A stretch of DNA of 64,000 nucleotides from Bacteroidales bacterium. Its GTDB lineage: Bacteria; Bacteroidota; Bacteroidia; Bacteroidales; F082. Under the pieces are notes generated by a model. It was not told where the DNA came from. It searched no databases and saw nothing but the letters and a program-made list of their open reading frames with translations. Made by a program: the position numbers and the translations under genes. The DNA lies in assembly GCA_017531225.1 (NCBI GenBank), contig JAFXLL010000011.1, positions 62,001 through 126,000 on the forward strand, read 5' to 3'. Positions within the stretch are counted from its first letter, which is position 1, and each line of letters begins with the position of its first letter. Positions 1-64,000 of the stretch are shown piece after piece.

Positions 1-1
1 T

Positions 2-481
2 GGAGTGGTTCTTGAGAAAGAGTTTAAGGATGCATACATGTCCGTCGCTGTAGAAAGTTGGAAATTTGGAGTGAGAATACATGTGAAACTGTTTAAATAC
101 CTTAATTCAGAGGCGCGACAGGAGCAACTGAAAGATTTAGAAAGCGTTGTGGAGAAGATTCAAGAATACGAGCCGACCTATGAAATGCCTGAAATCGATT
201 ATGGAAAAAGTAGTTCTGGCTGTTATGTTGCTACGGCAGTATATGGTTCGTACAATTGCCCCGAAGTCTGGACCCTTCGCCGTTTTCGCGACAACACTTT
301 GGACGAGACATGGTATGGCCGTGCTTTCATAAAGACTTATTATGCCATTAGCCCGACATTGGTAAGCTGGTTTGGTAATACCGAATGGTTCAAAAAAATG
401 TGGCGGAAACCATTAGATAGAATGGTGGATTCGCTTCGCAAGAAAGGGGTGGAGTCAACGCCGTATCAGGATAAATATTGA
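2..481 (+). CDS. CFI-box-CTERM domain protein (5' partial)
   Basis: The reading frame is open to the left edge of the window, so the visible part (about 160 residues) is probably the C-terminal portion of a longer protein; the GTG at base 5 need not be the start. The recognisable part is the C-terminal CFI-box: GCYVATAVYGSYNCPEVWTL followed by RRFRD, a short hydrophobic and aromatic segment (YGRAFIKTYYAISPTLVSWF) and a basic tail. CFI-box-CTERM domains occur at the ends of otherwise unrelated proteins and have no firmly assigned function. The upstream visible part is charged and helical with no recognised domain. The family call rests on the motif and is fairly secure; the protein's role is unknown. 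Confidence 0.7.
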   Translation, partial: GVVLEKEFKDAYMSVAVESWKFGVRIHVKLFKYLNSEARQEQLKDLESVVEKIQEYEPTYEMPEIDYGKSSSGCYVATAVYGSYNCPEVWTLRRFRDNTLDETWYGRAFIKTYYAISPTLVSWFGNTEWFKKMWRKPLDRMVDSLRKKGVESTPYQDKY

Positions 482-516
482 GAAGTACGAATACAAATGC
501 TATTGTGATAGCAGCA

Positions 517-724
517 TGCCAAAGGCACGCAATTTAAGTAACCCCACACTAAGCGTAGCGCAGTGTGGGGTAGGGGGACGCTCCTATCATCTATGGCGTG
601 TCGAAGACATGCTACGGAAACCCAATTGTGGAGATGTAGCGTGCTTTCAGCACGCCTGAGCAGACTCTCATTGTGACACCCCACACTTCGTGCGGGGTTA
701 ATAAAATAACGTGCCTCCGGCACG
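517..724. repeat. Cluster of short palindromes in a 320-base intergenic gap (REP-like)
   Basis: The gap 482-801 holds no convincing gene but at least five hairpin-forming palindromes: TGCC-AAA-GGCA (517-527); a 10-bp perfect stem ACCCCACACT / AGTGTGGGGT (541-550 with 562-571); GCGTGC-TTTCA-GCACGC (639-655); an ACCCCACAC...GTGCGGGGT imperfect stem (678-698) that repeats the ACCCCACAC half of the second hairpin; and CGTGCC-TCC-GGCACG (710-724). Re-use of the same words (ACCCCACAC, GTGC...GCAC) is what REP or BIME-like arrays look like. None is followed by a clear T-run on the plus strand, so these are not ordinary terminators. No transposase is nearby. Confidence 0.6.
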
Positions 725-762
725 TCAATAAAATAAAAAATCGAGACTAAGAAAAAAAAGCC

Positions 763-770
763 TATCTTTG
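763..770 (+). promoter_or_regulatory. -7 box of the etf operon promoter
   Basis: TATCTTTG matches the Bacteroidota -7 consensus TAnnTTTG and lies 31 bases before the etfB ATG, in an A/T-rich stretch. No clear TTTG -33 box at the expected distance. Confidence 0.55.
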
Positions 771-801
771 CCGCCGATTTGAAAACGAGATTTTTTATTT
801 T

Positions 802-1689
802 ATGACAAAAGCATTGAAAATCGTGGTGCTTGCCAAGCAAGTGCCCGATACGAGAAATGTGGGTAAGGACGCCATGACGCCTGAAGGCACCGTGAATCGC
901 GCCGCCCTGCCCGCTATCTTTAACCCTGAGGACCTTAACGCCCTCGAACAGGCGCTTCGTCTGAAGGAACAAAACCCCGGCAGCACCGTCGGCGTGCTCA
1001 CCATGGGCCCACCCCGTGCCGGCGAAATCATCCGCCAAGGCCTCTTCCGTGGCGCCGACACAGGTTGGCTGCTCACAGACAGACTTTTTGCAGGTGCCGA
1101 TACCTTAGCTACATCATACGCATTGGCCACCGCCATCAAGAAGATCGGTGATGTGGATATCGTCATCGGAGGCCGTCAGGCTATCGATGGTGACACTGCC
1201 CAAGTGGGTCCACAAGTGGCTCAGAAATTAGGCCTCAACCAAGTGACCTACGCTGAGGAAATCCTCAAGATCGAAAATAACATCGCCACCATCCGCCGTC
1301 ATATTGATGGGGGAGTGGAGACTGTGGAAGTGCCGCTGCCTTGCGTGATTACCGTGAACGGTAGTGCAGCCCCCTGCCGTCCTTGCAACGCCAAGTTGGT
1401 GATGAAATACAAGTACGCTATGTGCCCACTTGAAGTGGATGTGAATACTGAAGCCGGAAGACGGAATTCAGAATTGAGCGCTGAGCGTCCTTACCTGAAG
1501 CTGAACCAGTGGAGCGTAGCCGACGTGGATGGCGACCCAGAACAGTGTGGTCTCTCAGGAAGCCCCACCAAGGTGAAGACCGTGCAAAACATCGTGTTCC
1601 AGGCCAAGGAGAGCAAAACCCTCACTGCCAGCGACGCCGATGTGGAAGGCTTGATTAAAGAATTGTTGGACGAAAAGATTATCGGATAA
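802..1689 (+). CDS. etfB: Electron transfer flavoprotein, beta subunit
   Basis: EtfB pairs with EtfA to carry electrons between acyl-CoA dehydrogenases and the respiratory or bifurcating partner; it binds AMP or a second FAD. The 295-residue product shows the family N-terminus (IVVLAKQVPDT), the GVLTMGP segment, the GGRQAIDGDTAQVGP nucleotide-binding loop near residues 122-136, and a long C-terminal arm that embraces EtfA. It opens an operon: etfA follows after 2 bases, then an acyl-CoA dehydrogenase after 2 more. The same etfB-etfA-acyl-CoA dehydrogenase order is known in Porphyromonas. The start is the first ATG after a TAnnTTTG box. Length is slightly above the usual 250-265, through the C-terminal arm. 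Confidence 0.96.
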   Translation: MTKALKIVVLAKQVPDTRNVGKDAMTPEGTVNRAALPAIFNPEDLNALEQALRLKEQNPGSTVGVLTMGPPRAGEIIRQGLFRGADTGWLLTDRLFAGADTLATSYALATAIKKIGDVDIVIGGRQAIDGDTAQVGPQVAQKLGLNQVTYAEEILKIENNIATIRRHIDGGVETVEVPLPCVITVNGSAAPCRPCNAKLVMKYKYAMCPLEVDVNTEAGRRNSELSAERPYLKLNQWSVADVDGDPEQCGLSGSPTKVKTVQNIVFQAKESKTLTASDADVEGLIKELLDEKIIG

Positions 1690-1691
1690 CC

Positions 1692-2714
1692 ATGAACAAC
1701 GTATTCGTATATATCGAGACCGAAGGCACACAGGTGGCCGAAGTCTCACAGGAGTTGCTCACCAAAGGGCGTAAACTGGCCGACCAACTGGGCGTGGAAC
1801 TGCACGCTGTTGTGGCTGGCACAGGCATCAAGGGCAAGGTGGAAGACCAGATCCTGCCTTATGGCGTGGATAAGCTGTTCGCTTTCGACGGCGAAGGCCT
1901 GTTCCCCTACACCTCAGCACCGCATACCGATATCCTCGTCAACCTCTTCAAGGAAGAACAACCACAGATCTGCTTGATGGGCGCTACCGTCATCGGTCGT
2001 GACCTCGGTCCACGCGTCAGTTCTTCACTGACCAGCGGCCTCACCGCCGACTGCACCCAACTCGAGATTGGAGACTTCGACGATATCAAGACCAAGAAAC
2101 ATTACGACAACCTGCTGTATCAAATCCGTCCTGCTTTCGGCGGCAACATCGTGGCGACCATCGTTAACCCTGAACATCGTCCACAGATGGCTACCGTCCG
2201 CTCAGGTGTGATGCAGAAGGCTATCTATGAAGGCAAAGCCAAGAACGAGGTTGTTTATCCTGAAGTGAGCAAATACGTGTCACCAGAGGCTTTCGTTGTA
2301 AAGGTCCTCGACCACCATGTAGAGGCTGCCAAGCACAACCTGAAAGGCTCACCCATCGTGGTGGCTGGTGGCTACGGCATGGGCTCAAAGGAAGGCTTCG
2401 ACATGCTGTTTGAACTCGCCAAGGTGCTTCACGGCGAAGTCGGTGCTTCACGTGCCGCCGTCGACGCTGGCTTCTGCGATAGCGATCGCCAGATTGGCCA
2501 GACAGGCGTCACCGTACACCCCAAGGTGTACATCGCCTGCGGCATCAGCGGTCAGATCCAGCACATCGCTGGTATGCAGGACTCCAAGATCATCATCTCG
2601 GTGAATAGCGATCCCGACGCTCCAATCAACAAAATCGCTGATTATGTGATTGTTGGCACCGTCGAGGAAGTCGTTCCGAAACTGATTAAGTATTACAAAC
2701 AAAACTCGAAGTAA
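1692..2714 (+). CDS. etfA: Electron transfer flavoprotein, alpha subunit
   Basis: EtfA holds the redox-active FAD of the ETF dimer. The 340-residue protein has the N-terminal alpha/beta domain, then the conserved FAD domain: PIVVAGGYGMGSKEGFDML, GASRAAVDAGFCDSDRQIG-TG, PKVYIACGISGQIQHIAGM and the terminal SVNSDPDAPINKIADYVIVG. These match the family closely. It sits 2 bases after etfB and 2 before the dehydrogenase, so the three subunits are presumably made together. The -SRQT- type loop of many ETFs appears here as DRQIGQTG. The physiological electron partner cannot be told from sequence. Confidence 0.97.
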   Translation: MNNVFVYIETEGTQVAEVSQELLTKGRKLADQLGVELHAVVAGTGIKGKVEDQILPYGVDKLFAFDGEGLFPYTSAPHTDILVNLFKEEQPQICLMGATVIGRDLGPRVSSSLTSGLTADCTQLEIGDFDDIKTKKHYDNLLYQIRPAFGGNIVATIVNPEHRPQMATVRSGVMQKAIYEGKAKNEVVYPEVSKYVSPEAFVVKVLDHHVEAAKHNLKGSPIVVAGGYGMGSKEGFDMLFELAKVLHGEVGASRAAVDAGFCDSDRQIGQTGVTVHPKVYIACGISGQIQHIAGMQDSKIIISVNSDPDAPINKIADYVIVGTVEEVVPKLIKYYKQNSK

Positions 2715-2716
2715 TC

Positions 2717-4444
2717 ATGGCAAACTATTATAACGACAATCCGAACCTCGATTTCTATCTCGATCACCCGCTGATGAAGCGCATCGTCGAGCTGAAGGAA
2801 CGCAATTTCGCTGACAAGGACACCTACGCTGATGCTCCCGTCGATTACGAAGACGCAATGGAGAACTACCGTCGCGTGTTGGACATCACTGGTGACATCA
2901 CAGGTAATATCATAGAGCCTAACTCCGAATCCGTTGACCTTGAAGGTCCGCACTTGGAGAACGGTCGCATGATTTATGCCAGCAAGACCAAGGAAAACCT
3001 CGATGCCTGCACCAAAGGCGGACTTTGGGGTGTCTCCATGCCACGCCGTTATGGCGGATTGAACCTGCCCATCACCGTGTTCAGCATGCTGAGCGAGATG
3101 GTCGCCTCTGCTGATGCCGGTTTCCAGAACATCTGGTCCCTGCAGTCCTGCATCGACACCTTATATGAATTTGGCAACGAGGAGCAGCGCAAGAAATATA
3201 TCCCACGCGTTTGTGCTGGCGAGACCATGTCCATGGACCTCACCGAGCCCGATGCCGGTTCCGACCTGCAGAGCGTCATGCTGAAAGCCACCTATTCTGA
3301 AAAGGATGGTTGCTGGCTGTTGAATGGCGTGAAGCGTTTCATCACCAATGGTGACTCTGACATTCATCTGGTGTTGGCTCGTTCAGAAGAAGGTACTAAA
3401 GACGGCCGTGGCCTGTCCATGTTTATCTACGACAAGCGTCAAGGCGGCGTCAATGTGCGTCACATCGAGCATAAACTCGGTATCCACGGTTCTCCTACCT
3501 GTGAGTTGACTTATAAGAACGCCAAGGCTGAGCTCTGCGGTGAGACCCGCATGGGCTTGATCCGTTATGTCATGGCCCTGATGAACAGCGCCCGCTTAGG
3601 CATCGCTGCTCAGTCTGTTGGTCTTGGTCAAGAGGCTTACAACGAGGCTTTGAGATACGCTGGCGAGCGTCAGCAGTTCCACAAGAGAATCATTGAATTC
3701 CCGGCAGTTTACGACATGCTTTCACGTATGAAGGCCAAGATTGACGCTGGTCGTTCCTTGCTTTACATGACTGCCCGTTATGTGGACATCTACAAGTGCT
3801 TGGAAGACATCCAGCGTGAGCGTCCTTTGACACCAGAAGAGCGTGCTGAATGTAAGAAATACTCACGTCTCGCTGATGCTTTCACTCCTTTGGCCAAGGG
3901 CATGAACTCCGAGTATGCCAACCAGAACGCTTACGATGCCATCAGCATCCACGGCGGTTCAGGCTTCATCATGGAGTACAAGTGCCAGCGCCTCTACCGT
4001 GACGCTCGTATCTTCTCCATCTACGAAGGCACGACGCAGTTGCAGGTGGTGGCTGCCATCCGTTATATCACCAATGGCACCTACCTCGCCATCATGAAGG
4101 AAATGCTTGAGAACCAAGTTTCTGAGGAATTGAAGCCTCTGCAGAATACGGTGCGTACCCTCGTGGAACTCTATGAACAGAGCATCAACTACGTGAAGGG
4201 CGCCAACAACCAGGAGGTTCAGGACTTCTTGGCTCGCCGTCTCTACGACATGACTGGCGACATCATGATGTCGTTGCTCATTCTGGACGACGCAACCCGC
4301 GCTCCGCATCTCTTCTCGCGTTCAGCTAACGTCTACGTCCACGCTGCCGAGGAAGACGTCATCGGCAAGAGCGTCTACGTCAAGAACTTCATCGAAGAGG
4401 ACTTGGTGAATTTTAGGGCTAAGGCACCGGAAGTAACAGAATAA
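2717..4444 (+). CDS. Acyl-CoA dehydrogenase
   Basis: FAD enzyme oxidising a fatty acyl-CoA to the enoyl-CoA (or the reverse during butyrate-type fermentation) with ETF as electron carrier. The 575-residue product has the N-terminal helical domain, the beta domain with MSMDLTEPDAGSDLQSVMLK and RFITNGDSD, the flavin-contacting QHSVG-like AAQSVGLGQEAYNEAL region, and IYEGTTQLQ in which Glu437 is the expected catalytic base. It is longer than the 380-residue classical enzymes, carrying a further C-terminal helical domain of about 130 residues, as in the larger ACAD subfamilies. Third gene of the etfBA operon; a membrane protein starts 5 bases later. Substrate chain length cannot be assigned. Confidence 0.94.
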   Translation: MANYYNDNPNLDFYLDHPLMKRIVELKERNFADKDTYADAPVDYEDAMENYRRVLDITGDITGNIIEPNSESVDLEGPHLENGRMIYASKTKENLDACTKGGLWGVSMPRRYGGLNLPITVFSMLSEMVASADAGFQNIWSLQSCIDTLYEFGNEEQRKKYIPRVCAGETMSMDLTEPDAGSDLQSVMLKATYSEKDGCWLLNGVKRFITNGDSDIHLVLARSEEGTKDGRGLSMFIYDKRQGGVNVRHIEHKLGIHGSPTCELTYKNAKAELCGETRMGLIRYVMALMNSARLGIAAQSVGLGQEAYNEALRYAGERQQFHKRIIEFPAVYDMLSRMKAKIDAGRSLLYMTARYVDIYKCLEDIQRERPLTPEERAECKKYSRLADAFTPLAKGMNSEYANQNAYDAISIHGGSGFIMEYKCQRLYRDARIFSIYEGTTQLQVVAAIRYITNGTYLAIMKEMLENQVSEELKPLQNTVRTLVELYEQSINYVKGANNQEVQDFLARRLYDMTGDIMMSLLILDDATRAPHLFSRSANVYVHAAEEDVIGKSVYVKNFIEEDLVNFRAKAPEVTE

Positions 4445-4448
4445 GCTC

Positions 4449-5228
4449 ATGAATGGTTCTTCGAAACCCTCCGAGTTGACTTTAGTTTGTGCGATGCACT
4501 ATGCCAAGTTGGTGCTTCGCTCGGCTATATTTGTCACTTTGCTGGTGCTATACATTTTGTATAGGACGCGAGGGGGAGAGGACATTGAAAGTGTTCTGGA
4601 TAGCCGTCCGATGATTCTTTTAGTCGTTTGGACGGTGTTCGTCGTGGAGATGGTGCTGAGGTTCTTCCCGTCGAGATTGGAGAGTCCAGGTTGCCAGAAA
4701 CAATTCGGGCAAAACTATGTCAAAACGGGCAGGACTGAAATCAAAATCGAGGACAACAACGCTGTCTTTTTGGTCGCTTTGTTGTGGATTTCATTCAATC
4801 TCGTTTTTGGCGCTCTTCACATGGCAGGCATTTTTGATGACGGAATCATGATCCTGTTGTGCTCACTATATTCGGTGTGCGACATCATCTGCATCTTGTT
4901 TTTCTGTCCATTCCAAACATGGTTCTTGAAAAACAAATGTTGTTCTACCTGTCGCATCTACAACTGGGATTATGCCATGATGTTCACGCCACTGTTCTTT
5001 ATCGAGAAATCCTATACATGGAGTCTGTTGGCATTGTCGATAGCCCTGTTGGTACGCTGGGAAATTTCCTTTTTCAGACATCCTGAGCGCTTTTCGGAGA
5101 ACACCAACGGCTATCTTGGATGCCAGAACTGTTCGGAGAAGCTTTGTGTACACAAGAAGCAACTGAATAGGTTATGGAAGGACTTCGCCGATTCCACCAA
5201 GAAACGGAACAAGAAGTTAGGATTCTAA
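4449..5228 (+). CDS. Cys-rich multi-spanning membrane protein, last gene of the etf operon
   Basis: Not recognised as a named family. The 259-residue product has about five hydrophobic segments (near residues 21-39, 54-73, 104-127, 131-153 and 176-203) and twelve cysteines grouped in three places: 138/144/148/153 within or next to the fourth segment, 164/165/168 (KNKCCSTCRIYNWD, a CCxxC motif) and 225/228/233 (LGCQNCSEKLC, CxxCx4C). The last two groups would lie at the membrane surface and could hold a metal or Fe-S centre. It begins 5 bases after the acyl-CoA dehydrogenase stop and a strong terminator follows, so it belongs to the etfBA-acd unit. A role as membrane electron partner of ETF is an inference from position and cysteines only. 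Confidence 0.75.
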   Translation: MNGSSKPSELTLVCAMHYAKLVLRSAIFVTLLVLYILYRTRGGEDIESVLDSRPMILLVVWTVFVVEMVLRFFPSRLESPGCQKQFGQNYVKTGRTEIKIEDNNAVFLVALLWISFNLVFGALHMAGIFDDGIMILLCSLYSVCDIICILFFCPFQTWFLKNKCCSTCRIYNWDYAMMFTPLFFIEKSYTWSLLALSIALLVRWEISFFRHPERFSENTNGYLGCQNCSEKLCVHKKQLNRLWKDFADSTKKRNKKLGF

Positions 5229-5250
5229 CAGGTATTTCACCTAACATTAA

Positions 5251-5279
5251 CGCAGCTCTTTTGGGGCTGCGTTTTTTTA
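5251..5279 (+). terminator. Intrinsic terminator of the etf operon
   Basis: CGCAGC (5251-5256) pairs with GCTGCG (5266-5271), followed directly by seven T. It lies 22 bases after the membrane-protein stop codon. Confidence 0.85.
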
Positions 5280-5281
5280 TT

Positions 5282-5289
5282 TATCTTTG
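5282..5289 (+). promoter_or_regulatory. -7 box for the DUF2007 gene
   Basis: TATCTTTG fits TAnnTTTG and begins 3 bases after the T-run of the preceding terminator; a TTTG at 5260-5263 inside the terminator loop is 18 bases upstream and could be the -33 box. Confidence 0.6.
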
Positions 5290-5308
5290 CTAACCAAACT
5301 TTATTGCT

Positions 5309-5554
5309 ATGGAAAACGAACTTAAAAAAATCTACTCAGGCTCAGTCGTTAATGCTGAATTCATTGGAAGTGTTCTTGAACAGAACGATATCCAGTTCCT
5401 TATTCGTAATTATCAGGAAGAAAGCCTCGTGGCCGGTTGGGCCGCTGGTACGATCAAAGGCGATGCTTCGGTGTTCGTCTTCGACACGGATTATGAACGT
5501 GCCATGTTACTTTTGGATGAGATTGACGAATCGGAAATTGAGGAGGAAGAATAA
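5309..5554 (+). CDS. DUF2007 domain protein
   Basis: Small 81-residue protein of the DUF2007 type (putative signal-transducing protein): KIYSGSVVNAEFIGSVLEQNDI, a central loop, and VFVFDTDYERAMLLLDEID, ending in a strongly acidic tail (ESEIEEEE). The fold is a ferredoxin-like alpha/beta unit related to ACT-like sensors; no biochemical role is established. It has its own promoter and lies 28 bases ahead of the PNGase F-like gene, with which it may be co-transcribed. The start ATG is the only one in frame with the conserved N-terminus. Confidence 0.82.
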   Translation: MENELKKIYSGSVVNAEFIGSVLEQNDIQFLIRNYQEESLVAGWAAGTIKGDASVFVFDTDYERAMLLLDEIDESEIEEEE

Positions 5555-5582
5555 CCACAATAGCTTATTAAATCCCGCTTCC

Positions 5583-7292
5583 ATGAAAACTAAAGCCTTT
5601 CTTATCGTATTTGCTTGGCTGATGGCTGGGACGGCTTTCGGACAGCACGTGATCACGTATCAGTCGTACATGCAGGGTGCTGACAGCCATGATACTACTT
5701 TTACGCAAGTCCTCGAAAATAGGGGACAGCTGAAGATTGTTTCGCTGAACAACGAGGTGAAGCATCCCATTCCGGGTTACGCCGAGACTGTCACGTGTGT
5801 GGACTATGGCATGGATTCAGTGTTCAGCCTGCTGCAATATCCCGATGAACGTTACTATAGCGCTTATCCGCTGAGCGACAATGACGTGGTTTTCAGTAGG
5901 GAAGGGGAAGAGAAAGTCCTCGGTTACCCTTGCACGAAATACAAGACCAGCATCAACTCCAATACCATCGAGGTTTGGATGACTGAAAAGCCAGACTTCA
6001 ATGCTACACCCATGCCGCAGTTGGGTCGTCTTGAGGGCGTGATGGTGCGATGCATGAGAAACGGATCATACGTCACTGATTTGAAGATGGTGAAGAAAGA
6101 CAGGTCCATTAAGGAGCTGATCCCTACCGACAAAGGCCACCGCATGACTTCCCGTGAGTTGAGCCAACTGCGGAAAGATAAACTCGTCATGCGCATCCCT
6201 ATCTTTGAAGACGCACAGATTCATTTCGCTGAATATGAACCGCTGACTGGCGACATCCCCTTCGACACTACGATTCATTGCAGCCACGGCACTGTGATCA
6301 TCAAACGGATGAATCTACCCCGTTTGCCAGAACATTACCAGCTCTTTGCCGAGATCCATCAACGTTCCAATGGCGATGCATACGACCGCTCGGCCTCCGC
6401 CTTCGTCATCCCGACGGAGAAGGCTAAAAGCTTCGGCGATGGTCTCATAAAAGGAGTGGAGTCTTTACCTGTGTTTAAGGGTAAGGATGGCAAGGAATAC
6501 CAAGGCATCAAAGCCGAAAACGATTATCTGCCGCTTGTGGAATTAGTGCGTTTCTTCACTTCGTTTGGCGCGGGATTCTTTAACGAGAAAGTGAAGATTG
6601 ATGGCCTGGAGTGGACCGATGAGAACTATTACAAGCAGGAAGTTAGTGAGCTGAGAGATCGTCTGCAAGGCGATGTGCTCATTGGCGCTTTCATTGGTAA
6701 TTATGACCGAGGTGGACATAAGGTGTCTCTTGATCTGGTGGCTTATCCCGATGATTACGAATGGAGTGAGGAGCCTTGTCACCAACATTCCATCCCGCTT
6801 TTCAATACCTGCAACGTGATGGAGATGTCGGGGCAGAACTACGGCCGTTTGTTCGCTACCGACAGTTTGGAGGTCGCTTTTGAATTGCCTGAAGATGCCA
6901 CCAAAGTCCGTCTGCGTTACCTCAGCACGGGCCACGGCGGATGGGGAGGAGGCGATGAGTTCAACCCTAAGGAAAACGTTATTTTCATTGACGGCGAAAG
7001 GCGTTTTACCCATACGCCATGGCGTTGCGATTGCGCTACTTTCCGTGACCAGAATCCCGTTTCGGGCAACTTCTGGAATGGCGTCTCATCGTCTGATTAC
7101 TCACGCTCTGGCTGGTGTCCAGGAACAGCTACCAATCCCGTTTATTTTGACCTCAATGACCTGAAACCAGGGAAACATACGATCCGCATTGCCATTCCTC
7201 AGGGGAGAGACGAAGGCGGCAGTTTCAGCCATTGGATGGTCTCTGGGGCGCTTCTATATGAAATCTCCGCAGCGTCGTCGCGTTCGTTTTAA
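5583..7292 (+). CDS. PNGase F family peptide-N-glycosidase, secreted
   Basis: Predicted to cleave the amide bond between N-glycans and asparagine of glycoproteins. The 569-residue protein has a signal peptide (residues 1-20, AFG-Q), an N-terminal region to about 175 that resembles GLPGLI/DUF4412-type domains, then the two PNGase F jelly-roll domains. Aligned by eye to the Elizabethkingia enzyme, GDAYDRSAS places Asp268 at the catalytic Asp60 and GGGDEF places Glu459 at Glu206, while the Glu118 counterpart falls on a Phe near 370. The C-terminal signature HGGWGGGDEF, NPVSGNFWNG, SSSDYSRSGWCPGT is very strong. The longer frame upstream of 5583 is not used: ATGAAAAC begins the signal peptide. 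No T9SS domain, so probably periplasmic or released. It overlaps the convergent next gene by 3-4 bases. Confidence 0.9.
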   Translation: MKTKAFLIVFAWLMAGTAFGQHVITYQSYMQGADSHDTTFTQVLENRGQLKIVSLNNEVKHPIPGYAETVTCVDYGMDSVFSLLQYPDERYYSAYPLSDNDVVFSREGEEKVLGYPCTKYKTSINSNTIEVWMTEKPDFNATPMPQLGRLEGVMVRCMRNGSYVTDLKMVKKDRSIKELIPTDKGHRMTSRELSQLRKDKLVMRIPIFEDAQIHFAEYEPLTGDIPFDTTIHCSHGTVIIKRMNLPRLPEHYQLFAEIHQRSNGDAYDRSASAFVIPTEKAKSFGDGLIKGVESLPVFKGKDGKEYQGIKAENDYLPLVELVRFFTSFGAGFFNEKVKIDGLEWTDENYYKQEVSELRDRLQGDVLIGAFIGNYDRGGHKVSLDLVAYPDDYEWSEEPCHQHSIPLFNTCNVMEMSGQNYGRLFATDSLEVAFELPEDATKVRLRYLSTGHGGWGGGDEFNPKENVIFIDGERRFTHTPWRCDCATFRDQNPVSGNFWNGVSSSDYSRSGWCPGTATNPVYFDLNDLKPGKHTIRIAIPQGRDEGGSFSHWMVSGALLYEISAASSRSF

Positions 7293-8041
7293 ATCTTCAG
7301 CTTTAACGAAATTTCCGTTAGGATGTCAGAATGCTTGTAGTTCTCAGAAGGAACTTCGCTTCTATATTCATAGGTGAACGACAGATATAAAAACAACTTT
7401 TTGGTGAGTTGTGTCTCTAATCTGGTCTTGCTATTAATGATAAAGTCGCTGAAATTAAGCACTGATGGCTGAAAAAAGGTCTGGTGATGCAGCGTCAGGT
7501 TGTTAGCAATCTTCTGCCTGAACTTCGGACGTATTGAGATGCGGTAGTTGTTATTGGGTAGATGCGTTTCGTCGGTGAAGTCAGTCCAATCGTAAACTAC
7601 AGCCGCACTGATGGAATAGTCATAGACATCAGGCTTGGTGAACAGCCTGAATTTTAATCCTAAAAGGCCACTTACTTTGAAGTCGTAACCTTTGAATTTG
7701 TTGGTGAGCATCTCACATGCTAAGAACGGGGAGAATTTCCCGTATTGGAACAAATCCATTTTTACGCTGCCGTTAATCTCGAAATTGTTTGTTTCCCATT
7801 TTTTCCCCCCAGCATGTTCATCGATGAGGGCACTAAAGATCAACTTGTAGCGGAAATCAAGCGCAATGATGCTGTCGTTGCGCTTTAAGGTTGCGTCATT
7901 GCTGATGTTGCAGTTGTTGACGTTACCCGTGTTGGCTGAAGCTCCCAAGCCGAAGCCGAATTTCCACTTGTTCTCCTGAGCATTCACTTGTGTCAAGCTG
8001 AAAGCCAGCAACAAAAACAGGAATAATCTGAGTCTTTTCAT
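7289..8041 (-). CDS. DUF481 family outer-membrane protein
   Basis: A 250-residue protein with a clear signal peptide (MKRLRLFLFLLLAFSLTQVNA-Q) followed by alternating beta-strand sequence rich in aromatic residues (WKFGFGLGAS, LGLKFRLF, YLSFTYEYRS, EISLKLKI), typical of DUF481 (YdiY-like) eight-to-twelve-stranded outer-membrane barrels. In other bacteria the family is linked to salt or acid stress but its function is not settled. Transcribed convergently to the PNGase gene with a few bases of 3' overlap, and divergently from the C10 protease. Confidence 0.72.
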   Translation of the reverse strand: MKRLRLFLFLLLAFSLTQVNAQENKWKFGFGLGASANTGNVNNCNISNDATLKRNDSIIALDFRYKLIFSALIDEHAGGKKWETNNFEINGSVKMDLFQYGKFSPFLACEMLTNKFKGYDFKVSGLLGLKFRLFTKPDVYDYSISAAVVYDWTDFTDETHLPNNNYRISIRPKFRQKIANNLTLHHQTFFQPSVLNFSDFIINSKTRLETQLTKKLFLYLSFTYEYRSEVPSENYKHSDILTEISLKLKI

Positions 8042-8060
8042 GTGTTGTAATTCGATGGTT

Positions 8061-8068
8061 CAAAAGTA
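8061..8068 (-). promoter_or_regulatory. -7 box for the DUF481 gene
   Basis: Read on the minus strand this is TACTTTTG (TAnnTTTG), 19 bases ahead of the DUF481 start codon. Confidence 0.5.
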
Positions 8069-8109
8069 CGAAATTCTTTTTAAAATGCCATGAAATCTGA
8101 TTTTATTGT

Positions 8110-8117
8110 TATATTTG
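8110..8117 (+). promoter_or_regulatory. -7 box for the C10 protease
   Basis: TATATTTG, 25 bases before the start codon, divergent from the DUF481 promoter. Confidence 0.55.
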
Positions 8118-8142
8118 CCACCTCTTACTAAAAGAAGAAACA

Positions 8143-10161
8143 ATGAAAAAGCTATCATTACTTTTTGGCCTGATGGCCGTGACGGTTCTCGGACTGAATG
8201 CCGGTCCTGTTGATCAGCAGAAGGCCCAACAATTAGGAACACGCTTTATGAAAACCACCGCTGTTGCCGAGCGTAATGCCGACATTCAGCTGAATTCGGT
8301 TTTTATGGCTGTAGATGATGAACGTGGTGGTGCTGACTACTACGTGTTCAATGTCAAAGGCGGAAACGGTTTTGTGATCGTAGCCGGTGACGACCGCGTG
8401 AAGCCTATCTTGGCCTATTCCACCAAGGGTTCGTTCGACCCTCAGGATGTGGCTGAAGGCTTCGAGTTTACACTGAATAGCTTCCGTAAGGAGATTCAGT
8501 ATGTTCGTGAACACAATATGGTTGCTACACCAGATATCATTGCCGAATGGCGTTCGGTTTCCGAGACAGGCAGCCTCAATCGTGGCGGTCAGACCCGCGC
8601 GGTGGTGGGCCCGCTGTGCCAGACGATATGGCACCAGAATTACCCTTACAACAGCCAATGTCCTGAAGACGAATTAGGTCATGGCGGCCATGTGTATGCC
8701 GGTTGCGTTGCCACTGCCATGGGCCAGGTGATGAAATTCTGGGACAATCCGACGCGCGGCACGGGTTCGTATACCTATAATCCTGAAGGTTATCCCCAAC
8801 AGACCGCCAATTTCGGCGAAACTGACTATCACTTTGAGCTGATGCCATTGGCCATCGACTCGACCAGCACCGACGAGGAGGTGTTCTATATCGCCCAGTT
8901 CCTGCACCATTGCGGTATTGCTGTGGATATGCAATACGGCAACGATGGTAGCGGTGCTTATTCGGAAGATGTTCCTCCCGCGTTGCGCAGTTATTTCGGT
9001 TACACCTGTGACGACCACCTCACCAACTATGGTGGCTGGTGGCCGGGTTATGGCTACGATAACGAGGAATGGGCTCAGATGTTGAAAGATGGTGGTCTCG
9101 ACGAGAACTTGCCTTTGTATTATAGCGGATCCGATGATGGCGGCGCTGGCGGTCACGCCTTTGTGTGCGACGGCTATGATGAGAATGACTATTTCCACTT
9201 CAACTGGGGCTGGAGTGGCCGCGACGATGCTTGGTGCCCGATTGGCGCACTCAACACCACGAAGTATGCCTTTAACACGTTTAACGGATTCACTGGACAT
9301 ATCATTCCCAATTCGTCTGAATATCTCAATCGTCCTGAAGCCATCACTGATTTCATTGTCACTGAAAACAATGCGGAAAGTGTGACACTCAGCTGGACGA
9401 ACCCCTCAAACACTTTGAATGGTGATCCGCTGGGTGCATTTACCATCACCGCTTATCGTGACACCGAAGTGATATTCACCACCAATGGCGAAAAGGGCAT
9501 TGCAATGGAATATGTCGACAATAACCTCAATCCTGGACTTTACAGGTATTCGGTGATTGCCGAGAACGAAACTGGTTTCAGCAAGAGAAGCTATTTCAGC
9601 ATTTTGGTCGGCGAGAAATGCGACATCACCTTCGTGCTTTATGACGAGGGCGGCGACGGCTGGAAAGGCGCTGCCATCAGCGTGACTTCCGAAGCTGCTA
9701 ACGGACAACGTATTGCGGTCATCAACATGGAAGAAGGCTCGGAAAAGACTGTCACGGTGCCGCTGTTGAGAGGTAATATCGACTTTATCTGGAATCATGG
9801 CTGGTATCATACTTCAGAGGGATATGACACTGACTATGAGTGCTCTTTCACCATCCTTGATGATCAAGGCAATGTGCTCTTCGAGTCAGATGAGCTTGAA
9901 GATGGCGCTTTCATGACCTACGACAATAACTGCGAACACGTTGGAATGCCTGAAGTTACAACTGCGAAGGACATCCGCGTCTATCCTAATCCTTCGGATG
10001 GCGTTGTCACCGTGGAGGGAACAGGTCGTCTCACCGTGCTGAACACACTCGGACAGATCGTTAAGGAACTCGACATCGAAGGCCAGACGACGATGAAACT
10101 CCCAAGAGGTATGTACTTTGTACGCCTCAATGGTGCTACCCAGAAAGTCGTGGTGAGATAA
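8143..10161 (+). CDS. C10 family cysteine protease (streptopain-like) with T9SS sorting domain
   Basis: Secreted papain-like protease of the SpeB / interpain / prtT group. Signal peptide 1-20; a Spi-type propeptide domain to about 130 (YYVFNV-GGNGFVIVAGDDRVKPILAYS); the catalytic domain with Cys188 in GHVYAGCVATAMGQVMKFW and His338 in GGAGGHAFVCDGYDENDYF followed by FNWGWSG; a fibronectin-III-like domain from about 395; a further beta-domain (DITFVLYDEGGDGWKGAAISV); and a T9SS type A sorting domain ending IRVYPNPSDG...QKVVVR. It should be exported by Sec, then across the outer membrane by T9SS, and activated by loss of the propeptide. The gene is convergent with the S8 protease only 3 bases away. 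Confidence 0.93.
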   Translation: MKKLSLLFGLMAVTVLGLNAGPVDQQKAQQLGTRFMKTTAVAERNADIQLNSVFMAVDDERGGADYYVFNVKGGNGFVIVAGDDRVKPILAYSTKGSFDPQDVAEGFEFTLNSFRKEIQYVREHNMVATPDIIAEWRSVSETGSLNRGGQTRAVVGPLCQTIWHQNYPYNSQCPEDELGHGGHVYAGCVATAMGQVMKFWDNPTRGTGSYTYNPEGYPQQTANFGETDYHFELMPLAIDSTSTDEEVFYIAQFLHHCGIAVDMQYGNDGSGAYSEDVPPALRSYFGYTCDDHLTNYGGWWPGYGYDNEEWAQMLKDGGLDENLPLYYSGSDDGGAGGHAFVCDGYDENDYFHFNWGWSGRDDAWCPIGALNTTKYAFNTFNGFTGHIIPNSSEYLNRPEAITDFIVTENNAESVTLSWTNPSNTLNGDPLGAFTITAYRDTEVIFTTNGEKGIAMEYVDNNLNPGLYRYSVIAENETGFSKRSYFSILVGEKCDITFVLYDEGGDGWKGAAISVTSEAANGQRIAVINMEEGSEKTVTVPLLRGNIDFIWNHGWYHTSEGYDTDYECSFTILDDQGNVLFESDELEDGAFMTYDNNCEHVGMPEVTTAKDIRVYPNPSDGVVTVEGTGRLTVLNTLGQIVKELDIEGQTTMKLPRGMYFVRLNGATQKVVVR

Positions 10162-10164
10162 AAA

Positions 10165-11853
10165 TCACAGTTTAACGATCTTTTTCATGATCACCCTGTC
10201 AGTGGTGGTGATCTTGATCAGGAAGGTCCCGTTCTTCAAGCCATGTAGCTGAAGGACGGGGCTTTCTGTATTGATGCTTTTCAATACGCTGCCGTTCATA
10301 GAATAGATCTCAATCCGCTTCATGCCCTCGCATTGGATGGTGAAATCGCCTGTGCTGGGATTGGGGTAGACGAGGGCTTGCTGAGCAGAGGATTTGCCGA
10401 CCGCTTCAAACTCAATAGCATTGACGGCAGCCAAAGCGTCGATGCGGCCCGATCCGAAGTCGTTGCTCTTGTGGGTGGACAAAGGCACAGCCGTTCTCTC
10501 CAGGATCTCGTCGATCTGGTCAGGGGTTAACTCGGGGTTCTTGGAGAGCATCAACGCTATCGTGCCTGCTACGCAGGGCGTTGCCATCGAGGTGCCGCTT
10601 TTGAGGCAATAACCGTTGGTGGTGTTGTAATCCAACGACTTGATATTCACGCCAGGAGCGCAGACATCGGGACGGATTAGGCCAATAGTTGTAGAACTAC
10701 CGCTGGAGTAAGGGTAGTCGTTGTACTGTGCTACGTCGGTCCATAACGAGGGACCTTCCGAGGAGGTCGGTGAAAGGGCGTCGTTGAAATCGACAGCGCC
10801 AACGCAAATGACACAACTGGTACCTCCGGGGTTGACCAGCTGGTCTTCATGCAGATGGGGTGGAGGGCAGTCGCCAGGCGACCAGATATTATATGGTACT
10901 GGAGCCAACATCTGTATCTGACGTGAGTTGCCGGCGCACACTGCAGCTACCACGCCAGCAGCCAAGGTGTTATCACAGGCTTGTCGCGCCATCAGCTTGA
11001 CGCTGGTGTTTGGCAGCGGTTGCCCGAGCGACATATTTAGCACGTCGGCGCCATGTTCAACGGCAAACTGCATCGCCTCGACCCACATGGTGGGCTCGGT
11101 GAGGTTGTCTTCGCCATGGAAAACCTTCAAGACCATGATTTCAGCATCGGGAGCGACGCCGGTCTGCGTGCCTGAAAAGCCAGTCCCCACTATGGTTCCG
11201 GCTACATGGGTGCCGTGGCCCTGTGTGTCTGACGGATCGTTGTCATGTGAATAGAAGTCGTAGCCATGGTTGGGGTATTCCGAACCTCCATCCCAAAGAC
11301 GGCCCTGTAAGTCAGCATGGTCGAGACGAGCGCCTGTGTCGATGAGACCGACAAGCACGCCTTGCCCTCTATAGCCTTGTTCCCAAACTATATTGGCATT
11401 CACTTTCAGCAGGTTTTCCGCAATCTCGCGGCCATCGCCTCGGGCGGCGGGGGAGGTGGGCTCGTCGAAAAGGTAAGGTGTTGGCTCACAAGTGTAAATG
11501 GTCATGATGTCGAGACGATCCTGAAGGCTAATAAGAGCTTCTTGAGTGGCGTAGCAACTAATGGAATTGACGATCCACAAAGGACGAATCTCCGATACGA
11601 GGCCGTTTTGCTCCATCTCATTAAGCAATGCTATCAAGTCCTGTTGCGACGCTTCCGCTTGGCTTTTCAAGGTTTTGACGACATAGTCGCGTCGTGCCGC
11701 TTTGCTGGGCAGCCAGCTGGCATCTCGGCTTAAGGCTACGGGGTTGGATTGTTCCTTTAGTATGATATTGATCTTGGTTTTTGGAGCTGGATCCGCGAAT
11801 CCCAAATTGTAAAATAATACCATCAATACTGCAATTATTAGGTTTTTCTTCAT
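10165..11853 (-). CDS. S8 family subtilisin-like protease with T9SS sorting domain
   Basis: Secreted serine protease of 562 residues. Signal peptide 1-20; N-terminal propeptide to about 120; catalytic triad Asp172 (VGLIDTGARLDHADL), His213 (QGHGTHVAGTI) and Ser422 (SGTSMATPCVAG), with Asn309 (CAGNS) at the oxyanion position. A proline-rich insert lies near 318-333. The C-terminus is a T9SS sorting domain (ALVYPNPSTGDFTIQ...KKIVKL). Together with the neighbouring C10 protease and the PNGase F-like enzyme it suggests breakdown of host or dietary glycoproteins. The start is the ATG giving a standard signal peptide. Confidence 0.93.
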   Translation of the reverse strand: MKKNLIIAVLMVLFYNLGFADPAPKTKINIILKEQSNPVALSRDASWLPSKAARRDYVVKTLKSQAEASQQDLIALLNEMEQNGLVSEIRPLWIVNSISCYATQEALISLQDRLDIMTIYTCEPTPYLFDEPTSPAARGDGREIAENLLKVNANIVWEQGYRGQGVLVGLIDTGARLDHADLQGRLWDGGSEYPNHGYDFYSHDNDPSDTQGHGTHVAGTIVGTGFSGTQTGVAPDAEIMVLKVFHGEDNLTEPTMWVEAMQFAVEHGADVLNMSLGQPLPNTSVKLMARQACDNTLAAGVVAAVCAGNSRQIQMLAPVPYNIWSPGDCPPPHLHEDQLVNPGGTSCVICVGAVDFNDALSPTSSEGPSLWTDVAQYNDYPYSSGSSTTIGLIRPDVCAPGVNIKSLDYNTTNGYCLKSGTSMATPCVAGTIALMLSKNPELTPDQIDEILERTAVPLSTHKSNDFGSGRIDALAAVNAIEFEAVGKSSAQQALVYPNPSTGDFTIQCEGMKRIEIYSMNGSVLKSINTESPVLQLHGLKNGTFLIKITTTDRVIMKKIVKL

Positions 11854-11867
11854 AACTTATAACTTTT

Positions 11868-11892
11868 ATCTATTATCTATTATCTATTATCT
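11868..11892. repeat. ATCTATT heptamer repeat
   Basis: Three and a half tandem copies of ATCTATT just before the S8 gene and over the last codon of the radical SAM gene. Short and A/T rich; possibly only slippage. Confidence 0.5.
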
Positions 11893-12816
11893 TTCACCTC
11901 TCATCTTTCCTTGCCAAGTGTCACGCTCTTCCATCCTCTTCTCGATGCGGCTTAAGACCTCGTCGTAACGCAACTTCATCCAAGGTTCAGAGACGAGATA
12001 ACGTGGTGGCACCTCGCCAGCAAAACGTTCAATAACCAACTCGGGATTGAGCCGCTCGGCAAAGTCGATGACGAAGTCGATATACTCGTCTAACTCAAAC
12101 AAATGAAAGGCTTCAGGATGCTGCTGAAATTCTTCGGCCATCTTGGTGCCTTTGAAGATCTGTAGCTGGTGGAACTTGACCGTAGTTAAAGGCAGTTGTG
12201 AAATGATGTTGGCGGCATCAAGCATCATGGCTTTGGTCTCGCCGGGGAGCCCGAAGATGAAGTGTCCACCACAAGGGATGTCGTGTTCGGCGGTCATGCG
12301 GATGGCTCGCTCGGCTGTGGCGAAGTCGTGGCCACGGTTGACATGCTTCAGGGTCTCGTCGTAAACGCTCTCCACGCCGTATTCCAGCATCACGTAATGG
12401 GTCTTTTGGATTTCGTTGAGATAGTGGAGTAGGGGCTCGTCAACCAAATCGGGGCGGGTGCCGATGACGATACCCACCACCGAGGGAACGTCAAGCGCTT
12501 GCTGATAGATCTGTTTCAGCTCCTCCAGTGGCTTGTAGGTGTTGGAATAAGGCTGGAAATAAGCAAGGTATTGGCTCGCTCTCCGATAACGCCGTTGGTG
12601 AAACTCGATACCTTCCTCAATCTGCTGGCGGATGCTTTTCTCTGGTCGGCAGTAGGAGGGGTTGAAGGCCTCGTTGCTGCAGAAGGTGCAGCCGCCGGTG
12701 CTCAGTTTTCCGTCGCGGTTGGGGCAGCTGAAGCCTGCGTCGATACTGAGTTTCTGCACACGGGAGCCGAACAGCGACTTGAAGTAATTATAATAGGAGT
12801 TGAAACGGCGATTCAT
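11887..12816 (-). CDS. TIGR01212 family radical SAM protein (YhcC-like)
   Basis: Radical SAM protein of 309 residues when started at the ATG at 12816 (MNRRFNSYYNYFKSLFG). The longer frame upstream runs through the inverted repeat by the tRNA genes and is not credible. The family N-terminus is clear: KLSIDAGFSCPNRDGK, then GGCTFCSN, which supply the unusual spacing of the 4Fe-4S cysteines in TIGR01212; further on GIVIGTRPDLV, GHFIFGLPGETKAMM and TVKFHQLQIFKGTKM. The biochemical reaction of YhcC/YtqA proteins is unknown, although many act near tRNA or DNA metabolism. It is followed 33 bases later by the S8 protease on the same strand. Confidence 0.88.
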   Translation of the reverse strand: MNRRFNSYYNYFKSLFGSRVQKLSIDAGFSCPNRDGKLSTGGCTFCSNEAFNPSYCRPEKSIRQQIEEGIEFHQRRYRRASQYLAYFQPYSNTYKPLEELKQIYQQALDVPSVVGIVIGTRPDLVDEPLLHYLNEIQKTHYVMLEYGVESVYDETLKHVNRGHDFATAERAIRMTAEHDIPCGGHFIFGLPGETKAMMLDAANIISQLPLTTVKFHQLQIFKGTKMAEEFQQHPEAFHLFELDEYIDFVIDFAERLNPELVIERFAGEVPPRYLVSEPWMKLRYDEVLSRIEKRMEERDTWQGKMRGER

Positions 12817-12886
12817 GGGGCAAAGATAAGGATTTATTTTATTGGGATTACTTCGTGATCCCTCTCCGCTCGCCGCGGGGGCCCTT

Positions 12887-13021
12887 GCGTTGGTGGGGAG
12901 CTGTCTGGTCGGAGCCCAGCTATTGGCTTTTGTGTTCCCCAGCTGGTCCGAAAGCTCGCTTTCGTCCCATCTGGAAAACACAAAAGCCAGGCAGCTTCGC
13001 TGCCCGGCTCCCCACCAACGC
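12887..13021. repeat. Nested 135-base inverted repeat beside tRNA-Ser
   Basis: Perfect 15-base outer arms (GCGTTGGTGGGGAGC, 12887-12901, with 13007-13021), a second perfect 12-base pair (GGCTTTTGTGTT at 12925-12936 with 12977-12988), a central CGAAAGC/GCTTTCG (12949-12955/12958-12964), and a side hairpin GGCAGC-TTC-GCTGCC (12990-13004). The right outer arm ends on the last base of the tRNA-Ser(CGA) gene. It could be a structured RNA formed from the tRNA 3' trailer, a miniature mobile element or a REP-like palindrome. There is no gene in 12817-13020. Confidence 0.75.
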
Positions 13022-13106
13022 GGAAAGAAAGGGATTCGAACCCTTGGAACGCAAAGCGTTCAACGGTTTTCGAGACCGCCCCGATCGACCACTCCGGCAT
13101 CTTTCC
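13021..13106 (-). tRNA. tRNA-Ser (anticodon CGA)
   Basis: On the minus strand a full 86-base class II cloverleaf: acceptor GGAAAGA / TCTTTCC with discriminator G, D-arm GCCGGAGTGGTCGA, anticodon stem GCGGT/ACCGT with loop CTCGAAA (anticodon CGA, reading UCG), a variable arm GAACGC...GCGTTC, and the T-loop GGTTCGAATCC. CCA is not encoded. Second of two serine tRNA genes transcribed leftwards. Confidence 0.95.
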
Positions 13107-13112
13107 TAAGGT

Positions 13113-13140
13113 CAAAAATAAAAGCGACCTGCGTCGCTTT
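13113..13140 (-). terminator. tRNA-Ser terminator overlapping the next tRNA promoter
   Basis: AAAGCGAC/GTCGCTTT (13121-13128 with 13133-13140) forms an 8-bp stem. Read on the minus strand it is followed at once by TATTTTTG (13113-13120), which serves both as U-tract for the upstream tRNA-Ser(TGA) and as a TAnnTTTG -7 box whose start point would be at or just before the first base of tRNA-Ser(CGA). Confidence 0.65.
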
Positions 13141-13146
13141 ACTTGG

Positions 13147-13231
13147 CGGAGACAGAGGGATTCGAACCCCCGAAACCTTTCGGTTTAACGGTTTTCAAGA
13201 CCGCCGCTATCGACCACTCAGCCATATCTCC
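13147..13231 (-). tRNA. tRNA-Ser (anticodon TGA)
   Basis: Minus-strand 85-base class II cloverleaf: acceptor GGAGATA / TGTCTCC with one U-G pair and discriminator G, D-arm GGCTGAGTGGTCGA, anticodon stem GCGGT/ACCGT with loop CTTGAAA (anticodon TGA, reading UCA and probably other UCN codons), variable arm AACCGAAAGGTT, T-loop GGTTCGAATCC. No encoded CCA. Confidence 0.96.
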
Positions 13232-13235
13232 GCTG

Positions 13236-13243
13236 CAAAAGTA
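13236..13243 (-). promoter_or_regulatory. -7 box for tRNA-Ser(TGA)
   Basis: TACTTTTG on the minus strand, ending 4 bases before the mature 5' end of the tRNA, so the transcript would start at or next to base 1 with little or no leader. Confidence 0.55.
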
Positions 13244-13294
13244 CAACTTTTTACTTTCCCACAAGCATTTTGAGCAAAAAAAAATTTTTTTGTT

Positions 13295-13302
13295 TAATTT
13301 TG
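13295..13302 (+). promoter_or_regulatory. -7 box for the GWxTD operon
   Basis: TAATTTTG, 20 bases before the start codon; a TTTG at 13269-13272 lies 22 bases upstream as a possible -33 box. Confidence 0.6.
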
Positions 13303-13322
13303 CAGCATCAAAACTACTAATT

Positions 13323-14804
13323 ATGAAAAAACTAGTCCTCTTTTTTGCCCTTTTGACCATCACCGCAACGGGCATGGCCCAGAAAAAAGCCATCCAGTCC
13401 GTGCTGTCATACACCACCTTCAACGTGCCGGGCGACAAACCCTATATCGAGACCGCTCTCGCCTTCGATTGCTCCAGCCTTGTGTATAAAGAGATTGAAA
13501 CTCTTAGATATCAAGCCACCGTTGAAATCCAAATCATCTTCAAACAGGGTGAAAAAGTGTGCAACTTCTCCAAGATCGCCCTCGATAGCCCCGTGACCGC
13601 CGATACCTCGCTGATCATCGGCGCCTTCATCGATCAACAGCGCTTCGCTCTCGACAATGGCGAATACCTGATGGAGATTACCGTCAAGGATCAGAATAAT
13701 CTCAATCAAATCCCCTTTACGACTGAACAAACCGTCGTGATCAACTATCCGGCTGACCAGCCTGCAGTTTCAGACATCCTGCTGGTCGACACCTATAATA
13801 AAACGACGACCCCTTCAGAGTTCTCGAAAAACGGCTATGACCTCATTCCACGAATCTATTCCTTCTATTTGGCAAACGCAAAATCACTTACGTTCTACAC
13901 CGAATTATATAACATCGACAAAGTCTATCCCGCCGAAGGCAAATATCTGGTGAATTACTACATCAAGTCGTACGAGTCATCCAAAAAGATGAAGGGCTTC
14001 GACTTTGTGAAGCGCATGGATGTCAGCAATGTCAACGTGTTGCTCAACACCATCGATATCAGTGAACTGCCATCAGGCAACTACTACCTTGTAGTGGAGA
14101 TGCGTGATAGAGACAATAAACTGTTGGCTTCAAACAGCGCCTTTATCCAGCGCTACAATCCCGGCTGTGAGGTCGAAATGGATAATCTCGCTGCCATCGA
14201 TGTCAACAATACCTTCACTTCGGAAATCAATAACCTGGACACCATCCGCGAGTATCTTCGCTGCCTGTTCCCCCGTTGCTCCGAGGCTGAATACAATTAC
14301 ATCGAGAATCTGGTGAAGACTGATGACCTGAAGACCATGCAACAGTTCCTCTACACCTTCTGGTCAACACGCGCGCCGCTTACTCCTCGTGATGCTTGGC
14401 AGGAATACTACGCACAAGTCCAGAGAGTCAATGCATCCTATACCACCAGAAACAAGAAGGGCTATCTGACCGACCGCGGCTACATGTATCTGAAATATGG
14501 CACACCCGACAAGATTTGCGAAGAGCCGTTCGAGCCAGGCGCCTATCCATATGAGATTTGGCACTACTACGAGGTGGCTGGTCAACGCAACAAGCATTGC
14601 GTGTTCATGTCACAGGATATGGTCACCAACGACTACCAGCTGATCCATTCAGACATCATCGGTGAGGTAAACAATCCCCGTTGGCAGATGATGATCTATT
14701 CCCGCTTCTACGGACCAGACTACACAGGCGATATCATCGACCAGACCGAGGCTCCCGGTGCATGGGGTACTCGCGCTGGCGACCTCTATAGAAATCCAAG
14801 ATAA
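13323..14804 (+). CDS. GWxTD domain-containing protein
   Basis: A 493-residue secreted or periplasmic protein with signal peptide ([20 protein letters not shown]). The C-terminal third holds the GWxTD-type domain: [18 protein letters not shown], then [19 protein letters not shown] and PYEIWHYY; the canonical GWxTD residues are degenerate. The N-terminal two thirds are beta-rich. Function is unknown; such proteins are common in Bacteroidota and Acidobacteria. The usable start is the ATG at 13323; the frame extends upstream only through the tRNA gene. It lies 3 bases ahead of a lipid A acyltransferase homologue, which points to a cell-envelope role. Confidence 0.85.
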
Positions 14805-14807
14805 ACG

Positions 14808-15689
14808 ATGACAAAACTCGGATTTCATATTGTAAGACTATGGATGGCATTCCTTTCAATCCATCCATTTTGGCTTCTTTATCTGAAGTCTGATTGCTAC
14901 TTTTTTTTGATCTATCATCTGTTGCGCTATCGCCGCAAGGTGGTTAGAGAAAATCTGTTACGCTCTTTCCCCGAGAAAGATGCAAGGGAAATCAAAAGCA
15001 TTGAGCGCCGCTTCTACCATAACCTCTGCGACTTGTTTGTGGAAGCCCCGAAGATGATGCGTATGGGCCCTCATGGCTATCAAAGCCGCATTACCATTAC
15101 CAATTTGGAACTGGTGCAACAGCTTTATGAGCAAGGTAGGAATGTGTTTTATGCCCTTCCGCATTCAGGCAACTGGGAATGGTTTGGCAAGATGATTCCT
15201 CAGCTCACTCCACATAAGGGCATGGCAGTATATAAGATGGTGGAAAATCCCGTCTTTGAGATGCTGATGCTTTATCTTCGCACTTGCAATTGTGAGTTGG
15301 AGATGGTAGAGTCGAAAACGGTGATGCGCCGATTGATTGAGTTGCACGACAGCAAGAATGGCGTGCTGATGATGGCCGATCAAACCTCGTTTGGCTTGCC
15401 ACAAGACTATTGGACGGAATTCCTGCATCAGGATACTTGCTGGTTTACAGGTATCGAACGCCTTGCTAAGAAACTGGACTATACCATCGTGTTTGTCGAC
15501 ATGAGACGGACGGGCAGAGGACGCTATGAGGTGAGTTTTGATCTGATTGTCGACAATCCTAAGGAGATGAAAGACGGTGAGATCATGGAACGCTATGTGC
15601 GTAGCGTGGAACGTTTCATCCAATCCAATCCTGACAACTGGCTGTGGTCGCACCGCCGTTGGAAACACAGCAGGAATCAACAGGCATGA
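14808..15689 (+). CDS. LpxL/HtrB-type lipid A acyltransferase
   Basis: A 293-residue lysophospholipid / lipid A acyltransferase family protein. It has an N-terminal hydrophobic anchor (residues 8-40), then the catalytic HX4E motif His119-Glu124 in ALPHSGNWEWFG, the downstream GVLMMADQTSF segment and the FTGIERLAKK motif. By family it would transfer a secondary fatty acyl chain to the Kdo2-lipid A precursor at the inner membrane. The next gene, a glycosyltransferase, starts within its stop codon (ATGA), so the two are translationally coupled and probably act on the same envelope glycolipid. Confidence 0.88.
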   Translation: MTKLGFHIVRLWMAFLSIHPFWLLYLKSDCYFFLIYHLLRYRRKVVRENLLRSFPEKDAREIKSIERRFYHNLCDLFVEAPKMMRMGPHGYQSRITITNLELVQQLYEQGRNVFYALPHSGNWEWFGKMIPQLTPHKGMAVYKMVENPVFEMLMLYLRTCNCELEMVESKTVMRRLIELHDSKNGVLMMADQTSFGLPQDYWTEFLHQDTCWFTGIERLAKKLDYTIVFVDMRRTGRGRYEVSFDLIVDNPKEMKDGEIMERYVRSVERFIQSNPDNWLWSHRRWKHSRNQQA

Positions 15690-16714
15690 AAAAGGTTGCG
15701 GTTGTCATATTGAATTATAATGGCAAGAAGTTCCTTGAAGAGTTTCTACCCAACGTCATTGAGAACACCAATGCCGGCTTGGCCGACATCGTGGTTGCCG
15801 ACAATGCTTCCACGGATGGCTCGGCCGATTTCATGCGTGAACGCTTTCCTGAGATTAGACTCATCGAGAATGGCTTCAATGGAGGTTTTGCTACAGGTTA
15901 TAATCTGGCGCTTAGGCAAATTGAAGCTGAATACTTCGTGCTGTTGAACTCCGATATTGAAGTGACACCGCATTGGATTGAGCCCGTCGTTGAAATGATG
16001 GATGCCGATAAAAACATCGCCGCTTGCCAGCCGAAGATCCTTTCCTATTATGAGAAGCTGAAGTTCGAGTACGCGGGCGCTTCAGGCGGTTTCATCGATA
16101 GGTATGGCTATCCGTTCTGTAGGGGACGGCTTTTCCAGAATTTAGAAGAAGACCTCGGCCAGTACGATGACGCCTGTGAGGTGTTCTGGGCTACTGGCGC
16201 CTGCATGTTTGTCCGTGCCGACCTGTATCTCAAGTATGGTGGCCTCGACGATTCATTTTTCGCCCACATGGAGGAGATCGACTTCTGTTGGAGGATGAAG
16301 AACTTGGGCTATTCGATCTATTGCTGCCCACAGTCGAAGGTGTATCATATCGGAGGAGGTACCTTGCCCAAGAGCTCGTCACGCAAGACCTACCTGAATT
16401 TCAGGAATAATCTATCGTTGATCTATAAAAATTTACCTTCGAAACACGTGTTTTGGATTGTGGCCTACCGCATTCTTCTCGATTGGGTGGCAGCAATCAA
16501 GTTCCTGTTTGGCGGTGGTCTGAAGGACTTCTGGGCGGTCATTCGGGCGCATTTCGCTTTCTACAAGCGCATTCCCACACTGCGCAAGTTCCGTAGGGAA
16601 CACCCGAGTTGTCAGGTGAGCATGATGTATATGGAAAATATCGTTTTCGATAGCTTCTTGAAAGGGGTAAAGCGTTATTCCGACTTAGATCCCAAGAAGT
16701 TCTTTAACGCCTAA
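15686..16714 (+). CDS. Family 2 glycosyltransferase
   Basis: A 342-residue GT2 enzyme. The Rossmann-like start VAVVILNYNGKKFLEEFL, DNASTDGSADFM, the nucleotide-sugar DxD-like motif in LLNSDIEVTP, and TGACMFVRADLY with FFAHMEEIDFCWR are those of rhamnosyl/mannosyl-type transferases. A C-terminal hydrophobic stretch near 260-290 could attach it to the membrane. The start is the ATG at 15686 that overlaps the previous stop; the 14 residues upstream in frame are within the acyltransferase gene. Its 3' end overlaps the convergent aroQ by 30 bases. Donor and acceptor cannot be assigned. Confidence 0.9.
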   Translation: MKKVAVVILNYNGKKFLEEFLPNVIENTNAGLADIVVADNASTDGSADFMRERFPEIRLIENGFNGGFATGYNLALRQIEAEYFVLLNSDIEVTPHWIEPVVEMMDADKNIAACQPKILSYYEKLKFEYAGASGGFIDRYGYPFCRGRLFQNLEEDLGQYDDACEVFWATGACMFVRADLYLKYGGLDDSFFAHMEEIDFCWRMKNLGYSIYCCPQSKVYHIGGGTLPKSSSRKTYLNFRNNLSLIYKNLPSKHVFWIVAYRILLDWVAAIKFLFGGGLKDFWAVIRAHFAFYKRIPTLRKFRREHPSCQVSMMYMENIVFDSFLKGVKRYSDLDPKKFFNA

Positions 16715-17107
16715 GGCATAGCCTTCCAATCCGTATCCAGAGAAACATTTTTTGCAGGCTTCGGCGGTATAGGAATGACGCCGATAGGCCTCTCGCTGGC
16801 TGATGTCGGAGATGTGTACCTCCACCACGGGAACGTTGATGGCCCTGATGCAGTCGGCCAAAGCGATGGAAGTGTGGGCGTATCCTCCTGGGTTTATGAC
16901 CACGCCATCGTAATTGCCATCAGCTTCCTGAAGCTTATCGATCAAGCAACCCTCATGGTTCGATTGGTAGTAATCCAGCTGTACATCAGGGAATTCAGCC
17001 TTTAAGGTGTTCAGATAGGTATCGAATGAAACACGACCGTAAATCTCAGGTTCGCGACGACCTAAAAGGTTGAGATTGGGACCGTTAATGATGATTATTT
17101 TTTTCAT
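16685..17107 (-). CDS. aroQ: Type II 3-dehydroquinate dehydratase
   Basis: Third step of the shikimate pathway, dehydration of 3-dehydroquinate to 3-dehydroshikimate. The 140-residue protein matches the dodecameric type II family end to end: IIINGPNLNLLGRREPEIYG with the catalytic Tyr, YYQSNHEGCLIDKL, VVINPGGYAHTSIALADCI, VPVVEVHISDISQREAYRRHS with the active-site His and the SDI loop, and GYGLEGYALG. Length is normal. The gene stands alone with its own promoter, convergent with the GT2 gene. Confidence 0.97.
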   Translation of the reverse strand: MKKIIIINGPNLNLLGRREPEIYGRVSFDTYLNTLKAEFPDVQLDYYQSNHEGCLIDKLQEADGNYDGVVINPGGYAHTSIALADCIRAINVPVVEVHISDISQREAYRRHSYTAEACKKCFSGYGLEGYALGVKELLGI

Positions 17108-17111
17108 AATG

Positions 17112-17119
17112 CAAAAGTA
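17112..17119 (-). promoter_or_regulatory. -7 box for aroQ
   Basis: TACTTTTG on the minus strand, directly upstream (4 bases) of the aroQ ATG, which would give an almost leaderless message. Confidence 0.4.
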
Positions 17120-17133
17120 GTGATTATTTTTCT

Positions 17134-17141
17134 TATATTTG
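17134..17141 (+). promoter_or_regulatory. -7 box for the aldo/keto reductase
   Basis: TATATTTG, 16 bases before the start codon, divergent from the aroQ promoter. Confidence 0.55.
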
Positions 17142-17157
17142 GAGCAAAATTAATGAT

Positions 17158-18177
17158 ATGAAAAGAATTGCTATCGGTAACACAGGCCTGAAGGTGAACA
17201 AAAACGGCTTCGGAGCGCTGCCCATCCAACGTATCACAATGAAGGAAGCAGTCTATCTGCTGCAGAAAGCCTACGACAACGGCATTGATTTTTACGACAC
17301 CGCACGTTTTTATACAGATAGTGAGGTGAAGATCGGGGAGGCCCTCTCGGACCGTCGCGACAAGATTGTGATTGCCTCAAAGACTGGTGCCACCACGGTG
17401 GAGGAGTTTTGGCAACAGCTGCATACCACGCTGACCAACCTTAAGACCGATTACCTCGACATCTATCAATTCCACAATCCTGATTATTGTCCCAAGCCTG
17501 ACGACAAGGCGGGTTTGTACGATGCCATCAAAGTGGCTCAACGTCAGGGCAAGGTAAGGTTTATCGGTATCAGCAACCATAGGAAGTGGGTGGCTGAGGA
17601 GGCCATTGAATCTGGCTTGTATGACACCTTGCAGTATCCATTTTCATATCTTTCTGACGATAGGGATCTGGCCCTGGTGGAGGCGACTCGCCAAAAGGGC
17701 ATGGGCTTTATCTGTATGAAAGCGCTTGCTGGAGGCCTGATCACCGACTCGGCCTTGGCCTACGCTTTCTTGGATCAGTATGACCATGCTTTGCCCATCT
17801 GGGGTATCCAACGGGAAAGCGAATTGGATGAATTCCTCTCGTACCAGACCAAGGCACCGGTGATGACAGCGGAACGTTGGAAGAAAGTGGAGGAGGAGCG
17901 CAAGAGTCTTTCGGGCGACTTCTGCCGTGGATGTGGCTATTGCATGCCATGTACGGTGGACATCCAGATCAATGACTGCAACCGCATGAGTCTCTTCCTG
18001 CGCCGTGCTCCGCTGAGCGTCTATCTCACCGAGGAATGGGCCGAGAAGATGAAGGTGATCGAGCAATGCGTCGACTGTGGCGTTTGCAAGCAACGTTGCC
18101 CTTACGGTCTTGATATCCCGAATCTTCTGAAAAGAAATTACGAAGATTTCCAAGAATTTTGGAACAATAAGAAATAA
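17158..18177 (+). CDS. Aldo/keto reductase with C-terminal ferredoxin-like domain
   Basis: A 339-residue oxidoreductase. The TIM-barrel part has the aldo/keto reductase tetrad region: GIDFYDTARFYTDSEVKIG (Asp, Tyr), IVIASKTG (Lys) and YLDIYQFHNPD (His). From about residue 258 a two-cluster ferredoxin-like module follows: CRGCGYCMPC (CX2CX2CX2C) and CVDCGVCKQRCP (CX2CX2CX3CP). This domain pair is known in many anaerobes as an Fe-S aldo/keto reductase; substrates are not known. The gene is monocistronic, followed by the cobalamin riboswitch of the next unit. Confidence 0.92.
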   Translation: MKRIAIGNTGLKVNKNGFGALPIQRITMKEAVYLLQKAYDNGIDFYDTARFYTDSEVKIGEALSDRRDKIVIASKTGATTVEEFWQQLHTTLTNLKTDYLDIYQFHNPDYCPKPDDKAGLYDAIKVAQRQGKVRFIGISNHRKWVAEEAIESGLYDTLQYPFSYLSDDRDLALVEATRQKGMGFICMKALAGGLITDSALAYAFLDQYDHALPIWGIQRESELDEFLSYQTKAPVMTAERWKKVEEERKSLSGDFCRGCGYCMPCTVDIQINDCNRMSLFLRRAPLSVYLTEEWAEKMKVIEQCVDCGVCKQRCPYGLDIPNLLKRNYEDFQEFWNNKK

Positions 18178-18183
18178 AAATAC

Positions 18184-18191
18184 TATTTTTG
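18184..18191 (+). promoter_or_regulatory. -7 box ahead of the cobalamin riboswitch
   Basis: TATTTTTG, ending about 10 bases before the first conserved riboswitch base. Confidence 0.55.
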
Positions 18192-18200
18192 CAACCGATA

Positions 18201-18360
18201 TGTGGTGTCCGAAGAGGACTCAATAGGGAATCGGGTGTGAATCCCGGACAGTTCCCGCTGCTGTGTCGGTTGGACGCTTGCCACTATGCCACTGTTGGAC
18301 GCTCTGTTTGATGGGAAGGCGGCAAGTTGAGACCCAAGTCAGAAGACCTGCCTCATGTCA
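18201..18360 (+). ncRNA. Cobalamin riboswitch
   Basis: The leader carries the conserved cobalamin-aptamer landmarks in order: the 5' element GGTGTCCGAAGAGGAC, AATAGGGAA-CGGGTGTGAATCCCGGACAGTTCCCGCTGCTGT (18222-18267 core), a variable arm, and the B12-box-like AAGTCAGAAGACCTGCCT near 18336-18353. Downstream, ATAGG...CCTAT near 18406-18422 may be part of the expression platform; there is no T-run, so control is more likely at translation. It precedes two T9SS cargo genes, a BtuG-like lipoprotein and a BtuF-like protein, consistent with B12 repression of the whole set. Confidence 0.95.
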
Positions 18361-18469
18361 GAAAAACAAGGCTTTCGGGATAAGAGCTGGGTCGCATATT
18401 TTATAATAGGTATCCAACCCTATCCTTGAAGTTTTGGAGGACTTTGACAATTATTAACCTTTAAAACTT

Positions 18470-19660
18470 ATGCGTATGCGTATTAAAAACTTTACCCTTT
18501 TGTTCCTTATGGGAATTTTTGGTCTTTTCACGACCAACCTTTTTGCTCAAGAAGATGCAACAATCGATCCTTCACAGATTAAATTCTGGATTGGTGAAGG
18601 CGATAGTGAAGTAGTGTTCATTGTCAACTGGGCAGAGCCCGACACCGCCTTGGCTTGGGGCTATCGTTTTATGGCCGAAGATGTCACTTTAAAGACTATT
18701 ATGGATGACATCGCAGCAGCTGACTATCGTTTCAGCTATGAAGGCGGCGCTTTTATTAACGACCTGCATTTCAATGATGGTGTTCTCGATCTGAGTCTCG
18801 TAGAAACGGGATGGCTTACCTATCTGATCAATGGCAATTCCACATGGGATACTTACGATGTTGCTACAGTCGCAAATGGTGAATATGTGAAAATAGGTGA
18901 CACACATTGTGGAACCATGGTGGATCCTGACAACTGGATTTATGTCTATGAAAAAGAAGTCGCCCCTGTTTACGCTCTTGGCGAAGAGGCTAAAATCGAC
19001 CCATCAGAAATCCTTTACTGGATTGGCGAAGGCGAAAATGAAGTGGTCTTTGCCGTCAACTTCGCAGAACCTGAAGATGTTTGCTTCGCTTGGGGTTACA
19101 GATTCGCTGCTGAAAGCGTCACAGTTAAAGAGATGATGGAAGCTATGGCCGAGGTTGACCTCCGCTTCACTTTTAATGACACACCGTCATCCTGGGGTGG
19201 CTATATGCTTACCGACCTCACCTTCAACAATGGTGAAATCCAATATGTACTTAATGGATACAACGCCATGTACAATGTGAACGGTGTGCAGTCATGGTAC
19301 ACTTATGATGAGCAAACTGTTGTCAATGGCGATTTTGTGAAATGGGGTGACTATACTATCGGTACAGAGATCGCTCCTTGGGTTTACGTTTGGGAAACCC
19401 CGGTTCAGCCTGTTTCAGTATATACAAGTGTTAGCGAGAATGAGGCTTCAACAGTTTCAATCTATCCTAACCCCGCTTCAGAGACATTGTATGTCAACGT
19501 TGAAAACATGCAGCGCGTCGAGATTTACGACATGACTGGCCGTAACGTGTTGAATTCAACCATGTCAGTTGTCGACCTGAGAGGTTTGGAATCCGGCATT
19601 TACTTCGTTACCGTGAGAACCGCTAACGCAGCCAAGACAACCAAACTCATTGTGAAATGA
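18470..19660 (+). CDS. B12-riboswitch-controlled T9SS surface protein with two tandem repeats
   Basis: A 396-residue secreted protein with signal peptide (to about residue 27, FA-Q), two tandem copies of a domain of about 130 residues (32-160 and 176-310) and a T9SS type A sorting domain (SIYPNPASETL...TKLIVK). Each copy follows the same track: IDPS-I-(F/Y)WIGEG-(S/N)EVVF, AWGYRF, DL-FN-G, and (E/D)(Y/F)VK-GD ending in a W-Y-V-Y/W strand. I do not recognise a named family with confidence. As first gene under the cobalamin riboswitch it is likely to bind or capture corrinoids at the cell surface, but this is inference. It overlaps the next gene by 4 bases (ATGA). Confidence 0.85.
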   Translation: MRMRIKNFTLLFLMGIFGLFTTNLFAQEDATIDPSQIKFWIGEGDSEVVFIVNWAEPDTALAWGYRFMAEDVTLKTIMDDIAAADYRFSYEGGAFINDLHFNDGVLDLSLVETGWLTYLINGNSTWDTYDVATVANGEYVKIGDTHCGTMVDPDNWIYVYEKEVAPVYALGEEAKIDPSEILYWIGEGENEVVFAVNFAEPEDVCFAWGYRFAAESVTVKEMMEAMAEVDLRFTFNDTPSSWGGYMLTDLTFNNGEIQYVLNGYNAMYNVNGVQSWYTYDEQTVVNGDFVKWGDYTIGTEIAPWVYVWETPVQPVSVYTSVSENEASTVSIYPNPASETLYVNVENMQRVEIYDMTGRNVLNSTMSVVDLRGLESGIYFVTVRTANAAKTTKLIVK

Positions 19661-20685
19661 GAAAGCTTTTAGTTGTCTTATTGATGGCAATGATGCCAGG
19701 TTTTGCCTTAGCGCAGCTTGCTCCTTTTGCGCCTGCACAAGACCAGCCTGGCACCACTGCCATGCATGCCGACTCGTCCGCATTTGTTGGATGGGCTACA
19801 GGCTGTGTGGCTGAGCCAGGGCCGATGAATATCTCAAACCCTAGCGCAGGCGTGGCAGGAGCCGGTTATCCCCAGGAGAATGCCATTGGAGTGCCAGACG
19901 GCACCTATGGCGTAACATGCCTCGGTGACGGTGGCTATGCCACTTTGACGTTCGCTTCGCCGATCTGCAATCGTGAGGGTCCTGATTTCGCCGTGTTTGA
20001 GAACGGTTTCAAGAGCGGCAACCTGTGGTTCCTTGAAATTGCTTTTGTGGAGGTCAGCTCCGATGGAGAGAATTTCTTCCGTTTCCCTGCAGTCACATGC
20101 GTGCAATACGAGACACAGCTTGGCGGCTTCGCTACCATGGATCCCGCCTATATTCATAACTTCGCGGGCAAATATGGTGCTTTCTATGGCACACCGTTCG
20201 ACCTTGATGAGGTTCTGGATGATCCGCTTCTCGACAAAGAGAATATCACTCACGTCCGCGTCGTTGACGTTGTCGGTAGTATTGACCCAGAATATGCTAC
20301 TTACGATTCTCAGGGACATCCAGTCAATGATCCATGGCCTACGCCATTCGCTTCAAGCGGCTTCGACCTCGATGCAGTCGGCGTCATTCACGACATCGCT
20401 CATTATCCCACACCTCCAACACCACCGCAGCCACAAACTGTGACGGAAAACAACAAGACAGTCCTTTCACTGTATCCCAATCCAGCTGATTCCTATACCA
20501 TGCTTCAAGTTGAAACTGAAGCAATGGTGACTATCGTCGATATTCAAGGCAGGGTGATTAATACCTTTGCTGTCAATGGCAATGAACTTGTCCGTATCGA
20601 GACTTCCGGCTACAAATCCGGTATCTATTTCGTGACCGTCAGCAATGACGTTTCACGTCAGACGACCAAGCTCTTTGTGAAATGA
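19657..20685 (+). CDS. T9SS surface protein of the B12 locus
   Basis: A 342-residue secreted protein: signal peptide (MRKLLVVLLMAMMPGFALA-Q), one beta-rich domain of about 230 residues, a proline-rich linker (TPPTPPQPQ) and a T9SS sorting domain (LSLYPNPADSYTML...TKLFVK). The main domain contains GPDFAVFENGF followed by LEIAFVEVSSDGENFFRFP, a signature seen in various secreted surface proteins with a galactose-binding-like fold, and ends with DLDAVGVIH. The start codon overlaps the stop of the preceding gene, so the two are translationally coupled. A role in corrinoid capture is inferred from the riboswitch and from the BtuG-like gene that follows. Confidence 0.84.
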   Translation: MRKLLVVLLMAMMPGFALAQLAPFAPAQDQPGTTAMHADSSAFVGWATGCVAEPGPMNISNPSAGVAGAGYPQENAIGVPDGTYGVTCLGDGGYATLTFASPICNREGPDFAVFENGFKSGNLWFLEIAFVEVSSDGENFFRFPAVTCVQYETQLGGFATMDPAYIHNFAGKYGAFYGTPFDLDEVLDDPLLDKENITHVRVVDVVGSIDPEYATYDSQGHPVNDPWPTPFASSGFDLDAVGVIHDIAHYPTPPTPPQPQTVTENNKTVLSLYPNPADSYTMLQVETEAMVTIVDIQGRVINTFAVNGNELVRIETSGYKSGIYFVTVSNDVSRQTTKLFVK

Positions 20686-20716
20686 TAAACAAATCTTATC
20701 CATATTTTTAGTTGTT

Positions 20717-20763
20717 CTCCCGCTGCTGTCGGTGGTGCTTGCGCCACCGGCGGGGCAGGAGGG
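20717..20763 (+). promoter_or_regulatory. Hairpin between the T9SS gene and the BtuG-like gene
   Basis: CGGTGGTGC (20730-20738) folds on GCGCCACCG (20741-20749), flanked by CTCC (20717-20720) and GGAG (20758-20761). No T-run follows, so it is not a typical terminator; it may stabilise or separate the message halves. The words CCCGCTGCTGT-CGGT also occur in the riboswitch core upstream, probably by chance. Confidence 0.4.
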
Positions 20764-20785
20764 TTTACAAAGAAAAAACTAAGCA

Positions 20786-21898
20786 ATGAAAAAACTAAAC
20801 GTACTCTTATCTTGCATGGCTTTGTTCTTCATGTTCGCATGCAAGCCCGACGAGCCCGTTGTGCCTGATGATCCTCAGCCGAACCCTCATGACAGTGTTC
20901 CAGCAGCTACTATAGGAAGTGTACTGGTTCTCAACGAGGGTACTTTTACCTATGCGAACTCGTCATTGACTTATTATAACCCTGAAAAGGATTCAGTGGC
21001 GAATTACGTCTTTTTCAACGCTAACGGCGCGCCTATCGGCGATGTCGGACAAAGTCTGGCACTGATAGAGGACCAACTTTTCATCGTGGTGAACAACAGC
21101 AATTACATCTATAAAGTGGATGCCAACACTTTCAAGTGCGATCTTGAAAATCCCTATCAGATCACGGATTTCTATTCACCGCGTTACATGCTCCCAGTGG
21201 CACCCGACAAGGCCTATGTCAGCGATATTATCGGTACGGATCTCTGGATTATCAATCCACAGACCATGACCCATACCGGTACCATCCCAATGGGTAAATC
21301 CACTGAGAATATGGTGATGGTGGGTAATGAGGTCTACGTGTCCAACTGGTCGAAATACTACGTTGAAGGCATGGAAAACAACACCGTACAGGTGGTAGAT
21401 GCCAACACGGATACCAAGATTGCTGAAATCACTGTGGGTAAGGAGCCTAACATCATGGTTGTCGACAAGAACAACAAGGTGTGGGTGCTTTGCGAGGGCG
21501 CTATGTGGGATGCCGATCCTGGACAGCCGGAACTTTGGAAGATTGACCCGGTCACGAAACAAGCTACCTTGATGGCTTCGTATACGGAAACCACTTTAAA
21601 CCTGGCTATTGATCCAACGGGAAGTTACCTATATTATGTCCGTGGCGGCGATTGGAGCACCAGCGGTGACTTGCATCGCGTCAGCATCGACAACCCGACG
21701 GAGGAGGATAGCTTCGTGATCCCTTCAGAAGGTAGGATGTTCTACAAGGTGTTTGTGAATCCCAACAATGGCGACATTTATATGTCGGATTCCAAAAACT
21801 ATGTGGTTGATGGCACCGTGTATCGCTATGCTTCGGATGGCACATTACTGAAATCATTTGATGCAGGCATTTGTCCCGCGTTTATGTTGTTCTATTGA
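20786..21898 (+). CDS. BtuG-like surface lipoprotein (YncE/DUF5074 beta-propeller)
   Basis: A 370-residue lipoprotein: lipobox FMFAC with Cys19, followed by an acidic, proline-rich tether (KPDEPVVPDDPQPN) typical of Bacteroidota surface-exposed lipoproteins. The rest is a seven-bladed beta-propeller of the YncE/DUF5074 type: GSVLVLNEGTFTYANSSLTY, blade words such as VYVSNWSKYYVEG, VQVVDANTDTKIAEITVGKEP and KVWVLCEG. BtuG proteins of Bacteroides bind B12 with very high affinity and cap the TonB transporter BtuB. The position under a cobalamin riboswitch supports the same job here, although no btuB is in this window. Confidence 0.88.
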   Translation: MKKLNVLLSCMALFFMFACKPDEPVVPDDPQPNPHDSVPAATIGSVLVLNEGTFTYANSSLTYYNPEKDSVANYVFFNANGAPIGDVGQSLALIEDQLFIVVNNSNYIYKVDANTFKCDLENPYQITDFYSPRYMLPVAPDKAYVSDIIGTDLWIINPQTMTHTGTIPMGKSTENMVMVGNEVYVSNWSKYYVEGMENNTVQVVDANTDTKIAEITVGKEPNIMVVDKNNKVWVLCEGAMWDADPGQPELWKIDPVTKQATLMASYTETTLNLAIDPTGSYLYYVRGGDWSTSGDLHRVSIDNPTEEDSFVIPSEGRMFYKVFVNPNNGDIYMSDSKNYVVDGTVYRYASDGTLLKSFDAGICPAFMLFY

Positions 21899-21899
21899 T

Positions 21900-22061
21900 A
21901 TGAAAAAGATCTGCCCCAAATGCGGTAAAGAGTTCGAGTGCGTTCACTCGGTGGACTGCTGGTGTGTCAAGGTCAAGCTGACCGACGAAGCCAAGCAAAA
22001 ATTAAAGATTTACAACGATTGTCTATGCAAGGAATGTCTCGAAAGTTTTGCCAAATCCTGA
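21900..22061 (+). CDS. Cysteine-rich CWC family protein
   Basis: A 53-residue protein starting at the ATG one base after the BtuG-like stop. It holds KICPKCGKEFECV, then DCWCVKV, and DCLCKECLESF: CxxC...C...CWC...CxCxxC, the pattern of the Cys_rich_CWC family, which probably binds a metal such as zinc. Function is unknown. Its repeated placement next to ABC binding proteins would hint at a link with metal or corrinoid handling. The frame upstream of 21900 lies inside the previous gene and is not used. Its 3' end overlaps the next gene by 28 bases. Confidence 0.8.
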   Translation: MKKICPKCGKEFECVHSVDCWCVKVKLTDEAKQKLKIYNDCLCKECLESFAKS

Positions 22062-23134
22062 TGTCTCTGATGCTCACGGTGCTGTTGTTGGCATCGTGCG
22101 CATCGAAGACGGTGCGGGAACAAACTACACAAGCGCAAGGTGAAAACCTCATGCGCTATGCCCGTAATATAGCTGTGTATGAGTCCGATTCGGGCTATCT
22201 GATGAAGGTTAGCAATCCTTGGGATACGGCTGTGCTGTTAAGCACCCATTTCATTCCGAAGGAAGGCTTCGGATCGGTGATCTGTTTCTCTTCAACCCAA
22301 TGGTCGGTCTTTCTTGAGTTAGGCGAGATCGACCGGGTGAAAGGGCTTCTGGAAGGCCGTTATGTGCATGACCAGCGGATGAAAGACCTTCTCGCTGATG
22401 GCGCGGTGAAAGACGTTGGCACCGAGACGGCCAAAAACATCGAGTTGATGATTCAGATGCATCCCGATGTCATCCTTTATTCACCTTATTTTGACGGCAA
22501 CCAAGATAATCTTAAAGTGACGGGGGCGATGCTGTTTCCTTTTGCCGATTATCTGGAAACTACGCCTTTGGGTCGTGCGGAATGGATTCGTATCGTGGGC
22601 ATGATGACTGGTCGTCGCGAGGATGCAGACGCCTGGTTTAACGATATCGAGGCTCGATACGATGCCTTGAAAGACCTCTGTGCTGAGGTAGAGACACGTC
22701 CCACGGTGTTCTCCGACTTGGCCTTCAATGGCCAATGGTATGTTGCCGGTGGACAAAGCTATATCGCACAATTGTTCAAGGACGCAGGCGCTGATTATAT
22801 CTGGAAGGACGATCCTTCTACAGCCAGTTTCCCGCTCGATTCAGAGACGATCTTAGCCAAAGCCAAGCATGCTGATTTCTGGCGTGTCGCCAATTCATCG
22901 TCTCTCCCGATGACCTACGAGTCGTTGAAGCGTGAAAACGCCGTGTATGCGCTTTTTGACGCCTATAAAAACCATAATATCCTGGTTTGCGATATTCAGG
23001 AGACTGGTTATTTCGAGAAATCACAAATTGAGCCTGACATCCTTCTGGCTGACTTCATCTCCATCTTCCATCCTGAGGTGATGGCTGCTTATCAGCCTGA
23101 TTACCAGCAGAAGTACTATCACTTGATGGAGTGA
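22034..23134 (+). CDS. BtuF-like ABC transporter substrate-binding lipoprotein
   Basis: A periplasmic binding protein of cluster A-III (BtuF/FepB/FhuD type), about 366 residues. I choose the ATG at 22034 because it gives a proper lipoprotein signal (MSRKFCQILMSLMLTVLLLASC); an ATG at 22061 would lack the basic n-region. Two lobes are visible: RVKGLLEGRYVHDQRMKDLLADGAVKDVGT with MIQMHPDVILYSPYF, and RPTVFSDLAFNGQWYVAGGQSYIAQLFKDAGADYIW. In this family cofactors such as B12, haem or siderophores are bound between lobes. Location in the riboswitch unit favours corrinoids. The permease and ATPase genes are not in this window. Confidence 0.85.
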   Translation: MSRKFCQILMSLMLTVLLLASCASKTVREQTTQAQGENLMRYARNIAVYESDSGYLMKVSNPWDTAVLLSTHFIPKEGFGSVICFSSTQWSVFLELGEIDRVKGLLEGRYVHDQRMKDLLADGAVKDVGTETAKNIELMIQMHPDVILYSPYFDGNQDNLKVTGAMLFPFADYLETTPLGRAEWIRIVGMMTGRREDADAWFNDIEARYDALKDLCAEVETRPTVFSDLAFNGQWYVAGGQSYIAQLFKDAGADYIWKDDPSTASFPLDSETILAKAKHADFWRVANSSSLPMTYESLKRENAVYALFDAYKNHNILVCDIQETGYFEKSQIEPDILLADFISIFHPEVMAAYQPDYQQKYYHLME

Positions 23135-23135
23135 G

Positions 23136-23522
23136 TCATTTCCCGTTTTTATTCATGAACTTCTCGCTATCCACTACGAAGCGCTCGTGAGTGCCTTCGC
23201 CAATGAGGGTGTCGCCATCGAAGCACTGAACCTCAAAGACCAGACGCTTGCGGTCTACATCAATGAGTTTTGAGTCACAGCGGATCAAAGCCCCAACGGG
23301 ACTGGCTTTCAGATGCTTGATGTTGACGGAGATGCCCACGGTGGTGTTGCTTTCGCCAATCTTTGAGTTGACGCTCTCTAAGCAGGTCTTCTCCATCAAG
23401 GCAATCATGGCGGGAGTGGCAAAAACCTCCAATGAGCCGGAACCGTATACGGCCGCAGTATCTTTATGTTCAACCACCAGCGTCTCGCTGTGGCAAAGTC
23501 CTATCAATGAATTGTATTCCAT
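23136..23522 (-). CDS. Thioesterase family protein (FlK-like hotdog)
   Basis: A 128-residue single-domain hotdog protein with the fluoroacetyl-CoA thioesterase-like pattern: VYGSGSLEVFATPAMIALMEKTCLE, TVGISVNIKHLKASPVG, VFEVQCFDG and IGEGTHERFVVD. Such proteins hydrolyse short acyl-CoA thioesters; the true substrate in Bacteroidota is not known. It is the last gene of a minus-strand unit (tamB, addA, this gene), 17 bases after the helicase, and ends one base from the convergent BtuF-like gene. Confidence 0.82.
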   Translation of the reverse strand: MEYNSLIGLCHSETLVVEHKDTAAVYGSGSLEVFATPAMIALMEKTCLESVNSKIGESNTTVGISVNIKHLKASPVGALIRCDSKLIDVDRKRLVFEVQCFDGDTLIGEGTHERFVVDSEKFMNKNGK

Positions 23523-23539
23523 GTGTATCTAGTTGATAA

Positions 23540-26500
23540 TTATTGTTCTTTGTTTGTAACAGGGACCACTTGAACGGTGTCGCCCAAATATACCAAATAG
23601 GCTTCAATGCGCTTGTCCTTCATCTTTTTCAGAACAGTCATGTATTGTCGTAACTGCTTGTGGTGTTCTTCGCTGTGCTGTCCAGTCTTGTAATCCAGCA
23701 GGATGATTTTGTCGGGAAGCTCGGCATAGCGATCGGGACGGACTATTTCGTGTTGGCTCGTTAAGATATCACACTCGTTCTTCGTCTTGGCTTGATCAGT
23801 GAAAGCCTCATAAATAGCGGGGTGGAGGACCATCTGTTCGAAAAGCCCATATAGCATCGAAGCTGTTTTTGAATCGATGACACCAGCGTCAATGTAAGGG
23901 CTCAACACATGATCGATATCCTTGGCATCCTTCACTTCCGACAAGATTTGGTGTACGAACTCGCCCCATTCCACAGGGCTCATCTTATCGTCAGGATTGG
24001 CCCAAAACATGCTTGGATTGGGATCGATGGTGATCTTGCTGAACCAGTCGCCTGATGCCGATTCGGTGAACACATCCTTTACTACGGGATGGTCTTTTTT
24101 GAGCTCTACTTTCTTTGATTCAGGGTCACCGTAGGAGTCCGGATGCTCTTTGAGAAAGGCGTTGAGCGGACTCTTGCTTTCGTCCTTGGATTGATAGGCA
24201 AGGATATGCAGCCTTTGCACGGCTCGGGTGAAAGCCACATAATTGAGGTTCATATTGTCGAGCCGTACCTTGTCGTTCTCTTGTTCGGCCAGTTGAGCTG
24301 CCTGTGGCGACCATGTAGCACTGTCCTTGGTGATGGTGAACTGCACCTTGTCGATGTTGGGAATGAACTCAAATCCTAAAGCCTCTGGTGAGATCCATAA
24401 AGAACTGGACTTTTTGTCGTCGAGATTGTCCACCAAGAACGGATAAATAACTACATTGAACTCTAAGCCCTTGGACTTGTGGATGGTCATGATGTTGACA
24501 GCGTCGGCATTGCCACAGATCACTGAAAGTTTGTCTTTCTTCTTTTCCCAGTATTCCAAGAAACTGCCTATGCCGGATTCGTCTGATGCCTGCCATTTGT
24601 AGACTACGTCGAGCAGGAAGTTGAGGAAGGAATCGCCTACCGTGTTGAAGCCGTAAAGCCGCATGAGGGCTGAGCAGAGGTCGTAAAGGCTATATGACTT
24701 GGACAGCAATGATTTGAGTGCCTTAGGTTCCAACCCCATAGTGCTTTCAATGTCGGTTTCTCCTTTAGCGATGCTGTTGGCATGGTCGAAGATGCCGTCC
24801 ACGATGCCGTTGAAATCCTTTTGGTGTGTGGCATTCCAGAAATAGAGTACCGAGGCGATCACAGCGGCGTTGTCGTCATGAATCAAATAGTCAAGCGTGC
24901 TGATGATGAGTTGCACCTTGTCGGATGACTTCAGCAGGATGGACTCGGCGGAGACGACATCAATGCCGTTTTCGTTCAGATAGTTGGCGATCAGGGATCC
25001 GATTTTGTTTTTGCGGACTAAGATGGTGATGTCGCTTTTCTTGAAGCCTTTGTTTGTAAGCTCTTCAATGAGTTCTTTGATGCGGCTCAGCATGGCCTCG
25101 TCGCTGTCGGACGGGTCGAAGAGCTCCACTTGCACGAAGCCATCTTCGTCGATGGTGCTTTGCTGTGTGATGGAGACTTCCTTTTTGTATCTCGGGTTGA
25201 TATCGGCATAAACTTTTCGGCAGTCGGGGGAAAGGTATTGCGAGCCAAAGTCAAAGAAACTATTGTTGAAATCGACGATGTTTTTGAACGATCTATAGTT
25301 GCACTTCAATTCGTTAAAATCGAAATGGTTGATGAGGCTTCTCTCGAAATCGTCGAACGCAGGGCTACCGTCAGGTTTGCTGAAAATCTCAGGCAGGCTG
25401 ACGATTTGGCCAACCTCACCATTGCGCCAACGGTAGATGGATTGCTTGCCATCGCCCACCACCATGCTCATGTTGCTGGCAAGGCTGTTGTCGAGTAGGG
25501 GAATCAAGTTTTGCCATTGCAGAACTGAGGTATCCTGGAACTCATCGATGAAAAGGTATTTGAAATGCTCGCCGAGGCGCTCGTACACAAAGGGTACTGT
25601 GAAATCGCCCATCAACTCGTTGATGCGCTTGTTGAACTCAGAGATGTGGACAATTTGTTCTTCGCCGATATAGGCTTCCAACTCCGCTTTGATCTTGGAC
25701 CGCAACACATAGAAACTGAGCAGGCCGAGTTGACTCTTAAAGAATTGGTAACTCCCAATCTGCTGTTGGTACCGCTTGAGGAAACGGACAAACACCTGTT
25801 GGAAATCAGCATCGAGGCTGTCGAATCCGGATTTTTTAGGCAAGGTCTTCGAATACCAGTTGAAACTGCCGTCGATGATTTGCAGCTGTCGCTCGCCAAG
25901 TGTGGGCAACTTGTTATCCTTGAGGTTTTTCAGAAAGCTTAGGCAAGGTCCTTTGGCTTTGAAGTTGAAGTCGTCTTCAGTGAGGTTGTTTGCTTTGATG
26001 AAACCTTCGAAATCGCGCACAAACTGCTTACATTCGGCTTCAAAAGGGTAGATTCTCTTATTGATGAATTCGAGGGTTTCTTTATATTGTTCCTCGGTCT
26101 CGAAATGGTTTTCCTCATTTTTCTGGAAAGCCTCTTCTGAGAAGAGTCTCTTGACGAAGTCGTGGATGTTGTTGGCGATTTTTGGGCTTTTCTCGCTGTC
26201 GAACTTCATCTCGCTGAAGTCTTCCAAAATCTTGGTCAGGAATGGATTTGCCGGTCCGATTTGTTCACCAATGCGCTCGGTGATGGCATCGGCAACTTCG
26301 TCCTCGTCGATGCTCACGTTGAATTGCGTGGGCAGGTTCAGGTCTTTCGCAAAGGAACGCGAGAGCCGTTGCACAAAGGCGTCGATGGTGCTGACGCAGA
26401 AGCTGCTGTAGTCGTGGATGATCTTTTGAAACAGTATCTCAGCATTGGCTTTCAGCGATTTCCGGTCGATGCTGAGTTCCTTGATCAGGTCTGCTTCCAT

Positions 26501-26737
26501 GCCTTTGGCTTCCTGGTTCTGGTCGCTGTGGATGATGTCGTTGAGCTGTTTCAAGATCTTGGCCTTCATTTCGTTGGCGGCCATGTTAGTGAAGGTGATG
26601 GCGAGAATCTGACGGAAGTTCTCCGTTGTGGCCTCACTTCTTAAACACAATCCCAGATACTCCTTTACGATCGTGTAGGTCTTACCTGATCCTGCGGAGG
26701 CCTGATATACCTTGAAAGCGTTACTTGGAAAGCTCAT
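23540..26737 (-). CDS. addA: AddA/RecB-type helicase-nuclease (UvrD family)
   Basis: A 1065-residue SF1 helicase with a C-terminal PD-(D/E)xK nuclease, the AddA subunit type, for processing double-strand breaks ahead of RecA. Helicase motifs in order: Walker A ASAGSGKTYT (residues 13-22), ILAITFTNMAANEMK (Ia), LFIDEFQDTSVLQW (II), GDGKQSIYRWRNG (III), LKCNYRSFKNIVDFN (IV), VNIMTIHKSKGLEFNVVIYP (V) and YVAFTRAVQRLHIL (VI). The nuclease shows WGEFVHQIL and the metal-binding IILLDYKTG near 1030. The partner AddB-like nuclease is not adjacent. The start overlaps tamB by 17 bases, so the two genes are coupled; the combination has no obvious functional logic. Confidence 0.9.
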   Translation of the reverse strand: MSFPSNAFKVYQASAGSGKTYTIVKEYLGLCLRSEATTENFRQILAITFTNMAANEMKAKILKQLNDIIHSDQNQEAKGMEADLIKELSIDRKSLKANAEILFQKIIHDYSSFCVSTIDAFVQRLSRSFAKDLNLPTQFNVSIDEDEVADAITERIGEQIGPANPFLTKILEDFSEMKFDSEKSPKIANNIHDFVKRLFSEEAFQKNEENHFETEEQYKETLEFINKRIYPFEAECKQFVRDFEGFIKANNLTEDDFNFKAKGPCLSFLKNLKDNKLPTLGERQLQIIDGSFNWYSKTLPKKSGFDSLDADFQQVFVRFLKRYQQQIGSYQFFKSQLGLLSFYVLRSKIKAELEAYIGEEQIVHISEFNKRINELMGDFTVPFVYERLGEHFKYLFIDEFQDTSVLQWQNLIPLLDNSLASNMSMVVGDGKQSIYRWRNGEVGQIVSLPEIFSKPDGSPAFDDFERSLINHFDFNELKCNYRSFKNIVDFNNSFFDFGSQYLSPDCRKVYADINPRYKKEVSITQQSTIDEDGFVQVELFDPSDSDEAMLSRIKELIEELTNKGFKKSDITILVRKNKIGSLIANYLNENGIDVVSAESILLKSSDKVQLIISTLDYLIHDDNAAVIASVLYFWNATHQKDFNGIVDGIFDHANSIAKGETDIESTMGLEPKALKSLLSKSYSLYDLCSALMRLYGFNTVGDSFLNFLLDVVYKWQASDESGIGSFLEYWEKKKDKLSVICGNADAVNIMTIHKSKGLEFNVVIYPFLVDNLDDKKSSSLWISPEALGFEFIPNIDKVQFTITKDSATWSPQAAQLAEQENDKVRLDNMNLNYVAFTRAVQRLHILAYQSKDESKSPLNAFLKEHPDSYGDPESKKVELKKDHPVVKDVFTESASGDWFSKITIDPNPSMFWANPDDKMSPVEWGEFVHQILSEVKDAKDIDHVLSPYIDAGVIDSKTASMLYGLFEQMVLHPAIYEAFTDQAKTKNECDILTSQHEIVRPDRYAELPDKIILLDYKTGQHSEEHHKQLRQYMTVLKKMKDKRIEAYLVYLGDTVQVVPVTNKEQ

Positions 26738-29700
26738 CTTTCTCGGATTTTTGGCTGTTGTTTGGACTGATTAAGGGCTTTGGGCGATCAATCATAGGCC
26801 CGTTGGGGAGGTCCATTCTGTTGGTTCTGCGCTTGAAGAGATCCTTGAACTTATCGAAGCTACGGTTGTAGGAAAAACCAATACCTTGCGTGTAGGGTAC
26901 CGTCTTGAAATAGTTGTACTGATAATAGGTGGTGTTGTAGTTCGACCTGTTGAATACTTGCGCGCTAAAGCGCCCATCCTTGGTGATCTTGTAATCCACG
27001 TTGACATCACCGATGACATTGGTGGAACTCGACGAATAGTTGTTGCTCGGGATGACCACTCCGAAGTTGGTCTCAATGGTAAGCCTATTGTCGAACAGCT
27101 GTTTCCTGAGGTCGACAGTCATCTCATCGCTAGTAAAGTTGGAGCCTGCCTTATAGTTGATGTTGATGTCAATATCGTTGGTCATTTGTGAAATCAAATC
27201 GTTGATCTGACCGGTGATGATACCAGCGCCATTGATGGTGCTGCCGTAGCTGAAGGAGTTAAACACCAACAGCGAGACCACTTGCAAGAGGAGATCTGAT
27301 TGGTTGGTGGTGTCAATGACGTAAAACACGGCTTGCTGAAGATCCTCAGAGGCATTGGGTAGACGTAACCCGAAGCTGATGTCTGGGTTCATGAGCTTGT
27401 TTTTCAGATGGACCAAACACTCAACTTTGATGTTGCTTGAGCCCACCGAAGTGGAATCAGTCAGGCCAAGAGAAGAGATGGAGGCTTTGGTCTGGTAAAC
27501 ACCCGTCACGTTGATGTCGCCGTTCACGGGATCGCCAGTCCAGGAGATGCTGCTTCCAGACTCCAGCGTGAAGGTTCGCTTGAGGACGTCCTGAACGTTC
27601 AAGGAAAGACTTCCTGAGTTGATGACGTAATTGCCGATGAGCGACATTGAATTGTTGGATGTGGCCATGTCGAGCTTGATGTTGCCGTCGCCATTGGCTT
27701 CCATGCTACCCAGTCCGTTGGGGAGTCCAATCTTGACTTGCGATTCTTTGTTGACAGTGATGTCCAACCCAAGATTGATGTTGCTTCTCGATTTTGGGAC
27801 AGGAGTTTCGACAACAGGAGTCTCCTCGTCTTCTGAAGGCTCATCGTGGCTTACGAAGGTAATGAACTCATGTTTCTTGACCTTGGAAGAACCACCAAGT
27901 GGGAGGGTGAAGTAGGTGCCTTTCTGGGTCATCGCTTTGATCTTGAGGTCAAGATCGTTGATGGGACCTTGTGCGGTGACAATGCCGTTGGCAATGGCTG
28001 TGCCGTAGTATGACTGACTGTCGAGTGCAGTGGTGGCCATGGCAAGGAAGTTCCTCGGATACATCTTGATGTCGAGGTACATATCCTTTAAATGGTTGTG
28101 TTGGATGTATCCTGAAACCATGGCGGTATTTCCCAAGGTATCCGTAAGAGTCATGTCGTTCAACGTGATGAGATTCTCGGTGAGTTTGATGGTGGGGCTG
28201 AACGTGTAGAAGGTATTCAGCATGTTGATCTTGCACCCGCCGTCTTTAATCTTCAATAGGCCTTGCAGATCAAGCTGGCTCAATGTGCCTCCGATATTCA
28301 CATCACCTTGACACAATCCTTGGAAACGTTGGAGAAAGTCGTCGAGGAAAGGCGATAGGATGGCCAGATTCAAGTCATCGAGACTGAGTTTGAAGTCCAG
28401 ATTATCCTTTTCTCTACCAATGTAATAGGCACCGTTGAGTAAGAGGACTTTCTTTTCATGGTCAACCAGTCCCACGTCGAGGTCGATGGATTTATTCTCT
28501 TGGTTCCATTGGCTATAGATCGAAGCGTCTCCGAAGTTTTCTCCGCTGAGTCCTAAATTGTTGATGTTTAAGTCGGCCAAAAGGGTAAGGTCTTCGTTGA
28601 GGTCGCTTACAACAGCGTTGCCTGTGATGATGCCGTCTAGGTCGAAGCCCATCCCTTCGAAGATGAAATCTAAGTTCGACAAGTCGAATTTGTTCAGGTT
28701 TGCGGAGAGGGTGTCGTTTTTGGTGAAAGGAACCATGCCGTCAATAGTTAGGCTTTGGTCGAGGCTGGACAGTTCAAGGTTCGAAATCTGAATGTTGCCA
28801 TCGTCAAACACAACGAAATTGTCTGGGTTGATACTCCAGATGGAGTCGTTGATAAGGATGTCGGCGTAATTGATGTTGAAGCGACCACCGGAGGAAGAAG
28901 GGACGAACGACGTGTTGATGGTAGCCTGGTTGTGATCGTAGTAGCTATCGTCATCCCATCCGATTTGGGTCCTTATGGTGTCGTTTTGAAGCAAGGCGAC
29001 GACGCTAAATCCGTCAAGGCCTAAAGTGGATGGATCGCTTTCAGTGGAGTCACGCAAGATGATGTGGTCAATGGTTAGGCGGGTGGTGGATCGTCTTGGA
29101 CTGCTAAAGCTCCTGCAATTGATATCCTTGATCTTGATATTATTGATGTTGACGTAATTTGACCGTAATGAAAGATTCAGCGATTGAGATTTGGAGGTGA
29201 AGGTGCCATTCAAGGTGGTGTTGTTGGCGATGCTCACGCTGGGTACCAAGAGCCTGGTGAGTGGCTTCGGGTTTTTAAGGTTCATGCTAACGATGAAGTC
29301 CTGCTCCGATGACTTGGTGCCCTTTTCAAAATTGGCGATGCTTTCGGTCCATTGCGGTATGACGACATAGGAGTAGACGTACTGTTTGAAGGCCATGGCA
29401 ATGGTGGCGAAATTCATCTTTCCTGCCATCTCGAAATCGAAAAAGTCGCAGTTGAGGTCGATACGCTTCTGTAGCAGGTTGTCGTTGACGATGTTGGCGT
29501 CGAACTGTTTCATCACGTGATGACCTCTGCTATTGGTAAAGCTCACATCCTTGATGGAAAGCGCTCCTTCGATCTGGTCGAAATTGTTGATGTTGTCCAT
29601 GTTGGCCGTGATGGAAGCCGTGAGCAAGGCAGTTTGATCGTTTTTGATGAGGTTGAGCTGATGCAGGTCAGCCGATGCGATCTCCATGGTGAAGTCGCCT

Positions 29701-31238
29701 CCCAATGCTTTCGGGTTGCTGAAGTCGAAGCGTCCTTTGAAGTCGAGGTCAAGCTCGTCGTCGGCAATGTCGATGTTGCCGTTGAAGCAGTTGTTACGGA
29801 GGTTTCCATCCAGCGAGATATCGTTAATGTAGTTGCCGAGTAACATGACATCGGAGATGTCACCTTGGATGTCAAGATCCAAACCGCTGCGTTTCCCATG
29901 TCGGGCAGTGACATTGGCTGAAAGGTCAAGGGTGCCGATGACCTTGGGGGCGTTGGCCAACAGTCCAACGTTGAGATGTTCGGCGGTGATGTCGCCTTCG
30001 AAAACGTCAAGCTGAGTGCCGCTTATGCTTTTGTTGAGTACAGCGGTAACATTACCGATCTCAGAGGTGACCTCCAACTCGGTCTTGAACTTCTCCATGG
30101 AGCCGGAGAAGAATCCTTTGATGGAGCCTTGCCCTAATGGCTCCAGCGCAGAAGGCATCGGAATGACGCCTGAGGAGATGGGGATATGGAAGTTGGCAAG
30201 ATCGTCATAGGAATAGTTCAACTTTTTGATGTTGAGTTGGTGCTTTCCTTTTTCGAAATCTAATGGATGCAAGGCAAGGCTGCCCACAAAATTGGTGTGA
30301 TTGCCAAAAGCAAATTTCAGTTTGTCGACCTTGAAGCTTCTTATGGGACCCTTCATCCAGCCTTGGAATTGCACGGGATCCGTCATTTTATAGAGGAGAT
30401 CGGAGAAGGGTCCGAGGTCGCTGACTTGGATGATGGAAGGCAGGATGTTGGCATCGAATGTCACTGAGTCCACAAAACTATTGAAAGCGGAGGTGCTTGG
30501 GTAGAGCATGTGGAGGTCGAGCCGTAAGTCGCTATTCGGAGTGCCGATCTTCAAGCCGTCAAGCAAGATGCCTTGAGAGTAGAATATCACTTGCGATTCA
30601 AAGTTGTTGAGCTGGAAACCGCTTGTGTCAATCGCCGCAAGATGGTTGATGGTTGCGCTAATGGAGTCGCCTATGATCGACAGCGCTTGTGCATCGAGGT
30701 TGATGCCGCGCAAGACTAAATGCGAGTAGTCCATCAGATGTTTTTCCATCTTTTCAGGATTGTCGCTATTTTGGTTCCAGAGCTGAAAATCAAGGTCCTT
30801 AAGCATGACGTGATCCACAGTGATGGGGATGGTCTTGCCGCTTTTTTCTTTTTCTTTTTCCTTGTCGGACGAGAAGGCGTCGATAATAAACTGGAAGTTC
30901 ATGTGGTCCTCGCCCTCGTATGTAATCAGGTTGGCATGGGCGTTGGACAATTCTACGCGTCCCACATGGATATTACCTTGGATAATGTCTTCCATGACGG
31001 GGCGGACCCTGAGCTCCTCAACGCTAAGCAAATCGGCATCCTGTAAGTCCTTTACCAAGAAATGGTCGATATGGATCGTGAAGTCAGGTGAGATGTACAA
31101 CCGTCCGATTCTGATATCTGCTTCAGTAATTTGAGAAACAAATCCGCCCGCAATTCTGATGGCAAACTTCTGGATGATAGGGTCTTGGATGGACACAAAG
31201 ATACTTGTGATGATGGATAAAACCACCATTATCAGCAC
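26721..31238 (-). CDS. tamB: TamB-domain translocation/assembly module protein
   Basis: A very long (about 1505 residues) AsmA/TamB-like envelope protein: one N-terminal membrane segment, then repeating beta-groove sequence (ADIRIGRLYISPDFTIHID, GLKIGTPNSDLRLDL) and a C-terminal TamB domain of about 400 residues with VTGVYQTKASISSLGL, VECLVHLKNKLMNPDISF and NLTIETNFG-type strands. TamB works with a BamA-family partner in outer-membrane protein insertion or with phospholipid transport. The given start is GTG at 31238, but codons upstream are open and basic (KIIKKKIIHSIL); an ATT codon at 31271 follows a perfect GGAGG at 6 bases and may be the real start. Divergent from tsaD with only about 24-57 bases between. 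Confidence 0.88.
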   Translation of the reverse strand: MLIMVVLSIITSIFVSIQDPIIQKFAIRIAGGFVSQITEADIRIGRLYISPDFTIHIDHFLVKDLQDADLLSVEELRVRPVMEDIIQGNIHVGRVELSNAHANLITYEGEDHMNFQFIIDAFSSDKEKEKEKSGKTIPITVDHVMLKDLDFQLWNQNSDNPEKMEKHLMDYSHLVLRGINLDAQALSIIGDSISATINHLAAIDTSGFQLNNFESQVIFYSQGILLDGLKIGTPNSDLRLDLHMLYPSTSAFNSFVDSVTFDANILPSIIQVSDLGPFSDLLYKMTDPVQFQGWMKGPIRSFKVDKLKFAFGNHTNFVGSLALHPLDFEKGKHQLNIKKLNYSYDDLANFHIPISSGVIPMPSALEPLGQGSIKGFFSGSMEKFKTELEVTSEIGNVTAVLNKSISGTQLDVFEGDITAEHLNVGLLANAPKVIGTLDLSANVTARHGKRSGLDLDIQGDISDVMLLGNYINDISLDGNLRNNCFNGNIDIADDELDLDFKGRFDFSNPKALGGDFTMEIASADLHQLNLIKNDQTALLTASITANMDNINNFDQIEGALSIKDVSFTNSRGHHVMKQFDANIVNDNLLQKRIDLNCDFFDFEMAGKMNFATIAMAFKQYVYSYVVIPQWTESIANFEKGTKSSEQDFIVSMNLKNPKPLTRLLVPSVSIANNTTLNGTFTSKSQSLNLSLRSNYVNINNIKIKDINCRSFSSPRRSTTRLTIDHIILRDSTESDPSTLGLDGFSVVALLQNDTIRTQIGWDDDSYYDHNQATINTSFVPSSSGGRFNINYADILINDSIWSINPDNFVVFDDGNIQISNLELSSLDQSLTIDGMVPFTKNDTLSANLNKFDLSNLDFIFEGMGFDLDGIITGNAVVSDLNEDLTLLADLNINNLGLSGENFGDASIYSQWNQENKSIDLDVGLVDHEKKVLLLNGAYYIGREKDNLDFKLSLDDLNLAILSPFLDDFLQRFQGLCQGDVNIGGTLSQLDLQGLLKIKDGGCKINMLNTFYTFSPTIKLTENLITLNDMTLTDTLGNTAMVSGYIQHNHLKDMYLDIKMYPRNFLAMATTALDSQSYYGTAIANGIVTAQGPINDLDLKIKAMTQKGTYFTLPLGGSSKVKKHEFITFVSHDEPSEDEETPVVETPVPKSRSNINLGLDITVNKESQVKIGLPNGLGSMEANGDGNIKLDMATSNNSMSLIGNYVINSGSLSLNVQDVLKRTFTLESGSSISWTGDPVNGDINVTGVYQTKASISSLGLTDSTSVGSSNIKVECLVHLKNKLMNPDISFGLRLPNASEDLQQAVFYVIDTTNQSDLLLQVVSLLVFNSFSYGSTINGAGIITGQINDLISQMTNDIDININYKAGSNFTSDEMTVDLRKQLFDNRLTIETNFGVVIPSNNYSSSSTNVIGDVNVDYKITKDGRFSAQVFNRSNYNTTYYQYNYFKTVPYTQGIGFSYNRSFDKFKDLFKRRTNRMDLPNGPMIDRPKPLISPNNSQKSEKDELSK

Positions 31239-31267
31239 AAGGATACTATGGATAATCTTTTTTTTAA

Positions 31268-31275
31268 TAATTTTG
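31268..31275 (+). promoter_or_regulatory. -7 box for tsaD
   Basis: TAATTTTG, 19 bases before the tsaD ATG, lying across the likely 5' end of the divergent tamB. Confidence 0.5.
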
Positions 31276-31294
31276 AGCCTCCAAACTACAGTTC

Positions 31295-32320
31295 ATGAAC
31301 GAATACATTTTAGGCATCGAGTCCTCTTGCGACGACACTTCAGCCGCTGTGCTTCAAGGCACGTGTGTGCTCTCCAACGTCATTGCCAGCCAGAAGGTTC
31401 ACGAGAAATACGGAGGCGTTGTCCCCGAACTCGCTTCCCGTGCACACCAGCAAAATATCATCCCCGTCATCGACACGGCCTTAAAGGATGCAAATATAGA
31501 TAAAAAACAATTATCCGCAATTGCTTTTACACGTGGACCTGGTCTTTTAGGCTCACTTTTAGTTGGAACTTCGTTTGCGAAGGCTTTTGCACAGACCCTG
31601 AACATCCCGATGGTGGAGATCGACCACATGAACGCGCATATCTTGGTGCATTTTGCTACCGACGCTACGCATACCGAAGTGCCTGATTTCCCGTTCCTTT
31701 GCTTGACGGTGTCGGGTGGACATACCCAGATTGTGGTGGTGAAGGACTATTTCGACATGGAGGTCATCGGTAAGACCATCGACGATGCGGCAGGGGAGGC
31801 CTTTGACAAAACGGCCAAGATCCTTGGCTTGCCTTATCCGGGTGGTCCTGTCATAGATAAGTTGGCCAAGATTGGCGATCCTAATGCATTTAGCTTTGCA
31901 AAGCCTAATATTCCTGGTTTGGATTATAGCTTCAGTGGATTGAAAACCAGTATTTTATATACTGTTCGTGACAACCTCAAACTGAATCCTAATTTCATTG
32001 AAGAGAACAAAGAGAATCTTTGTGCTTCGGTGCAGAAGACCATCATTGACATTTTGATGAACAAGTTGGTGAAAGCCAGCAAGCAAACAGGCATCAAGAC
32101 GGTGGCCATCGCCGGTGGCGTGAGCGCCAATAGCGGTTTGCATGACGCCATGTTGGCTTTAGGGGAGAAGTATCATTGGAAAGTGTTCATTCCGCGCCTC
32201 AGCTATAGCACCGACAACGCTGCCATGGTTGCAGTAGCGGGATATTTCAAGTTCTTGAGAGGTGAGTTTGCTTCGCAAGACCTCACACCTTACGCAAGGC
32301 AGAGCCTTAGAGAGGGTTAG
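31295..32320 (+). CDS. tsaD: tRNA N6-adenosine threonylcarbamoyltransferase
   Basis: TsaD transfers the threonylcarbamoyl group to A37 of ANN-decoding tRNAs (t6A), with TsaB and TsaE. The 341-residue product matches the family throughout: ILGIESSCDDTSAAVL, YGGVVPELASRAHQQNIIPV, GPGLLGSLLVGTSFAK, the metal-binding EIDHMNAHILVHF (two His), LTVSGGHTQIV, TIDDAAGEAFDKTAK, GLDYSFSGLKTS and IAGGVSANSGL. Normal length. Essential in most bacteria. Convergent with dgt, overlapping by 4 bases. Confidence 0.98.
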   Translation: MNEYILGIESSCDDTSAAVLQGTCVLSNVIASQKVHEKYGGVVPELASRAHQQNIIPVIDTALKDANIDKKQLSAIAFTRGPGLLGSLLVGTSFAKAFAQTLNIPMVEIDHMNAHILVHFATDATHTEVPDFPFLCLTVSGGHTQIVVVKDYFDMEVIGKTIDDAAGEAFDKTAKILGLPYPGGPVIDKLAKIGDPNAFSFAKPNIPGLDYSFSGLKTSILYTVRDNLKLNPNFIEENKENLCASVQKTIIDILMNKLVKASKQTGIKTVAIAGGVSANSGLHDAMLALGEKYHWKVFIPRLSYSTDNAAMVAVAGYFKFLRGEFASQDLTPYARQSLREG

Positions 32321-33630
32321 TCAATTCCCCTCAGATCTTTGTATAGCTGAACAGCATAGAGGTCGGTCATGTTGGAGATGAAATCCAATACGGACTGAAC
32401 CTTGTAATACATGCCTTCATGCAAGGGCGTGAACTGTTCAGGCATCAGACTCAGCAGCTTTTTGTTGTAGGCTTTTTCGGGTTCCAGCACGGCACCGACA
32501 AACTCTTCGAGCAAGGTTCCAATAACGTTGAAACCAGTCAACTCGATCTTTACGACTGAAGGATGACGGTAGATGTCCTTTACGGATTGTTTACGGCACT
32601 GTTTCAAGGCATTCTCTTCGTGTTCAGGAAGATAGGATATTAAACTATCCTTGAAGCTGCCATCCATAATCTCGTCGTAATGAACCACAAAGATGTCGCT
32701 GGCATGGTTGACCAGTTTGTTGATCAAGGTGGCTCTCAGGAAGGCCATGCGCTCGTTTTGGTCAGTCACCTCGCGATACACCTCTTCTTTATGTTTGAAG
32801 AAAGTAGCGTCGGCTTTCGTATCGAAAAACGTGAGAAAAGCCTGCTCGGCGGCTTCAGTGCTGATAATGCCGCGCTTGTGAGCGTCTTCCATGTCGAGGA
32901 TGAGATAGCAGATATCGTCAGAGGCTTCCATCATGTACGATAAGGGGTGACGGGCGTACACCATGTGCTCTTCGTCAATCTTTGGGATGCCACATTCCCG
33001 CATGACTTCCTCAAACACCTCGAGGTCAGAATAAAACACGTTGTATTTCTTGCGGTTTCCCTTGTTGTACGAAGGGTAGGGGTATTTGATCAAAGAGGCC
33101 AACGTGGCGGCAGTTAGCGACATTCCGCCAGGGCGACGGCCATAGAACTGACAGGTGAGCAGGTGGAAAGCGTTGGCGTTGCCTTCAAACGAAATCAGAT
33201 CGCTCCATTGTTCGGGCAGCATGGCGCTCTGAAGCTCCCTGCCTTTGCCATCCTTGAAAAAACTGCCGATGGTGTCTTCGCCAGAATGACCGAATGGCGG
33301 GTTGCCGAGATCGTGGGCGAGACATACGGTGGATACGATGGTCTCAATGTCGGATTGACGTTCCTTTAGCTCTGGGTGATTCTCCATAAGCTTCTGCACG
33401 GTGCGGCAAGCGATGGATCGGCCCACACTGGCTACTTCCAAGCTGTGTGTCAGTCGGTTGTGAACCATCTGGCTTCCCGGCAGAGGAAACACCTGAGTCT
33501 TGTTTTGCAGCCTACGAAACGCACTGGAAAAGATGATGCGGTCATAGTCGCGCTGAAAGGAGCTGCGGATATCGGCACTCTTGTGCGGCGAAGCGTAACG
33601 ATGGGTTGAAAGGAGGTCGTTCCAGTTCAT
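32317..33630 (-). CDS. dgt: Deoxyguanosinetriphosphate triphosphohydrolase (dGTPase)
   Basis: HD-domain enzyme that removes the triphosphate from dGTP. The chosen ATG at 33630 gives 437 residues starting MNWNDLLSTHRYASPHKS; the extra 15 residues upstream in frame lie across the promoter and are unlikely. Motifs: SAFRRLQNKTQVFPL, HNRLTHSLEVASVGRSIA (first metal His), VCLAHDLGNPPFGHSGED (HD pair) and YMMEASDDICYLILDMEDA. This is the type 2 dGTPase family. It is transcribed divergently from a secreted protein through back-to-back -7 boxes. Confidence 0.94.
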   Translation of the reverse strand: MNWNDLLSTHRYASPHKSADIRSSFQRDYDRIIFSSAFRRLQNKTQVFPLPGSQMVHNRLTHSLEVASVGRSIACRTVQKLMENHPELKERQSDIETIVSTVCLAHDLGNPPFGHSGEDTIGSFFKDGKGRELQSAMLPEQWSDLISFEGNANAFHLLTCQFYGRRPGGMSLTAATLASLIKYPYPSYNKGNRKKYNVFYSDLEVFEEVMRECGIPKIDEEHMVYARHPLSYMMEASDDICYLILDMEDAHKRGIISTEAAEQAFLTFFDTKADATFFKHKEEVYREVTDQNERMAFLRATLINKLVNHASDIFVVHYDEIMDGSFKDSLISYLPEHEENALKQCRKQSVKDIYRHPSVVKIELTGFNVIGTLLEEFVGAVLEPEKAYNKKLLSLMPEQFTPLHEGMYYKVQSVLDFISNMTDLYAVQLYKDLRGID

Positions 33631-33652
33631 GATCAGTCTTGTATTATTGATG

Positions 33653-33660
33653 CAAAAGTA
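33653..33660 (-). promoter_or_regulatory. -7 box for dgt
   Basis: TACTTTTG on the minus strand, 22 bases before the dgt ATG and one base from the divergent -7 box at 33662. Confidence 0.55.
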
Positions 33661-33661
33661 A

Positions 33662-33669
33662 TAATTTTG
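33662..33669 (+). promoter_or_regulatory. -7 box for the secreted 498-residue protein
   Basis: TAATTTTG, 18 bases before the start codon. Only one base separates it from the dgt -7 box, so both polymerases cannot bind at once. Confidence 0.55.
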
Positions 33670-33687
33670 CAGCATTAAAGTTCAAAA

Positions 33688-35184
33688 ATGAAACGAATTG
33701 GTTTTCTGATCTTGTTTTTGGCTTTCGCCTGTATTTTAAGAGCCCAATCCCCTCAGCCTTATCTCGTTGCTGATTTTTCGGAACAAGACCTACAGACGAT
33801 GCTCGACCTATGCCATCAAGGAGGGTTTGAGTGGCTCGTGGTGAAGACGCCGTTCTCTACCTACGGCCATTATGAATGGAACGAGAGTTTCGCTCCCGAT
33901 GGCGACCTTTCGGTGAGGCGGATGGTACAAGCTGCCAAAGACCAGGAAGTGACGTTGGGACTATTGATTCAGGAAGATGCCATCAGTCTTAATGATGCCT
34001 ATTTTACGGCTAAAAACTTCAGCCAATATCAGCGCTCCGAGCAGTTGAAGCTGTTCGATGAGATGAATGCCGAAGACGTTGACATTGCCCTTTATCGCAA
34101 CGAAGCGCTGAAAAGCCTGACGTCATTGAACCTGTTACAGATTGACGATGAGATAGTCTCCATCGGTACCATGGAATTTGCAGGTGATCTGGTGTTGTTG
34201 CATCGTTGTACCCGTGGACTGTATGGCACCCAAAGGACTCTTCATGGCGTCAATGCCAAGGTATATCGCATCTGGGACAGCCCTGACCGTTTCGTGATTC
34301 CTGACGGAGAACTGCGTGAGGCTGTACGTCAACAGTTGGCTGAACGGCTGGAAGCAGGCAATGTTTCATTGGTACTGCTTAAAGGCGCTCCCGGACAGGA
34401 GATGCTTGACAAGTCGATTCGTGTCAGACAAGTGGAACGTTGGACTGAAGAGGGAGTCGCCAATCATTACTTAGGTTGGTTTATGATCCATGCCTCCGAC
34501 AAAAAGAGAACGGCCACTTCAATTGAGGATCTGGAATGGATGCTTTCGAAAGCCTCAGCTTATAACGCCTCATACGGCATGTTGCTTGATCCCAATGCCT
34601 TGAAAAACCTCGGCACAATACCTGATATGCTTACCCTGATGAAACAATGGAATCAGCTGACTCGCTCAGAGGCGTTTACGGCATCGCAGAAGGCGATGAT
34701 GAAGGATCCTTATTTAGATTGGCATCTCGAACAACAGGGCGACAGTCTATTCATGCTATATTCAATGAATTTCTCACGTCGCTACCAGTGCGCTTTTCAA
34801 GAGGTTGACACGGGATTTCTAAAGAGTGAGCAATGGGTATGGAATGTAGAGGAGGAGGGCCGTTTCGGACTGCGTCTGAACGTAGAAGGCAAGGTGAATG
34901 TTACCAATCCGATGATTAACACAACCAAAGGGTTGGTGATGTTCCCGTGTACGCTGGAACCGGGCCAACAGTTGGTGTATGACTTTGGCGACTACGCCTA
35001 TGTGATGGATGCCAATTACAATAAACTGAAGACTGTTTCTGTGGAAGGCCTTTCTGAGTTGGCTCAGGGAGATAATGAGGTTACTTTTTTCTGTGAAGTG
35101 GATCCTTCTGCCGAACAGCATCCTGTGGTGAAGTTGCGCTACATTACCCGTGAGCGGCCTTTTGTGGTCCATCCTCACAAATGA
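33688..35184 (+). CDS. Secreted protein, possible glycoside-hydrolase-like barrel
   Basis: A 498-residue protein with signal peptide (MKRIGFLILFLAFACILRA-Q). No family is firmly recognised. The N-terminal 320 residues look like a TIM-barrel: GGFEWLVVKTPFSTYGHYEW, QEVTLGLLIQED, VSLVLLKGAPGQEML, NHYLGWFMIHASDKK, ASYGMLLDPNAL. Inside it LLQIDDEIVSIG with HRCTRGLYGTQRTLHG resembles an insert found in some Bacteroidota polysaccharide-degradation proteins. The C-terminal 150 residues form a beta-sandwich-like part. A carbohydrate-active role is plausible but not shown. It stands alone between dgt and feoAB. Confidence 0.6.
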   Translation: MKRIGFLILFLAFACILRAQSPQPYLVADFSEQDLQTMLDLCHQGGFEWLVVKTPFSTYGHYEWNESFAPDGDLSVRRMVQAAKDQEVTLGLLIQEDAISLNDAYFTAKNFSQYQRSEQLKLFDEMNAEDVDIALYRNEALKSLTSLNLLQIDDEIVSIGTMEFAGDLVLLHRCTRGLYGTQRTLHGVNAKVYRIWDSPDRFVIPDGELREAVRQQLAERLEAGNVSLVLLKGAPGQEMLDKSIRVRQVERWTEEGVANHYLGWFMIHASDKKRTATSIEDLEWMLSKASAYNASYGMLLDPNALKNLGTIPDMLTLMKQWNQLTRSEAFTASQKAMMKDPYLDWHLEQQGDSLFMLYSMNFSRRYQCAFQEVDTGFLKSEQWVWNVEEEGRFGLRLNVEGKVNVTNPMINTTKGLVMFPCTLEPGQQLVYDFGDYAYVMDANYNKLKTVSVEGLSELAQGDNEVTFFCEVDPSAEQHPVVKLRYITRERPFVVHPHK

Positions 35185-35241
35185 TGATGACTTCAAAGAT
35201 ATTACCTATTAATGATGATGAGATGAAGTGAGAGAACAAGG

Positions 35242-35249
35242 TAATTTTG
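35242..35249 (+). promoter_or_regulatory. -7 box for the feo operon
   Basis: TAATTTTG, 24 bases before the feoAB ATG. No clear Fur-box was identified by eye. Confidence 0.55.
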
Positions 35250-35273
35250 CGGTCATAATAAAAAGAAGTTTGT

Positions 35274-37631
35274 ATGAAGACACTTGATAAACTCGAAATT
35301 GGTCAGTTAGCCGTCATTAAGGCGGTGAATGGCGAAGGCTCGCGCCGCCAGCATTTTCTGGACATGGGCGTGATTCCTGACGCCGTTATTAAACTGGTGA
35401 AATATGCGCCTCTGGGCGACCCTATGGAAGTCATGATTCATGGCTATTCCCTGACATTGCGTAAGGCTGATGCCACTTTGATTGAAGTGGAACCAGGAAA
35501 AGAGCAGGAACCCGAAAGTACCATCGATCCCGATAGACTATACATCAGTGCACTTCACGACCATAACGCCCACCCAGGCTTGGGTGAGGAAGGCATCTAT
35601 CACGACAAGACACATGAAAGCCCGCTACCGAAAGGCACCAAGCTGACGTTTGCCCTTGCTGGACAGCAGAACTGCGGTAAGACCACCTTGTTCAACCAAC
35701 TGACAGGTTCCAACCAGCATGTAGGCAACTTCCCTGGTGTTACTGTTGATCGCAAGGACGGCGTCATCAAAGGTCATCCGGAGACTTCCGTTACCGACCT
35801 ACCGGGAATCTATTCGCTGTCGCCATATACGGCTGAAGAGATTGTCTCCCGCCAATTTATCATGGAGGAGAAGCCCAAAGCCATCATCAACATCGTGGAT
35901 GCCAACAATATTGAGCGTAATCTTTACCTGACCATGCAGTTGATGGAGCTTGGTGTTCCCATGGTGCTGGCACTCAATATGATGGATGAGATTCGCAACA
36001 ACGGAGGCACCATTTTGATGAACGAAATGGAGCGCATCTTAGGCCTTCCTGTGGTGGCCATTTCAGCTTCAAAGAATGAAGGTATCTCTGAGTTGATTGA
36101 TCACGCATTGCATATTGCTCAATACCAGGAAGCTCCTGTTCGTCAGGATTTCTGCGACAAGGACGATCATGGCGGGGCAGTGCACCGATGCTTGCATAGC
36201 ATCATGCATCTCATTGAGGATCATGCGCAACGTGCCGAGATTCCTGTCCGTTTCGCTGCATCGAAGCTCATCGAAGGTGACCAAACGGTGCTTGAAGCGC
36301 TGAAGCTCTCGCAGAATGAAAAGGAGACCTTGGAACACCTGATTGTGCAGATGGAGGAGGAGCGAGGCTTGGACCGTGCCGCTGCCATGGCTGAGATGCG
36401 TTTCGCCTTTATCAAGCGGCTTTGTGACAAGACCGTGGTAAAACCCCGGGAAAGCAAGGAATACCAACGTAGTCGCCGTATGGACAGGATCCTTACTGGC
36501 AAATGGACGGCCATCCCGATCTTTGTGTTAGTGATGGTTTCCGTGATCTATCTTTCCATCGACCTGTTGGGCGCTCCTTTGCAGGAATGGCTCGACCAAG
36601 GTATTATGTGGCTTTCCGGCATTTGTGGCGATGCCTTGGCTCGCTGGAACGTCAATCCTGCCGTGCAGTCCTTGGTGGTTGACGGCATCTTTGGCGGCGT
36701 AGGCAGCGTGATCAGTTTCGTCCCGATCATCATCCTGCTGTTCTTCTTCTTGAGTTTACTTGAAGACAGCGGCTATATGGCGCGTGTGGCATTTGTCAGC
36801 GACAGCTTCCTGCGTAAGCTTGGTCTTACGGGACACAGTATCGTTCCTATGCTCATTGGCTTTGGATGTACTGTGCCTGCGGTGATGGCTTCTCGTACCT
36901 TACATTCCACCCATGACCGTTGGCGTACCATCTTACTCACTCCGTTTATGAGCTGCTCAGCCAAGATCCCGATTTACGGTTTCTTCACCAGCATGTTCTT
37001 CCCCGGACATGGAGGTCTGGTGCTGATATGCCTGTATTTACTTGGAATTGTCATAGGAATCGTCACTGCCTTGGTGACGAAATGGCTTGGGAAACACCGC
37101 GACGTGGCACCTTTTGTGATGGAGTTGCCCAACTACCGTATGCCCAGTGCCAAAAACGTGGCGCATCTGCTATGGGACAAGACCAAGGACTTTGTGCAAC
37201 GTGCTTTCACGGTGATCTTCCTGGCAACCTTGGTGATCTGGTTCCTGCAGACGTTTGATTTCCATTTCCAGATGGTGGAGAACGGCGAGGGCAGCATGCT
37301 GGCCACTGTGGCTGGCTGGATTGCGCCTGTGTTCCGTCCGATAGGACTTGGAAACTGGCAAGTAGTCACCGCCTTGATCAGTGGATTTATGGCTAAGGAA
37401 AGCGTGGTGGCCACACTTGAAGTGCTGAATGCCATGCCTTTGTTCACCACGGTGTCCTCAATCTCGATGTTGGCATTCTGCCTGCTCTACACGCCATGCG
37501 TGGCTGCAATAGCTGCCATCCGTCGTGAACTCGGCTCCAAATGGATGCTTTTCATCATCGTTTTCCAATGTGTGGTAGCCTGGGTCGTGGCTTGGGTTGC
37601 CTATCTCATTGCTAATGCCGTTATCGGATGA
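35274..37631 (+). CDS. feoB: FeoA-FeoB fusion ferrous iron transporter
   Basis: Ferrous iron uptake protein of 785 residues fusing FeoA (residues 1-72, SH3-like, GQLAVIKAVNGEGSRRQHFLDMG) to FeoB. The FeoB G-domain shows G1 GQQNCGKT (130-137), the G2/NFPGVTVDR segment, G3 DLPG (175-178) and G4 NMMD; the membrane part contains the Gate motifs (VPMLIGFGCTVPAVMASRTL and FMAKESVVATLEVL) and about eight to ten transmembrane helices. The fusion is common in Bacteroidota. A linker of about 50 residues (73-122) is rich in His and acidic residues. The stop overlaps the start of a small Cys-rich protein (ATGA). Confidence 0.97.
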   Translation: MKTLDKLEIGQLAVIKAVNGEGSRRQHFLDMGVIPDAVIKLVKYAPLGDPMEVMIHGYSLTLRKADATLIEVEPGKEQEPESTIDPDRLYISALHDHNAHPGLGEEGIYHDKTHESPLPKGTKLTFALAGQQNCGKTTLFNQLTGSNQHVGNFPGVTVDRKDGVIKGHPETSVTDLPGIYSLSPYTAEEIVSRQFIMEEKPKAIINIVDANNIERNLYLTMQLMELGVPMVLALNMMDEIRNNGGTILMNEMERILGLPVVAISASKNEGISELIDHALHIAQYQEAPVRQDFCDKDDHGGAVHRCLHSIMHLIEDHAQRAEIPVRFAASKLIEGDQTVLEALKLSQNEKETLEHLIVQMEEERGLDRAAAMAEMRFAFIKRLCDKTVVKPRESKEYQRSRRMDRILTGKWTAIPIFVLVMVSVIYLSIDLLGAPLQEWLDQGIMWLSGICGDALARWNVNPAVQSLVVDGIFGGVGSVISFVPIIILLFFFLSLLEDSGYMARVAFVSDSFLRKLGLTGHSIVPMLIGFGCTVPAVMASRTLHSTHDRWRTILLTPFMSCSAKIPIYGFFTSMFFPGHGGLVLICLYLLGIVIGIVTALVTKWLGKHRDVAPFVMELPNYRMPSAKNVAHLLWDKTKDFVQRAFTVIFLATLVIWFLQTFDFHFQMVENGEGSMLATVAGWIAPVFRPIGLGNWQVVTALISGFMAKESVVATLEVLNAMPLFTTVSSISMLAFCLLYTPCVAAIAAIRRELGSKWMLFIIVFQCVVAWVVAWVAYLIANAVIG

Positions 37632-37780
37632 ATTGGGCTACCGTCATAGTGCTCGTAATCGTGTTAGGCCTTAGTGTGCTGGCTATTCGAGGATTGAGGA
37701 GAGGAAAAAACAAATGCTCATCCTGTAAGGCGGATTGCCCTTTGAGAGGCACTCGGAATGCTCGCCATTGCGAGAAATAA
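37628..37780 (+). CDS. FeoB-associated Cys-rich membrane protein
   Basis: A 50-residue protein read directly from the sequence: one transmembrane helix (residues 3-20, WATVIVLVIVLGLSVLAI), a basic stop-transfer stretch (RGLRRGKNK) and a Cys cluster CSSCKADCPLRG...HCEK (CxxCx3C plus one more). This matches the FeoB_associated family of small proteins next to feoB, the functional analogue of FeoC. It starts within the feoAB stop codon, so it is translationally coupled. A role in maturation or gating of FeoB is presumed but not proven. Confidence 0.88.
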   Translation: MNWATVIVLVIVLGLSVLAIRGLRRGKNKCSSCKADCPLRGTRNARHCEK

Positions 37781-37786
37781 AAAACG

Positions 37787-37858
37787 AACGAAGTACCTCA
37801 ACGGCGCTGCATATCTCCTTGCGGAGATACGGCAAGGCGCCTTTTGAGGTACTTCGTT
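37787..37858. terminator. Long 72-base palindrome between convergent feo and pepD
   Basis: A 15-base perfect outer stem (AACGAAGTACCTCAA, 37787-37801, with 37844-37858), a second stem GGCGC/GCGCC (37803-37807 with 37837-37841) and an apical hairpin TATCTCC-TTGC-GGAGATA (37812-37829). It lies between convergent genes and probably ends transcription from both sides, although the T-runs are short. It is larger than a usual terminator. Confidence 0.6.
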
Positions 37859-37879
37859 TGCTAATTATAGCTTAAAAGC

Positions 37880-39340
37880 TTATTTCGGAGCGTTCTTCAG
37901 GATGTCGCAGAGGAAGTCCCAGAACATCTGAGCGGTCTTGATCTCGAGGCGCTCGTCAGGTGAGTGCACGCCGCGGAGGGTAGGACCGAAGCTGATCATG
38001 TCCATGCCTTTGATCTTGTCGCCGATGAGGCCGCATTCCAGTCCAGCGTGGATGGCGCGGACTTTCGGGTCCTTGCCGAAGCGTTTCTTGTAGAGTTTCA
38101 CGGCAATGTCGCAGATCTTCGACTTGGGGTTGGGAGTCCAGCCCGGATAGCCGTCGGTGTGTTCTACATCGGCACCAGCGAGATTGAAGACGCTTTCCAC
38201 CATGTTGGCGACGCTCTCCTTAGCTGACTCGATGGAGCTACGCTGTGAGGTTTGAATGAAGAAATAGCCTTCTCTCTTTTTGCATGAAGCCAGGTTGGTT
38301 GAGGTCTCAACGAAATTCGGGATCGTCTGTGACCATTCAATGACGCCATGAGGGCAGGCTAAGAGTGCGTTGAGCAGTTCGAATTGTGAAATCTCGTCGA
38401 TAACGACGTCGGGTTGGATTTCAGCCTTTTCGACCACCACGGTGATGCCTGGATCAGCCACCTGATATTCTTTCCTGAAGTTACCCTCCATCTCCTTGCA
38501 GAAGTTCTCGAAGCCTTCGCAGCAATCGTTGGGGATATAGGCTACGGCAGTAGCTTCACGAGCGATGGCGTTGCGCAGGTTGCCGCCTTGGAAGTCATAG
38601 AGAGCGAGGTCGTAACGGCCAGTGGCTTCCCAGAGGATACGGGTCAGCAGCTTGTTGGCGTTGGCCAGGTTCTTGTTGATGTCGTCGCCTGAGTGGCCAC
38701 CTTTAAGGCCTTTCACGGTGACGCGGTAAGCGGTGGCTTCTTCTGGAGCGGGTTCCAGTTCGTACCACATCTTCACGATGGTGTCCATACCGCCAGCGCA
38801 GCCGATGAAGATCTCGCCTTCGTCCTCAGAGTCGAGGTTGAGAAGGATGCGTGATTTCATGTGCTTCGGGTCGAGGGCCATGGCGCCGGTGAGACCGGTC
38901 TCTTCATCAACGGTGAAGATGCACTCCAGTGGACCGTGTTTTACCTTCGGGTCGGCGATGATAGCCAAAGCGGCAGCGACGCCGATGCCGTCGTCAGCAC
39001 CGAGGGTGGTGCCGTTAGCATGCAGCCATTCGCCTTTGATGACGGCCTCGATGGGGTCTTTCTCAAAGTCGTGGACCTTGTCGCTGTTCTTCTCGCACAC
39101 CATGTCCATGTGGGCTTGGAGGGCGATCATCTTGCGGTCTTCCATGCCTTTGGTGGCCGGCACGGTCATGATGATGTTACCGCATTTTTCTTTCACATAT
39201 TTTACCTTATGATCCTTAGCCCATTTTTCAAGGTATTGGACCATTTTTGCTTCTTTTTTTGAAGGACGCGGCACGCTGAGGATGCCTTGGAATTCCTTCC
39301 ACATGCCAGCAGGGGCGAGTTTTAAGATGGATTCATTCAT
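37880..39340 (-). CDS. pepD: Cytosol non-specific dipeptidase (aminoacyl-histidine dipeptidase)
   Basis: M20C metallopeptidase of 486 residues that hydrolyses dipeptides including Xaa-His. Metal-binding and catalytic words are in place: IALQAHMDMVCEK, NGTTLGADDGIGVAAALAI, FTVDEETGLTGAMAL, ILLNLDSEDEGEIFIGCAGG, and the C-terminal IHAGLECGLIGDKIKGMDMISFGPTLRGVHSPDERL. No signal peptide, so cytosolic. It follows rpe by 21 bases on the same strand and is likely co-transcribed with it. Confidence 0.96.
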   Translation of the reverse strand: MNESILKLAPAGMWKEFQGILSVPRPSKKEAKMVQYLEKWAKDHKVKYVKEKCGNIIMTVPATKGMEDRKMIALQAHMDMVCEKNSDKVHDFEKDPIEAVIKGEWLHANGTTLGADDGIGVAAALAIIADPKVKHGPLECIFTVDEETGLTGAMALDPKHMKSRILLNLDSEDEGEIFIGCAGGMDTIVKMWYELEPAPEEATAYRVTVKGLKGGHSGDDINKNLANANKLLTRILWEATGRYDLALYDFQGGNLRNAIAREATAVAYIPNDCCEGFENFCKEMEGNFRKEYQVADPGITVVVEKAEIQPDVVIDEISQFELLNALLACPHGVIEWSQTIPNFVETSTNLASCKKREGYFFIQTSQRSSIESAKESVANMVESVFNLAGADVEHTDGYPGWTPNPKSKICDIAVKLYKKRFGKDPKVRAIHAGLECGLIGDKIKGMDMISFGPTLRGVHSPDERLEIKTAQMFWDFLCDILKNAPK

Positions 39341-39361
39341 GTTATTTATAGATTTAAAGAT

Positions 39362-40006
39362 TTATGATTTCAAAAGATGAATGGTGTATTCGGGATCTTC
39401 GGACTTGAACACCGCATTACCCGCCACAAGGATGTTGGCTCCAGCCTCGAAAAGGGCTGCTGCATTCTCGGTGTTCACACCGCCGTCGACTTCGATCATG
39501 GTGTCGAGGCCTTGTTCATTGATCATGGCGCGGAGCCTACGGATCTTCTCGAAGGTGCGTTCGATGAACTTCTGTCCGCCGAAGCCAGGGTTGACGCTCA
39601 TCAGCAGTACCAGGTCAAGGTCGCAGAGGATGTCTTCCAGTACGGAGACAGGAGTGTGTGGGTTCAACACTACGCCAGCCTTCACGCCGAGGGCTTTCAG
39701 CTGCTGTACGGCACGGTGGATGTGGGTGCTGGCCTCGTAGTGGAAGGTGATGATGTCGGCGCCAGCCTTGACGAAAGCCTCGAAGTATTTTTCAGGCTCT
39801 ACGATCATCAGATGCACGTCAAGAGGTTTCTCAGCCAGTTGGCTGATGGCATGTACCACAGGGATGCCGAACGAGATGTTGGGCACGAAGCGGCCGTCCA
39901 TCACATCGCAGTGGAACCAGTCGGCCTCGCTGCGGTTGATCATCTCAATATCCTTTCCTAAGTTGAGGAAATCTGCCGAAAGCAGGGAAGGTGCGATGAG
40001 TTTCAT
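39362..40006 (-). CDS. rpe: Ribulose-phosphate 3-epimerase
   Basis: Interconverts ribulose 5-phosphate and xylulose 5-phosphate in the pentose phosphate pathway. The 214-residue TIM barrel shows IAPSLLSADFLNLGKDIEM, WFHCDVMDGRFVPNISFG with the metal His/Asp, DVHLMIVEPEKY, ITFHYEAS, GVVLNPHTPV, LLMSVNPGFGGQKFI and IEVDGGVNTENAAALFEAGANILVAG. Complete and standard length. The first gene of a two-gene unit with pepD; its -7 box abuts the rpoD terminator. Confidence 0.97.
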   Translation of the reverse strand: MKLIAPSLLSADFLNLGKDIEMINRSEADWFHCDVMDGRFVPNISFGIPVVHAISQLAEKPLDVHLMIVEPEKYFEAFVKAGADIITFHYEASTHIHRAVQQLKALGVKAGVVLNPHTPVSVLEDILCDLDLVLLMSVNPGFGGQKFIERTFEKIRRLRAMINEQGLDTMIEVDGGVNTENAAALFEAGANILVAGNAVFKSEDPEYTIHLLKS

Positions 40007-40044
40007 AGATAAAAGATAATAGATAAGAGTTAGAGTTGTTGAGG

Positions 40045-40085
40045 CAAAGATAAAAAAAAGTGCCTCGCGAGAGGCACTTTTTTTT
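40045..40085 (-). terminator. rpoD terminator merging into the rpe promoter
   Basis: A perfect 15-bp stem (A8-GTGCCTC / GAGGCAC-T8 with a GCGA loop, 40052-40085). Read on the minus strand, the T8 run continues directly into TATCTTTG (40045-40052), a TAnnTTTG -7 box for rpe 38 bases downstream. Terminator and promoter share bases. Confidence 0.75.
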
Positions 40086-40092
40086 AGAAAAT

Positions 40093-40956
40093 TTAACCGA
40101 GATAACTTTTAAGGATTTTGCTTCTGCTCGTATGTTTCAACCTACGAATAGCCTTTTCCTTAATCTGACGCACACGTTCACGCGTCAAGTCAAACTTCTC
40201 ACCAATCTCTTCCAAGGTCATCGGGTGGCTGCCGTTGAGTCCGAAGTAAAGTCGGACGACATCGGCCTCACGCGGTGTCAACGTGGAGATGGCGCGGTCA
40301 ATTTCTTTTCGTAACGACTCGTACAGAAGTTCTGTCTCTGGTGTAGGTGCCTCTTCGCTCTTCAAGACGTCGTACATGGTGTTGTCCTCGTCCTGAATCA
40401 GCGGGGCGTCCATCGAGATGTGACGTCCGGCATTCTTCATCGACTCTTTCACCTCTGCTTCCGTGATCTCGAGGACCTCGGCGATCTCCTCTGCATTGGG
40501 TTCACGCTCATACTCTTGCTCTAGCTTAGCGTAAGCTTTGTTGATTTTGTTGATGGAACCGATTTTGTTCAGAGGGAGACGAACAATACGTGACTGTTCG
40601 GCCAGTGCCTGAAGGATGGATTGACGAATCCACCACACGGCGTAGGAGATGAATTTGAAACCTCTGGTTTCGTCGAAACGTTGTGCGGCTTTTATCAGAC
40701 CGAGGTTACCTTCGTTGATTAAGTCGGGAAGACTAAGGCCCTGGTTCTGATACTGTTTTGATACGGAGACGACGAAACGCAGGTTGGCTTTGGTAAGCTT
40801 CTCCAATGCAGCTTTGTCGCCTTGCTTGATACGTTGTGCCAATTCCACCTCTTCTTCAGCGGAAATCAGTTCAACCTTACCAATCTCTTGCAGGTACTTG
40901 TCGAGAGACGCGGTCTCACGGTTGGTAACCTGCTTCGTAATCTTTAACTGCCTCAT
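40093..40956 (-). CDS. rpoD: Primary RNA polymerase sigma factor (RpoD/SigA)
   Basis: Housekeeping sigma of the Bacteroidota type: only 287 residues, without the long region 1.1 of proteobacterial RpoD. Region 1.2 [19 protein letters not shown]; region 2 with [37 protein letters not shown] and the -10 recognition/melting segment [17 protein letters not shown]; region 3; and region 4 with [28 protein letters not shown], the helix-turn-helix for the -33 box. This sigma reads TTTG/TAnnTTTG promoters, which fits the boxes found through the window. It lies 27 bases after pnp on the same strand and ends in a strong terminator. Confidence 0.97.
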
Positions 40957-40983
40957 TTATAACGTGTTGTTTAACCAATTATT

Positions 40984-43257
40984 TTAGTTCTTATGGTTGT
41001 TGTGGTTGCCACCGTGGCTATGACCACCGCCATTGCTGTGACCGTGACCGCCACCGCGGTTGCCACCTTCGCGATTACCGCCTTCGCTTCTGCTTGGACG
41101 TGGGCCGTTGCCGCCTTTCTTCTCCACATAGCCTTCTGGCTTAGGCAGCAGCTCTCTGCGTGACAGGCGGAGTTTGCCGGTCTTGCTGTCGATCTCAATC
41201 AACTTGACGTCGATCTCGTCGCCTTCCTTCAGGCCGGTTTCTTCCATGGTGTTGAAACGCTCCCAAGCGATCTCTGAGATGTGCAGCAGACCGTCCTTGT
41301 TAGGCAGGATTTCGATGAAGGCACCGAAAGCCATGATGGAAACGACCTTGCCGTGATACACTTCGCCGACCTCAGGCACAGCGACGATACCGCGGATCTT
41401 GGCCTTGCAGGCTTCGATGTCGGCCTTGTTCTGTGAAGCGATCTCCACGATACCCTTTTCCTCGTCCTCGGTGATGGTGATGACGGTGTTGGTGGTCTTC
41501 TGGAGCTCTTGGATGACTTTTCCGCCGGGGCCAATGACAGCGCCGATGAAGTCCTTCGGGATGAAGATCTTCTCGATGCGAGGAACGATTTCCTTATAGT
41601 CGGCACGAGGCTCGCTGATGGTCTTAGCCATCTCGTCGAGGATGTGCAGACGGCCTTGGCGTGCCTGTTCGAGGGCTTCGGTGAGGACCTCGTAGCTGAG
41701 GCCGTCAACCTTGATATCCATCTGGCAGGCGGTGATGCCGTCGCGAGTACCGGTGACCTTGAAGTCCATGTCGCCGAGGTGGTCCTCGTCGCCAAGGATG
41801 TCAGTCAGGATAGCGTATTTGCCAGTCTCGCTGTCGGAGATCATACCCATAGCGACGCCAGCAACTGGCTTGCGCATTGGCACGCCAGCATCCATCAGGG
41901 CTAAGCAGCCGCCACAAACGGAAGCCATGGAGGAGGAGCCGTTTGACTCGAGGATGTCGCTCACGATACGGACGGTGTAAGGCATCGTCTCATCATGAGG
42001 AACCATAGATTTCAGAGCTCTCTCAGCCAAGTTGCCGTGACCGATTTCACGACGTGAGGTGCTGCGGGCAGCCTTGGCCTCGCCAGTGGCGAAACCTGGG
42101 AAGTTGTAGTGCAGGGTGAAGTTCTTGGTGCCTTCCACCACAGCGCCGTCGATGGTCTGCTCGTCGAGCTTGGTGCCGAGGGTGACAGTCACCAGAGCCT
42201 GGGTCTCGCCGCGGGTGAACACGGCTGAGCCGTGAGCTGATGGCAGGATGTCGACTTCCGTCCAGATGGGACGCACTTGGTTGAGCTGACGGCCGTCGAG
42301 GCGGGTGCGCTTGTCGAGTACGGCGTTGCGCACTGCTGAGCGCTGCACGTCGTGGAAATAACGAGCGGCCAGAGGCTTTACGGTCTCAAGCTCTTCTTCG
42401 GTATATTTTTCGAGATATTTGTCGAGGATGCCTTTGAACGTATCTTCGCGGAGGTGCTTGTCGGCGCAGCCTGACAGAGCGAAGTCGTAGCAAGCCTGGT
42501 AGCAGTTTTCCTGCACTTCGGCGCGGATGGCTTCGTCGTTCACCTCGTGGCAATATTCACGTTTGGCTTTGTTGACTTTCTCCATCAGTTCGATCTGTGC
42601 CTGACACTGGATCTTGATGGCTTCGTGAGCGGCTTTCAGGGCGCCGAGCATCTCTTCTTCAGAGACCTCTTTGCATTCGCCTTCCACCATGCAGATGTCC
42701 TTCATGGAGGCAGCCACCATCAGCTCGAGGCGAGCTTGTTCTTGCTGCTCAAAGGTGGGGTTGATGACATATTCGTCACCGATGAGGGCGACGCGCACTT
42801 CGGAGATCGGGCCGTGGAACGGGATGTCGGACACGCAGATGGCGGCTGAAGCAGCCAGAGCGGCGAGGGCATCGGGAGCCACGTTCTTCTCAGCGGAGAG
42901 CAGGTTCACCTGGACGATGGTCTCAGCATGATAGTCATCCGGGAATAACGGACGCAGGGCGCGGTCGATCAGGCGGGAGATGAGCACTTCGTAGTCGGAG
43001 GGCTTGGCTTCACGCTTGAAGAATCCACCGGGGAATTTGCCTGCGGCGTAGTATTTTTCGCGGTAGTCGACTGACAGCGGGAAGAAGTCGGTTTCAGGAG
43101 CGACTTCAGTAGCTGAGCAGACGGTAGCAAGCAGGACGGTGTCGCCGCAGCGGAGTAGGGCAGAGCCGTCGGCCTGCTTAGCATAACGGCCGGTGTTGAT
43201 GCTGATTTCCTGACCGTTAGGCATCTTTATGATTTGAGTAATTCCTTCTGGACCCAT
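40984..43257 (-). CDS. pnp: Polyribonucleotide nucleotidyltransferase
   Basis: 3'-5' phosphorolytic exoribonuclease and degradosome enzyme, 757 residues from the ATG at 43257 ([12 protein letters not shown]); a TTG-started extension of 13 residues is less likely. Order: first RNase PH domain, alpha-helical linker, second RNase PH domain with [16 protein letters not shown] and [15 protein letters not shown] domain ([16 protein letters not shown]) and S1 domain ([30 protein letters not shown]). The tail after the S1 domain is low-complexity Gly/His/Asn/Arg ([15 protein letters not shown]), about 40 residues, perhaps for RNA or partner contact. It follows rpsO, as in many bacteria. Confidence 0.97.
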
Positions 43258-43296
43258 AACTTTTCTTTTTTTAGATGTGGACTTTTTAAATAGCAA

Positions 43297-43327
43297 AAGA
43301 AAGGCAATAGGGTCTATTGCCTTTCTT
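43297..43327 (-). terminator. rpsO-pnp intergenic terminator or attenuating hairpin
   Basis: A perfect 14-base inverted repeat (AAGAAAGGCAATAG, 43297-43310, with 43314-43327), 28 bases after the rpsO stop; on the minus strand the descending arm ends CTTTCTTTTGC. It may end rpsO messages or attenuate pnp; in E. coli the same spot is an RNase III and autoregulation site, which is only an analogy. Confidence 0.65.
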
Positions 43328-43354
43328 GAATCCGCTTAGGCAGCGTGAAAGCTT

Positions 43355-43624
43355 TTACTTTCTGATGCCCAATTCCTTGATGATGGCGCGGTATCTTTCG
43401 ATGTCAGTTCTCTTTAAATAATCGAGAAGTTTTCTTCTCTTACCTACTAAACGAACCAACGCGCGCTTGGCCGCCACATCCTTTTTGTGTTCTTTTGTTT
43501 GTTCAGTCAAATGCTTGATTCTGTAGGTGAACAAAGCGATTTGGCCTTCTGCTGAACCAGTATCGGCAGCGCTCTTGCCGTATTGGCTGAAAATCTCTGA
43601 TTTCTTTTCTGCAGTCAAATACAT
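43355..43624 (-). CDS. rpsO: 30S ribosomal protein S15
   Basis: The 89-residue product matches S15 along its length: FSQYGKSAADTGSAEGQIALFTYRI, LTEQTKEHKKDVAAKRALVRLVGKRRKLLDYLK. It binds 16S rRNA early in 30S assembly. First gene of the rpsO-pnp-rpoD string on the minus strand. Confidence 0.98.
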   Translation of the reverse strand: MYLTAEKKSEIFSQYGKSAADTGSAEGQIALFTYRIKHLTEQTKEHKKDVAAKRALVRLVGKRRKLLDYLKRTDIERYRAIIKELGIRK

Positions 43625-43670
43625 AATTAATACTTCTTAACTTTTTACTTTAAAATTTCTAAACGGGCTG

Positions 43671-43678
43671 CAAAATTA
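43671..43678 (-). promoter_or_regulatory. -7 box for rpsO
   Basis: TAATTTTG on the minus strand, 46 bases before the rpsO ATG, leaving a leader of about 40 bases in which S15 control could act. Confidence 0.5.
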
Positions 43679-43704
43679 CAACTTTTTTTGATATGCATCC
43701 TGTT

Positions 43705-44169
43705 TTAGATGGATTTTTTTTCATTTAACGCTTTTGCTCTTCTTTTGGAATCCTCCAAGACCTCAAGTGCTTGTTGTTGAAGCCATTTTTCCTCCTCCGT
43801 CTCAGGCGTCAACGTGATGCCGTGAGGTTTGGAATGATGGTTCTCATCCAAATAAGAGAAGGTGGCGAATCCGTCGGCGGCGATCTTCTCAGGCTCACGG
43901 CTGCGGTACATCTTGGTATAGACGGTCAGCGTGCTTTTCCCTGTATTGATCACCTTGCTTTCGAAAGTGACAATGTCACCGGCAAAAATGGGGAACTTGA
44001 AGTCGATGCCATGGAGCACCAACAAAACGGTATCCTTGGTGTCGACATACTGTGCCACGGCGAAATAGGAGCTTTCCAAAAACCACTCGGAGCATCTTCC
44101 AGCAAAGAAGGTCTGATGGTGGTTGAGGTCGGAAAGCTTGATTAAACGTTGTGAATAGGTTGCTTTCAT
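43705..44169 (-). CDS. Acyl-CoA thioesterase (hotdog fold)
   Basis: A 154-residue hotdog thioesterase of the acyl-CoA hydrolase (YciA/BACH-like) group: LSDLNHHQTFFAGRCSEWFLESSYFAVAQY, VLLVLHGIDFKFPIFAGDIVTFESKVINTGKSTLTV, DGFATFSYLDENHHSKPHG. The conserved pattern is N-HH-T-FAG, with G-A replaced partly. It would hydrolyse acyl-CoAs in the cytosol; chain length is unknown. Monocistronic, divergent from the DNA-repair operon. Confidence 0.86.
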   Translation of the reverse strand: MKATYSQRLIKLSDLNHHQTFFAGRCSEWFLESSYFAVAQYVDTKDTVLLVLHGIDFKFPIFAGDIVTFESKVINTGKSTLTVYTKMYRSREPEKIAADGFATFSYLDENHHSKPHGITLTPETEEEKWLQQQALEVLEDSKRRAKALNEKKSI

Positions 44170-44177
44170 AGTGGGGG

Positions 44178-44185
44178 CAAAGGTA
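44178..44185 (-). promoter_or_regulatory. -7 box for the acyl-CoA thioesterase
   Basis: TACCTTTG on the minus strand, 8 bases before the ATG at 44169, giving a very short leader. Confidence 0.45.
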
Positions 44186-44229
44186 AGAAATAATTTAGAA
44201 TTGTGAATTTAGAATTTAGAGAGGTTTAT

Positions 44230-44237
44230 TATTTTTG
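44230..44237 (+). promoter_or_regulatory. -7 box for the DNA-repair operon
   Basis: TATTTTTG ending only 4 bases before the first ATG, so the transcript would be nearly or fully leaderless. Other promoters here leave 16-45 bases. Confidence 0.45.
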
Positions 44238-44241
44238 CATT

Positions 44242-44820
44242 ATGGAAGAACATCACCCTCTGGAACCATTCCTGCCTGAGAACGCCAAAGTGCTTTTCCT
44301 GGGTAGCTTTCCGCCGCCGCGACAGCGTTGGTGCATGGAGTTCTATTACCCGAACTTCCAGAACGACCACTGGAGGATCGAAGGTGCGGTGTGGTTCAAC
44401 GACAAGAACTATTTCATCGATTTGGAAAGGAAATGCTTCATCAAGGAGAAGATCGTTGAGTTCTTATATGAAAAAGGTATCGCCTTGTACGATACGGCAC
44501 AAGTGGTCCGAAGGCTGAAGGACAACGCTTCCGATGCTTTCCTGGAGATTGTGGAGCCCACTGACTTGAGGGCTTTGCTTCGCCAAATGCACCAGTGTCA
44601 TGCCATCGCCACTACAGGCGAGAAGGCGACAGGGGAGGTGTGCCGCTATTATGGTGTGGATCATATTCCCGCATTAGGTAGCGTCACCGAACTGGAATCA
44701 GGTATGTCGTTGTATCGGCTGCCATCCTCGTCACGGGCCTATCCTTTGGCGTTTGAGAAGAAAGTGGAGGCGTATCAAGAGATGTTTGAGCAGGTTTTTA
44801 AAGAAAGTAGTTTATGTTGA
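44242..44820 (+). CDS. Uracil-DNA glycosylase superfamily protein (hypoxanthine-DNA-glycosylase-like)
   Basis: A 192-residue UDG-superfamily enzyme predicted to remove a damaged or deaminated base. Motif 1 is VLFLGSFPPPRQRW (the GSFP type seen in HDG/MUG-like families), a central EKGIALYDTAQVVRRLKDNASDAF segment resembling the hypoxanthine-glycosylase group, TTGEKATGEVC near the Rossmann-like strand, and motif 2 LPSSSRAYPL near residue 165. It is not of the UdgX type (no KRRIH-like insert seen). The start is the ATG at 44242; 13 further codons upstream lie across the promoter. It overlaps the radical SAM gene by 7 bases, opening a repair operon. Confidence 0.83.
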   Translation: MEEHHPLEPFLPENAKVLFLGSFPPPRQRWCMEFYYPNFQNDHWRIEGAVWFNDKNYFIDLERKCFIKEKIVEFLYEKGIALYDTAQVVRRLKDNASDAFLEIVEPTDLRALLRQMHQCHAIATTGEKATGEVCRYYGVDHIPALGSVTELESGMSLYRLPSSSRAYPLAFEKKVEAYQEMFEQVFKESSLC

Positions 44821-46103
44821 CGGAAAACACCATGGAACGGTTGCGCATTCTCACCGAGTCGGCGAAGTACGACGTGTCGTGCTCGTCGAGTGGCACGGTG
44901 CGGAGTGGTAAGAAAGGCATGGTGGGCAACACCGTGGGCGGGCTCGGCATCTGTCACTCCTTTGCCGACGATGGTCGCTGTATATCCCTCCTCAAGGTGA
45001 TGCTGACCAACAGTTGCATGTACGACTGCGCTTATTGTGTCAACCGTCGCTCAAACGACATCCCTCGGGCGACTCTCTCCGTCACGGAGCTGGTGGACAT
45101 CACGATGGAGTTTTACCGCCGCAATTATATCGAAGGACTCTTTCTTTCAAGTGGTGTGGTGCGCAACCCCGACTATACCATGGAACGTCTGGTGGCCATT
45201 GTTAGAAAACTGCGCACGGAGCATCGTTTCAATGGCTATATCCATCTGAAAAGCATTCCGGGAGCCTCCCAGGAACTACTCAGCCAGGCAGGGCTGTATG
45301 CCGACCGCATGAGCGTGAACATCGAGATTCCAAAGGAGGAGTCGCTGAAGCTGCTTGCCCCTGAGAAAGACCACCAGAGCGTGTTCCAGCCGATGAAACT
45401 CATCCAGCAAGGGGTGTTGGAGAACAAGGAGGACCGTCGTCGCTTCCATCATGCGCCACGTTTCGTGCCGGCCGGACAATCCACCCAGATGATCGTCGGG
45501 GCGACCAAAGAGACCGATCGCGACATCCTCACCATGTCATCGATGCTCTATGGTCAGCCCACCATGCGCCGCGTGTATTATTCTGGTTACGTCAGCGTGA
45601 ACACCTACGACTCGCGTCTGCCTGTGCTGAGACAGCCGCCCTTGGTTCGTGAGAACCGGCTTTATCAGGCCGACTGGCTGCTGCGTTTCTATCAGTTCAA
45701 GGTGGAGGAGATCGTGAACGACCAATTCCCCGACTTGGATTTGGAAATTGACCCTAAGTTGTCATGGGCGTTGCGCCATCCCGAGGTCTTTCCTGTGGAC
45801 GTCAACACCGCTGACTATGAGATGCTGTTGAGGGTGCCGGGTCTCGGCGTGAAATCGGCGATGCTCATTGTAAACTCGCGCCGTTACGCAAAGCTCACCT
45901 CTTACGACCTCAAGAAGATTGGCGTGGTGATGAAGAAAGCCAAGTATTTCATTACCTGTCATGAGCTTGCTTCACCACTTCCTGGGACGATACTCGGTGT
46001 CAATGAGTTGCGTCCCGAACGCTTGCGTGCGATGTTGGTCTCGCCACAGGAACGCAAATTGGCTGAAAAAGAACAACAACTGACCCTTGACTTTGGCGTA
46101 TGA
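44814..46103 (+). CDS. TIGR03916 radical SAM protein, putative DNA modification/repair
   Basis: A 429-residue radical SAM protein of the TIGR03916 family, which nearly always accompanies a TIGR03915 protein and is thought to act in DNA repair or modification. The 4Fe-4S motif is Cys68-X3-Cys72-X2-Cys75 (LTNSCMYDCAYCVNR), preceded by conserved KYDVSCSSSG and GICHSFADDGRCISLLK; then IEGLFLSSGVVRNPDYTMERL, GYIHLKSIPGAS, MSVNIEIP and QMIVGAT-ETD. A helix-hairpin-helix DNA-binding motif (VNTADYEMLLRVPGLGVKSAMLIV) lies near residues 330-355. It overlaps both neighbours (7 bases upstream, 4 downstream), so the three proteins are coupled. The reaction is unknown. Confidence 0.92.
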   Translation: MLTENTMERLRILTESAKYDVSCSSSGTVRSGKKGMVGNTVGGLGICHSFADDGRCISLLKVMLTNSCMYDCAYCVNRRSNDIPRATLSVTELVDITMEFYRRNYIEGLFLSSGVVRNPDYTMERLVAIVRKLRTEHRFNGYIHLKSIPGASQELLSQAGLYADRMSVNIEIPKEESLKLLAPEKDHQSVFQPMKLIQQGVLENKEDRRRFHHAPRFVPAGQSTQMIVGATKETDRDILTMSSMLYGQPTMRRVYYSGYVSVNTYDSRLPVLRQPPLVRENRLYQADWLLRFYQFKVEEIVNDQFPDLDLEIDPKLSWALRHPEVFPVDVNTADYEMLLRVPGLGVKSAMLIVNSRRYAKLTSYDLKKIGVVMKKAKYFITCHELASPLPGTILGVNELRPERLRAMLVSPQERKLAEKEQQLTLDFGV

Positions 46104-46891
46104 CGGTTTACACTTTTGACGGGACTTTGGACGGACTGCTGACGGCAGTCTTTGATGCCTTTGAGCGGCATGAGCAGCCGGAGCAACTGCTGACCGCGGG
46201 TGATGCCTTACCTTTGTTTTGCGATCAGCTCCATGAAGTGATGACCGATGAGGCGAAGGCTCGAAGAGTGTGGACTGGCCTGGAGAAGAGGCTCTCGCGC
46301 GAGGCATTGCACCTGATTTCGGTCAGTGGACTCTCTGAGTTGCCAGAGCTGTACAATCCCTTGTTCAACTATGTATGCAAGACCTTCCGCCTGCCTCCTG
46401 GCGAGAAGAGCATTGAACGCAACTTCGCCGATCCCGATGTGCTTGCCGTGACCAACATTGCCCGAAAGGTGCTTCACGAACAGCTCCGCATGAAACAGTT
46501 CATCCGTTTCCAGAAGGCCAAAGACGGCACTTATCTCGCCGTGGTCTCGCCCGACCATAACGTGCTGCCCCTCATCATCGAGCATTTCCGTGACCGTTTC
46601 AACGACCAGCCCTGGCTCATCTACGATGCCAAGCGGCATTATGGTTATTATTATGAAGGGGCGGACAAACCCATTCGGGTCACTTTTGAGGATGAAACCG
46701 CTGTTCCCTTCAACCTCGCTGACGGCAAACTGAACGACGATGTCTTGAGTGGTGACGACCATTTGATGCAGGAGCTATGGCGCACCTATTTCAAGGCTAT
46801 CTGCATCCGTGAGCGCATGAATCCCCGCAAGCAGCTCAAAGACATGCCGCGAAGGTATTGGAAGTATATGACGGAGAAGCAGGGAGTTTAG
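46100..46891 (+). CDS. TIGR03915 family putative DNA repair protein (DUF4130)
   Basis: A 263-residue protein with the TIGR03915/DUF4130 pattern: TVYTFDGTLDGLLTAVFDAFERH at the start, PELYNPLFNYVCKTFRL, DPDVLAVTNIARKVLHEQLRMKQFIRFQKAKDGTYLAVVSPDHNVLPLIIEHFRDRF and WLIYDAKRHYGYYY, ending RMNPRKQLKDMPRRYWKYM. Its start is inside the stop of the radical SAM gene (ATGA). In proteobacteria this domain can be fused to a UDG-family protein (TIGR03914); here a separate UDG-family gene leads the same operon, supporting a joint repair role. The chemistry is unknown. Confidence 0.9.
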   Translation: MTVYTFDGTLDGLLTAVFDAFERHEQPEQLLTAGDALPLFCDQLHEVMTDEAKARRVWTGLEKRLSREALHLISVSGLSELPELYNPLFNYVCKTFRLPPGEKSIERNFADPDVLAVTNIARKVLHEQLRMKQFIRFQKAKDGTYLAVVSPDHNVLPLIIEHFRDRFNDQPWLIYDAKRHYGYYYEGADKPIRVTFEDETAVPFNLADGKLNDDVLSGDDHLMQELWRTYFKAICIRERMNPRKQLKDMPRRYWKYMTEKQGV

Positions 46892-46902
46892 GTAAAAATC
46901 CT

Positions 46903-46910
46903 TACCTTTG
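46903..46910 (+). promoter_or_regulatory. -7 box for the TSCPD gene
   Basis: TACCTTTG, 19 bases before the start codon and 11 bases after the repair-operon stop. Confidence 0.55.
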
Positions 46911-46929
46911 CCGCCAAATCAATCTCAAA

Positions 46930-47181
46930 ATGAAACACACCTATTATCCACAAGGCACCTGTAGCCAGGTAATCGAATTTGAAATCAACGACGGGGTTGT
47001 CCACAATGTGCAGTTCTATGGAGGCTGCGACGGCAACACACAAGGCGTGGGCCGCTTGGTGGAAGGCATGAAGGCGGATGAAGTCGTGCAACGGTTGGAG
47101 GGCATCCGCTGCGGCTTCAAGGCTACCTCATGTCCGGATCAGCTGGCGAAGGCAATTCGTCAGGCGATGGGAGAGGGGTGA
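46930..47181 (+). CDS. TSCPD domain protein (TIGR03905)
   Basis: An 83-residue protein homologous to the C-terminal TSCPD domain of adenosylcobalamin-dependent ribonucleotide reductase: YYPQGTCSQVIEFEINDGVVHNVQFYGGCDGNTQGVGRLVEGM, GIRCGFKATSCPDQLAKAI with the TSCPD word (here TSCPD exactly). The conserved cysteines may bind a metal; the standalone protein has no known function. The start ATG at 46930 gives the family N-terminus. Its last 59 bases overlap the convergent helicase gene. Confidence 0.93.
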   Translation: MKHTYYPQGTCSQVIEFEINDGVVHNVQFYGGCDGNTQGVGRLVEGMKADEVVQRLEGIRCGFKATSCPDQLAKAIRQAMGEG

Positions 47182-49693
47182 CAAACAATCCGTCACGCTT
47201 CAACTCGGTCAATACCATTCTGATCTCTCCAAAGTCGAATTCATCGCCAAGCACGTCTTTGGCGGCACCGATTGAAGGGTCTTCTGTCGATTCAAAATAG
47301 TCGCGGATGGTGTTGTAATGTGCCTCGCTGACAAATTGCTGGGCATCGTAAAGGTCCTGCTCGATGAATTTGGCTAAATGACCGTAAATGGTAGAGATCT
47401 TCAGTCCGCGCTTCTTAGCGATTTGTTCAGGGCTCAGTCCTTCCTCAATCATGTTTTTGGTGATCTCGTAGGTGCTGATTTTGGGCTCTTTTGGGGACTC
47501 TTCTTTGGACTCATCCGTGGCGTTTTCAGGCTCTTCTAGGGAGGGCTCTGGAGCTTCAAGCGTCTCCAAATGAATGCCTTGCTGACCTAAAGATCTCAGA
47601 ATGATGTCTAGTATTTCGGCGCCAAACTGCTTCACTCGCTTGTCGCCCATGCCTTTGATGGCTTTGAGATCGCGCAAGGTGACGGGCTTCTCCTTGGCGA
47701 TGGCCTTGAGTGCCATGGTGGGAACGATCCTATAAACCTCAACATCCAGCTCGTCAGCCCTTTCTGCCCGCCAAACGTAAAGCCGCTTATATAAAGAGTT
47801 ACCTTTCAGGTCGTCTTTGATGGATACTTTGGCCTTGGACTTCTTGTCTGATTCCAATACAGCTACCGCCTTGGCTTGCTGGTATTCCTTGATGCTAAAG
47901 CCCTTGCAGCAGGCAGCCAAACAATTTTGCTTTATTTGAAGGTCCTCTTTAAAATGTTCCAGTGCCTCGGTGAGCAGCTCGTTGATGGCCTTATTGTCGG
48001 TTTTGAACGGGAGTTCGAAAAAGCCTTCGGTGAGATTGTCGAGCTGTCCCTTGAAATAGACAGCACCTTTGGTAAGGCGTTCCTGAAGCATGGTATTCTC
48101 CTCGCAGGAAGGCATTTGGGTATGGAGCTTTCTGACCTGTCCCTCGAACTTGGAACCGACGCCGCAAAGGGTCTCTAAAAACTGGTTTCGACGTTTCGAG
48201 AGGTCTTGGATCATGTCAGCATCAAACAAGGTGTTGTTGTCGTAAAGGATTTTCATCACCTTGCCGAAGGCCTTGTAAAGACCGTAGAAGTCGATGAGTT
48301 CCAGCATTACTTCCAGCTCGTAGTCGTGGCGCAGCCGATCAACTTTCTCTTGGGTGGGTTCCAATTCTGGGATATGATCGACAAACTGGTTCACTGAGAA
48401 ATCGTTCACCAAGGCGCTCGACGGGATGCGGGTCTTCAGTACCAGTCCTTCCAATGAGGTGCATCGGCTCAAAGCCACATAGACCTGACCGTGGGCGAAG
48501 GCGTGACCGGCGTCGATGATGAGTTTGTCGAAGGTAAGGCCTTGGCTTTTGTGGATGGTGACGGCCCAAGCCAGCCGCAGTGGGATCTGGGTGAAGCTGC
48601 CGATCTCGTTTTCTTCGATATTTTGGTTCTCGGCGTTGATGCTGTATTCCATGTTCTGCCAAGTGAGTTTCGTCACGGTGAGGATTTCATCGCCGCATTG
48701 AACTTCCACATTGCCTTGGTCTTTGTCGATGCCGACGATACGTCCGATCTTGCCGTTGAAGAATGCTTTCTCGGGGCTGGGATCGTTTTTGGTGAACATC
48801 ACCTGGGCGCCGATTTTCAGTTCCAGTTTTTCCTTGGTGGGGAAGGTGTTCTCAGGGAAGGTGCCTTTGATGTCTGCATCGAAGAAAACGGATTTGGACG
48901 GAAGTGCTTCCAGTTTCGACTCGTTGATCTCGTCGGCTTGGAAGTTGTGCGTGGTCAGGGTGATATAGCCTTCGTTGTCATCAGGATGGAAGTCGGGGAG
49001 ATAGCGTTGGTTGAGGAGTCGCAGGCATTCGGCATCCATGCGGTTGTCGCGCACCTTGTTGAGCAGGGTGATGAAGTCCTCGTCGTGTTGCCGATACACG
49101 TGGTCGAGTTCCACGCAAAGGTAAGGCGTTTTTTGCAGGACGTGACTACCGAAGAAATACACGTTGTTGTAATAAGGGGCAAGGATTTCCCATTCCTCGG
49201 GCTTGGCCACGGGAGCCAGCTGATACACGTCGCCAATCATCAGAAGTTGCACGCCACCGAAGGGCTTCTGTGACCTCCTGGCACGTCGCAGCACCGCATC
49301 GATGGCATCGAGCACGTCAGCCCGGACCATGCTGATCTCATCGATGACGAGCAAGTCGAGGCTTCGGATGATGTTAAGCTTGCTCTTCCTAAGTTTTTGA
49401 TATTGTGAAGCCAGGGCTCGGGCATTGGGCTTGGGAGATTCGTTTCCATCTTCGGGAATCTGTGGCCCGAAGGGAAGCTGAAAGAAAGAGTGTATGGTCT
49501 GTCCCCCCGCATTGATGGCGGCCACGCCGGTAGGGGCGACCACCACCATGCGTTTATAGGTCTTGGCGCGCAGGTTTCTCAAAAAAGTGGTCTTTCCGGT
49601 CCCCGCCCTTCCCGTCAGGAAGATATGCGAGTCGGTATAAAGCACCAGTTCCTCTGCAAACTCAAGTTTCTGATTGGTAAAATATTCCTGCAT
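47123..49693 (-). CDS. PIF1-like helicase with HRDC and C-terminal helix-turn-helix domains
   Basis: An 856-residue SF1 helicase. The N-terminal PIF1/RecD-like core has Walker A FLTGRAGTGKTTFLRNL, VVVAPTGVAAINAGGQTIHSFF, the Walker B region LLVIDEISMVRADVLDAIDAVLR, GGVQLLMIGDVYQLAPV and, near 390-410, AVTIHKSQGLTFDKLIID with VYVALSRCTSL. An HRDC domain lies near 645-700 (LYKRLYVWRAERADE...LRDLKAIKGMGDKRVKQFG) and an HTH domain near 760-830 (EITKNMIEEGLSPEQIAKKRGLKISTIYGHL), joined by an acidic linker. This architecture is common in Bacteroidota and is thought to act in replication restart or repair. Its promoter is a minus TATATTTG at 49716-49723. Confidence 0.92.
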   Translation of the reverse strand: MQEYFTNQKLEFAEELVLYTDSHIFLTGRAGTGKTTFLRNLRAKTYKRMVVVAPTGVAAINAGGQTIHSFFQLPFGPQIPEDGNESPKPNARALASQYQKLRKSKLNIIRSLDLLVIDEISMVRADVLDAIDAVLRRARRSQKPFGGVQLLMIGDVYQLAPVAKPEEWEILAPYYNNVYFFGSHVLQKTPYLCVELDHVYRQHDEDFITLLNKVRDNRMDAECLRLLNQRYLPDFHPDDNEGYITLTTHNFQADEINESKLEALPSKSVFFDADIKGTFPENTFPTKEKLELKIGAQVMFTKNDPSPEKAFFNGKIGRIVGIDKDQGNVEVQCGDEILTVTKLTWQNMEYSINAENQNIEENEIGSFTQIPLRLAWAVTIHKSQGLTFDKLIIDAGHAFAHGQVYVALSRCTSLEGLVLKTRIPSSALVNDFSVNQFVDHIPELEPTQEKVDRLRHDYELEVMLELIDFYGLYKAFGKVMKILYDNNTLFDADMIQDLSKRRNQFLETLCGVGSKFEGQVRKLHTQMPSCEENTMLQERLTKGAVYFKGQLDNLTEGFFELPFKTDNKAINELLTEALEHFKEDLQIKQNCLAACCKGFSIKEYQQAKAVAVLESDKKSKAKVSIKDDLKGNSLYKRLYVWRAERADELDVEVYRIVPTMALKAIAKEKPVTLRDLKAIKGMGDKRVKQFGAEILDIILRSLGQQGIHLETLEAPEPSLEEPENATDESKEESPKEPKISTYEITKNMIEEGLSPEQIAKKRGLKISTIYGHLAKFIEQDLYDAQQFVSEAHYNTIRDYFESTEDPSIGAAKDVLGDEFDFGEIRMVLTELKRDGLFVTPLPSPDELPSPADPDMR

Positions 49694-49715
49694 TTCAATG
49701 AAAAACTATCGTTTG

Positions 49716-49723
49716 CAAATATA
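49716..49723 (-). promoter_or_regulatory. -7 box for the PIF1-like helicase
   Basis: TATATTTG on the minus strand, 22 bases before the start codon. Confidence 0.5.
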
Positions 49724-49784
49724 ATGTTATTTTTCTTTTATATTTGTATGATAATAATTTTTTCCGAGGGTCGAAATGTACGCC

Positions 49785-49970
49785 TTAGATCGACTCGTAA
49801 AGGCGTTGCAACTCGCGCATGGCGCTTTGCTCAGCCGTTTCGTCAATTATTAATAGGACATTGAGACGCTTTCCGTCAAAACCAAACACCACGCAGTCAG
49901 TCGTAACGGCAGGGTGGGGATACTTGTAACAATACTTTGCTTTGGAAGGCGTTTTAATCGGCCACGTCAT
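49785..49970 (-). pseudogene. Nudix hydrolase remnant with internal deletion
   Basis: The 61-residue frame starts like Bacteroidota Nudix (NrtR-type) proteins, YPHPAVTTDCVVFGFDGKRLNVLLI, then jumps directly to DETAEQSAMREL, which is the second half of a Nudix box, and stops soon after. The roughly 20 residues that should lie between (the KGKWAFPGGF stretch with the catalytic GG) are missing, and so is everything downstream of the box. It therefore looks like a decayed gene with an in-frame internal deletion plus loss of the 3' part. The first codons overlap the end of the antiporter gene. Confidence 0.7.
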
Positions 49971-51258
49971 AGTTGTTCGATTCGGTGTTTGAGAACACTT
50001 TTTGGCGGGAGATTAACGGAATCAAAATGGCGTTGATGACGATGCTGAACAAAATCACCGAGAAAACGATGTTCCTGATGAAGAAACCGACTTCCAAATC
50101 GGGGATGTATGCCACGGCTTGGGTGGCCAATACCGCTGCTGTCAACCCTTTGGGGTCAATGGCCGACATGTATTTCTTTTCCTTCTTGGAGATATCGTAT
50201 TTTTTGTTGATGGCGATTTGGACTACAGGGATACGCAGCAGATACAGCATGACAGTGATGCACAGTCCGATGACGATGGGACGCCAGGTGTAAAGCTGAA
50301 TCGACATGCCGACGTACACGAAGAAGAACGTCTTGAGCAGCAGCACCAACTCACTAAACAGCGCACTTTCGGTTTCGTTAAGGTGAGCGGGACGTTTCTT
50401 GATGCTCTTTTTTAGCAAAAAGTCGTAGATAGCGTCGATGTTGGCCATGCCGATACCGAATGCCAATGCCGCAATGGCGCCGCTGTAACCCATCCACTCG
50501 TTAATGCCGTAAATGATGAACACGAACCCTGGAGTGGTGAGGACGGAATACTTGATCTCCCTAACCTTGTCAAGAATCAATGCCCAGAAGATGGATCCGA
50601 TGAGCCCGATGAGTGTGGCAAGGATAAAGGAGGAGAAGATCTGACCGAAGATCATGCCAAACTCCAGATGGTTCGACTTGATGGCTTCCAGCAAGGCCAA
50701 AGCCAACACAATGCTGAACACATTGCCTATGGCAGCCTCCAATATTAATATGGTGGAGCTTTTCTGCGACATCTTAAGCTGTCGTACGGTGGGGATGACC
50801 ACCGCCGAAGCGGTGCCACCCAAAACGAAGCCTAACATGAGGCTGATCGCTGGGTCGATTTTCAACACTTGCCAACCAACGAGCCATACCGCAATGGCGG
50901 AGAAAACGAAGTTGGCAGCGGTCAGCTTCAACGAGGGCTTAAAGGAATCCTTCAGGTTGTTGAAACTCATCTGGATGCCGCTTTCGAAAAGAATCAGCAC
51001 CAAAGTGACTGCAGACAGGATGCCACCTAACAGCGTGAGTTTTTCGGAATCGACGATGTGGGTTAGGGGACCGATAACCAGACCGATAATGATCAGGAAC
51101 AGCACATCGGGAATCCTCCGCTTGCTGAAGATGGCACTAAAAAGATGTGCAGCAAAAATCAGCACGCCGATGATGGCGATGATCAGGCCTATCTTGCTCG
51201 ATGACAATCCTGTTGAGATTGAGTGGCTTAAAGATTCGATATTGCTGGCTTCATCCAT
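49954..51258 (-). CDS. Cation:proton antiporter (copy 2)
   Basis: A 434-residue monovalent cation/proton antiporter-type protein with about 12 hydrophobic segments. Conserved parts: FSKRRIPDVLFLIIIGLVIGPL, LVLILFESGIQMSFNNL, the discontinuous-helix region MLGFVLGGTASAVVIPTVRQL, IYGINEWMGYSGAIAALAFGIGMANIDAIY and SAIDPKGLTAAVLATQAVAY. Charged residues within the helices (Glu in LFESG, Asp in AIDPKGL) are as expected. No C-terminal TrkA domains. It is a diverged tandem copy of the next gene upstream, separated by 5 bases. Ion specificity is not readable. Confidence 0.9.
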   Translation of the reverse strand: MDEASNIESLSHSISTGLSSSKIGLIIAIIGVLIFAAHLFSAIFSKRRIPDVLFLIIIGLVIGPLTHIVDSEKLTLLGGILSAVTLVLILFESGIQMSFNNLKDSFKPSLKLTAANFVFSAIAVWLVGWQVLKIDPAISLMLGFVLGGTASAVVIPTVRQLKMSQKSSTILILEAAIGNVFSIVLALALLEAIKSNHLEFGMIFGQIFSSFILATLIGLIGSIFWALILDKVREIKYSVLTTPGFVFIIYGINEWMGYSGAIAALAFGIGMANIDAIYDFLLKKSIKKRPAHLNETESALFSELVLLLKTFFFVYVGMSIQLYTWRPIVIGLCITVMLYLLRIPVVQIAINKKYDISKKEKKYMSAIDPKGLTAAVLATQAVAYIPDLEVGFFIRNIVFSVILFSIVINAILIPLISRQKVFSNTESNNYDVAD

Positions 51259-51263
51259 ATTGT

Positions 51264-52583
51264 TTACTGGTTGTTGTCAATCAGTTCTTCAATAGATTGC
51301 TCTTCTTTAGGTTGGAAGCATTTTTTGTAAAAACGCTTGACGGCATTTTCTTTTTCCAGCACGGGAACAAGCACAGAGGTGAACGTGATGCTGAATAGAA
51401 TGACCGCAAAGACGATGTTCTGAATGGTCTCTCCACCAGGGAATCCTCGTTGAGCGGGAATGGTTGCCAATACAGCTGCCGCCAAGCCCTTGGGTACAAT
51501 ACCCGACATGAAGATCTTATCCTCAATAGGAATTTCGTTGTTTTTACGTGGGAACGACAGCCTGACAATCAAGATGCGCAGCACGAAGAGCACCACCGTA
51601 ATGACGAGTCCAATGAGGATGGGCCATAATTGTTCGATCTTGATGGAAATGCCAATATAGATGAAGAAGAAGGTCTTCAGCAGGAAAACCACTTCGCTGA
51701 AAAGCTGTTTCTCGGTGTCGTTCAGCTGGGCAGGTTGCGACTTGAAAATCCTTTTGACCAGGAGACCTCCATTGTAGAAATAGTCCATGTTGGCCATGCC
51801 GATGCCAAAGGCCAATGCGGCGATAGCACCACTGAAGCCTAACCATTCGTTGATGCCGTATACGATGAACACAAACGCAGGCGTTGTCAGAATGGAGTTT
51901 TTCACATGACGTACTTTGTCGAGAATGTAGGACCAGAAAATAGAAGCAGCCAAACCAATGATGCTGGCCAAGATGAAAGACGAAATAATGTCGCCTAATA
52001 CTTGACCGACGTTCAAGGCACCTGAAAGCAAGGCTTCCATAAAGGCCCATGCAAAGACGATGCAGAGCACATCGGAGAAGGCCGACTCAAGGATGAGGAT
52101 GATGCCGCTTTGTTTAGTGATCTTCAACTGAGCAACCATCGGGATCACCACGGCTGAAGAAGTGCCTCCCAAGATAGCACCCAACAACAAACCGGTCAGA
52201 ATATCAAATTTCTCAATCAGAATAGCCAATGCCGCCACAACGATGGTCGTGATGATGAAATTGATGGTGGTAAGCATCATCGTGCCTTTGATGGAGTTGA
52301 GCAGGGTGTTGAAATTCAGTTCGGTGCCGCTCTCAAAGAGAATGATGACCAAAGTGATGGTGGTGAAGACACTGGCTGCTGGGCCCAAATCATCGGGGCT
52401 GACCCATTTTAAGACAGGGCCGATGATCAGTCCGATGATCATGAGGAGCAGCACATCGGGGATGCGCTTGCGGCTGAAGATCTCGGTGAAGAGGTGCGCT
52501 GCAAAAATAAGCAGGCCGATGATGGCAATGGCCAATCCGGTGTTGGAAGTCTCAATGGATTGGATGATGGCTTCGGATTCCAT
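51264..52583 (-). CDS. Cation:proton antiporter (copy 1)
   Basis: A 439-residue antiporter from the ATG at 52583 (a GTG six bases upstream is possible). It parallels its neighbour segment by segment: FSRKRIPDVLLLMIIGLIIGPVL, LVIILFESGTELNFNTL, LLGAILGGTSSAVVIPMVAQL, IYGINEWLGFSGAIAALAFGIGMANMDYFY and SGIVPKGLAAAVLATIPAQ. The second copy has AIDPKG where this one has GIVPKG, so the acidic residue is missing at that place here, which may mean a different ion or coupling. The C-terminal cytosolic tail is charged. It follows the C25 protease gene by 9 bases, perhaps on one transcript. Confidence 0.9.
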   Translation of the reverse strand: MESEAIIQSIETSNTGLAIAIIGLLIFAAHLFTEIFSRKRIPDVLLLMIIGLIIGPVLKWVSPDDLGPAASVFTTITLVIILFESGTELNFNTLLNSIKGTMMLTTINFIITTIVVAALAILIEKFDILTGLLLGAILGGTSSAVVIPMVAQLKITKQSGIILILESAFSDVLCIVFAWAFMEALLSGALNVGQVLGDIISSFILASIIGLAASIFWSYILDKVRHVKNSILTTPAFVFIVYGINEWLGFSGAIAALAFGIGMANMDYFYNGGLLVKRIFKSQPAQLNDTEKQLFSEVVFLLKTFFFIYIGISIKIEQLWPILIGLVITVVLFVLRILIVRLSFPRKNNEIPIEDKIFMSGIVPKGLAAAVLATIPAQRGFPGGETIQNIVFAVILFSITFTSVLVPVLEKENAVKRFYKKCFQPKEEQSIEELIDNNQ

Positions 52584-52592
52584 AGGCACTGT

Positions 52593-55500
52593 TTATTTGA
52601 TGATAACTTTTTGAGTGCTGTTGCTCTTTTCGGATCTGACGTTGACGAAGTACATGCCTGGATTCAGGTTGAGGTTCATCGTACGTGTTCCGCTAAGATC
52701 GTTTTGTTGATAAACGACCTGGCCAATGCTGTTGTAGACGGTTACGGCGCTATGCTCCTCGCCAAGTTCGATGGTGAATTCGCCTTCGCTTGGGTTGGGG
52801 TAGATGGCTGAAGCGCTGTATTTTTCCTCTTTCACTTCAGTGATGACCATGGATGCAGGAAGCACTACATTGTCAATCCAAGCGCAGTCGTCGCCGCTTG
52901 AGACAGAGCTGTCCTTGGTGTATTCCCATCTGAGTTCGTGAGTGCCAGGAGTCAAAGTGTAAACGGCCTGTGCCCATGCTACTTCACCTGACCAGTTGTT
53001 TCTCTCAGTACCATCGACCTTGAAAAACAGTTTATCCCAGCCGCTTTCTGATGACACTTTATAATAGAAACTGATTGTGCTTTCGTTGCTGACCTCTACG
53101 GTGATAAACAAAGCCGAGGTTTCGCTATCGCCAATTCCTGATGATTTGGCGCAATACTGTCCTTCGTAAGGAGATTGTCTCACCACTTCCCATGCGTAGA
53201 CGGGGCTTGCGCTCTGCCAATCGAAGGAACTGAAGTCACCGCTCTCAAAGCCGTCCATCGACTGTCCGACTTGGATGTAGTAGGAGTCCTCAAGCATATA
53301 GTTTCCAAAATAGGCTGCGTAAGTCAATTGATACATGGCACCTACTATAGCCTCATTGCTCAGAGTGAAGTCCATGTCAGCAGTGAATTCTGCACCGGCT
53401 GCAATGGTATTGTAGTTCCATTCCGTTGTTGCGATGTTGATCACGTCATGTCCGTTGAAGATGACGAAGGTAGCTGACGGTAGGGCTGCGCCACCGTTGT
53501 TTCTCATGGTGAAATGCACTGTTCCGCTGTCGCCAGGGTTCAGGTAGGAACCGGATGAAGTTTCGAGAACGGCGCTGACCAATTCAAATTCGGGAGCGTA
53601 GATTCTTGCGTTGAAGTGGCTTTCCCAGGTTTCAGTGCCATCGGTGCAAGTAATGTTGAAACGTACCAAAGTGTTGTTCGGAACGGCATTGCTCACAGTG
53701 AAGGCGAAGGCGTTTTCTAGTGTAACCATTTGGTTGCCACTGATGTTGCCGACATTAACGGTGGTTTCGTTAAGGGTGACATATTCGCTTTCGCATGAGA
53801 TCGTAGCGGTCACGTTGTTGGCGTTGACGCTGCCGACGTTATTCAAAGTCATGTTGAACGAGTAGTTGCCGTTGAATTCAATCTGGTCGCCACCGTTTAA
53901 AGTGTAGCTTTCATAAACTACGTAAGGAGTGTTGCTCGGCACGCCCATCAGCTCAACGTCCTGAGGATAGGAGCTGATGCCGCAGACTTTCATGATCATT
54001 GGGCCGACATTTTGCAAACCGCCTTCGAATTCAATTTGGGCCTCTCCGTTTTCGTCGGTATAGCCCATGGCGATGGCTTCGCCGTCCATAAAGACGAGGC
54101 AGCGATAATTCATCAGGCCGTTGCCATTAGGATCGGTCACTGTTACATTGATGGAAGGAGTGCCGATGACCACCTGTGACGGAGCTTCCACTGTTGCGGT
54201 GAAAGGCTCGTCGAGCCAAACGTTGACGACGCCGTCACCAAGGACGTTCATGTCGTAGAAGTTCCAGCGCAGTGCGCCTTCTTCCCACTGGCCAGGAGCG
54301 GTGACCCAAGGAGCAGTCATGTACTTGCCATTGGCATGAGCCATGCTGAGCCATCCAATGCGGTCGCCCCACTGTGCGTCGGTCATCTCTCTCTCAAGGT
54401 GAGCACCGGGACCTTCGGTCTGCCCTTCGTTGAACCAGCCGTAACGTGAGTTACCGATCACGGCGACGGCAAAGTTCTGAATGGTCACCATCTTCTCGAG
54501 GATGCAGCTTTCATCGAAAGCACCGCAGTCGCAGCCTTGTGAGTGGAAGAAGGTGTAGTTGTGAGTAGTGCCGTTAGCACCTGTGAAATCGCTGTTAGAG
54601 ACGCCATACCAACCAGCCACGTAGCTTGAGTTGGCGTGTCCGTCGTGATGTACATAGCTTGTGCCGGCATTGATGGCTTGTTTCAGCAACGAGCCACTCC
54701 AGTTGCCTTCCTCTTCATAGAGCTTGGTGAAATCGTAGTCAACGGGATAGCCCACAGTGGTGTAGCCATTGTCATCATGTGTTCCAATGAGGAGCTCGAG
54801 ATAGTCTGAACCGTTTGAGTCGGGATTGTCGTAAAGATGCTCGCCAGCCAAGATCACTTTGTGGAACTCGCCCATTACGGGGTGCTGTTGATACATCAAG
54901 GTCTTGTTGATCATGTTGCCAAGCTCAGTCGTGTTGTTGAACGACATACGGCTGATGCCGATTTCTGGAAGAAGGTCATCTTCGCCAGGCTCACCATAAC
55001 GGTTGTTGCCATTATCGTTCCATGTGCCGTCAAGGCCTGAATAATAAAGATCCGCAGGGATATTGTTGCTCTCTTGGTCGCCACCACCTGATGTCACATA
55101 GCAGTAAAAACCACGGTAAGGCACGATGTCGACATCGCCTCCCAAAACGACCATCATAATGCCATTGTTCTGGTATTCTTGAATGATATAGTTACGAATC
55201 TTATCTTGGTTGTCAACACCAGACATGTTGGCATAGATATCGGATAATAATGCGACTCTGTTGCGCATGCCGATGGAGTTGTAATATTCGCAATATTGGC
55301 TGTAGGCGTCAACGTAGTCGGAGCTTGTGATGAGCAGGACATCATAAACGTTCAAGTCGCGGCCTCTGGTCTGATAAGACTCAATCATTTCGGGGTTCTG
55401 GGCAAGACGTTTCACGCTGTTCTTGATCTCAGGAGTTCCCCAAAGCATATTGCTGTGATCAGCTTTGGCAGCCTTGAGGTTTACACGCACCTTAGCACTC

Positions 55501-55982
55501 TGAGCCAGCATTATCTTGCCTTCCGAAGGGATGTATTGCACAGGGGTGAATGCTGAAAAAGCGAAAGCATACCCGTTTTTGTATTGTGTTGTTACAACAC
55601 CGTGGTTTTCGGCTGGATAAACACTCCTTGAAGCATAAACGGCCTCGTTAATTACCAAGTCGCGTTTTTCCACATCGCCTGTGGTTCTTGATGGTTGATA
55701 GGGGAAAAGGTTATGGCTTCCAGTGATTTCCTGAAAATCGTACAATTCGACCTCGATGGACTCTGCTTCGGCGCCTTGAGGCAGCAAAAGACTGACACTC
55801 TGCCAAGGCAGGCTTGGCTGGCCAATCTGTGCCGATTGCATGCAACCTTCAAGCTGAATTTGCTCGTAGCCACGCAATGTGGTGACTTTAGGGTTGCTGA
55901 AAGAATAGCTCATTTCTACGGTTTGGGCGGAGAGTATGCCGCAAATCATTGCAAGAATTAATACCAAGGACAGTTTTTTCAT
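52593..55982 (-). CDS. Gingipain-like C25 cysteine protease with T9SS sorting domain
   Basis: A 1129-residue secreted protease of family C25. Signal peptide 1-19 (SA-Q); propeptide to about 205; catalytic domain with YDVLLITSSDYVDAY, MMVVLGGDVDIVPYRGFYCY, PEIGISRMSFNN, the His in YVHHDGHAN (His449) and the Cys in HSQGCDCGAFDES (Cys484, aligning with Cys244 of RgpB); an Ig-like domain after 600; further beta domains to about 1040, one resembling a MAM/cleaved-adhesin-like carbohydrate-binding domain (DDCAWIDNVVLPAS); and a T9SS domain (SAIYPNPSEGEF...STQKVIIK). The specificity residue cannot be read with confidence. It is probably displayed on the cell surface. Confidence 0.93.
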   Translation of the reverse strand: MKKLSLVLILAMICGILSAQTVEMSYSFSNPKVTTLRGYEQIQLEGCMQSAQIGQPSLPWQSVSLLLPQGAEAESIEVELYDFQEITGSHNLFPYQPSRTTGDVEKRDLVINEAVYASRSVYPAENHGVVTTQYKNGYAFAFSAFTPVQYIPSEGKIMLAQSAKVRVNLKAAKADHSNMLWGTPEIKNSVKRLAQNPEMIESYQTRGRDLNVYDVLLITSSDYVDAYSQYCEYYNSIGMRNRVALLSDIYANMSGVDNQDKIRNYIIQEYQNNGIMMVVLGGDVDIVPYRGFYCYVTSGGGDQESNNIPADLYYSGLDGTWNDNGNNRYGEPGEDDLLPEIGISRMSFNNTTELGNMINKTLMYQQHPVMGEFHKVILAGEHLYDNPDSNGSDYLELLIGTHDDNGYTTVGYPVDYDFTKLYEEEGNWSGSLLKQAINAGTSYVHHDGHANSSYVAGWYGVSNSDFTGANGTTHNYTFFHSQGCDCGAFDESCILEKMVTIQNFAVAVIGNSRYGWFNEGQTEGPGAHLEREMTDAQWGDRIGWLSMAHANGKYMTAPWVTAPGQWEEGALRWNFYDMNVLGDGVVNVWLDEPFTATVEAPSQVVIGTPSINVTVTDPNGNGLMNYRCLVFMDGEAIAMGYTDENGEAQIEFEGGLQNVGPMIMKVCGISSYPQDVELMGVPSNTPYVVYESYTLNGGDQIEFNGNYSFNMTLNNVGSVNANNVTATISCESEYVTLNETTVNVGNISGNQMVTLENAFAFTVSNAVPNNTLVRFNITCTDGTETWESHFNARIYAPEFELVSAVLETSSGSYLNPGDSGTVHFTMRNNGGAALPSATFVIFNGHDVINIATTEWNYNTIAAGAEFTADMDFTLSNEAIVGAMYQLTYAAYFGNYMLEDSYYIQVGQSMDGFESGDFSSFDWQSASPVYAWEVVRQSPYEGQYCAKSSGIGDSETSALFITVEVSNESTISFYYKVSSESGWDKLFFKVDGTERNNWSGEVAWAQAVYTLTPGTHELRWEYTKDSSVSSGDDCAWIDNVVLPASMVITEVKEEKYSASAIYPNPSEGEFTIELGEEHSAVTVYNSIGQVVYQQNDLSGTRTMNLNLNPGMYFVNVRSEKSNSTQKVIIK

Positions 55983-56027
55983 TTGTATTACGTTTAAGAT
56001 TTATTCAAATAAGGTGTATAAGAGATG

Positions 56028-56035
56028 CAAAAATA
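56028..56035 (-). promoter_or_regulatory. -7 box for the C25 protease
   Basis: TATTTTTG on the minus strand, 45 bases before the start codon. Confidence 0.5.
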
Positions 56036-56067
56036 CAAAAATTCAGAAGATTTGTGGATTTTTTATG

Positions 56068-56075
56068 TATTTTTG
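56068..56075 (+). promoter_or_regulatory. -7 box for the EamA-ddh-GH3 operon
   Basis: TATTTTTG, 18 bases before the EamA start codon, divergent from the C25 promoter. Confidence 0.55.
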
Positions 56076-56093
56076 CGCTTTTGAAAAGCACTT

Positions 56094-57023
56094 ATGACGG
56101 ATCATGCAAGGAAAATAAGGGTAAAAGGAGCATTAGCGGTGGCTTTCTCAGCCATGCTTTGGGGTGTCGACGGCATCTTGCTTACTCCGCAACTCTACAA
56201 CCTAAACACCGCTTTTGTGGTCTTTCTGTTACACCTGTTCCCGTTTGCGTTGATGAATGTGTTCTTTTTCAGGGAATACCGTCTCCTGAAAACCATGACG
56301 CGTTCGGACTTCATTTATTTCATGCTCGTCGCGCTTTTCGGCGGCGCCTTGGGAACCTTGGCCATCGTAAAGTCGCTGTTTTTGCTGAATTTCAATAACC
56401 TTTCGGTCATCGTGTTGCTGCAGAAATTGCAGCCGGTGTTTGCCATTCTGCTTGCCCGAGTGATTCTGAAGGAAAGGATTAAGACAGGCTTTGCCTTGTG
56501 GGCGGTGATTGCGCTGATTGCCGGCTATTTCATGACCTTTGGCTGGAATATCCCTGACTTCAGTACCAACGGCATCGTCACGGTTTATGCGGCTTTGCTC
56601 TCGCTGCTGGCGGCATTCTCGTTTGGCAGTTCCACGGTGTTTTCCAAGAAGATCTTGGGCAACTATTCTTTCGTGAGTTCCACCTTCTTCCGTTATGGCT
56701 TCACCACCGTCATCATGCTGGTGATTGTGTTGGCATGCGGCCATATCGGCGATTTCACTTTGGTGACACCACGCAACTGGCTTTTTGTGGGCCTTATTGG
56801 CTTGACCACAGGCTCTGGAGCTATCTTTTTGTATTACTATGGATTAAGAAATGTAAAGGCATCAATTTCCACGTTCTTGGAACTGTTGTATCCGATTACG
56901 GCAGTGGTGCTCGATTACTTTGTCAATCATACAAAATATTCTATCGTACAGTGGATTGCGGCATCGGTAATGCTGTTTTCCATTGTCATGCTTAATGTAA
57001 ACTCAAAAAAGACTGTAAAATGA
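56094..57023 (+). CDS. EamA-family (DMT superfamily) transporter
   Basis: A 309-residue protein with ten hydrophobic helices in two EamA repeats (ALAVAFSAMLWGVDGILLTP ... LLARVILKERIK; and VYAALLSLLAAFSFGSSTVFSK ... ASVMLFSIVML). The family exports or imports small metabolites, often amino acids. Its stop overlaps the start of ddh (ATGA), so a substrate related to meso-diaminopimelate or lysine is a reasonable guess, without proof. First gene of a three-gene unit. Confidence 0.88.
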   Translation: MTDHARKIRVKGALAVAFSAMLWGVDGILLTPQLYNLNTAFVVFLLHLFPFALMNVFFFREYRLLKTMTRSDFIYFMLVALFGGALGTLAIVKSLFLLNFNNLSVIVLLQKLQPVFAILLARVILKERIKTGFALWAVIALIAGYFMTFGWNIPDFSTNGIVTVYAALLSLLAAFSFGSSTVFSKKILGNYSFVSSTFFRYGFTTVIMLVIVLACGHIGDFTLVTPRNWLFVGLIGLTTGSGAIFLYYYGLRNVKASISTFLELLYPITAVVLDYFVNHTKYSIVQWIAASVMLFSIVMLNVNSKKTVK

Positions 57024-57919
57024 AAAAAATCAGAGCAGCCGTAGTGGGTTACGGTAACGTTGGGCGTTTTGCTTTGGAGGCCTTGGAAGCGTCTCCAGAC
57101 TTTGAAGTGGCTGGTATTGTGCGTCGTAATGGCAATGCCAATCTACCTTTGGAACTGACCAATTACAAAGTTGTTAAAGATATCAAGGAACTGGGCAAAG
57201 TGGATGTGGCCATTTTGGCTTGTCCCACACGTTCCTGTCCCGAATATGCCAAGCAGATCCTGCCTTTGGGCATTAATACAGTGGATTCGTTCGATATCCA
57301 TACTTCGATCATGGATTACCGTAGTGAGTTGATGCCGATCAACAAGGCTACGAACACGGTGAGTGTGATTGCTGCCGGTTGGGATCCAGGTTCTGATTCC
57401 ATCGTGCGCACCTTGATGCAGAGCTTGGCACCTAAAGGCTTGTCATACACCAATTTCGGTCCTGGTATGTCCATGGGCCACAGCGTTTGCGTGCGCTCTA
57501 AAAAAGGCGTGAAAAACGCTTTGTCAGTGACCATTCCGTTGGGAGAGGGCATCCATCGCCGCATGGTGTATGTGGAGTTGGAGGAAGGCTTTACCTTGGA
57601 GCAAGTCACCAAGGAAATCAAGGCAGATCCATATTTCGCCAACGATGAGACCCATGTGTTTGCCGTTGATAGCGTGGATGCCGTACGCGACATGGGACAT
57701 GGCGTCAACTTAGTGCGCAAGGGCGTTTCGGGCAAGACCCAGAACCAACGCATGGAGTTCAATATGAGCATCAACAACCCGGCGTTGACGGGACAGGTGC
57801 TGGTGAACGTGGCCCGTGCCACCATGCGACTCCAGCCTGGCTGCTATACCATGGTGGAGATTCCTGTCATTGACATGCTTCCTGGTGAAAGAGAAGAATG
57901 GATTGGACGTCTGGTATGA
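57020..57919 (+). CDS. ddh: meso-Diaminopimelate D-dehydrogenase
   Basis: NADP-dependent enzyme converting tetrahydrodipicolinate to meso-diaminopimelate in one step, bypassing the acetyl/succinyl or aminotransferase routes to lysine and peptidoglycan. The 299-residue product has the N-terminal nucleotide fold IRAAVVGYGNVGRFALEAL with VRRNG, DVAILACPTRSC, DSFDIHTSIMDYR, VIAAGWDPGSDSIVRTLMQ, the FGPGMSMGHSVCVRS segment and HVFAVDSVDAVRDMGHGVNLVRKG. These match Ddh of Bacteroidota and Corynebacterium type. Overlaps its neighbours by ATGA on both sides. Confidence 0.95.
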   Translation: MKKIRAAVVGYGNVGRFALEALEASPDFEVAGIVRRNGNANLPLELTNYKVVKDIKELGKVDVAILACPTRSCPEYAKQILPLGINTVDSFDIHTSIMDYRSELMPINKATNTVSVIAAGWDPGSDSIVRTLMQSLAPKGLSYTNFGPGMSMGHSVCVRSKKGVKNALSVTIPLGEGIHRRMVYVELEEGFTLEQVTKEIKADPYFANDETHVFAVDSVDAVRDMGHGVNLVRKGVSGKTQNQRMEFNMSINNPALTGQVLVNVARATMRLQPGCYTMVEIPVIDMLPGEREEWIGRLV

Positions 57920-60033
57920 GACGTTGGTACATCGTCATATTGCTATTGACGGCTTTTGCTTCATGTAAGAGCCCTGACAAGATAGACCAGCTGCTATCGC
58001 AGATGACCCTTGAGGAGAAATGCGGACAACTTACCTGTCCCATTGGCTTTAATCTGTATGGCAAGGATGGCGATTCCCTATGGCTGACGGATGATTTCAT
58101 TGGCATGATGGATACCATGCCGCTTGGCTCTTGTTGGGCGGTTTTGAGAGCTGACCCATGGGCGAGGAAAACGGTGGAGACAGGTTTGCATCCCCAAGAA
58201 TCGGCACGGATGCTGAATATGATGCAGCGTCAAGCCATTGAGAATACTCGTCTAGGCATACCATTGTTGTTTTGTGAGGAGACGCCTCATGGCCACATGG
58301 CAGTGGGTACCACTGTGTTCCCAACAGGCATTGGTCAGGCCAGCACTTGGGATCCAGACTTGCTTGAACGCATGGGCGAGGTCATGGGACGCGAGATCCG
58401 TTTGCAAGGTGCACATGTGGGTTATGGCCCCGTGCTCGATATTGCACGTGATCCGCGCTGGTCGAGGGTAGAGGAGACCTTTGGCGAAGATCCATATCTC
58501 AGCGGTGTGTTGGGTACCGCCGTTGTCAAAGGGATGCAGCAACATGTGGTTGCTACGTTGAAGCATCTTGCAGCCTACGGCGTTCCACAAGGTGGCCATA
58601 ATGCTGCTACCGCCGATGTCGGTCCAAACCGCTTGAAACACGACTATTTGCCTTCATTTGAGATGGCAGTGAAAGAAGGAAAAGCTGGCTCGGTGATGAC
58701 TTCTTACAATACGATCGATGGTGTGCCTTGCACGGCTAATGCATGGCTGCTGCAAGAGGTGTTGCGCAATACCTGGAACTTCAAGGGTGTGGTGTTTTCC
58801 GACCTCAACGCTGTCAACGCTCTTTACGCTACGCATCATGTGGCTGCCGATCCTGCTGAAGCCGCCGCATTGGCTTTGAAAGCCGGAGTTGATATCGATC
58901 TGGGAGGTTACAACTATGGTGGTTTCCTCAAGGAAGCCCTGCAACGTGGTCTGGTTACGGAGGCCGATATTGACCGTGCCGTGCGCCATGTGTTGCAACT
59001 GAAGTTCGACCTGGGATTGTTTGATGATCCTTACGTGGATGAGGCTTTGGCTGAAACAGAAGTGGGTACGGCTGAGAGCGCCCAACTGGCCAAACAAGTG
59101 GCTTTGGAATCGGCCGTTTTACTGAAAAACAATGGCATTTTGCCTTTTGGCGACCAGATTGAAAAGGTGGCAGTCATTGGACAGAATGCCGACAAAATGT
59201 ACAATCAACTTGGTGATTACACCGCACCTCAGGATCCTGAACGTATTGTGACCATGCTTGAAGGCATTCGTGAAAAGGGCAGGGTAGAAGTGACGGAAAA
59301 CCTCTCTACTGCTGACGCTGTGGTGCTGGTGGTAGGCGGATCGTCGGCTCGTGATTTCAAAACGAGTTACGAGGAAACTGGCGCCGCTATTGTTGACGAT
59401 CATGTCTCTGACATGGATTGCGGAGAAGGCTACGACCGCTCTACCTTGAAGCTGTGGGGAGGTCAGGAAGAACTGATGCAACGCGTTTATGCTCTCGGAA
59501 AGCCAGTGGTGACTGTGTATATCTGCGGCAGACCTATGGAAATGAATATGGCCAACGAGCAAAGTGACGCCTTGTTGTTAATGTGGTATCCCGGCATGGA
59601 AGGTGGCTCGGCTTTGGCCGACATCCTTTGGGGTGATTACAATCCATCGGGTAAGCTGCCGATCTCCATTCCCCGTTCAGTGGGACAGATTCCTGTTTAT
59701 TACTCTCAGCCAGTCACTGGAGATTACGTGGAGGAATCAGCCAAGCCGTTGTTCCCCTTTGGCTATGGCTTGAGTTATACTCAATTTGAATACAGTGATA
59801 TGGAAATCAAGGAGGACGAGGTTTCCGTTACGGTAACCAACGTCGGCGCTTATGACGGCGACGAGGTGGTGCAACTTTATTATAGCGACAAGGTCTCACC
59901 GTTGGCCTTATCGTCAAAAACCTTGGTTGGTTTTCAAAGGATTCAGCTTAAATCGGGTGAATCGAAACGAGTATCCTTGTATTGCTCGTCGAGGTTGAAT
60001 CCCTCTGGGTGTTTTGCCTTTACGTCTTTGTAG
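57916..60033 (+). CDS. GH3 beta-glucosidase-like lipoprotein, C-terminus apparently lost
   Basis: Glycoside hydrolase family 3 enzyme, 705 residues from the ATG at 57916 that overlaps the ddh stop. Lipobox AFASC (Cys17); TIM barrel with KHLAAYG, VLDIARDPRWSRVEETFGEDPYL and the nucleophile Asp296 in GVVFSDLNAV; the second alpha/beta domain with VVLVVGGSSARDF and MDCGEGYDRSTLKLWGGQEEL; and the start of the fibronectin-III-like domain (VSVTVTNVGAYDGDEVVQLYY, LVGFQRIQLKSGESKRVS). After about residue 688 the homology stops abruptly and an unrelated 17-residue tail (LYCSSRLNPSGCFAFTSL) is read from the antisense of the convergent plsC-like gene. The last 40-55 residues of the normal domain are missing, so it may be unstable. 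Confidence 0.9.
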   Translation: MRRWYIVILLLTAFASCKSPDKIDQLLSQMTLEEKCGQLTCPIGFNLYGKDGDSLWLTDDFIGMMDTMPLGSCWAVLRADPWARKTVETGLHPQESARMLNMMQRQAIENTRLGIPLLFCEETPHGHMAVGTTVFPTGIGQASTWDPDLLERMGEVMGREIRLQGAHVGYGPVLDIARDPRWSRVEETFGEDPYLSGVLGTAVVKGMQQHVVATLKHLAAYGVPQGGHNAATADVGPNRLKHDYLPSFEMAVKEGKAGSVMTSYNTIDGVPCTANAWLLQEVLRNTWNFKGVVFSDLNAVNALYATHHVAADPAEAAALALKAGVDIDLGGYNYGGFLKEALQRGLVTEADIDRAVRHVLQLKFDLGLFDDPYVDEALAETEVGTAESAQLAKQVALESAVLLKNNGILPFGDQIEKVAVIGQNADKMYNQLGDYTAPQDPERIVTMLEGIREKGRVEVTENLSTADAVVLVVGGSSARDFKTSYEETGAAIVDDHVSDMDCGEGYDRSTLKLWGGQEELMQRVYALGKPVVTVYICGRPMEMNMANEQSDALLLMWYPGMEGGSALADILWGDYNPSGKLPISIPRSVGQIPVYYSQPVTGDYVEESAKPLFPFGYGLSYTQFEYSDMEIKEDEVSVTVTNVGAYDGDEVVQLYYSDKVSPLALSSKTLVGFQRIQLKSGESKRVSLYCSSRLNPSGCFAFTSL

Positions 60034-60539
60034 TAATCCCAAATCTCAGCGAGATCTTTGGAGTAATCACCGGTAGGATAGAAGATCCTTTCAATGCCGC
60101 AATAACGTTTTTTGTAGTCAATGAAACCAAGGATGATAGGCACGTTTGCTCCTTGGGCGATGATATAGAATCCTTTTTTCCAGTGCTTTACAGCTTTTCG
60201 GGTTCCTTCGGGACAGATGACCAGATGGGTGTCCTTGTTTTCGTTGAACATCTCAATCATTTGCTCAACTAGATGGTTTTGGTGCCCACGGTTGACTGGG
60301 ATGCCGCCCAATTTCTTCAAAATCCAACCGATGACAGGCACGAAGAACTCCTTTTTCATCATCACCTTGAAACGGTAGCCGTAGTACCAATAAAATGCAA
60401 GGCCTACGAAGAAGTCCTCGATGGCGGTGTGGGGCGCCACAATGCATACGGCGTTGCCCAAATCAGCTGGGGCTTCATTGACGGTTTTCCAACCGCCAAT
60501 ACGAAGCCCCAGCTTTCCGATTTGTTTCTTTAAACCCAT
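59943..60539 (-). CDS. 1-acyl-sn-glycerol-3-phosphate acyltransferase-like (PlsC family)
   Basis: A 198-residue lysophospholipid acyltransferase. Motif I is HTAIEDFF (HX4D), motif III is VICPEGTRK, with GGIPVNRGH between and an N-terminal hydrophobic/aromatic helix. The ATG at 60539 lies two bases after the M13 stop and is preferred over the ATG within that gene. The last 12 residues (YKDTRFDSPDLS) are read from the opposite strand of the GH3 gene, so this gene's natural 3' end may also be altered. It would acylate a lysophospholipid at the inner membrane; the exact acceptor is not known. Confidence 0.85.
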   Translation of the reverse strand: MGLKKQIGKLGLRIGGWKTVNEAPADLGNAVCIVAPHTAIEDFFVGLAFYWYYGYRFKVMMKKEFFVPVIGWILKKLGGIPVNRGHQNHLVEQMIEMFNENKDTHLVICPEGTRKAVKHWKKGFYIIAQGANVPIILGFIDYKKRYCGIERIFYPTGDYSKDLAEIWDYYKDVKAKHPEGFNLDEQYKDTRFDSPDLS

Positions 60540-60541
60540 GA

Positions 60542-62566
60542 TTACCAAATGGCAGCTCTCTCTTCAGGAGCGATATACATCTTGTTTTCAGGTTGGATGT
60601 CGAATGCTTCGTAGAAGTGAGGCATAGAGCCAAGGGTACGGTTCACGCGGGCTTCCGCCGGTGAGTGAACGTCTTCTTTGATGCGGCGCTCGAGGGCCTT
60701 GTCGCGGATGTTGTTACGCCAAATGGTACCGTAGCTGATGAAGAAACGCTGGGCAGGAGTGAAGCCGTCGATGCTCTGGTTGGCCTTGGCTTCGTCAGTC
60801 ATCTGATAAGCATCCCAAGCGATGTTGAGGCCACCGAGGTCAGCGATGTTCTCACCAAGGGTGAGCTCACCATTGATGTGGTTGCCGCGGAGTTCAAACT
60901 CGTTGAAGAGTTTCACGAGTTGTTGTGTGCGCTCTTTGAAGAGGGCAGCGTCTTCTTCGGTCCACCAGTTATTGAGGTTACCTTTTTCGTCGTATTTGCA
61001 GCCCTGGTCGTCGAATCCGTGGGTCATTTCGTGACCGATCACCACGCCGATACCACCGTAGTTGACGGCATCGTCAGCGTTTTGGTTGAAGAACGGAGGT
61101 TGAAGGATGCCAGCAGGGAACACGATCTCGTTCATCTCTGGGCTATAGTAAGCGTTTACAGTCTGAGGTGTCATGAACCATTCCTCTTTGTCAACAGGTT
61201 TGCCGAGCTTGGCCATTTCGATTTCGTTTTCGAAACGGATGGCGCTGTGGATGTTTTGGAAATAGGATTCAGGAGTAACGATGTATTTTGAGTAATCCTT
61301 CCATTTGTTGGGATAACCCACTTTCACGTTGATGCAGCTAAGCTTGTTCAGGGCCTTGTCCTTGGTCTCGTCGCTCATCCAATCGAGGGCCTTGATGCGT
61401 TCGCCAAGGGCGACTTTGAGGTTGGCTACGAGGCCTTCCATGCGCTCTTTGGCGGCAGCGGGGAAGTGCTTTTCAACGTAGATCTGTCCGATGGCTTCGC
61501 CCAGGCATCCGTCAGTGGCGTTGAGCACGCGGCGCCAACGGGGCTGTTGCACTTCTTGGCCGTAGAGGTAGTTGCTGTAGAAGTTGAAGTTTTCGGTCAC
61601 GAAATCATCGCTCAGCATGGAGGCGCTTCCAGTGATGATCTTCCAGGTCAGATAATCCTTGATGGTGCTGAGATCGGTGTTGAGGATGATGCCGTCGAGG
61701 GATGCGATGAAGTCAGGCATACCTACGTTGAGGCTCTCAAATTCAGGAGCACCGGCTTGGTTGAAATAAGTAACCCAGTTGAAATTCGGGGTGCTGTTTT
61801 GTAACTCAGCAAGAGTGCGCATGTTGTAGGTGCGATCGGGATCGCGGCGTTCCACACGGCTCAGTGAGTTCTTAGCCAGTTGAGTCTCGAGGTTGAGGAT
61901 GGCTTGTGCCTTGGCAGTGGCGTTTTCGGCGTCCACACCGACCAATTGGAACATCTTGGAGACGTGCTCAACGTACTTGTCGCGCATCTCTTGTGATTCC
62001 TCAGTGAGGTAATCATCACGATCCGGCAGGCTCAGTCCACCTTGATACAGGTGCATGATGACCATGTCAGCGTTTTTCGGATCGGTGCTGGGGCCAGCGT
62101 AGAAGAAGCCGCCGAAGCCATCGCTGTGCAGCTTGCCCATCAGCTCGGCCAGTTGTGTCTTGTCATTCAGACCTTCCACCATCTCGAAATAGGGAAGGAG
62201 CTCGGTGTAACCACGCTCGTTGATGGCCACGGTGTCCATGCCGGCATTGTAGAAGTCGCGGATCTTCTGAGCCACGCTACCTTCAACGGCATTGGAATCG
62301 GCCGACACCTCTTTAATGATGTCTTGGATGAGTTGCTCGTTGTGCTGATCGATCTCAGTGAAGGCGCCATAAGTGGTGTACTCCTCTGGTATTGGATTGT
62401 TTTTCAACCAGTTGTTGTTGCAATAACGGAAAAAGTCATCAGCGGGGTTGATGCTTAAATCCATGTTTTTCAAGTCGATAGCTGGAGTGCCTTTCTCTTC
62501 TTTCGGAGAGCAACCCCCAGCAATCATTGTTCCTGCTACCATCATAGCGATAAATGCTTTTTTCAT
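60542..62566 (-). CDS. pepO: M13 family zinc metallopeptidase (PepO/neprilysin-like) lipoprotein
   Basis: A 674-residue zinc peptidase of the neprilysin/PepO family. Lipoprotein signal with Cys19 (MIAGGCS); the large N-terminal M13_N domain (DDFFRYCNNNWLKNNPIP); and the peptidase domain with GHEMTHGFDDQG (zinc ligands in HEMTH, residues 512-516), GENIADLGGLNIAWDAY (third ligand Glu) and the terminal APEERAAIW that marks the family end. Acts on small peptides in the periplasm or at the surface. It is 15 bases downstream of the dnaX reading frame on the same strand. Confidence 0.95.
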   Translation of the reverse strand: MKKAFIAMMVAGTMIAGGCSPKEEKGTPAIDLKNMDLSINPADDFFRYCNNNWLKNNPIPEEYTTYGAFTEIDQHNEQLIQDIIKEVSADSNAVEGSVAQKIRDFYNAGMDTVAINERGYTELLPYFEMVEGLNDKTQLAELMGKLHSDGFGGFFYAGPSTDPKNADMVIMHLYQGGLSLPDRDDYLTEESQEMRDKYVEHVSKMFQLVGVDAENATAKAQAILNLETQLAKNSLSRVERRDPDRTYNMRTLAELQNSTPNFNWVTYFNQAGAPEFESLNVGMPDFIASLDGIILNTDLSTIKDYLTWKIITGSASMLSDDFVTENFNFYSNYLYGQEVQQPRWRRVLNATDGCLGEAIGQIYVEKHFPAAAKERMEGLVANLKVALGERIKALDWMSDETKDKALNKLSCINVKVGYPNKWKDYSKYIVTPESYFQNIHSAIRFENEIEMAKLGKPVDKEEWFMTPQTVNAYYSPEMNEIVFPAGILQPPFFNQNADDAVNYGGIGVVIGHEMTHGFDDQGCKYDEKGNLNNWWTEEDAALFKERTQQLVKLFNEFELRGNHINGELTLGENIADLGGLNIAWDAYQMTDEAKANQSIDGFTPAQRFFISYGTIWRNNIRDKALERRIKEDVHSPAEARVNRTLGSMPHFYEAFDIQPENKMYIAPEERAAIW

Positions 62567-62581
62567 GTGTATAAGTAAATT

Positions 62582-63127
62582 TTATAGGTCTCCTTCTAAT
62601 TTAAGTTCAATCTGTAACTTCCTGAGTTCGGGATGGGCTTCGGCCAACTTCTCGAATTTTTCCTTGTCGGTATAGGCTTCGATGGCCGCGGGTTTATCCA
62701 TCACCTCAGGAATCAGGTCGTATTGGTTGTTGTGTAATGTGTTTTTCAGGTGGCTGCGCAGTGCGGTCATGCCCTCGGCGTCACTCTCGAATAGTTTGTT
62801 GTCGACATGGAAATGGATTTCCTTTTCACCTTTCAACTCAGGCTTGTATTTGCCCAAGCCTGCGGCAAAGTTCGGTGAGATTTTCTTGTATTTGCTGACG
62901 AAGTCATTCCATGAGGCTTCGAGCTGTTCTTGTGTAAATGGGGTGTCCCATTTAGGCTCTTCCTGCTCATCTTGCTTGTTGGCTTGCTCCAGGCTGTTGG
63001 TGATGGAGATGGTGCTGCCACCGCCACGTTGACGCTGACGAGGTTCGCTGACCGAATGGGAGCTAACGACGGGAGCTGGTTCCGTAGCTGGAACAGGCTT
63101 AGGTTGCGGTTGTGGTTGTGGTTGTGG
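62582..63127 (-). pseudogene. dnaX: dnaX C-terminal (tau) portion, cut off by an in-frame TAA
   Basis: This 181-codon stretch is in the same frame as the dnaX part upstream and has no stop until 62582. It begins in the Pro-Gln linker (PQPQPQPQPKPVPATEPAPVV), then a Ser/Arg/Gly-rich connector, and ends in the C-terminal domain (WDTPFTQEQLEASWNDFVSKY, ELKGEKEIHFHVDNKLFE, KLAEAHPELRKLQIELKLEGDL) which matches the ends of Bacteroidota DnaX proteins. It would be part of the protein but for the single TAA at 63128-63130. There is no good start codon in it except a TTG at 62857. I call it a stranded portion, not an independent gene; it may still be made by read-through. Confidence 0.72.
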
Positions 63128-63211
63128 TTATGGTTGTGGTTGTGGTTGTGGCTGAGATTGCGGTTGTGGTTGTGGTAGTGGTTGTGGCTGTGGCTGTGGC
63201 TGCGGTTGTGG
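63101..63211 (-). repeat. Hexanucleotide repeat coding Pro-Gln linker in dnaX
   Basis: On the minus strand a run of CCACAA-type hexamers codes for alternating Pro and Gln, with interruptions (Leu, Ser, CCG). Length changes by six bases keep the frame. The TAA at 63128-63130 sits inside it. Confidence 0.85.
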
Positions 63212-64000
63212 GTTTGGCTTAGGAGTGGGAGCACTGACAGTGGCTTGGGGCGGATTAACTCCGCCCAGCGTAGGGTTTGGCGCTGCAGGTGTTTGTGCAA
63301 ATGCACACATTTTCATCAAGTTGACCTCCAAGTGAAGCCTCTTGTTGCCGGCATTTCGGTAGTCGATGTCGCATTGATTGTTGATATCCAACGCCTTGAC
63401 CAGTTGAGGCAAGGGATAGCGGGCTGATTGCTCAATGTAGCGTTGCCTTAGCTGCTCACTGACCTCGAGCAATTGCGTGGTGGCAGCGTCCTTGCTCACC
63501 AGCAGGCTCCTCAGGTGGTTGCCCATGCCGGTGATGAAGTGCTGCGGCTCGAAACCTTTATTAATGATGTCATTGACAACCAGCAGGATGTCGCTGGTGT
63601 TGCCTTGCAGCACATCGTCCACAATGCGGAAGTAATAGTCGTAATCGAGCACGTTGAGATTGTCGATGACGGCTTTATAGGTGATGTTCTTTCCGGAGAA
63701 ACTCACCATCTGGTCGAAGATCGAAAGTGCGTCACGCAAGGCTCCATCAGCCTTTTGGGCAATGATGTTTAGGGCCTCAGGCTCGGCATCGATGCCTTCC
63801 ATCTGGGCTACATGGGCCAGATGCTTCTCAATATCTTCGATAGTAATACGCTTAAAATCAAAGATTTGGCATCTTGAAAGGATGGTGGGGATGATCTTGT
63901 GCTTCTCGGTAGTGGCGAGGATGAACTTGGCATACGCCGGCGGCTCTTCCAAGGTCTTCAGAAAGGCGTTGAAAGCCGCTGTACTGAGCATGTGGACCTC
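63128..64000 (-). CDS. dnaX: DNA polymerase III gamma/tau subunit, 5' partial, ending at a premature TAA
   Basis: The AAA+ clamp-loader subunit. The frame is open to the right edge, so the N-terminal Walker A part lies outside the window. Visible: EVHMLSTAAFNAFLKTLEEPPAYAKFILATTEKHKIIPTILSRCQIFDF (domain I, including the SRC sensor), domain II with GIDAEPEALNIIAQKADGALRDALSIFDQMVSF and domain III helices (LLVVNDIINKGFEPQHFI, HLEVNLMKMCAF). It then enters a Pro-Gln linker and stops at TAA (63128-63130) where the repeat predicts CAA (Gln). The product would resemble a gamma form without the tau C-terminal domains. An error, a mutation or a deliberate short form are all possible. Confidence 0.88.
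   Translation of the reverse strand, partial: EVHMLSTAAFNAFLKTLEEPPAYAKFILATTEKHKIIPTILSRCQIFDFKRITIEDIEKHLAHVAQMEGIDAEPEALNIIAQKADGALRDALSIFDQMVSFSGKNITYKAVIDNLNVLDYDYYFRIVDDVLQGNTSDILLVVNDIINKGFEPQHFITGMGNHLRSLLVSKDAATTQLLEVSEQLRQRYIEQSARYPLPQLVKALDINNQCDIDYRNAGNKRLHLEVNLMKMCAFAQTPAAPNPTLGGVNPPQATVSAPTPKPNPQPQPQPQPQPLPQPQPQSQPQPQPQP

Follow-up and report, generated by a model that had tools for sequence, protein, structure and literature searches.

The in-frame TAA that interrupts dnaX in the window (i.e., the whole stretch of 64,000 nucleotides analyzed here) is very probably either a recent nonsense change private to this genome or a consensus or base error, in an otherwise intact gene, and we weight a base error and a true polymorphism about equally. 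A conserved gamma/tau split by an in-frame stop codon does seem to exist in the Bacteroidales, in another family, where the codon is UAG and the genus is g209 rather than the genus of the window; the window TAA is not part of this g209 UAG system.

The first-pass annotation had described dnaX as open from the right edge of the window to an in-frame TAA embedded in a CCACAA repeat, with a gamma-like part upstream and, downstream in the same frame, 181 stop-free codons encoding a normal-looking DnaX C-terminus, and this description held throughout (Table 1). On the minus strand, the TAA at 63130-63128 is flanked on either side by perfect CCACAA units, and it lies in an array (63102-63211) to which Tandem Repeats Finder assigned a 6-bp period, 18.3 copies, and 84% matches, which qualifies this part of the gene as simple sequence. 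When the whole contig is read, the gamma piece is complete, with 418 aa from its ATG; it scored 739 bits against NF011531/PRK14971 (cut-off 685), and the Pfam families DNA_pol3_delta2, DNAX_ATPase_lid, and DNA_pol3_gamma3 all exceeded their cut-offs. The frame beyond the TAA stays open to a second TAA at 62584-62582, and the encoded piece aligned to NF011531/PRK14971 at positions 453-612, with a score of 57.6 bits (E 1.1e-15) that is far below the whole-protein cut-off, its last 144 codons forming the conserved tau C-terminus and showing no decay. This piece matched no Pfam family at E<=0.01 and the C-terminus matched no solved structure at E<=1, so that a role in polymerase binding would be assigned to it by analogy with E. 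coli. The uninterrupted tau frame that is the norm in the genus is thus absent from the window dnaX. No second full dnaX was found in the genome (G000), which gave one match to the C-terminal piece and one match above cut-off to the N-terminal model, and a search of a plasmid collection returned no match.

Table 1. Positions of the dnaX features discussed in the text; the first five rows are in window coordinates
Feature	Position	Strand	Sequence or locus	Basis or remark
In-frame TAA in the dnaX Pro-Gln repeat linker	63128..63130	-	window	reading frame; again '1 TAA' in whole-genome searches
dnaX gamma-like region, 3' part, and first part of linker	63131..64000	-	window	gene starts beyond the window, at ~G000:C8:126384
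dnaX same-frame continuation: rest of linker and tau C-terminus	62582..63127	-	window	181 codons + TAA
Tau C-terminal domain, conserved and undecayed (144 codons from STISI)	62585..63016	-	window	codon alignment with six relatives
Imperfect 6-bp tandem array containing the TAA (CCACAA on the minus strand)	63102..63211	.	window	Tandem Repeats Finder
TAG in L092	2404-2406		JAFSKP010000079.1	
TAG in L094	3724-3726		CADAQX010000008.1	
TAG in L109	3736-3738		CAMOFI010000018.1	
g209 dnaX locus L249	246531-248252		G510:C7	
TAG after GGA in L218	1501-1503		L218	
Variant loci			L344, L350, L353, L355, L356, L358	genomes G633, G672, G623, G592, G594, G625

The stop is not shared by the relatives that we searched. 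The tau C-terminal piece was found in 93 of 100 genus genomes, and in 90 of these 93 a single stop-to-stop frame, 544 aa or longer, contains it. The exceptions are G000 itself, G089, where a contig end truncates the gene, and G085, where the frame is broken in the N-terminal part (contig C2, locus L186, around locus position 1930, minus strand). The G085 break, apparently a small deletion, lies in a draft assembly and gives a sample of the background of broken dnaX in genomes of this kind. G000 was alone among the 93 in having a stop in the linker, and a search of 174 genomes of the family, with the full tau of a relative as the query, showed an internal stop only in G000 among the matches listed, which were those stronger than about E 1e-167 in a family where many assemblies are incomplete. 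A TAA shared with close relatives, which the first-pass annotation had proposed to look for, therefore occurs in no other genus genome searched and in none of the family matches listed. As the genomes searched included no second member of the window's species, the privacy of the TAA is established above the species level. Across the genus, unbroken dnaX genes have stop-to-stop frames of 544 to 964 aa (e.g., G050, G084, and G048), lengths that may include upstream extension, and the linkers differ strongly in length and content even among near relatives.

Constraint on the C-terminal domain behind the stop was normal. For these 144 codons, dN/dS was 0.045 between G000 and its nearest relative, G097, 0.039 between G000 and G036, and 0.034 between G097 and G036; the same pairs gave 0.022, 0.023, and 0.028 in the N-terminal 359 codons. 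At columns of the codon alignment that are invariant in the other six sequences, G000 carries no private residue in either the N- or the C-terminal part. On the G000 branch, the C-terminal domain has accumulated ~5 nonsynonymous changes versus ~97 expected under free drift since the split, as estimated from three-way counts that were split by hand with branches assumed to be equal. Such an undecayed C-terminus implies that the stop is young, bypassed, or not real, and we infer a young stop in a species whose normal product is still full-length tau; a short-lived stop would look identical if read-through were working or if tau had truly been lost not long ago. A fixed loss, in which gamma suffices for the species and the C-terminus is going to decay, would agree with a stop that has no visible bypass, but it is highly improbable given the normal constraint on the C-terminus and the restriction of the linker stop to one of the 93 genus genomes.

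Local sequence quality is informative about the possibility of an error. The G000 assembly looks good (14 contigs, 98.4% complete), and the nearby genes were compared with those on a 74-kb contig of G097. Of the 55 non-overlapping ORFs there that encode 100 aa or more, 27 had a homologue in G000, within 104 kb and at an identity of 60% or higher (12,658 codons). Only dnaX stops well inside; no frameshift was seen in the 27 genes, and no best match covered less than 90%. A second broken gene suspected at window positions 47120-49693 is just two codons shorter at its end than its G097 counterpart. These observations argue against error-rich sequence, and an error-filled assembly was not borne out in the 27 genes compared; a lone error may still be present, as may a polymorphism within the sample. 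The linker is where either would most likely fall, as it contains 20 of the 46 sites in dnaX at which a single C-to-T step creates a stop, though it makes up only 96 of the 599 sense codons. The array itself looks young, since the linker of G097 is a shorter, different Pro/Gln sequence that lacks the CCACAA array. Very probably, one Gln position in this young hexanucleotide array has recently mutated to TAA, or has been miscalled. Should the TAA be present in the cell, translation would stop after 418 aa to give a gamma-like clamp-loader subunit, and the tau C-terminus would then be made only via background stop leakage or in cells whose array differs.

The repeat could also serve as a switch, in which slippage or recombination adds or drops the stop unit in frame and gamma-only and tau-making alleles coexist. 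The perfect units on both sides of the TAA, the frame-preserving unit length of six bases, and the wide variation of linkers among relatives are all features that such a switch would use; however, the one sequence at hand holds a single allele, the array is short and imperfect, and loss of tau, which is costly in E. coli, should be costly here as well, so that we regard a switch as very unlikely. Programmed or otherwise useful read-through of the TAA, with gamma made by stopping and tau by reading on, is extremely unlikely in our view. Both the frame and the C-terminus are intact past the TAA and another Bacteroidales genus seems to use UAG in this way, but the stop is absent from the genus relatives and from the family matches listed, it sits in an ordinary repeat lacking the motif that trails UAG in g209, and the 41 tRNA places located in G000, all of them typed, include none with the TTA anticodon that would read UAA. 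Nor was an A-run or slippery site seen near the TAA, and the tau frame is unchanged across it. The first-pass annotation had left three options side by side, namely a base error, a strain polymorphism, or a gamma/tau switch by read-through or repeat recombination; the private stop, the undecayed C-terminus, and the mutation-prone Gln array favor the first two, while the unshared stop, the missing A-run, and the lack of a UAA-reading tRNA weigh against conserved read-through. More generally, Gln-rich repeat linkers accumulate codons that are one step from a stop, and a stop there in a single genome says little.

The g209 arrangement differs in being conserved. Among 80 dnaX loci examined, ten closed frames of 367-413 aa were seen, and in three of these ten (L092, L094, and L109) dnaX ends at TAG, the same frame stays open for 199-202 codons to the tau C-terminus, and the peptide after the TAG starts with I-A-R-S-P-Q-A-E-H (3/3). 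A site pattern allowing 2 mismatches matched one of 393 genomes drawn from the order, and a slightly wider pattern allowing 3 mismatches was applied to 190 genomes of the family to which this one belongs. It matched 61, all of them in g209 and one (G672) of a variant kind treated below; the reversed control pattern had no match in those 190 genomes. With the tau query, '1 TAG' was reported in most of the g209 matches listed and in none of those listed for the other genera of the family. We fetched 111 g209 dnaX loci, one per genome from a genus of ~120 genomes by table count, and in 105 of the 111 gamma ends at a TAG that is followed by ATWGC, with the other six arranged otherwise; nine g209 genomes outside the 111 gave seven weak and two partial matches. 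From the UAG to the end of tau, the frame is open in frame 0 in 103/103 complete g209 genes, compared with none in +1 and two in +2, and nine loci of the genera g224 and g230 have a single open tau frame. Counting against this pattern, one g209 genome, G570, has beside its UAG gene a second dnaX match (G570:C222:7207-8328) with a 621-aa frame without a stop, which may be contamination; the assembly is listed as 5% contaminated.

A constrained motif, UAGAUWGCNAGN, follows gamma in g209. Because the 105 genes were gathered by TAG plus ATWGC, that part of the motif is partly conserved by selection of the genes, although only six variants were excluded in this way. The first codon after the UAG is never ATC in the 105 genes, though ATC accounts for 1725 of their 3129 Ile codons; the second is GCA in 98/105; and the third, which lies outside the gathering criterion, is AGA or AGG in 104 and AGT in one, though CGN accounts for 2832 of 3143 Arg codons. 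Codon choice, and not the peptide alone, thus seems to be held after the UAG. For 84 near pairs, pooled pN/pS rose from 0.20 in gamma to 0.48 over the last 130 codons and 0.69 in the linker; these ratios are inflated by high pS (0.47-0.66).

Downstream of the motif, a small hairpin is likely, a weaker claim than that of the motif. The best stem in the 20 bases from +11 starts at +12 or +13 in 101 of 105 genes. Within this 20-base segment, which was picked after the sequences had been viewed, a stem score of at least 9 was reached by 99/105 genes (vs 318/840 neighbouring windows and 0.396 of shuffles), at least 10 by 69/105 (vs 210/840 and 0.190), and at least 12 by 44/105 (vs 103/840 and 0.102). 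The arms vary by species and occur in shifted registers (CGCC/GGCG, GCC/GGC, and GTCC/GGGC), and for this reason stems were scored sequence by sequence. MAFFT/RNAalifold returned no consensus structure for the element, mutual information gave no clean helix, and an Rfam search with four g209 loci produced a single match, far below the gathering score.

UAG is a normal stop codon in g209, with no change of the genetic code: TAG terminates 22 of the 103 tau genes and, across 200 kb of G510, 19 of the 113 long ORFs, and RF1 was found above cut-off and without internal stops in 8/8 g209 genomes. No CTA anticodon was found at the 45 tRNA places of G510, where tRNAs in unassembled parts could be missing. 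Reinitiation behind the UAG appears less likely, as an in-frame ATG, GTG, or TTG precedes the last 120 codons in 101 of 103 genes with no position, measured as distance from the UAG, common to more than 10, a count that is a weak test because linkers vary in length. Judging from these sequence comparisons, g209 probably makes gamma and tau by programmed read-through of one conserved UAG with a 3' RNA element, and a few species may have switched to a +1 shift. The element would consist of UAGAUWGCNAGN, then the small hairpin, and then a partly conserved block, and the simplest mechanism would be near-cognate decoding of the UAG aided by this element.

The six g209 genomes of the variant kind have a gamma frame that reads NNY AGG CNT AGC TAG and then stops, while their +1 frame stays open for 195-232 codons and carries a related motif, making it possible that a +1 frameshift at NNY AGG C takes the place of read-through. 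In a gamma tree built without L251 and three named duplicates, the UAG (104) and variant (6) genes formed one group separate from the nine single-frame genes, and the six variants fell at several places inside g209, with support of 0.043 at their common node. The +1 site of the yeast element Ty1 is CUU AGG C; the variants, with NNY AGG C before the +1 tau frame, appear to be alike in the heptamer only, and Ty1 is unrelated to g209 dnaX.

Other dnaX arrangements in these searches follow a different pattern. Seven of the ten closed frames have an A10-A11 run near the stop, and in six of these seven the tau C-terminus follows in another frame, with the contig of the seventh ending first. Two-ORF-like Bacteroidota genes with an A10-A11 run just before the gamma stop and tau in another frame were seen at L071, L083, L089, L107, L108, and L117, and genes with the same run and a long open other frame at L448-L451, L453, and L454. 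The order-wide search gave six matches besides G000 with an internal stop among the matches listed, and of the eight loci fetched from it (six with a stop and two with a short frame), 6/8 (L448-L451, L453, and L454) have an A10-A11 run plus a long ORF in another frame. The dnaX of G336 stops at its natural end, and that of G204 (contig C45, L452) ends at a TGA in the linker, with neither an A-run nor a long same-frame continuation.

Several known systems offer comparisons. Genes with in-frame stops that are kept under purifying selection have been described in prokaryotes, with the stop required in at least two genomes as a guard against errors (PMC7918605). The window dnaX resembles them in having a stop within a gene of low dN/dS, and its stop, seen in one genome, would be removed by that filter; the word dnaX is absent from the main text of that source. 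In E. coli, one gene gives a gamma-like N-terminal product and a longer tau (PMC5009743), and in this it resembles the window dnaX; its gamma, however, comes from the tau frame by a -1 ribosomal frameshift at a shift-prone A AAA AAG site, whereas the window carries an in-frame TAA that is private and has no shift-prone site with it. Two-ORF dnaX genes with poly-A, where tau needs recoding, are described among 17 fs-genes (PMC3711429); they share with the window a zero-frame gamma stop with the tau C-terminus downstream, but in them an A-run precedes tau, which is encoded in a different frame, while the window dnaX keeps its frame and has no A-run. It is the Bacteroidota loci with A10-A11 runs that resemble this two-ORF type. 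The routes to gamma and tau given in these sources are frameshift, slippage, and proteolysis (PMC5009743, PMC3711429), and we found no report of UAG read-through at the dnaX gamma/tau junction in the open-access literature searched. If the reading of g209 is correct, its genus-wide UAG and constrained motif would add another route and would make dnaX an example of an important bacterial gene with a naturally occurring, conserved read-through site, an arrangement that would belong with the known cases of dnaX recoding.
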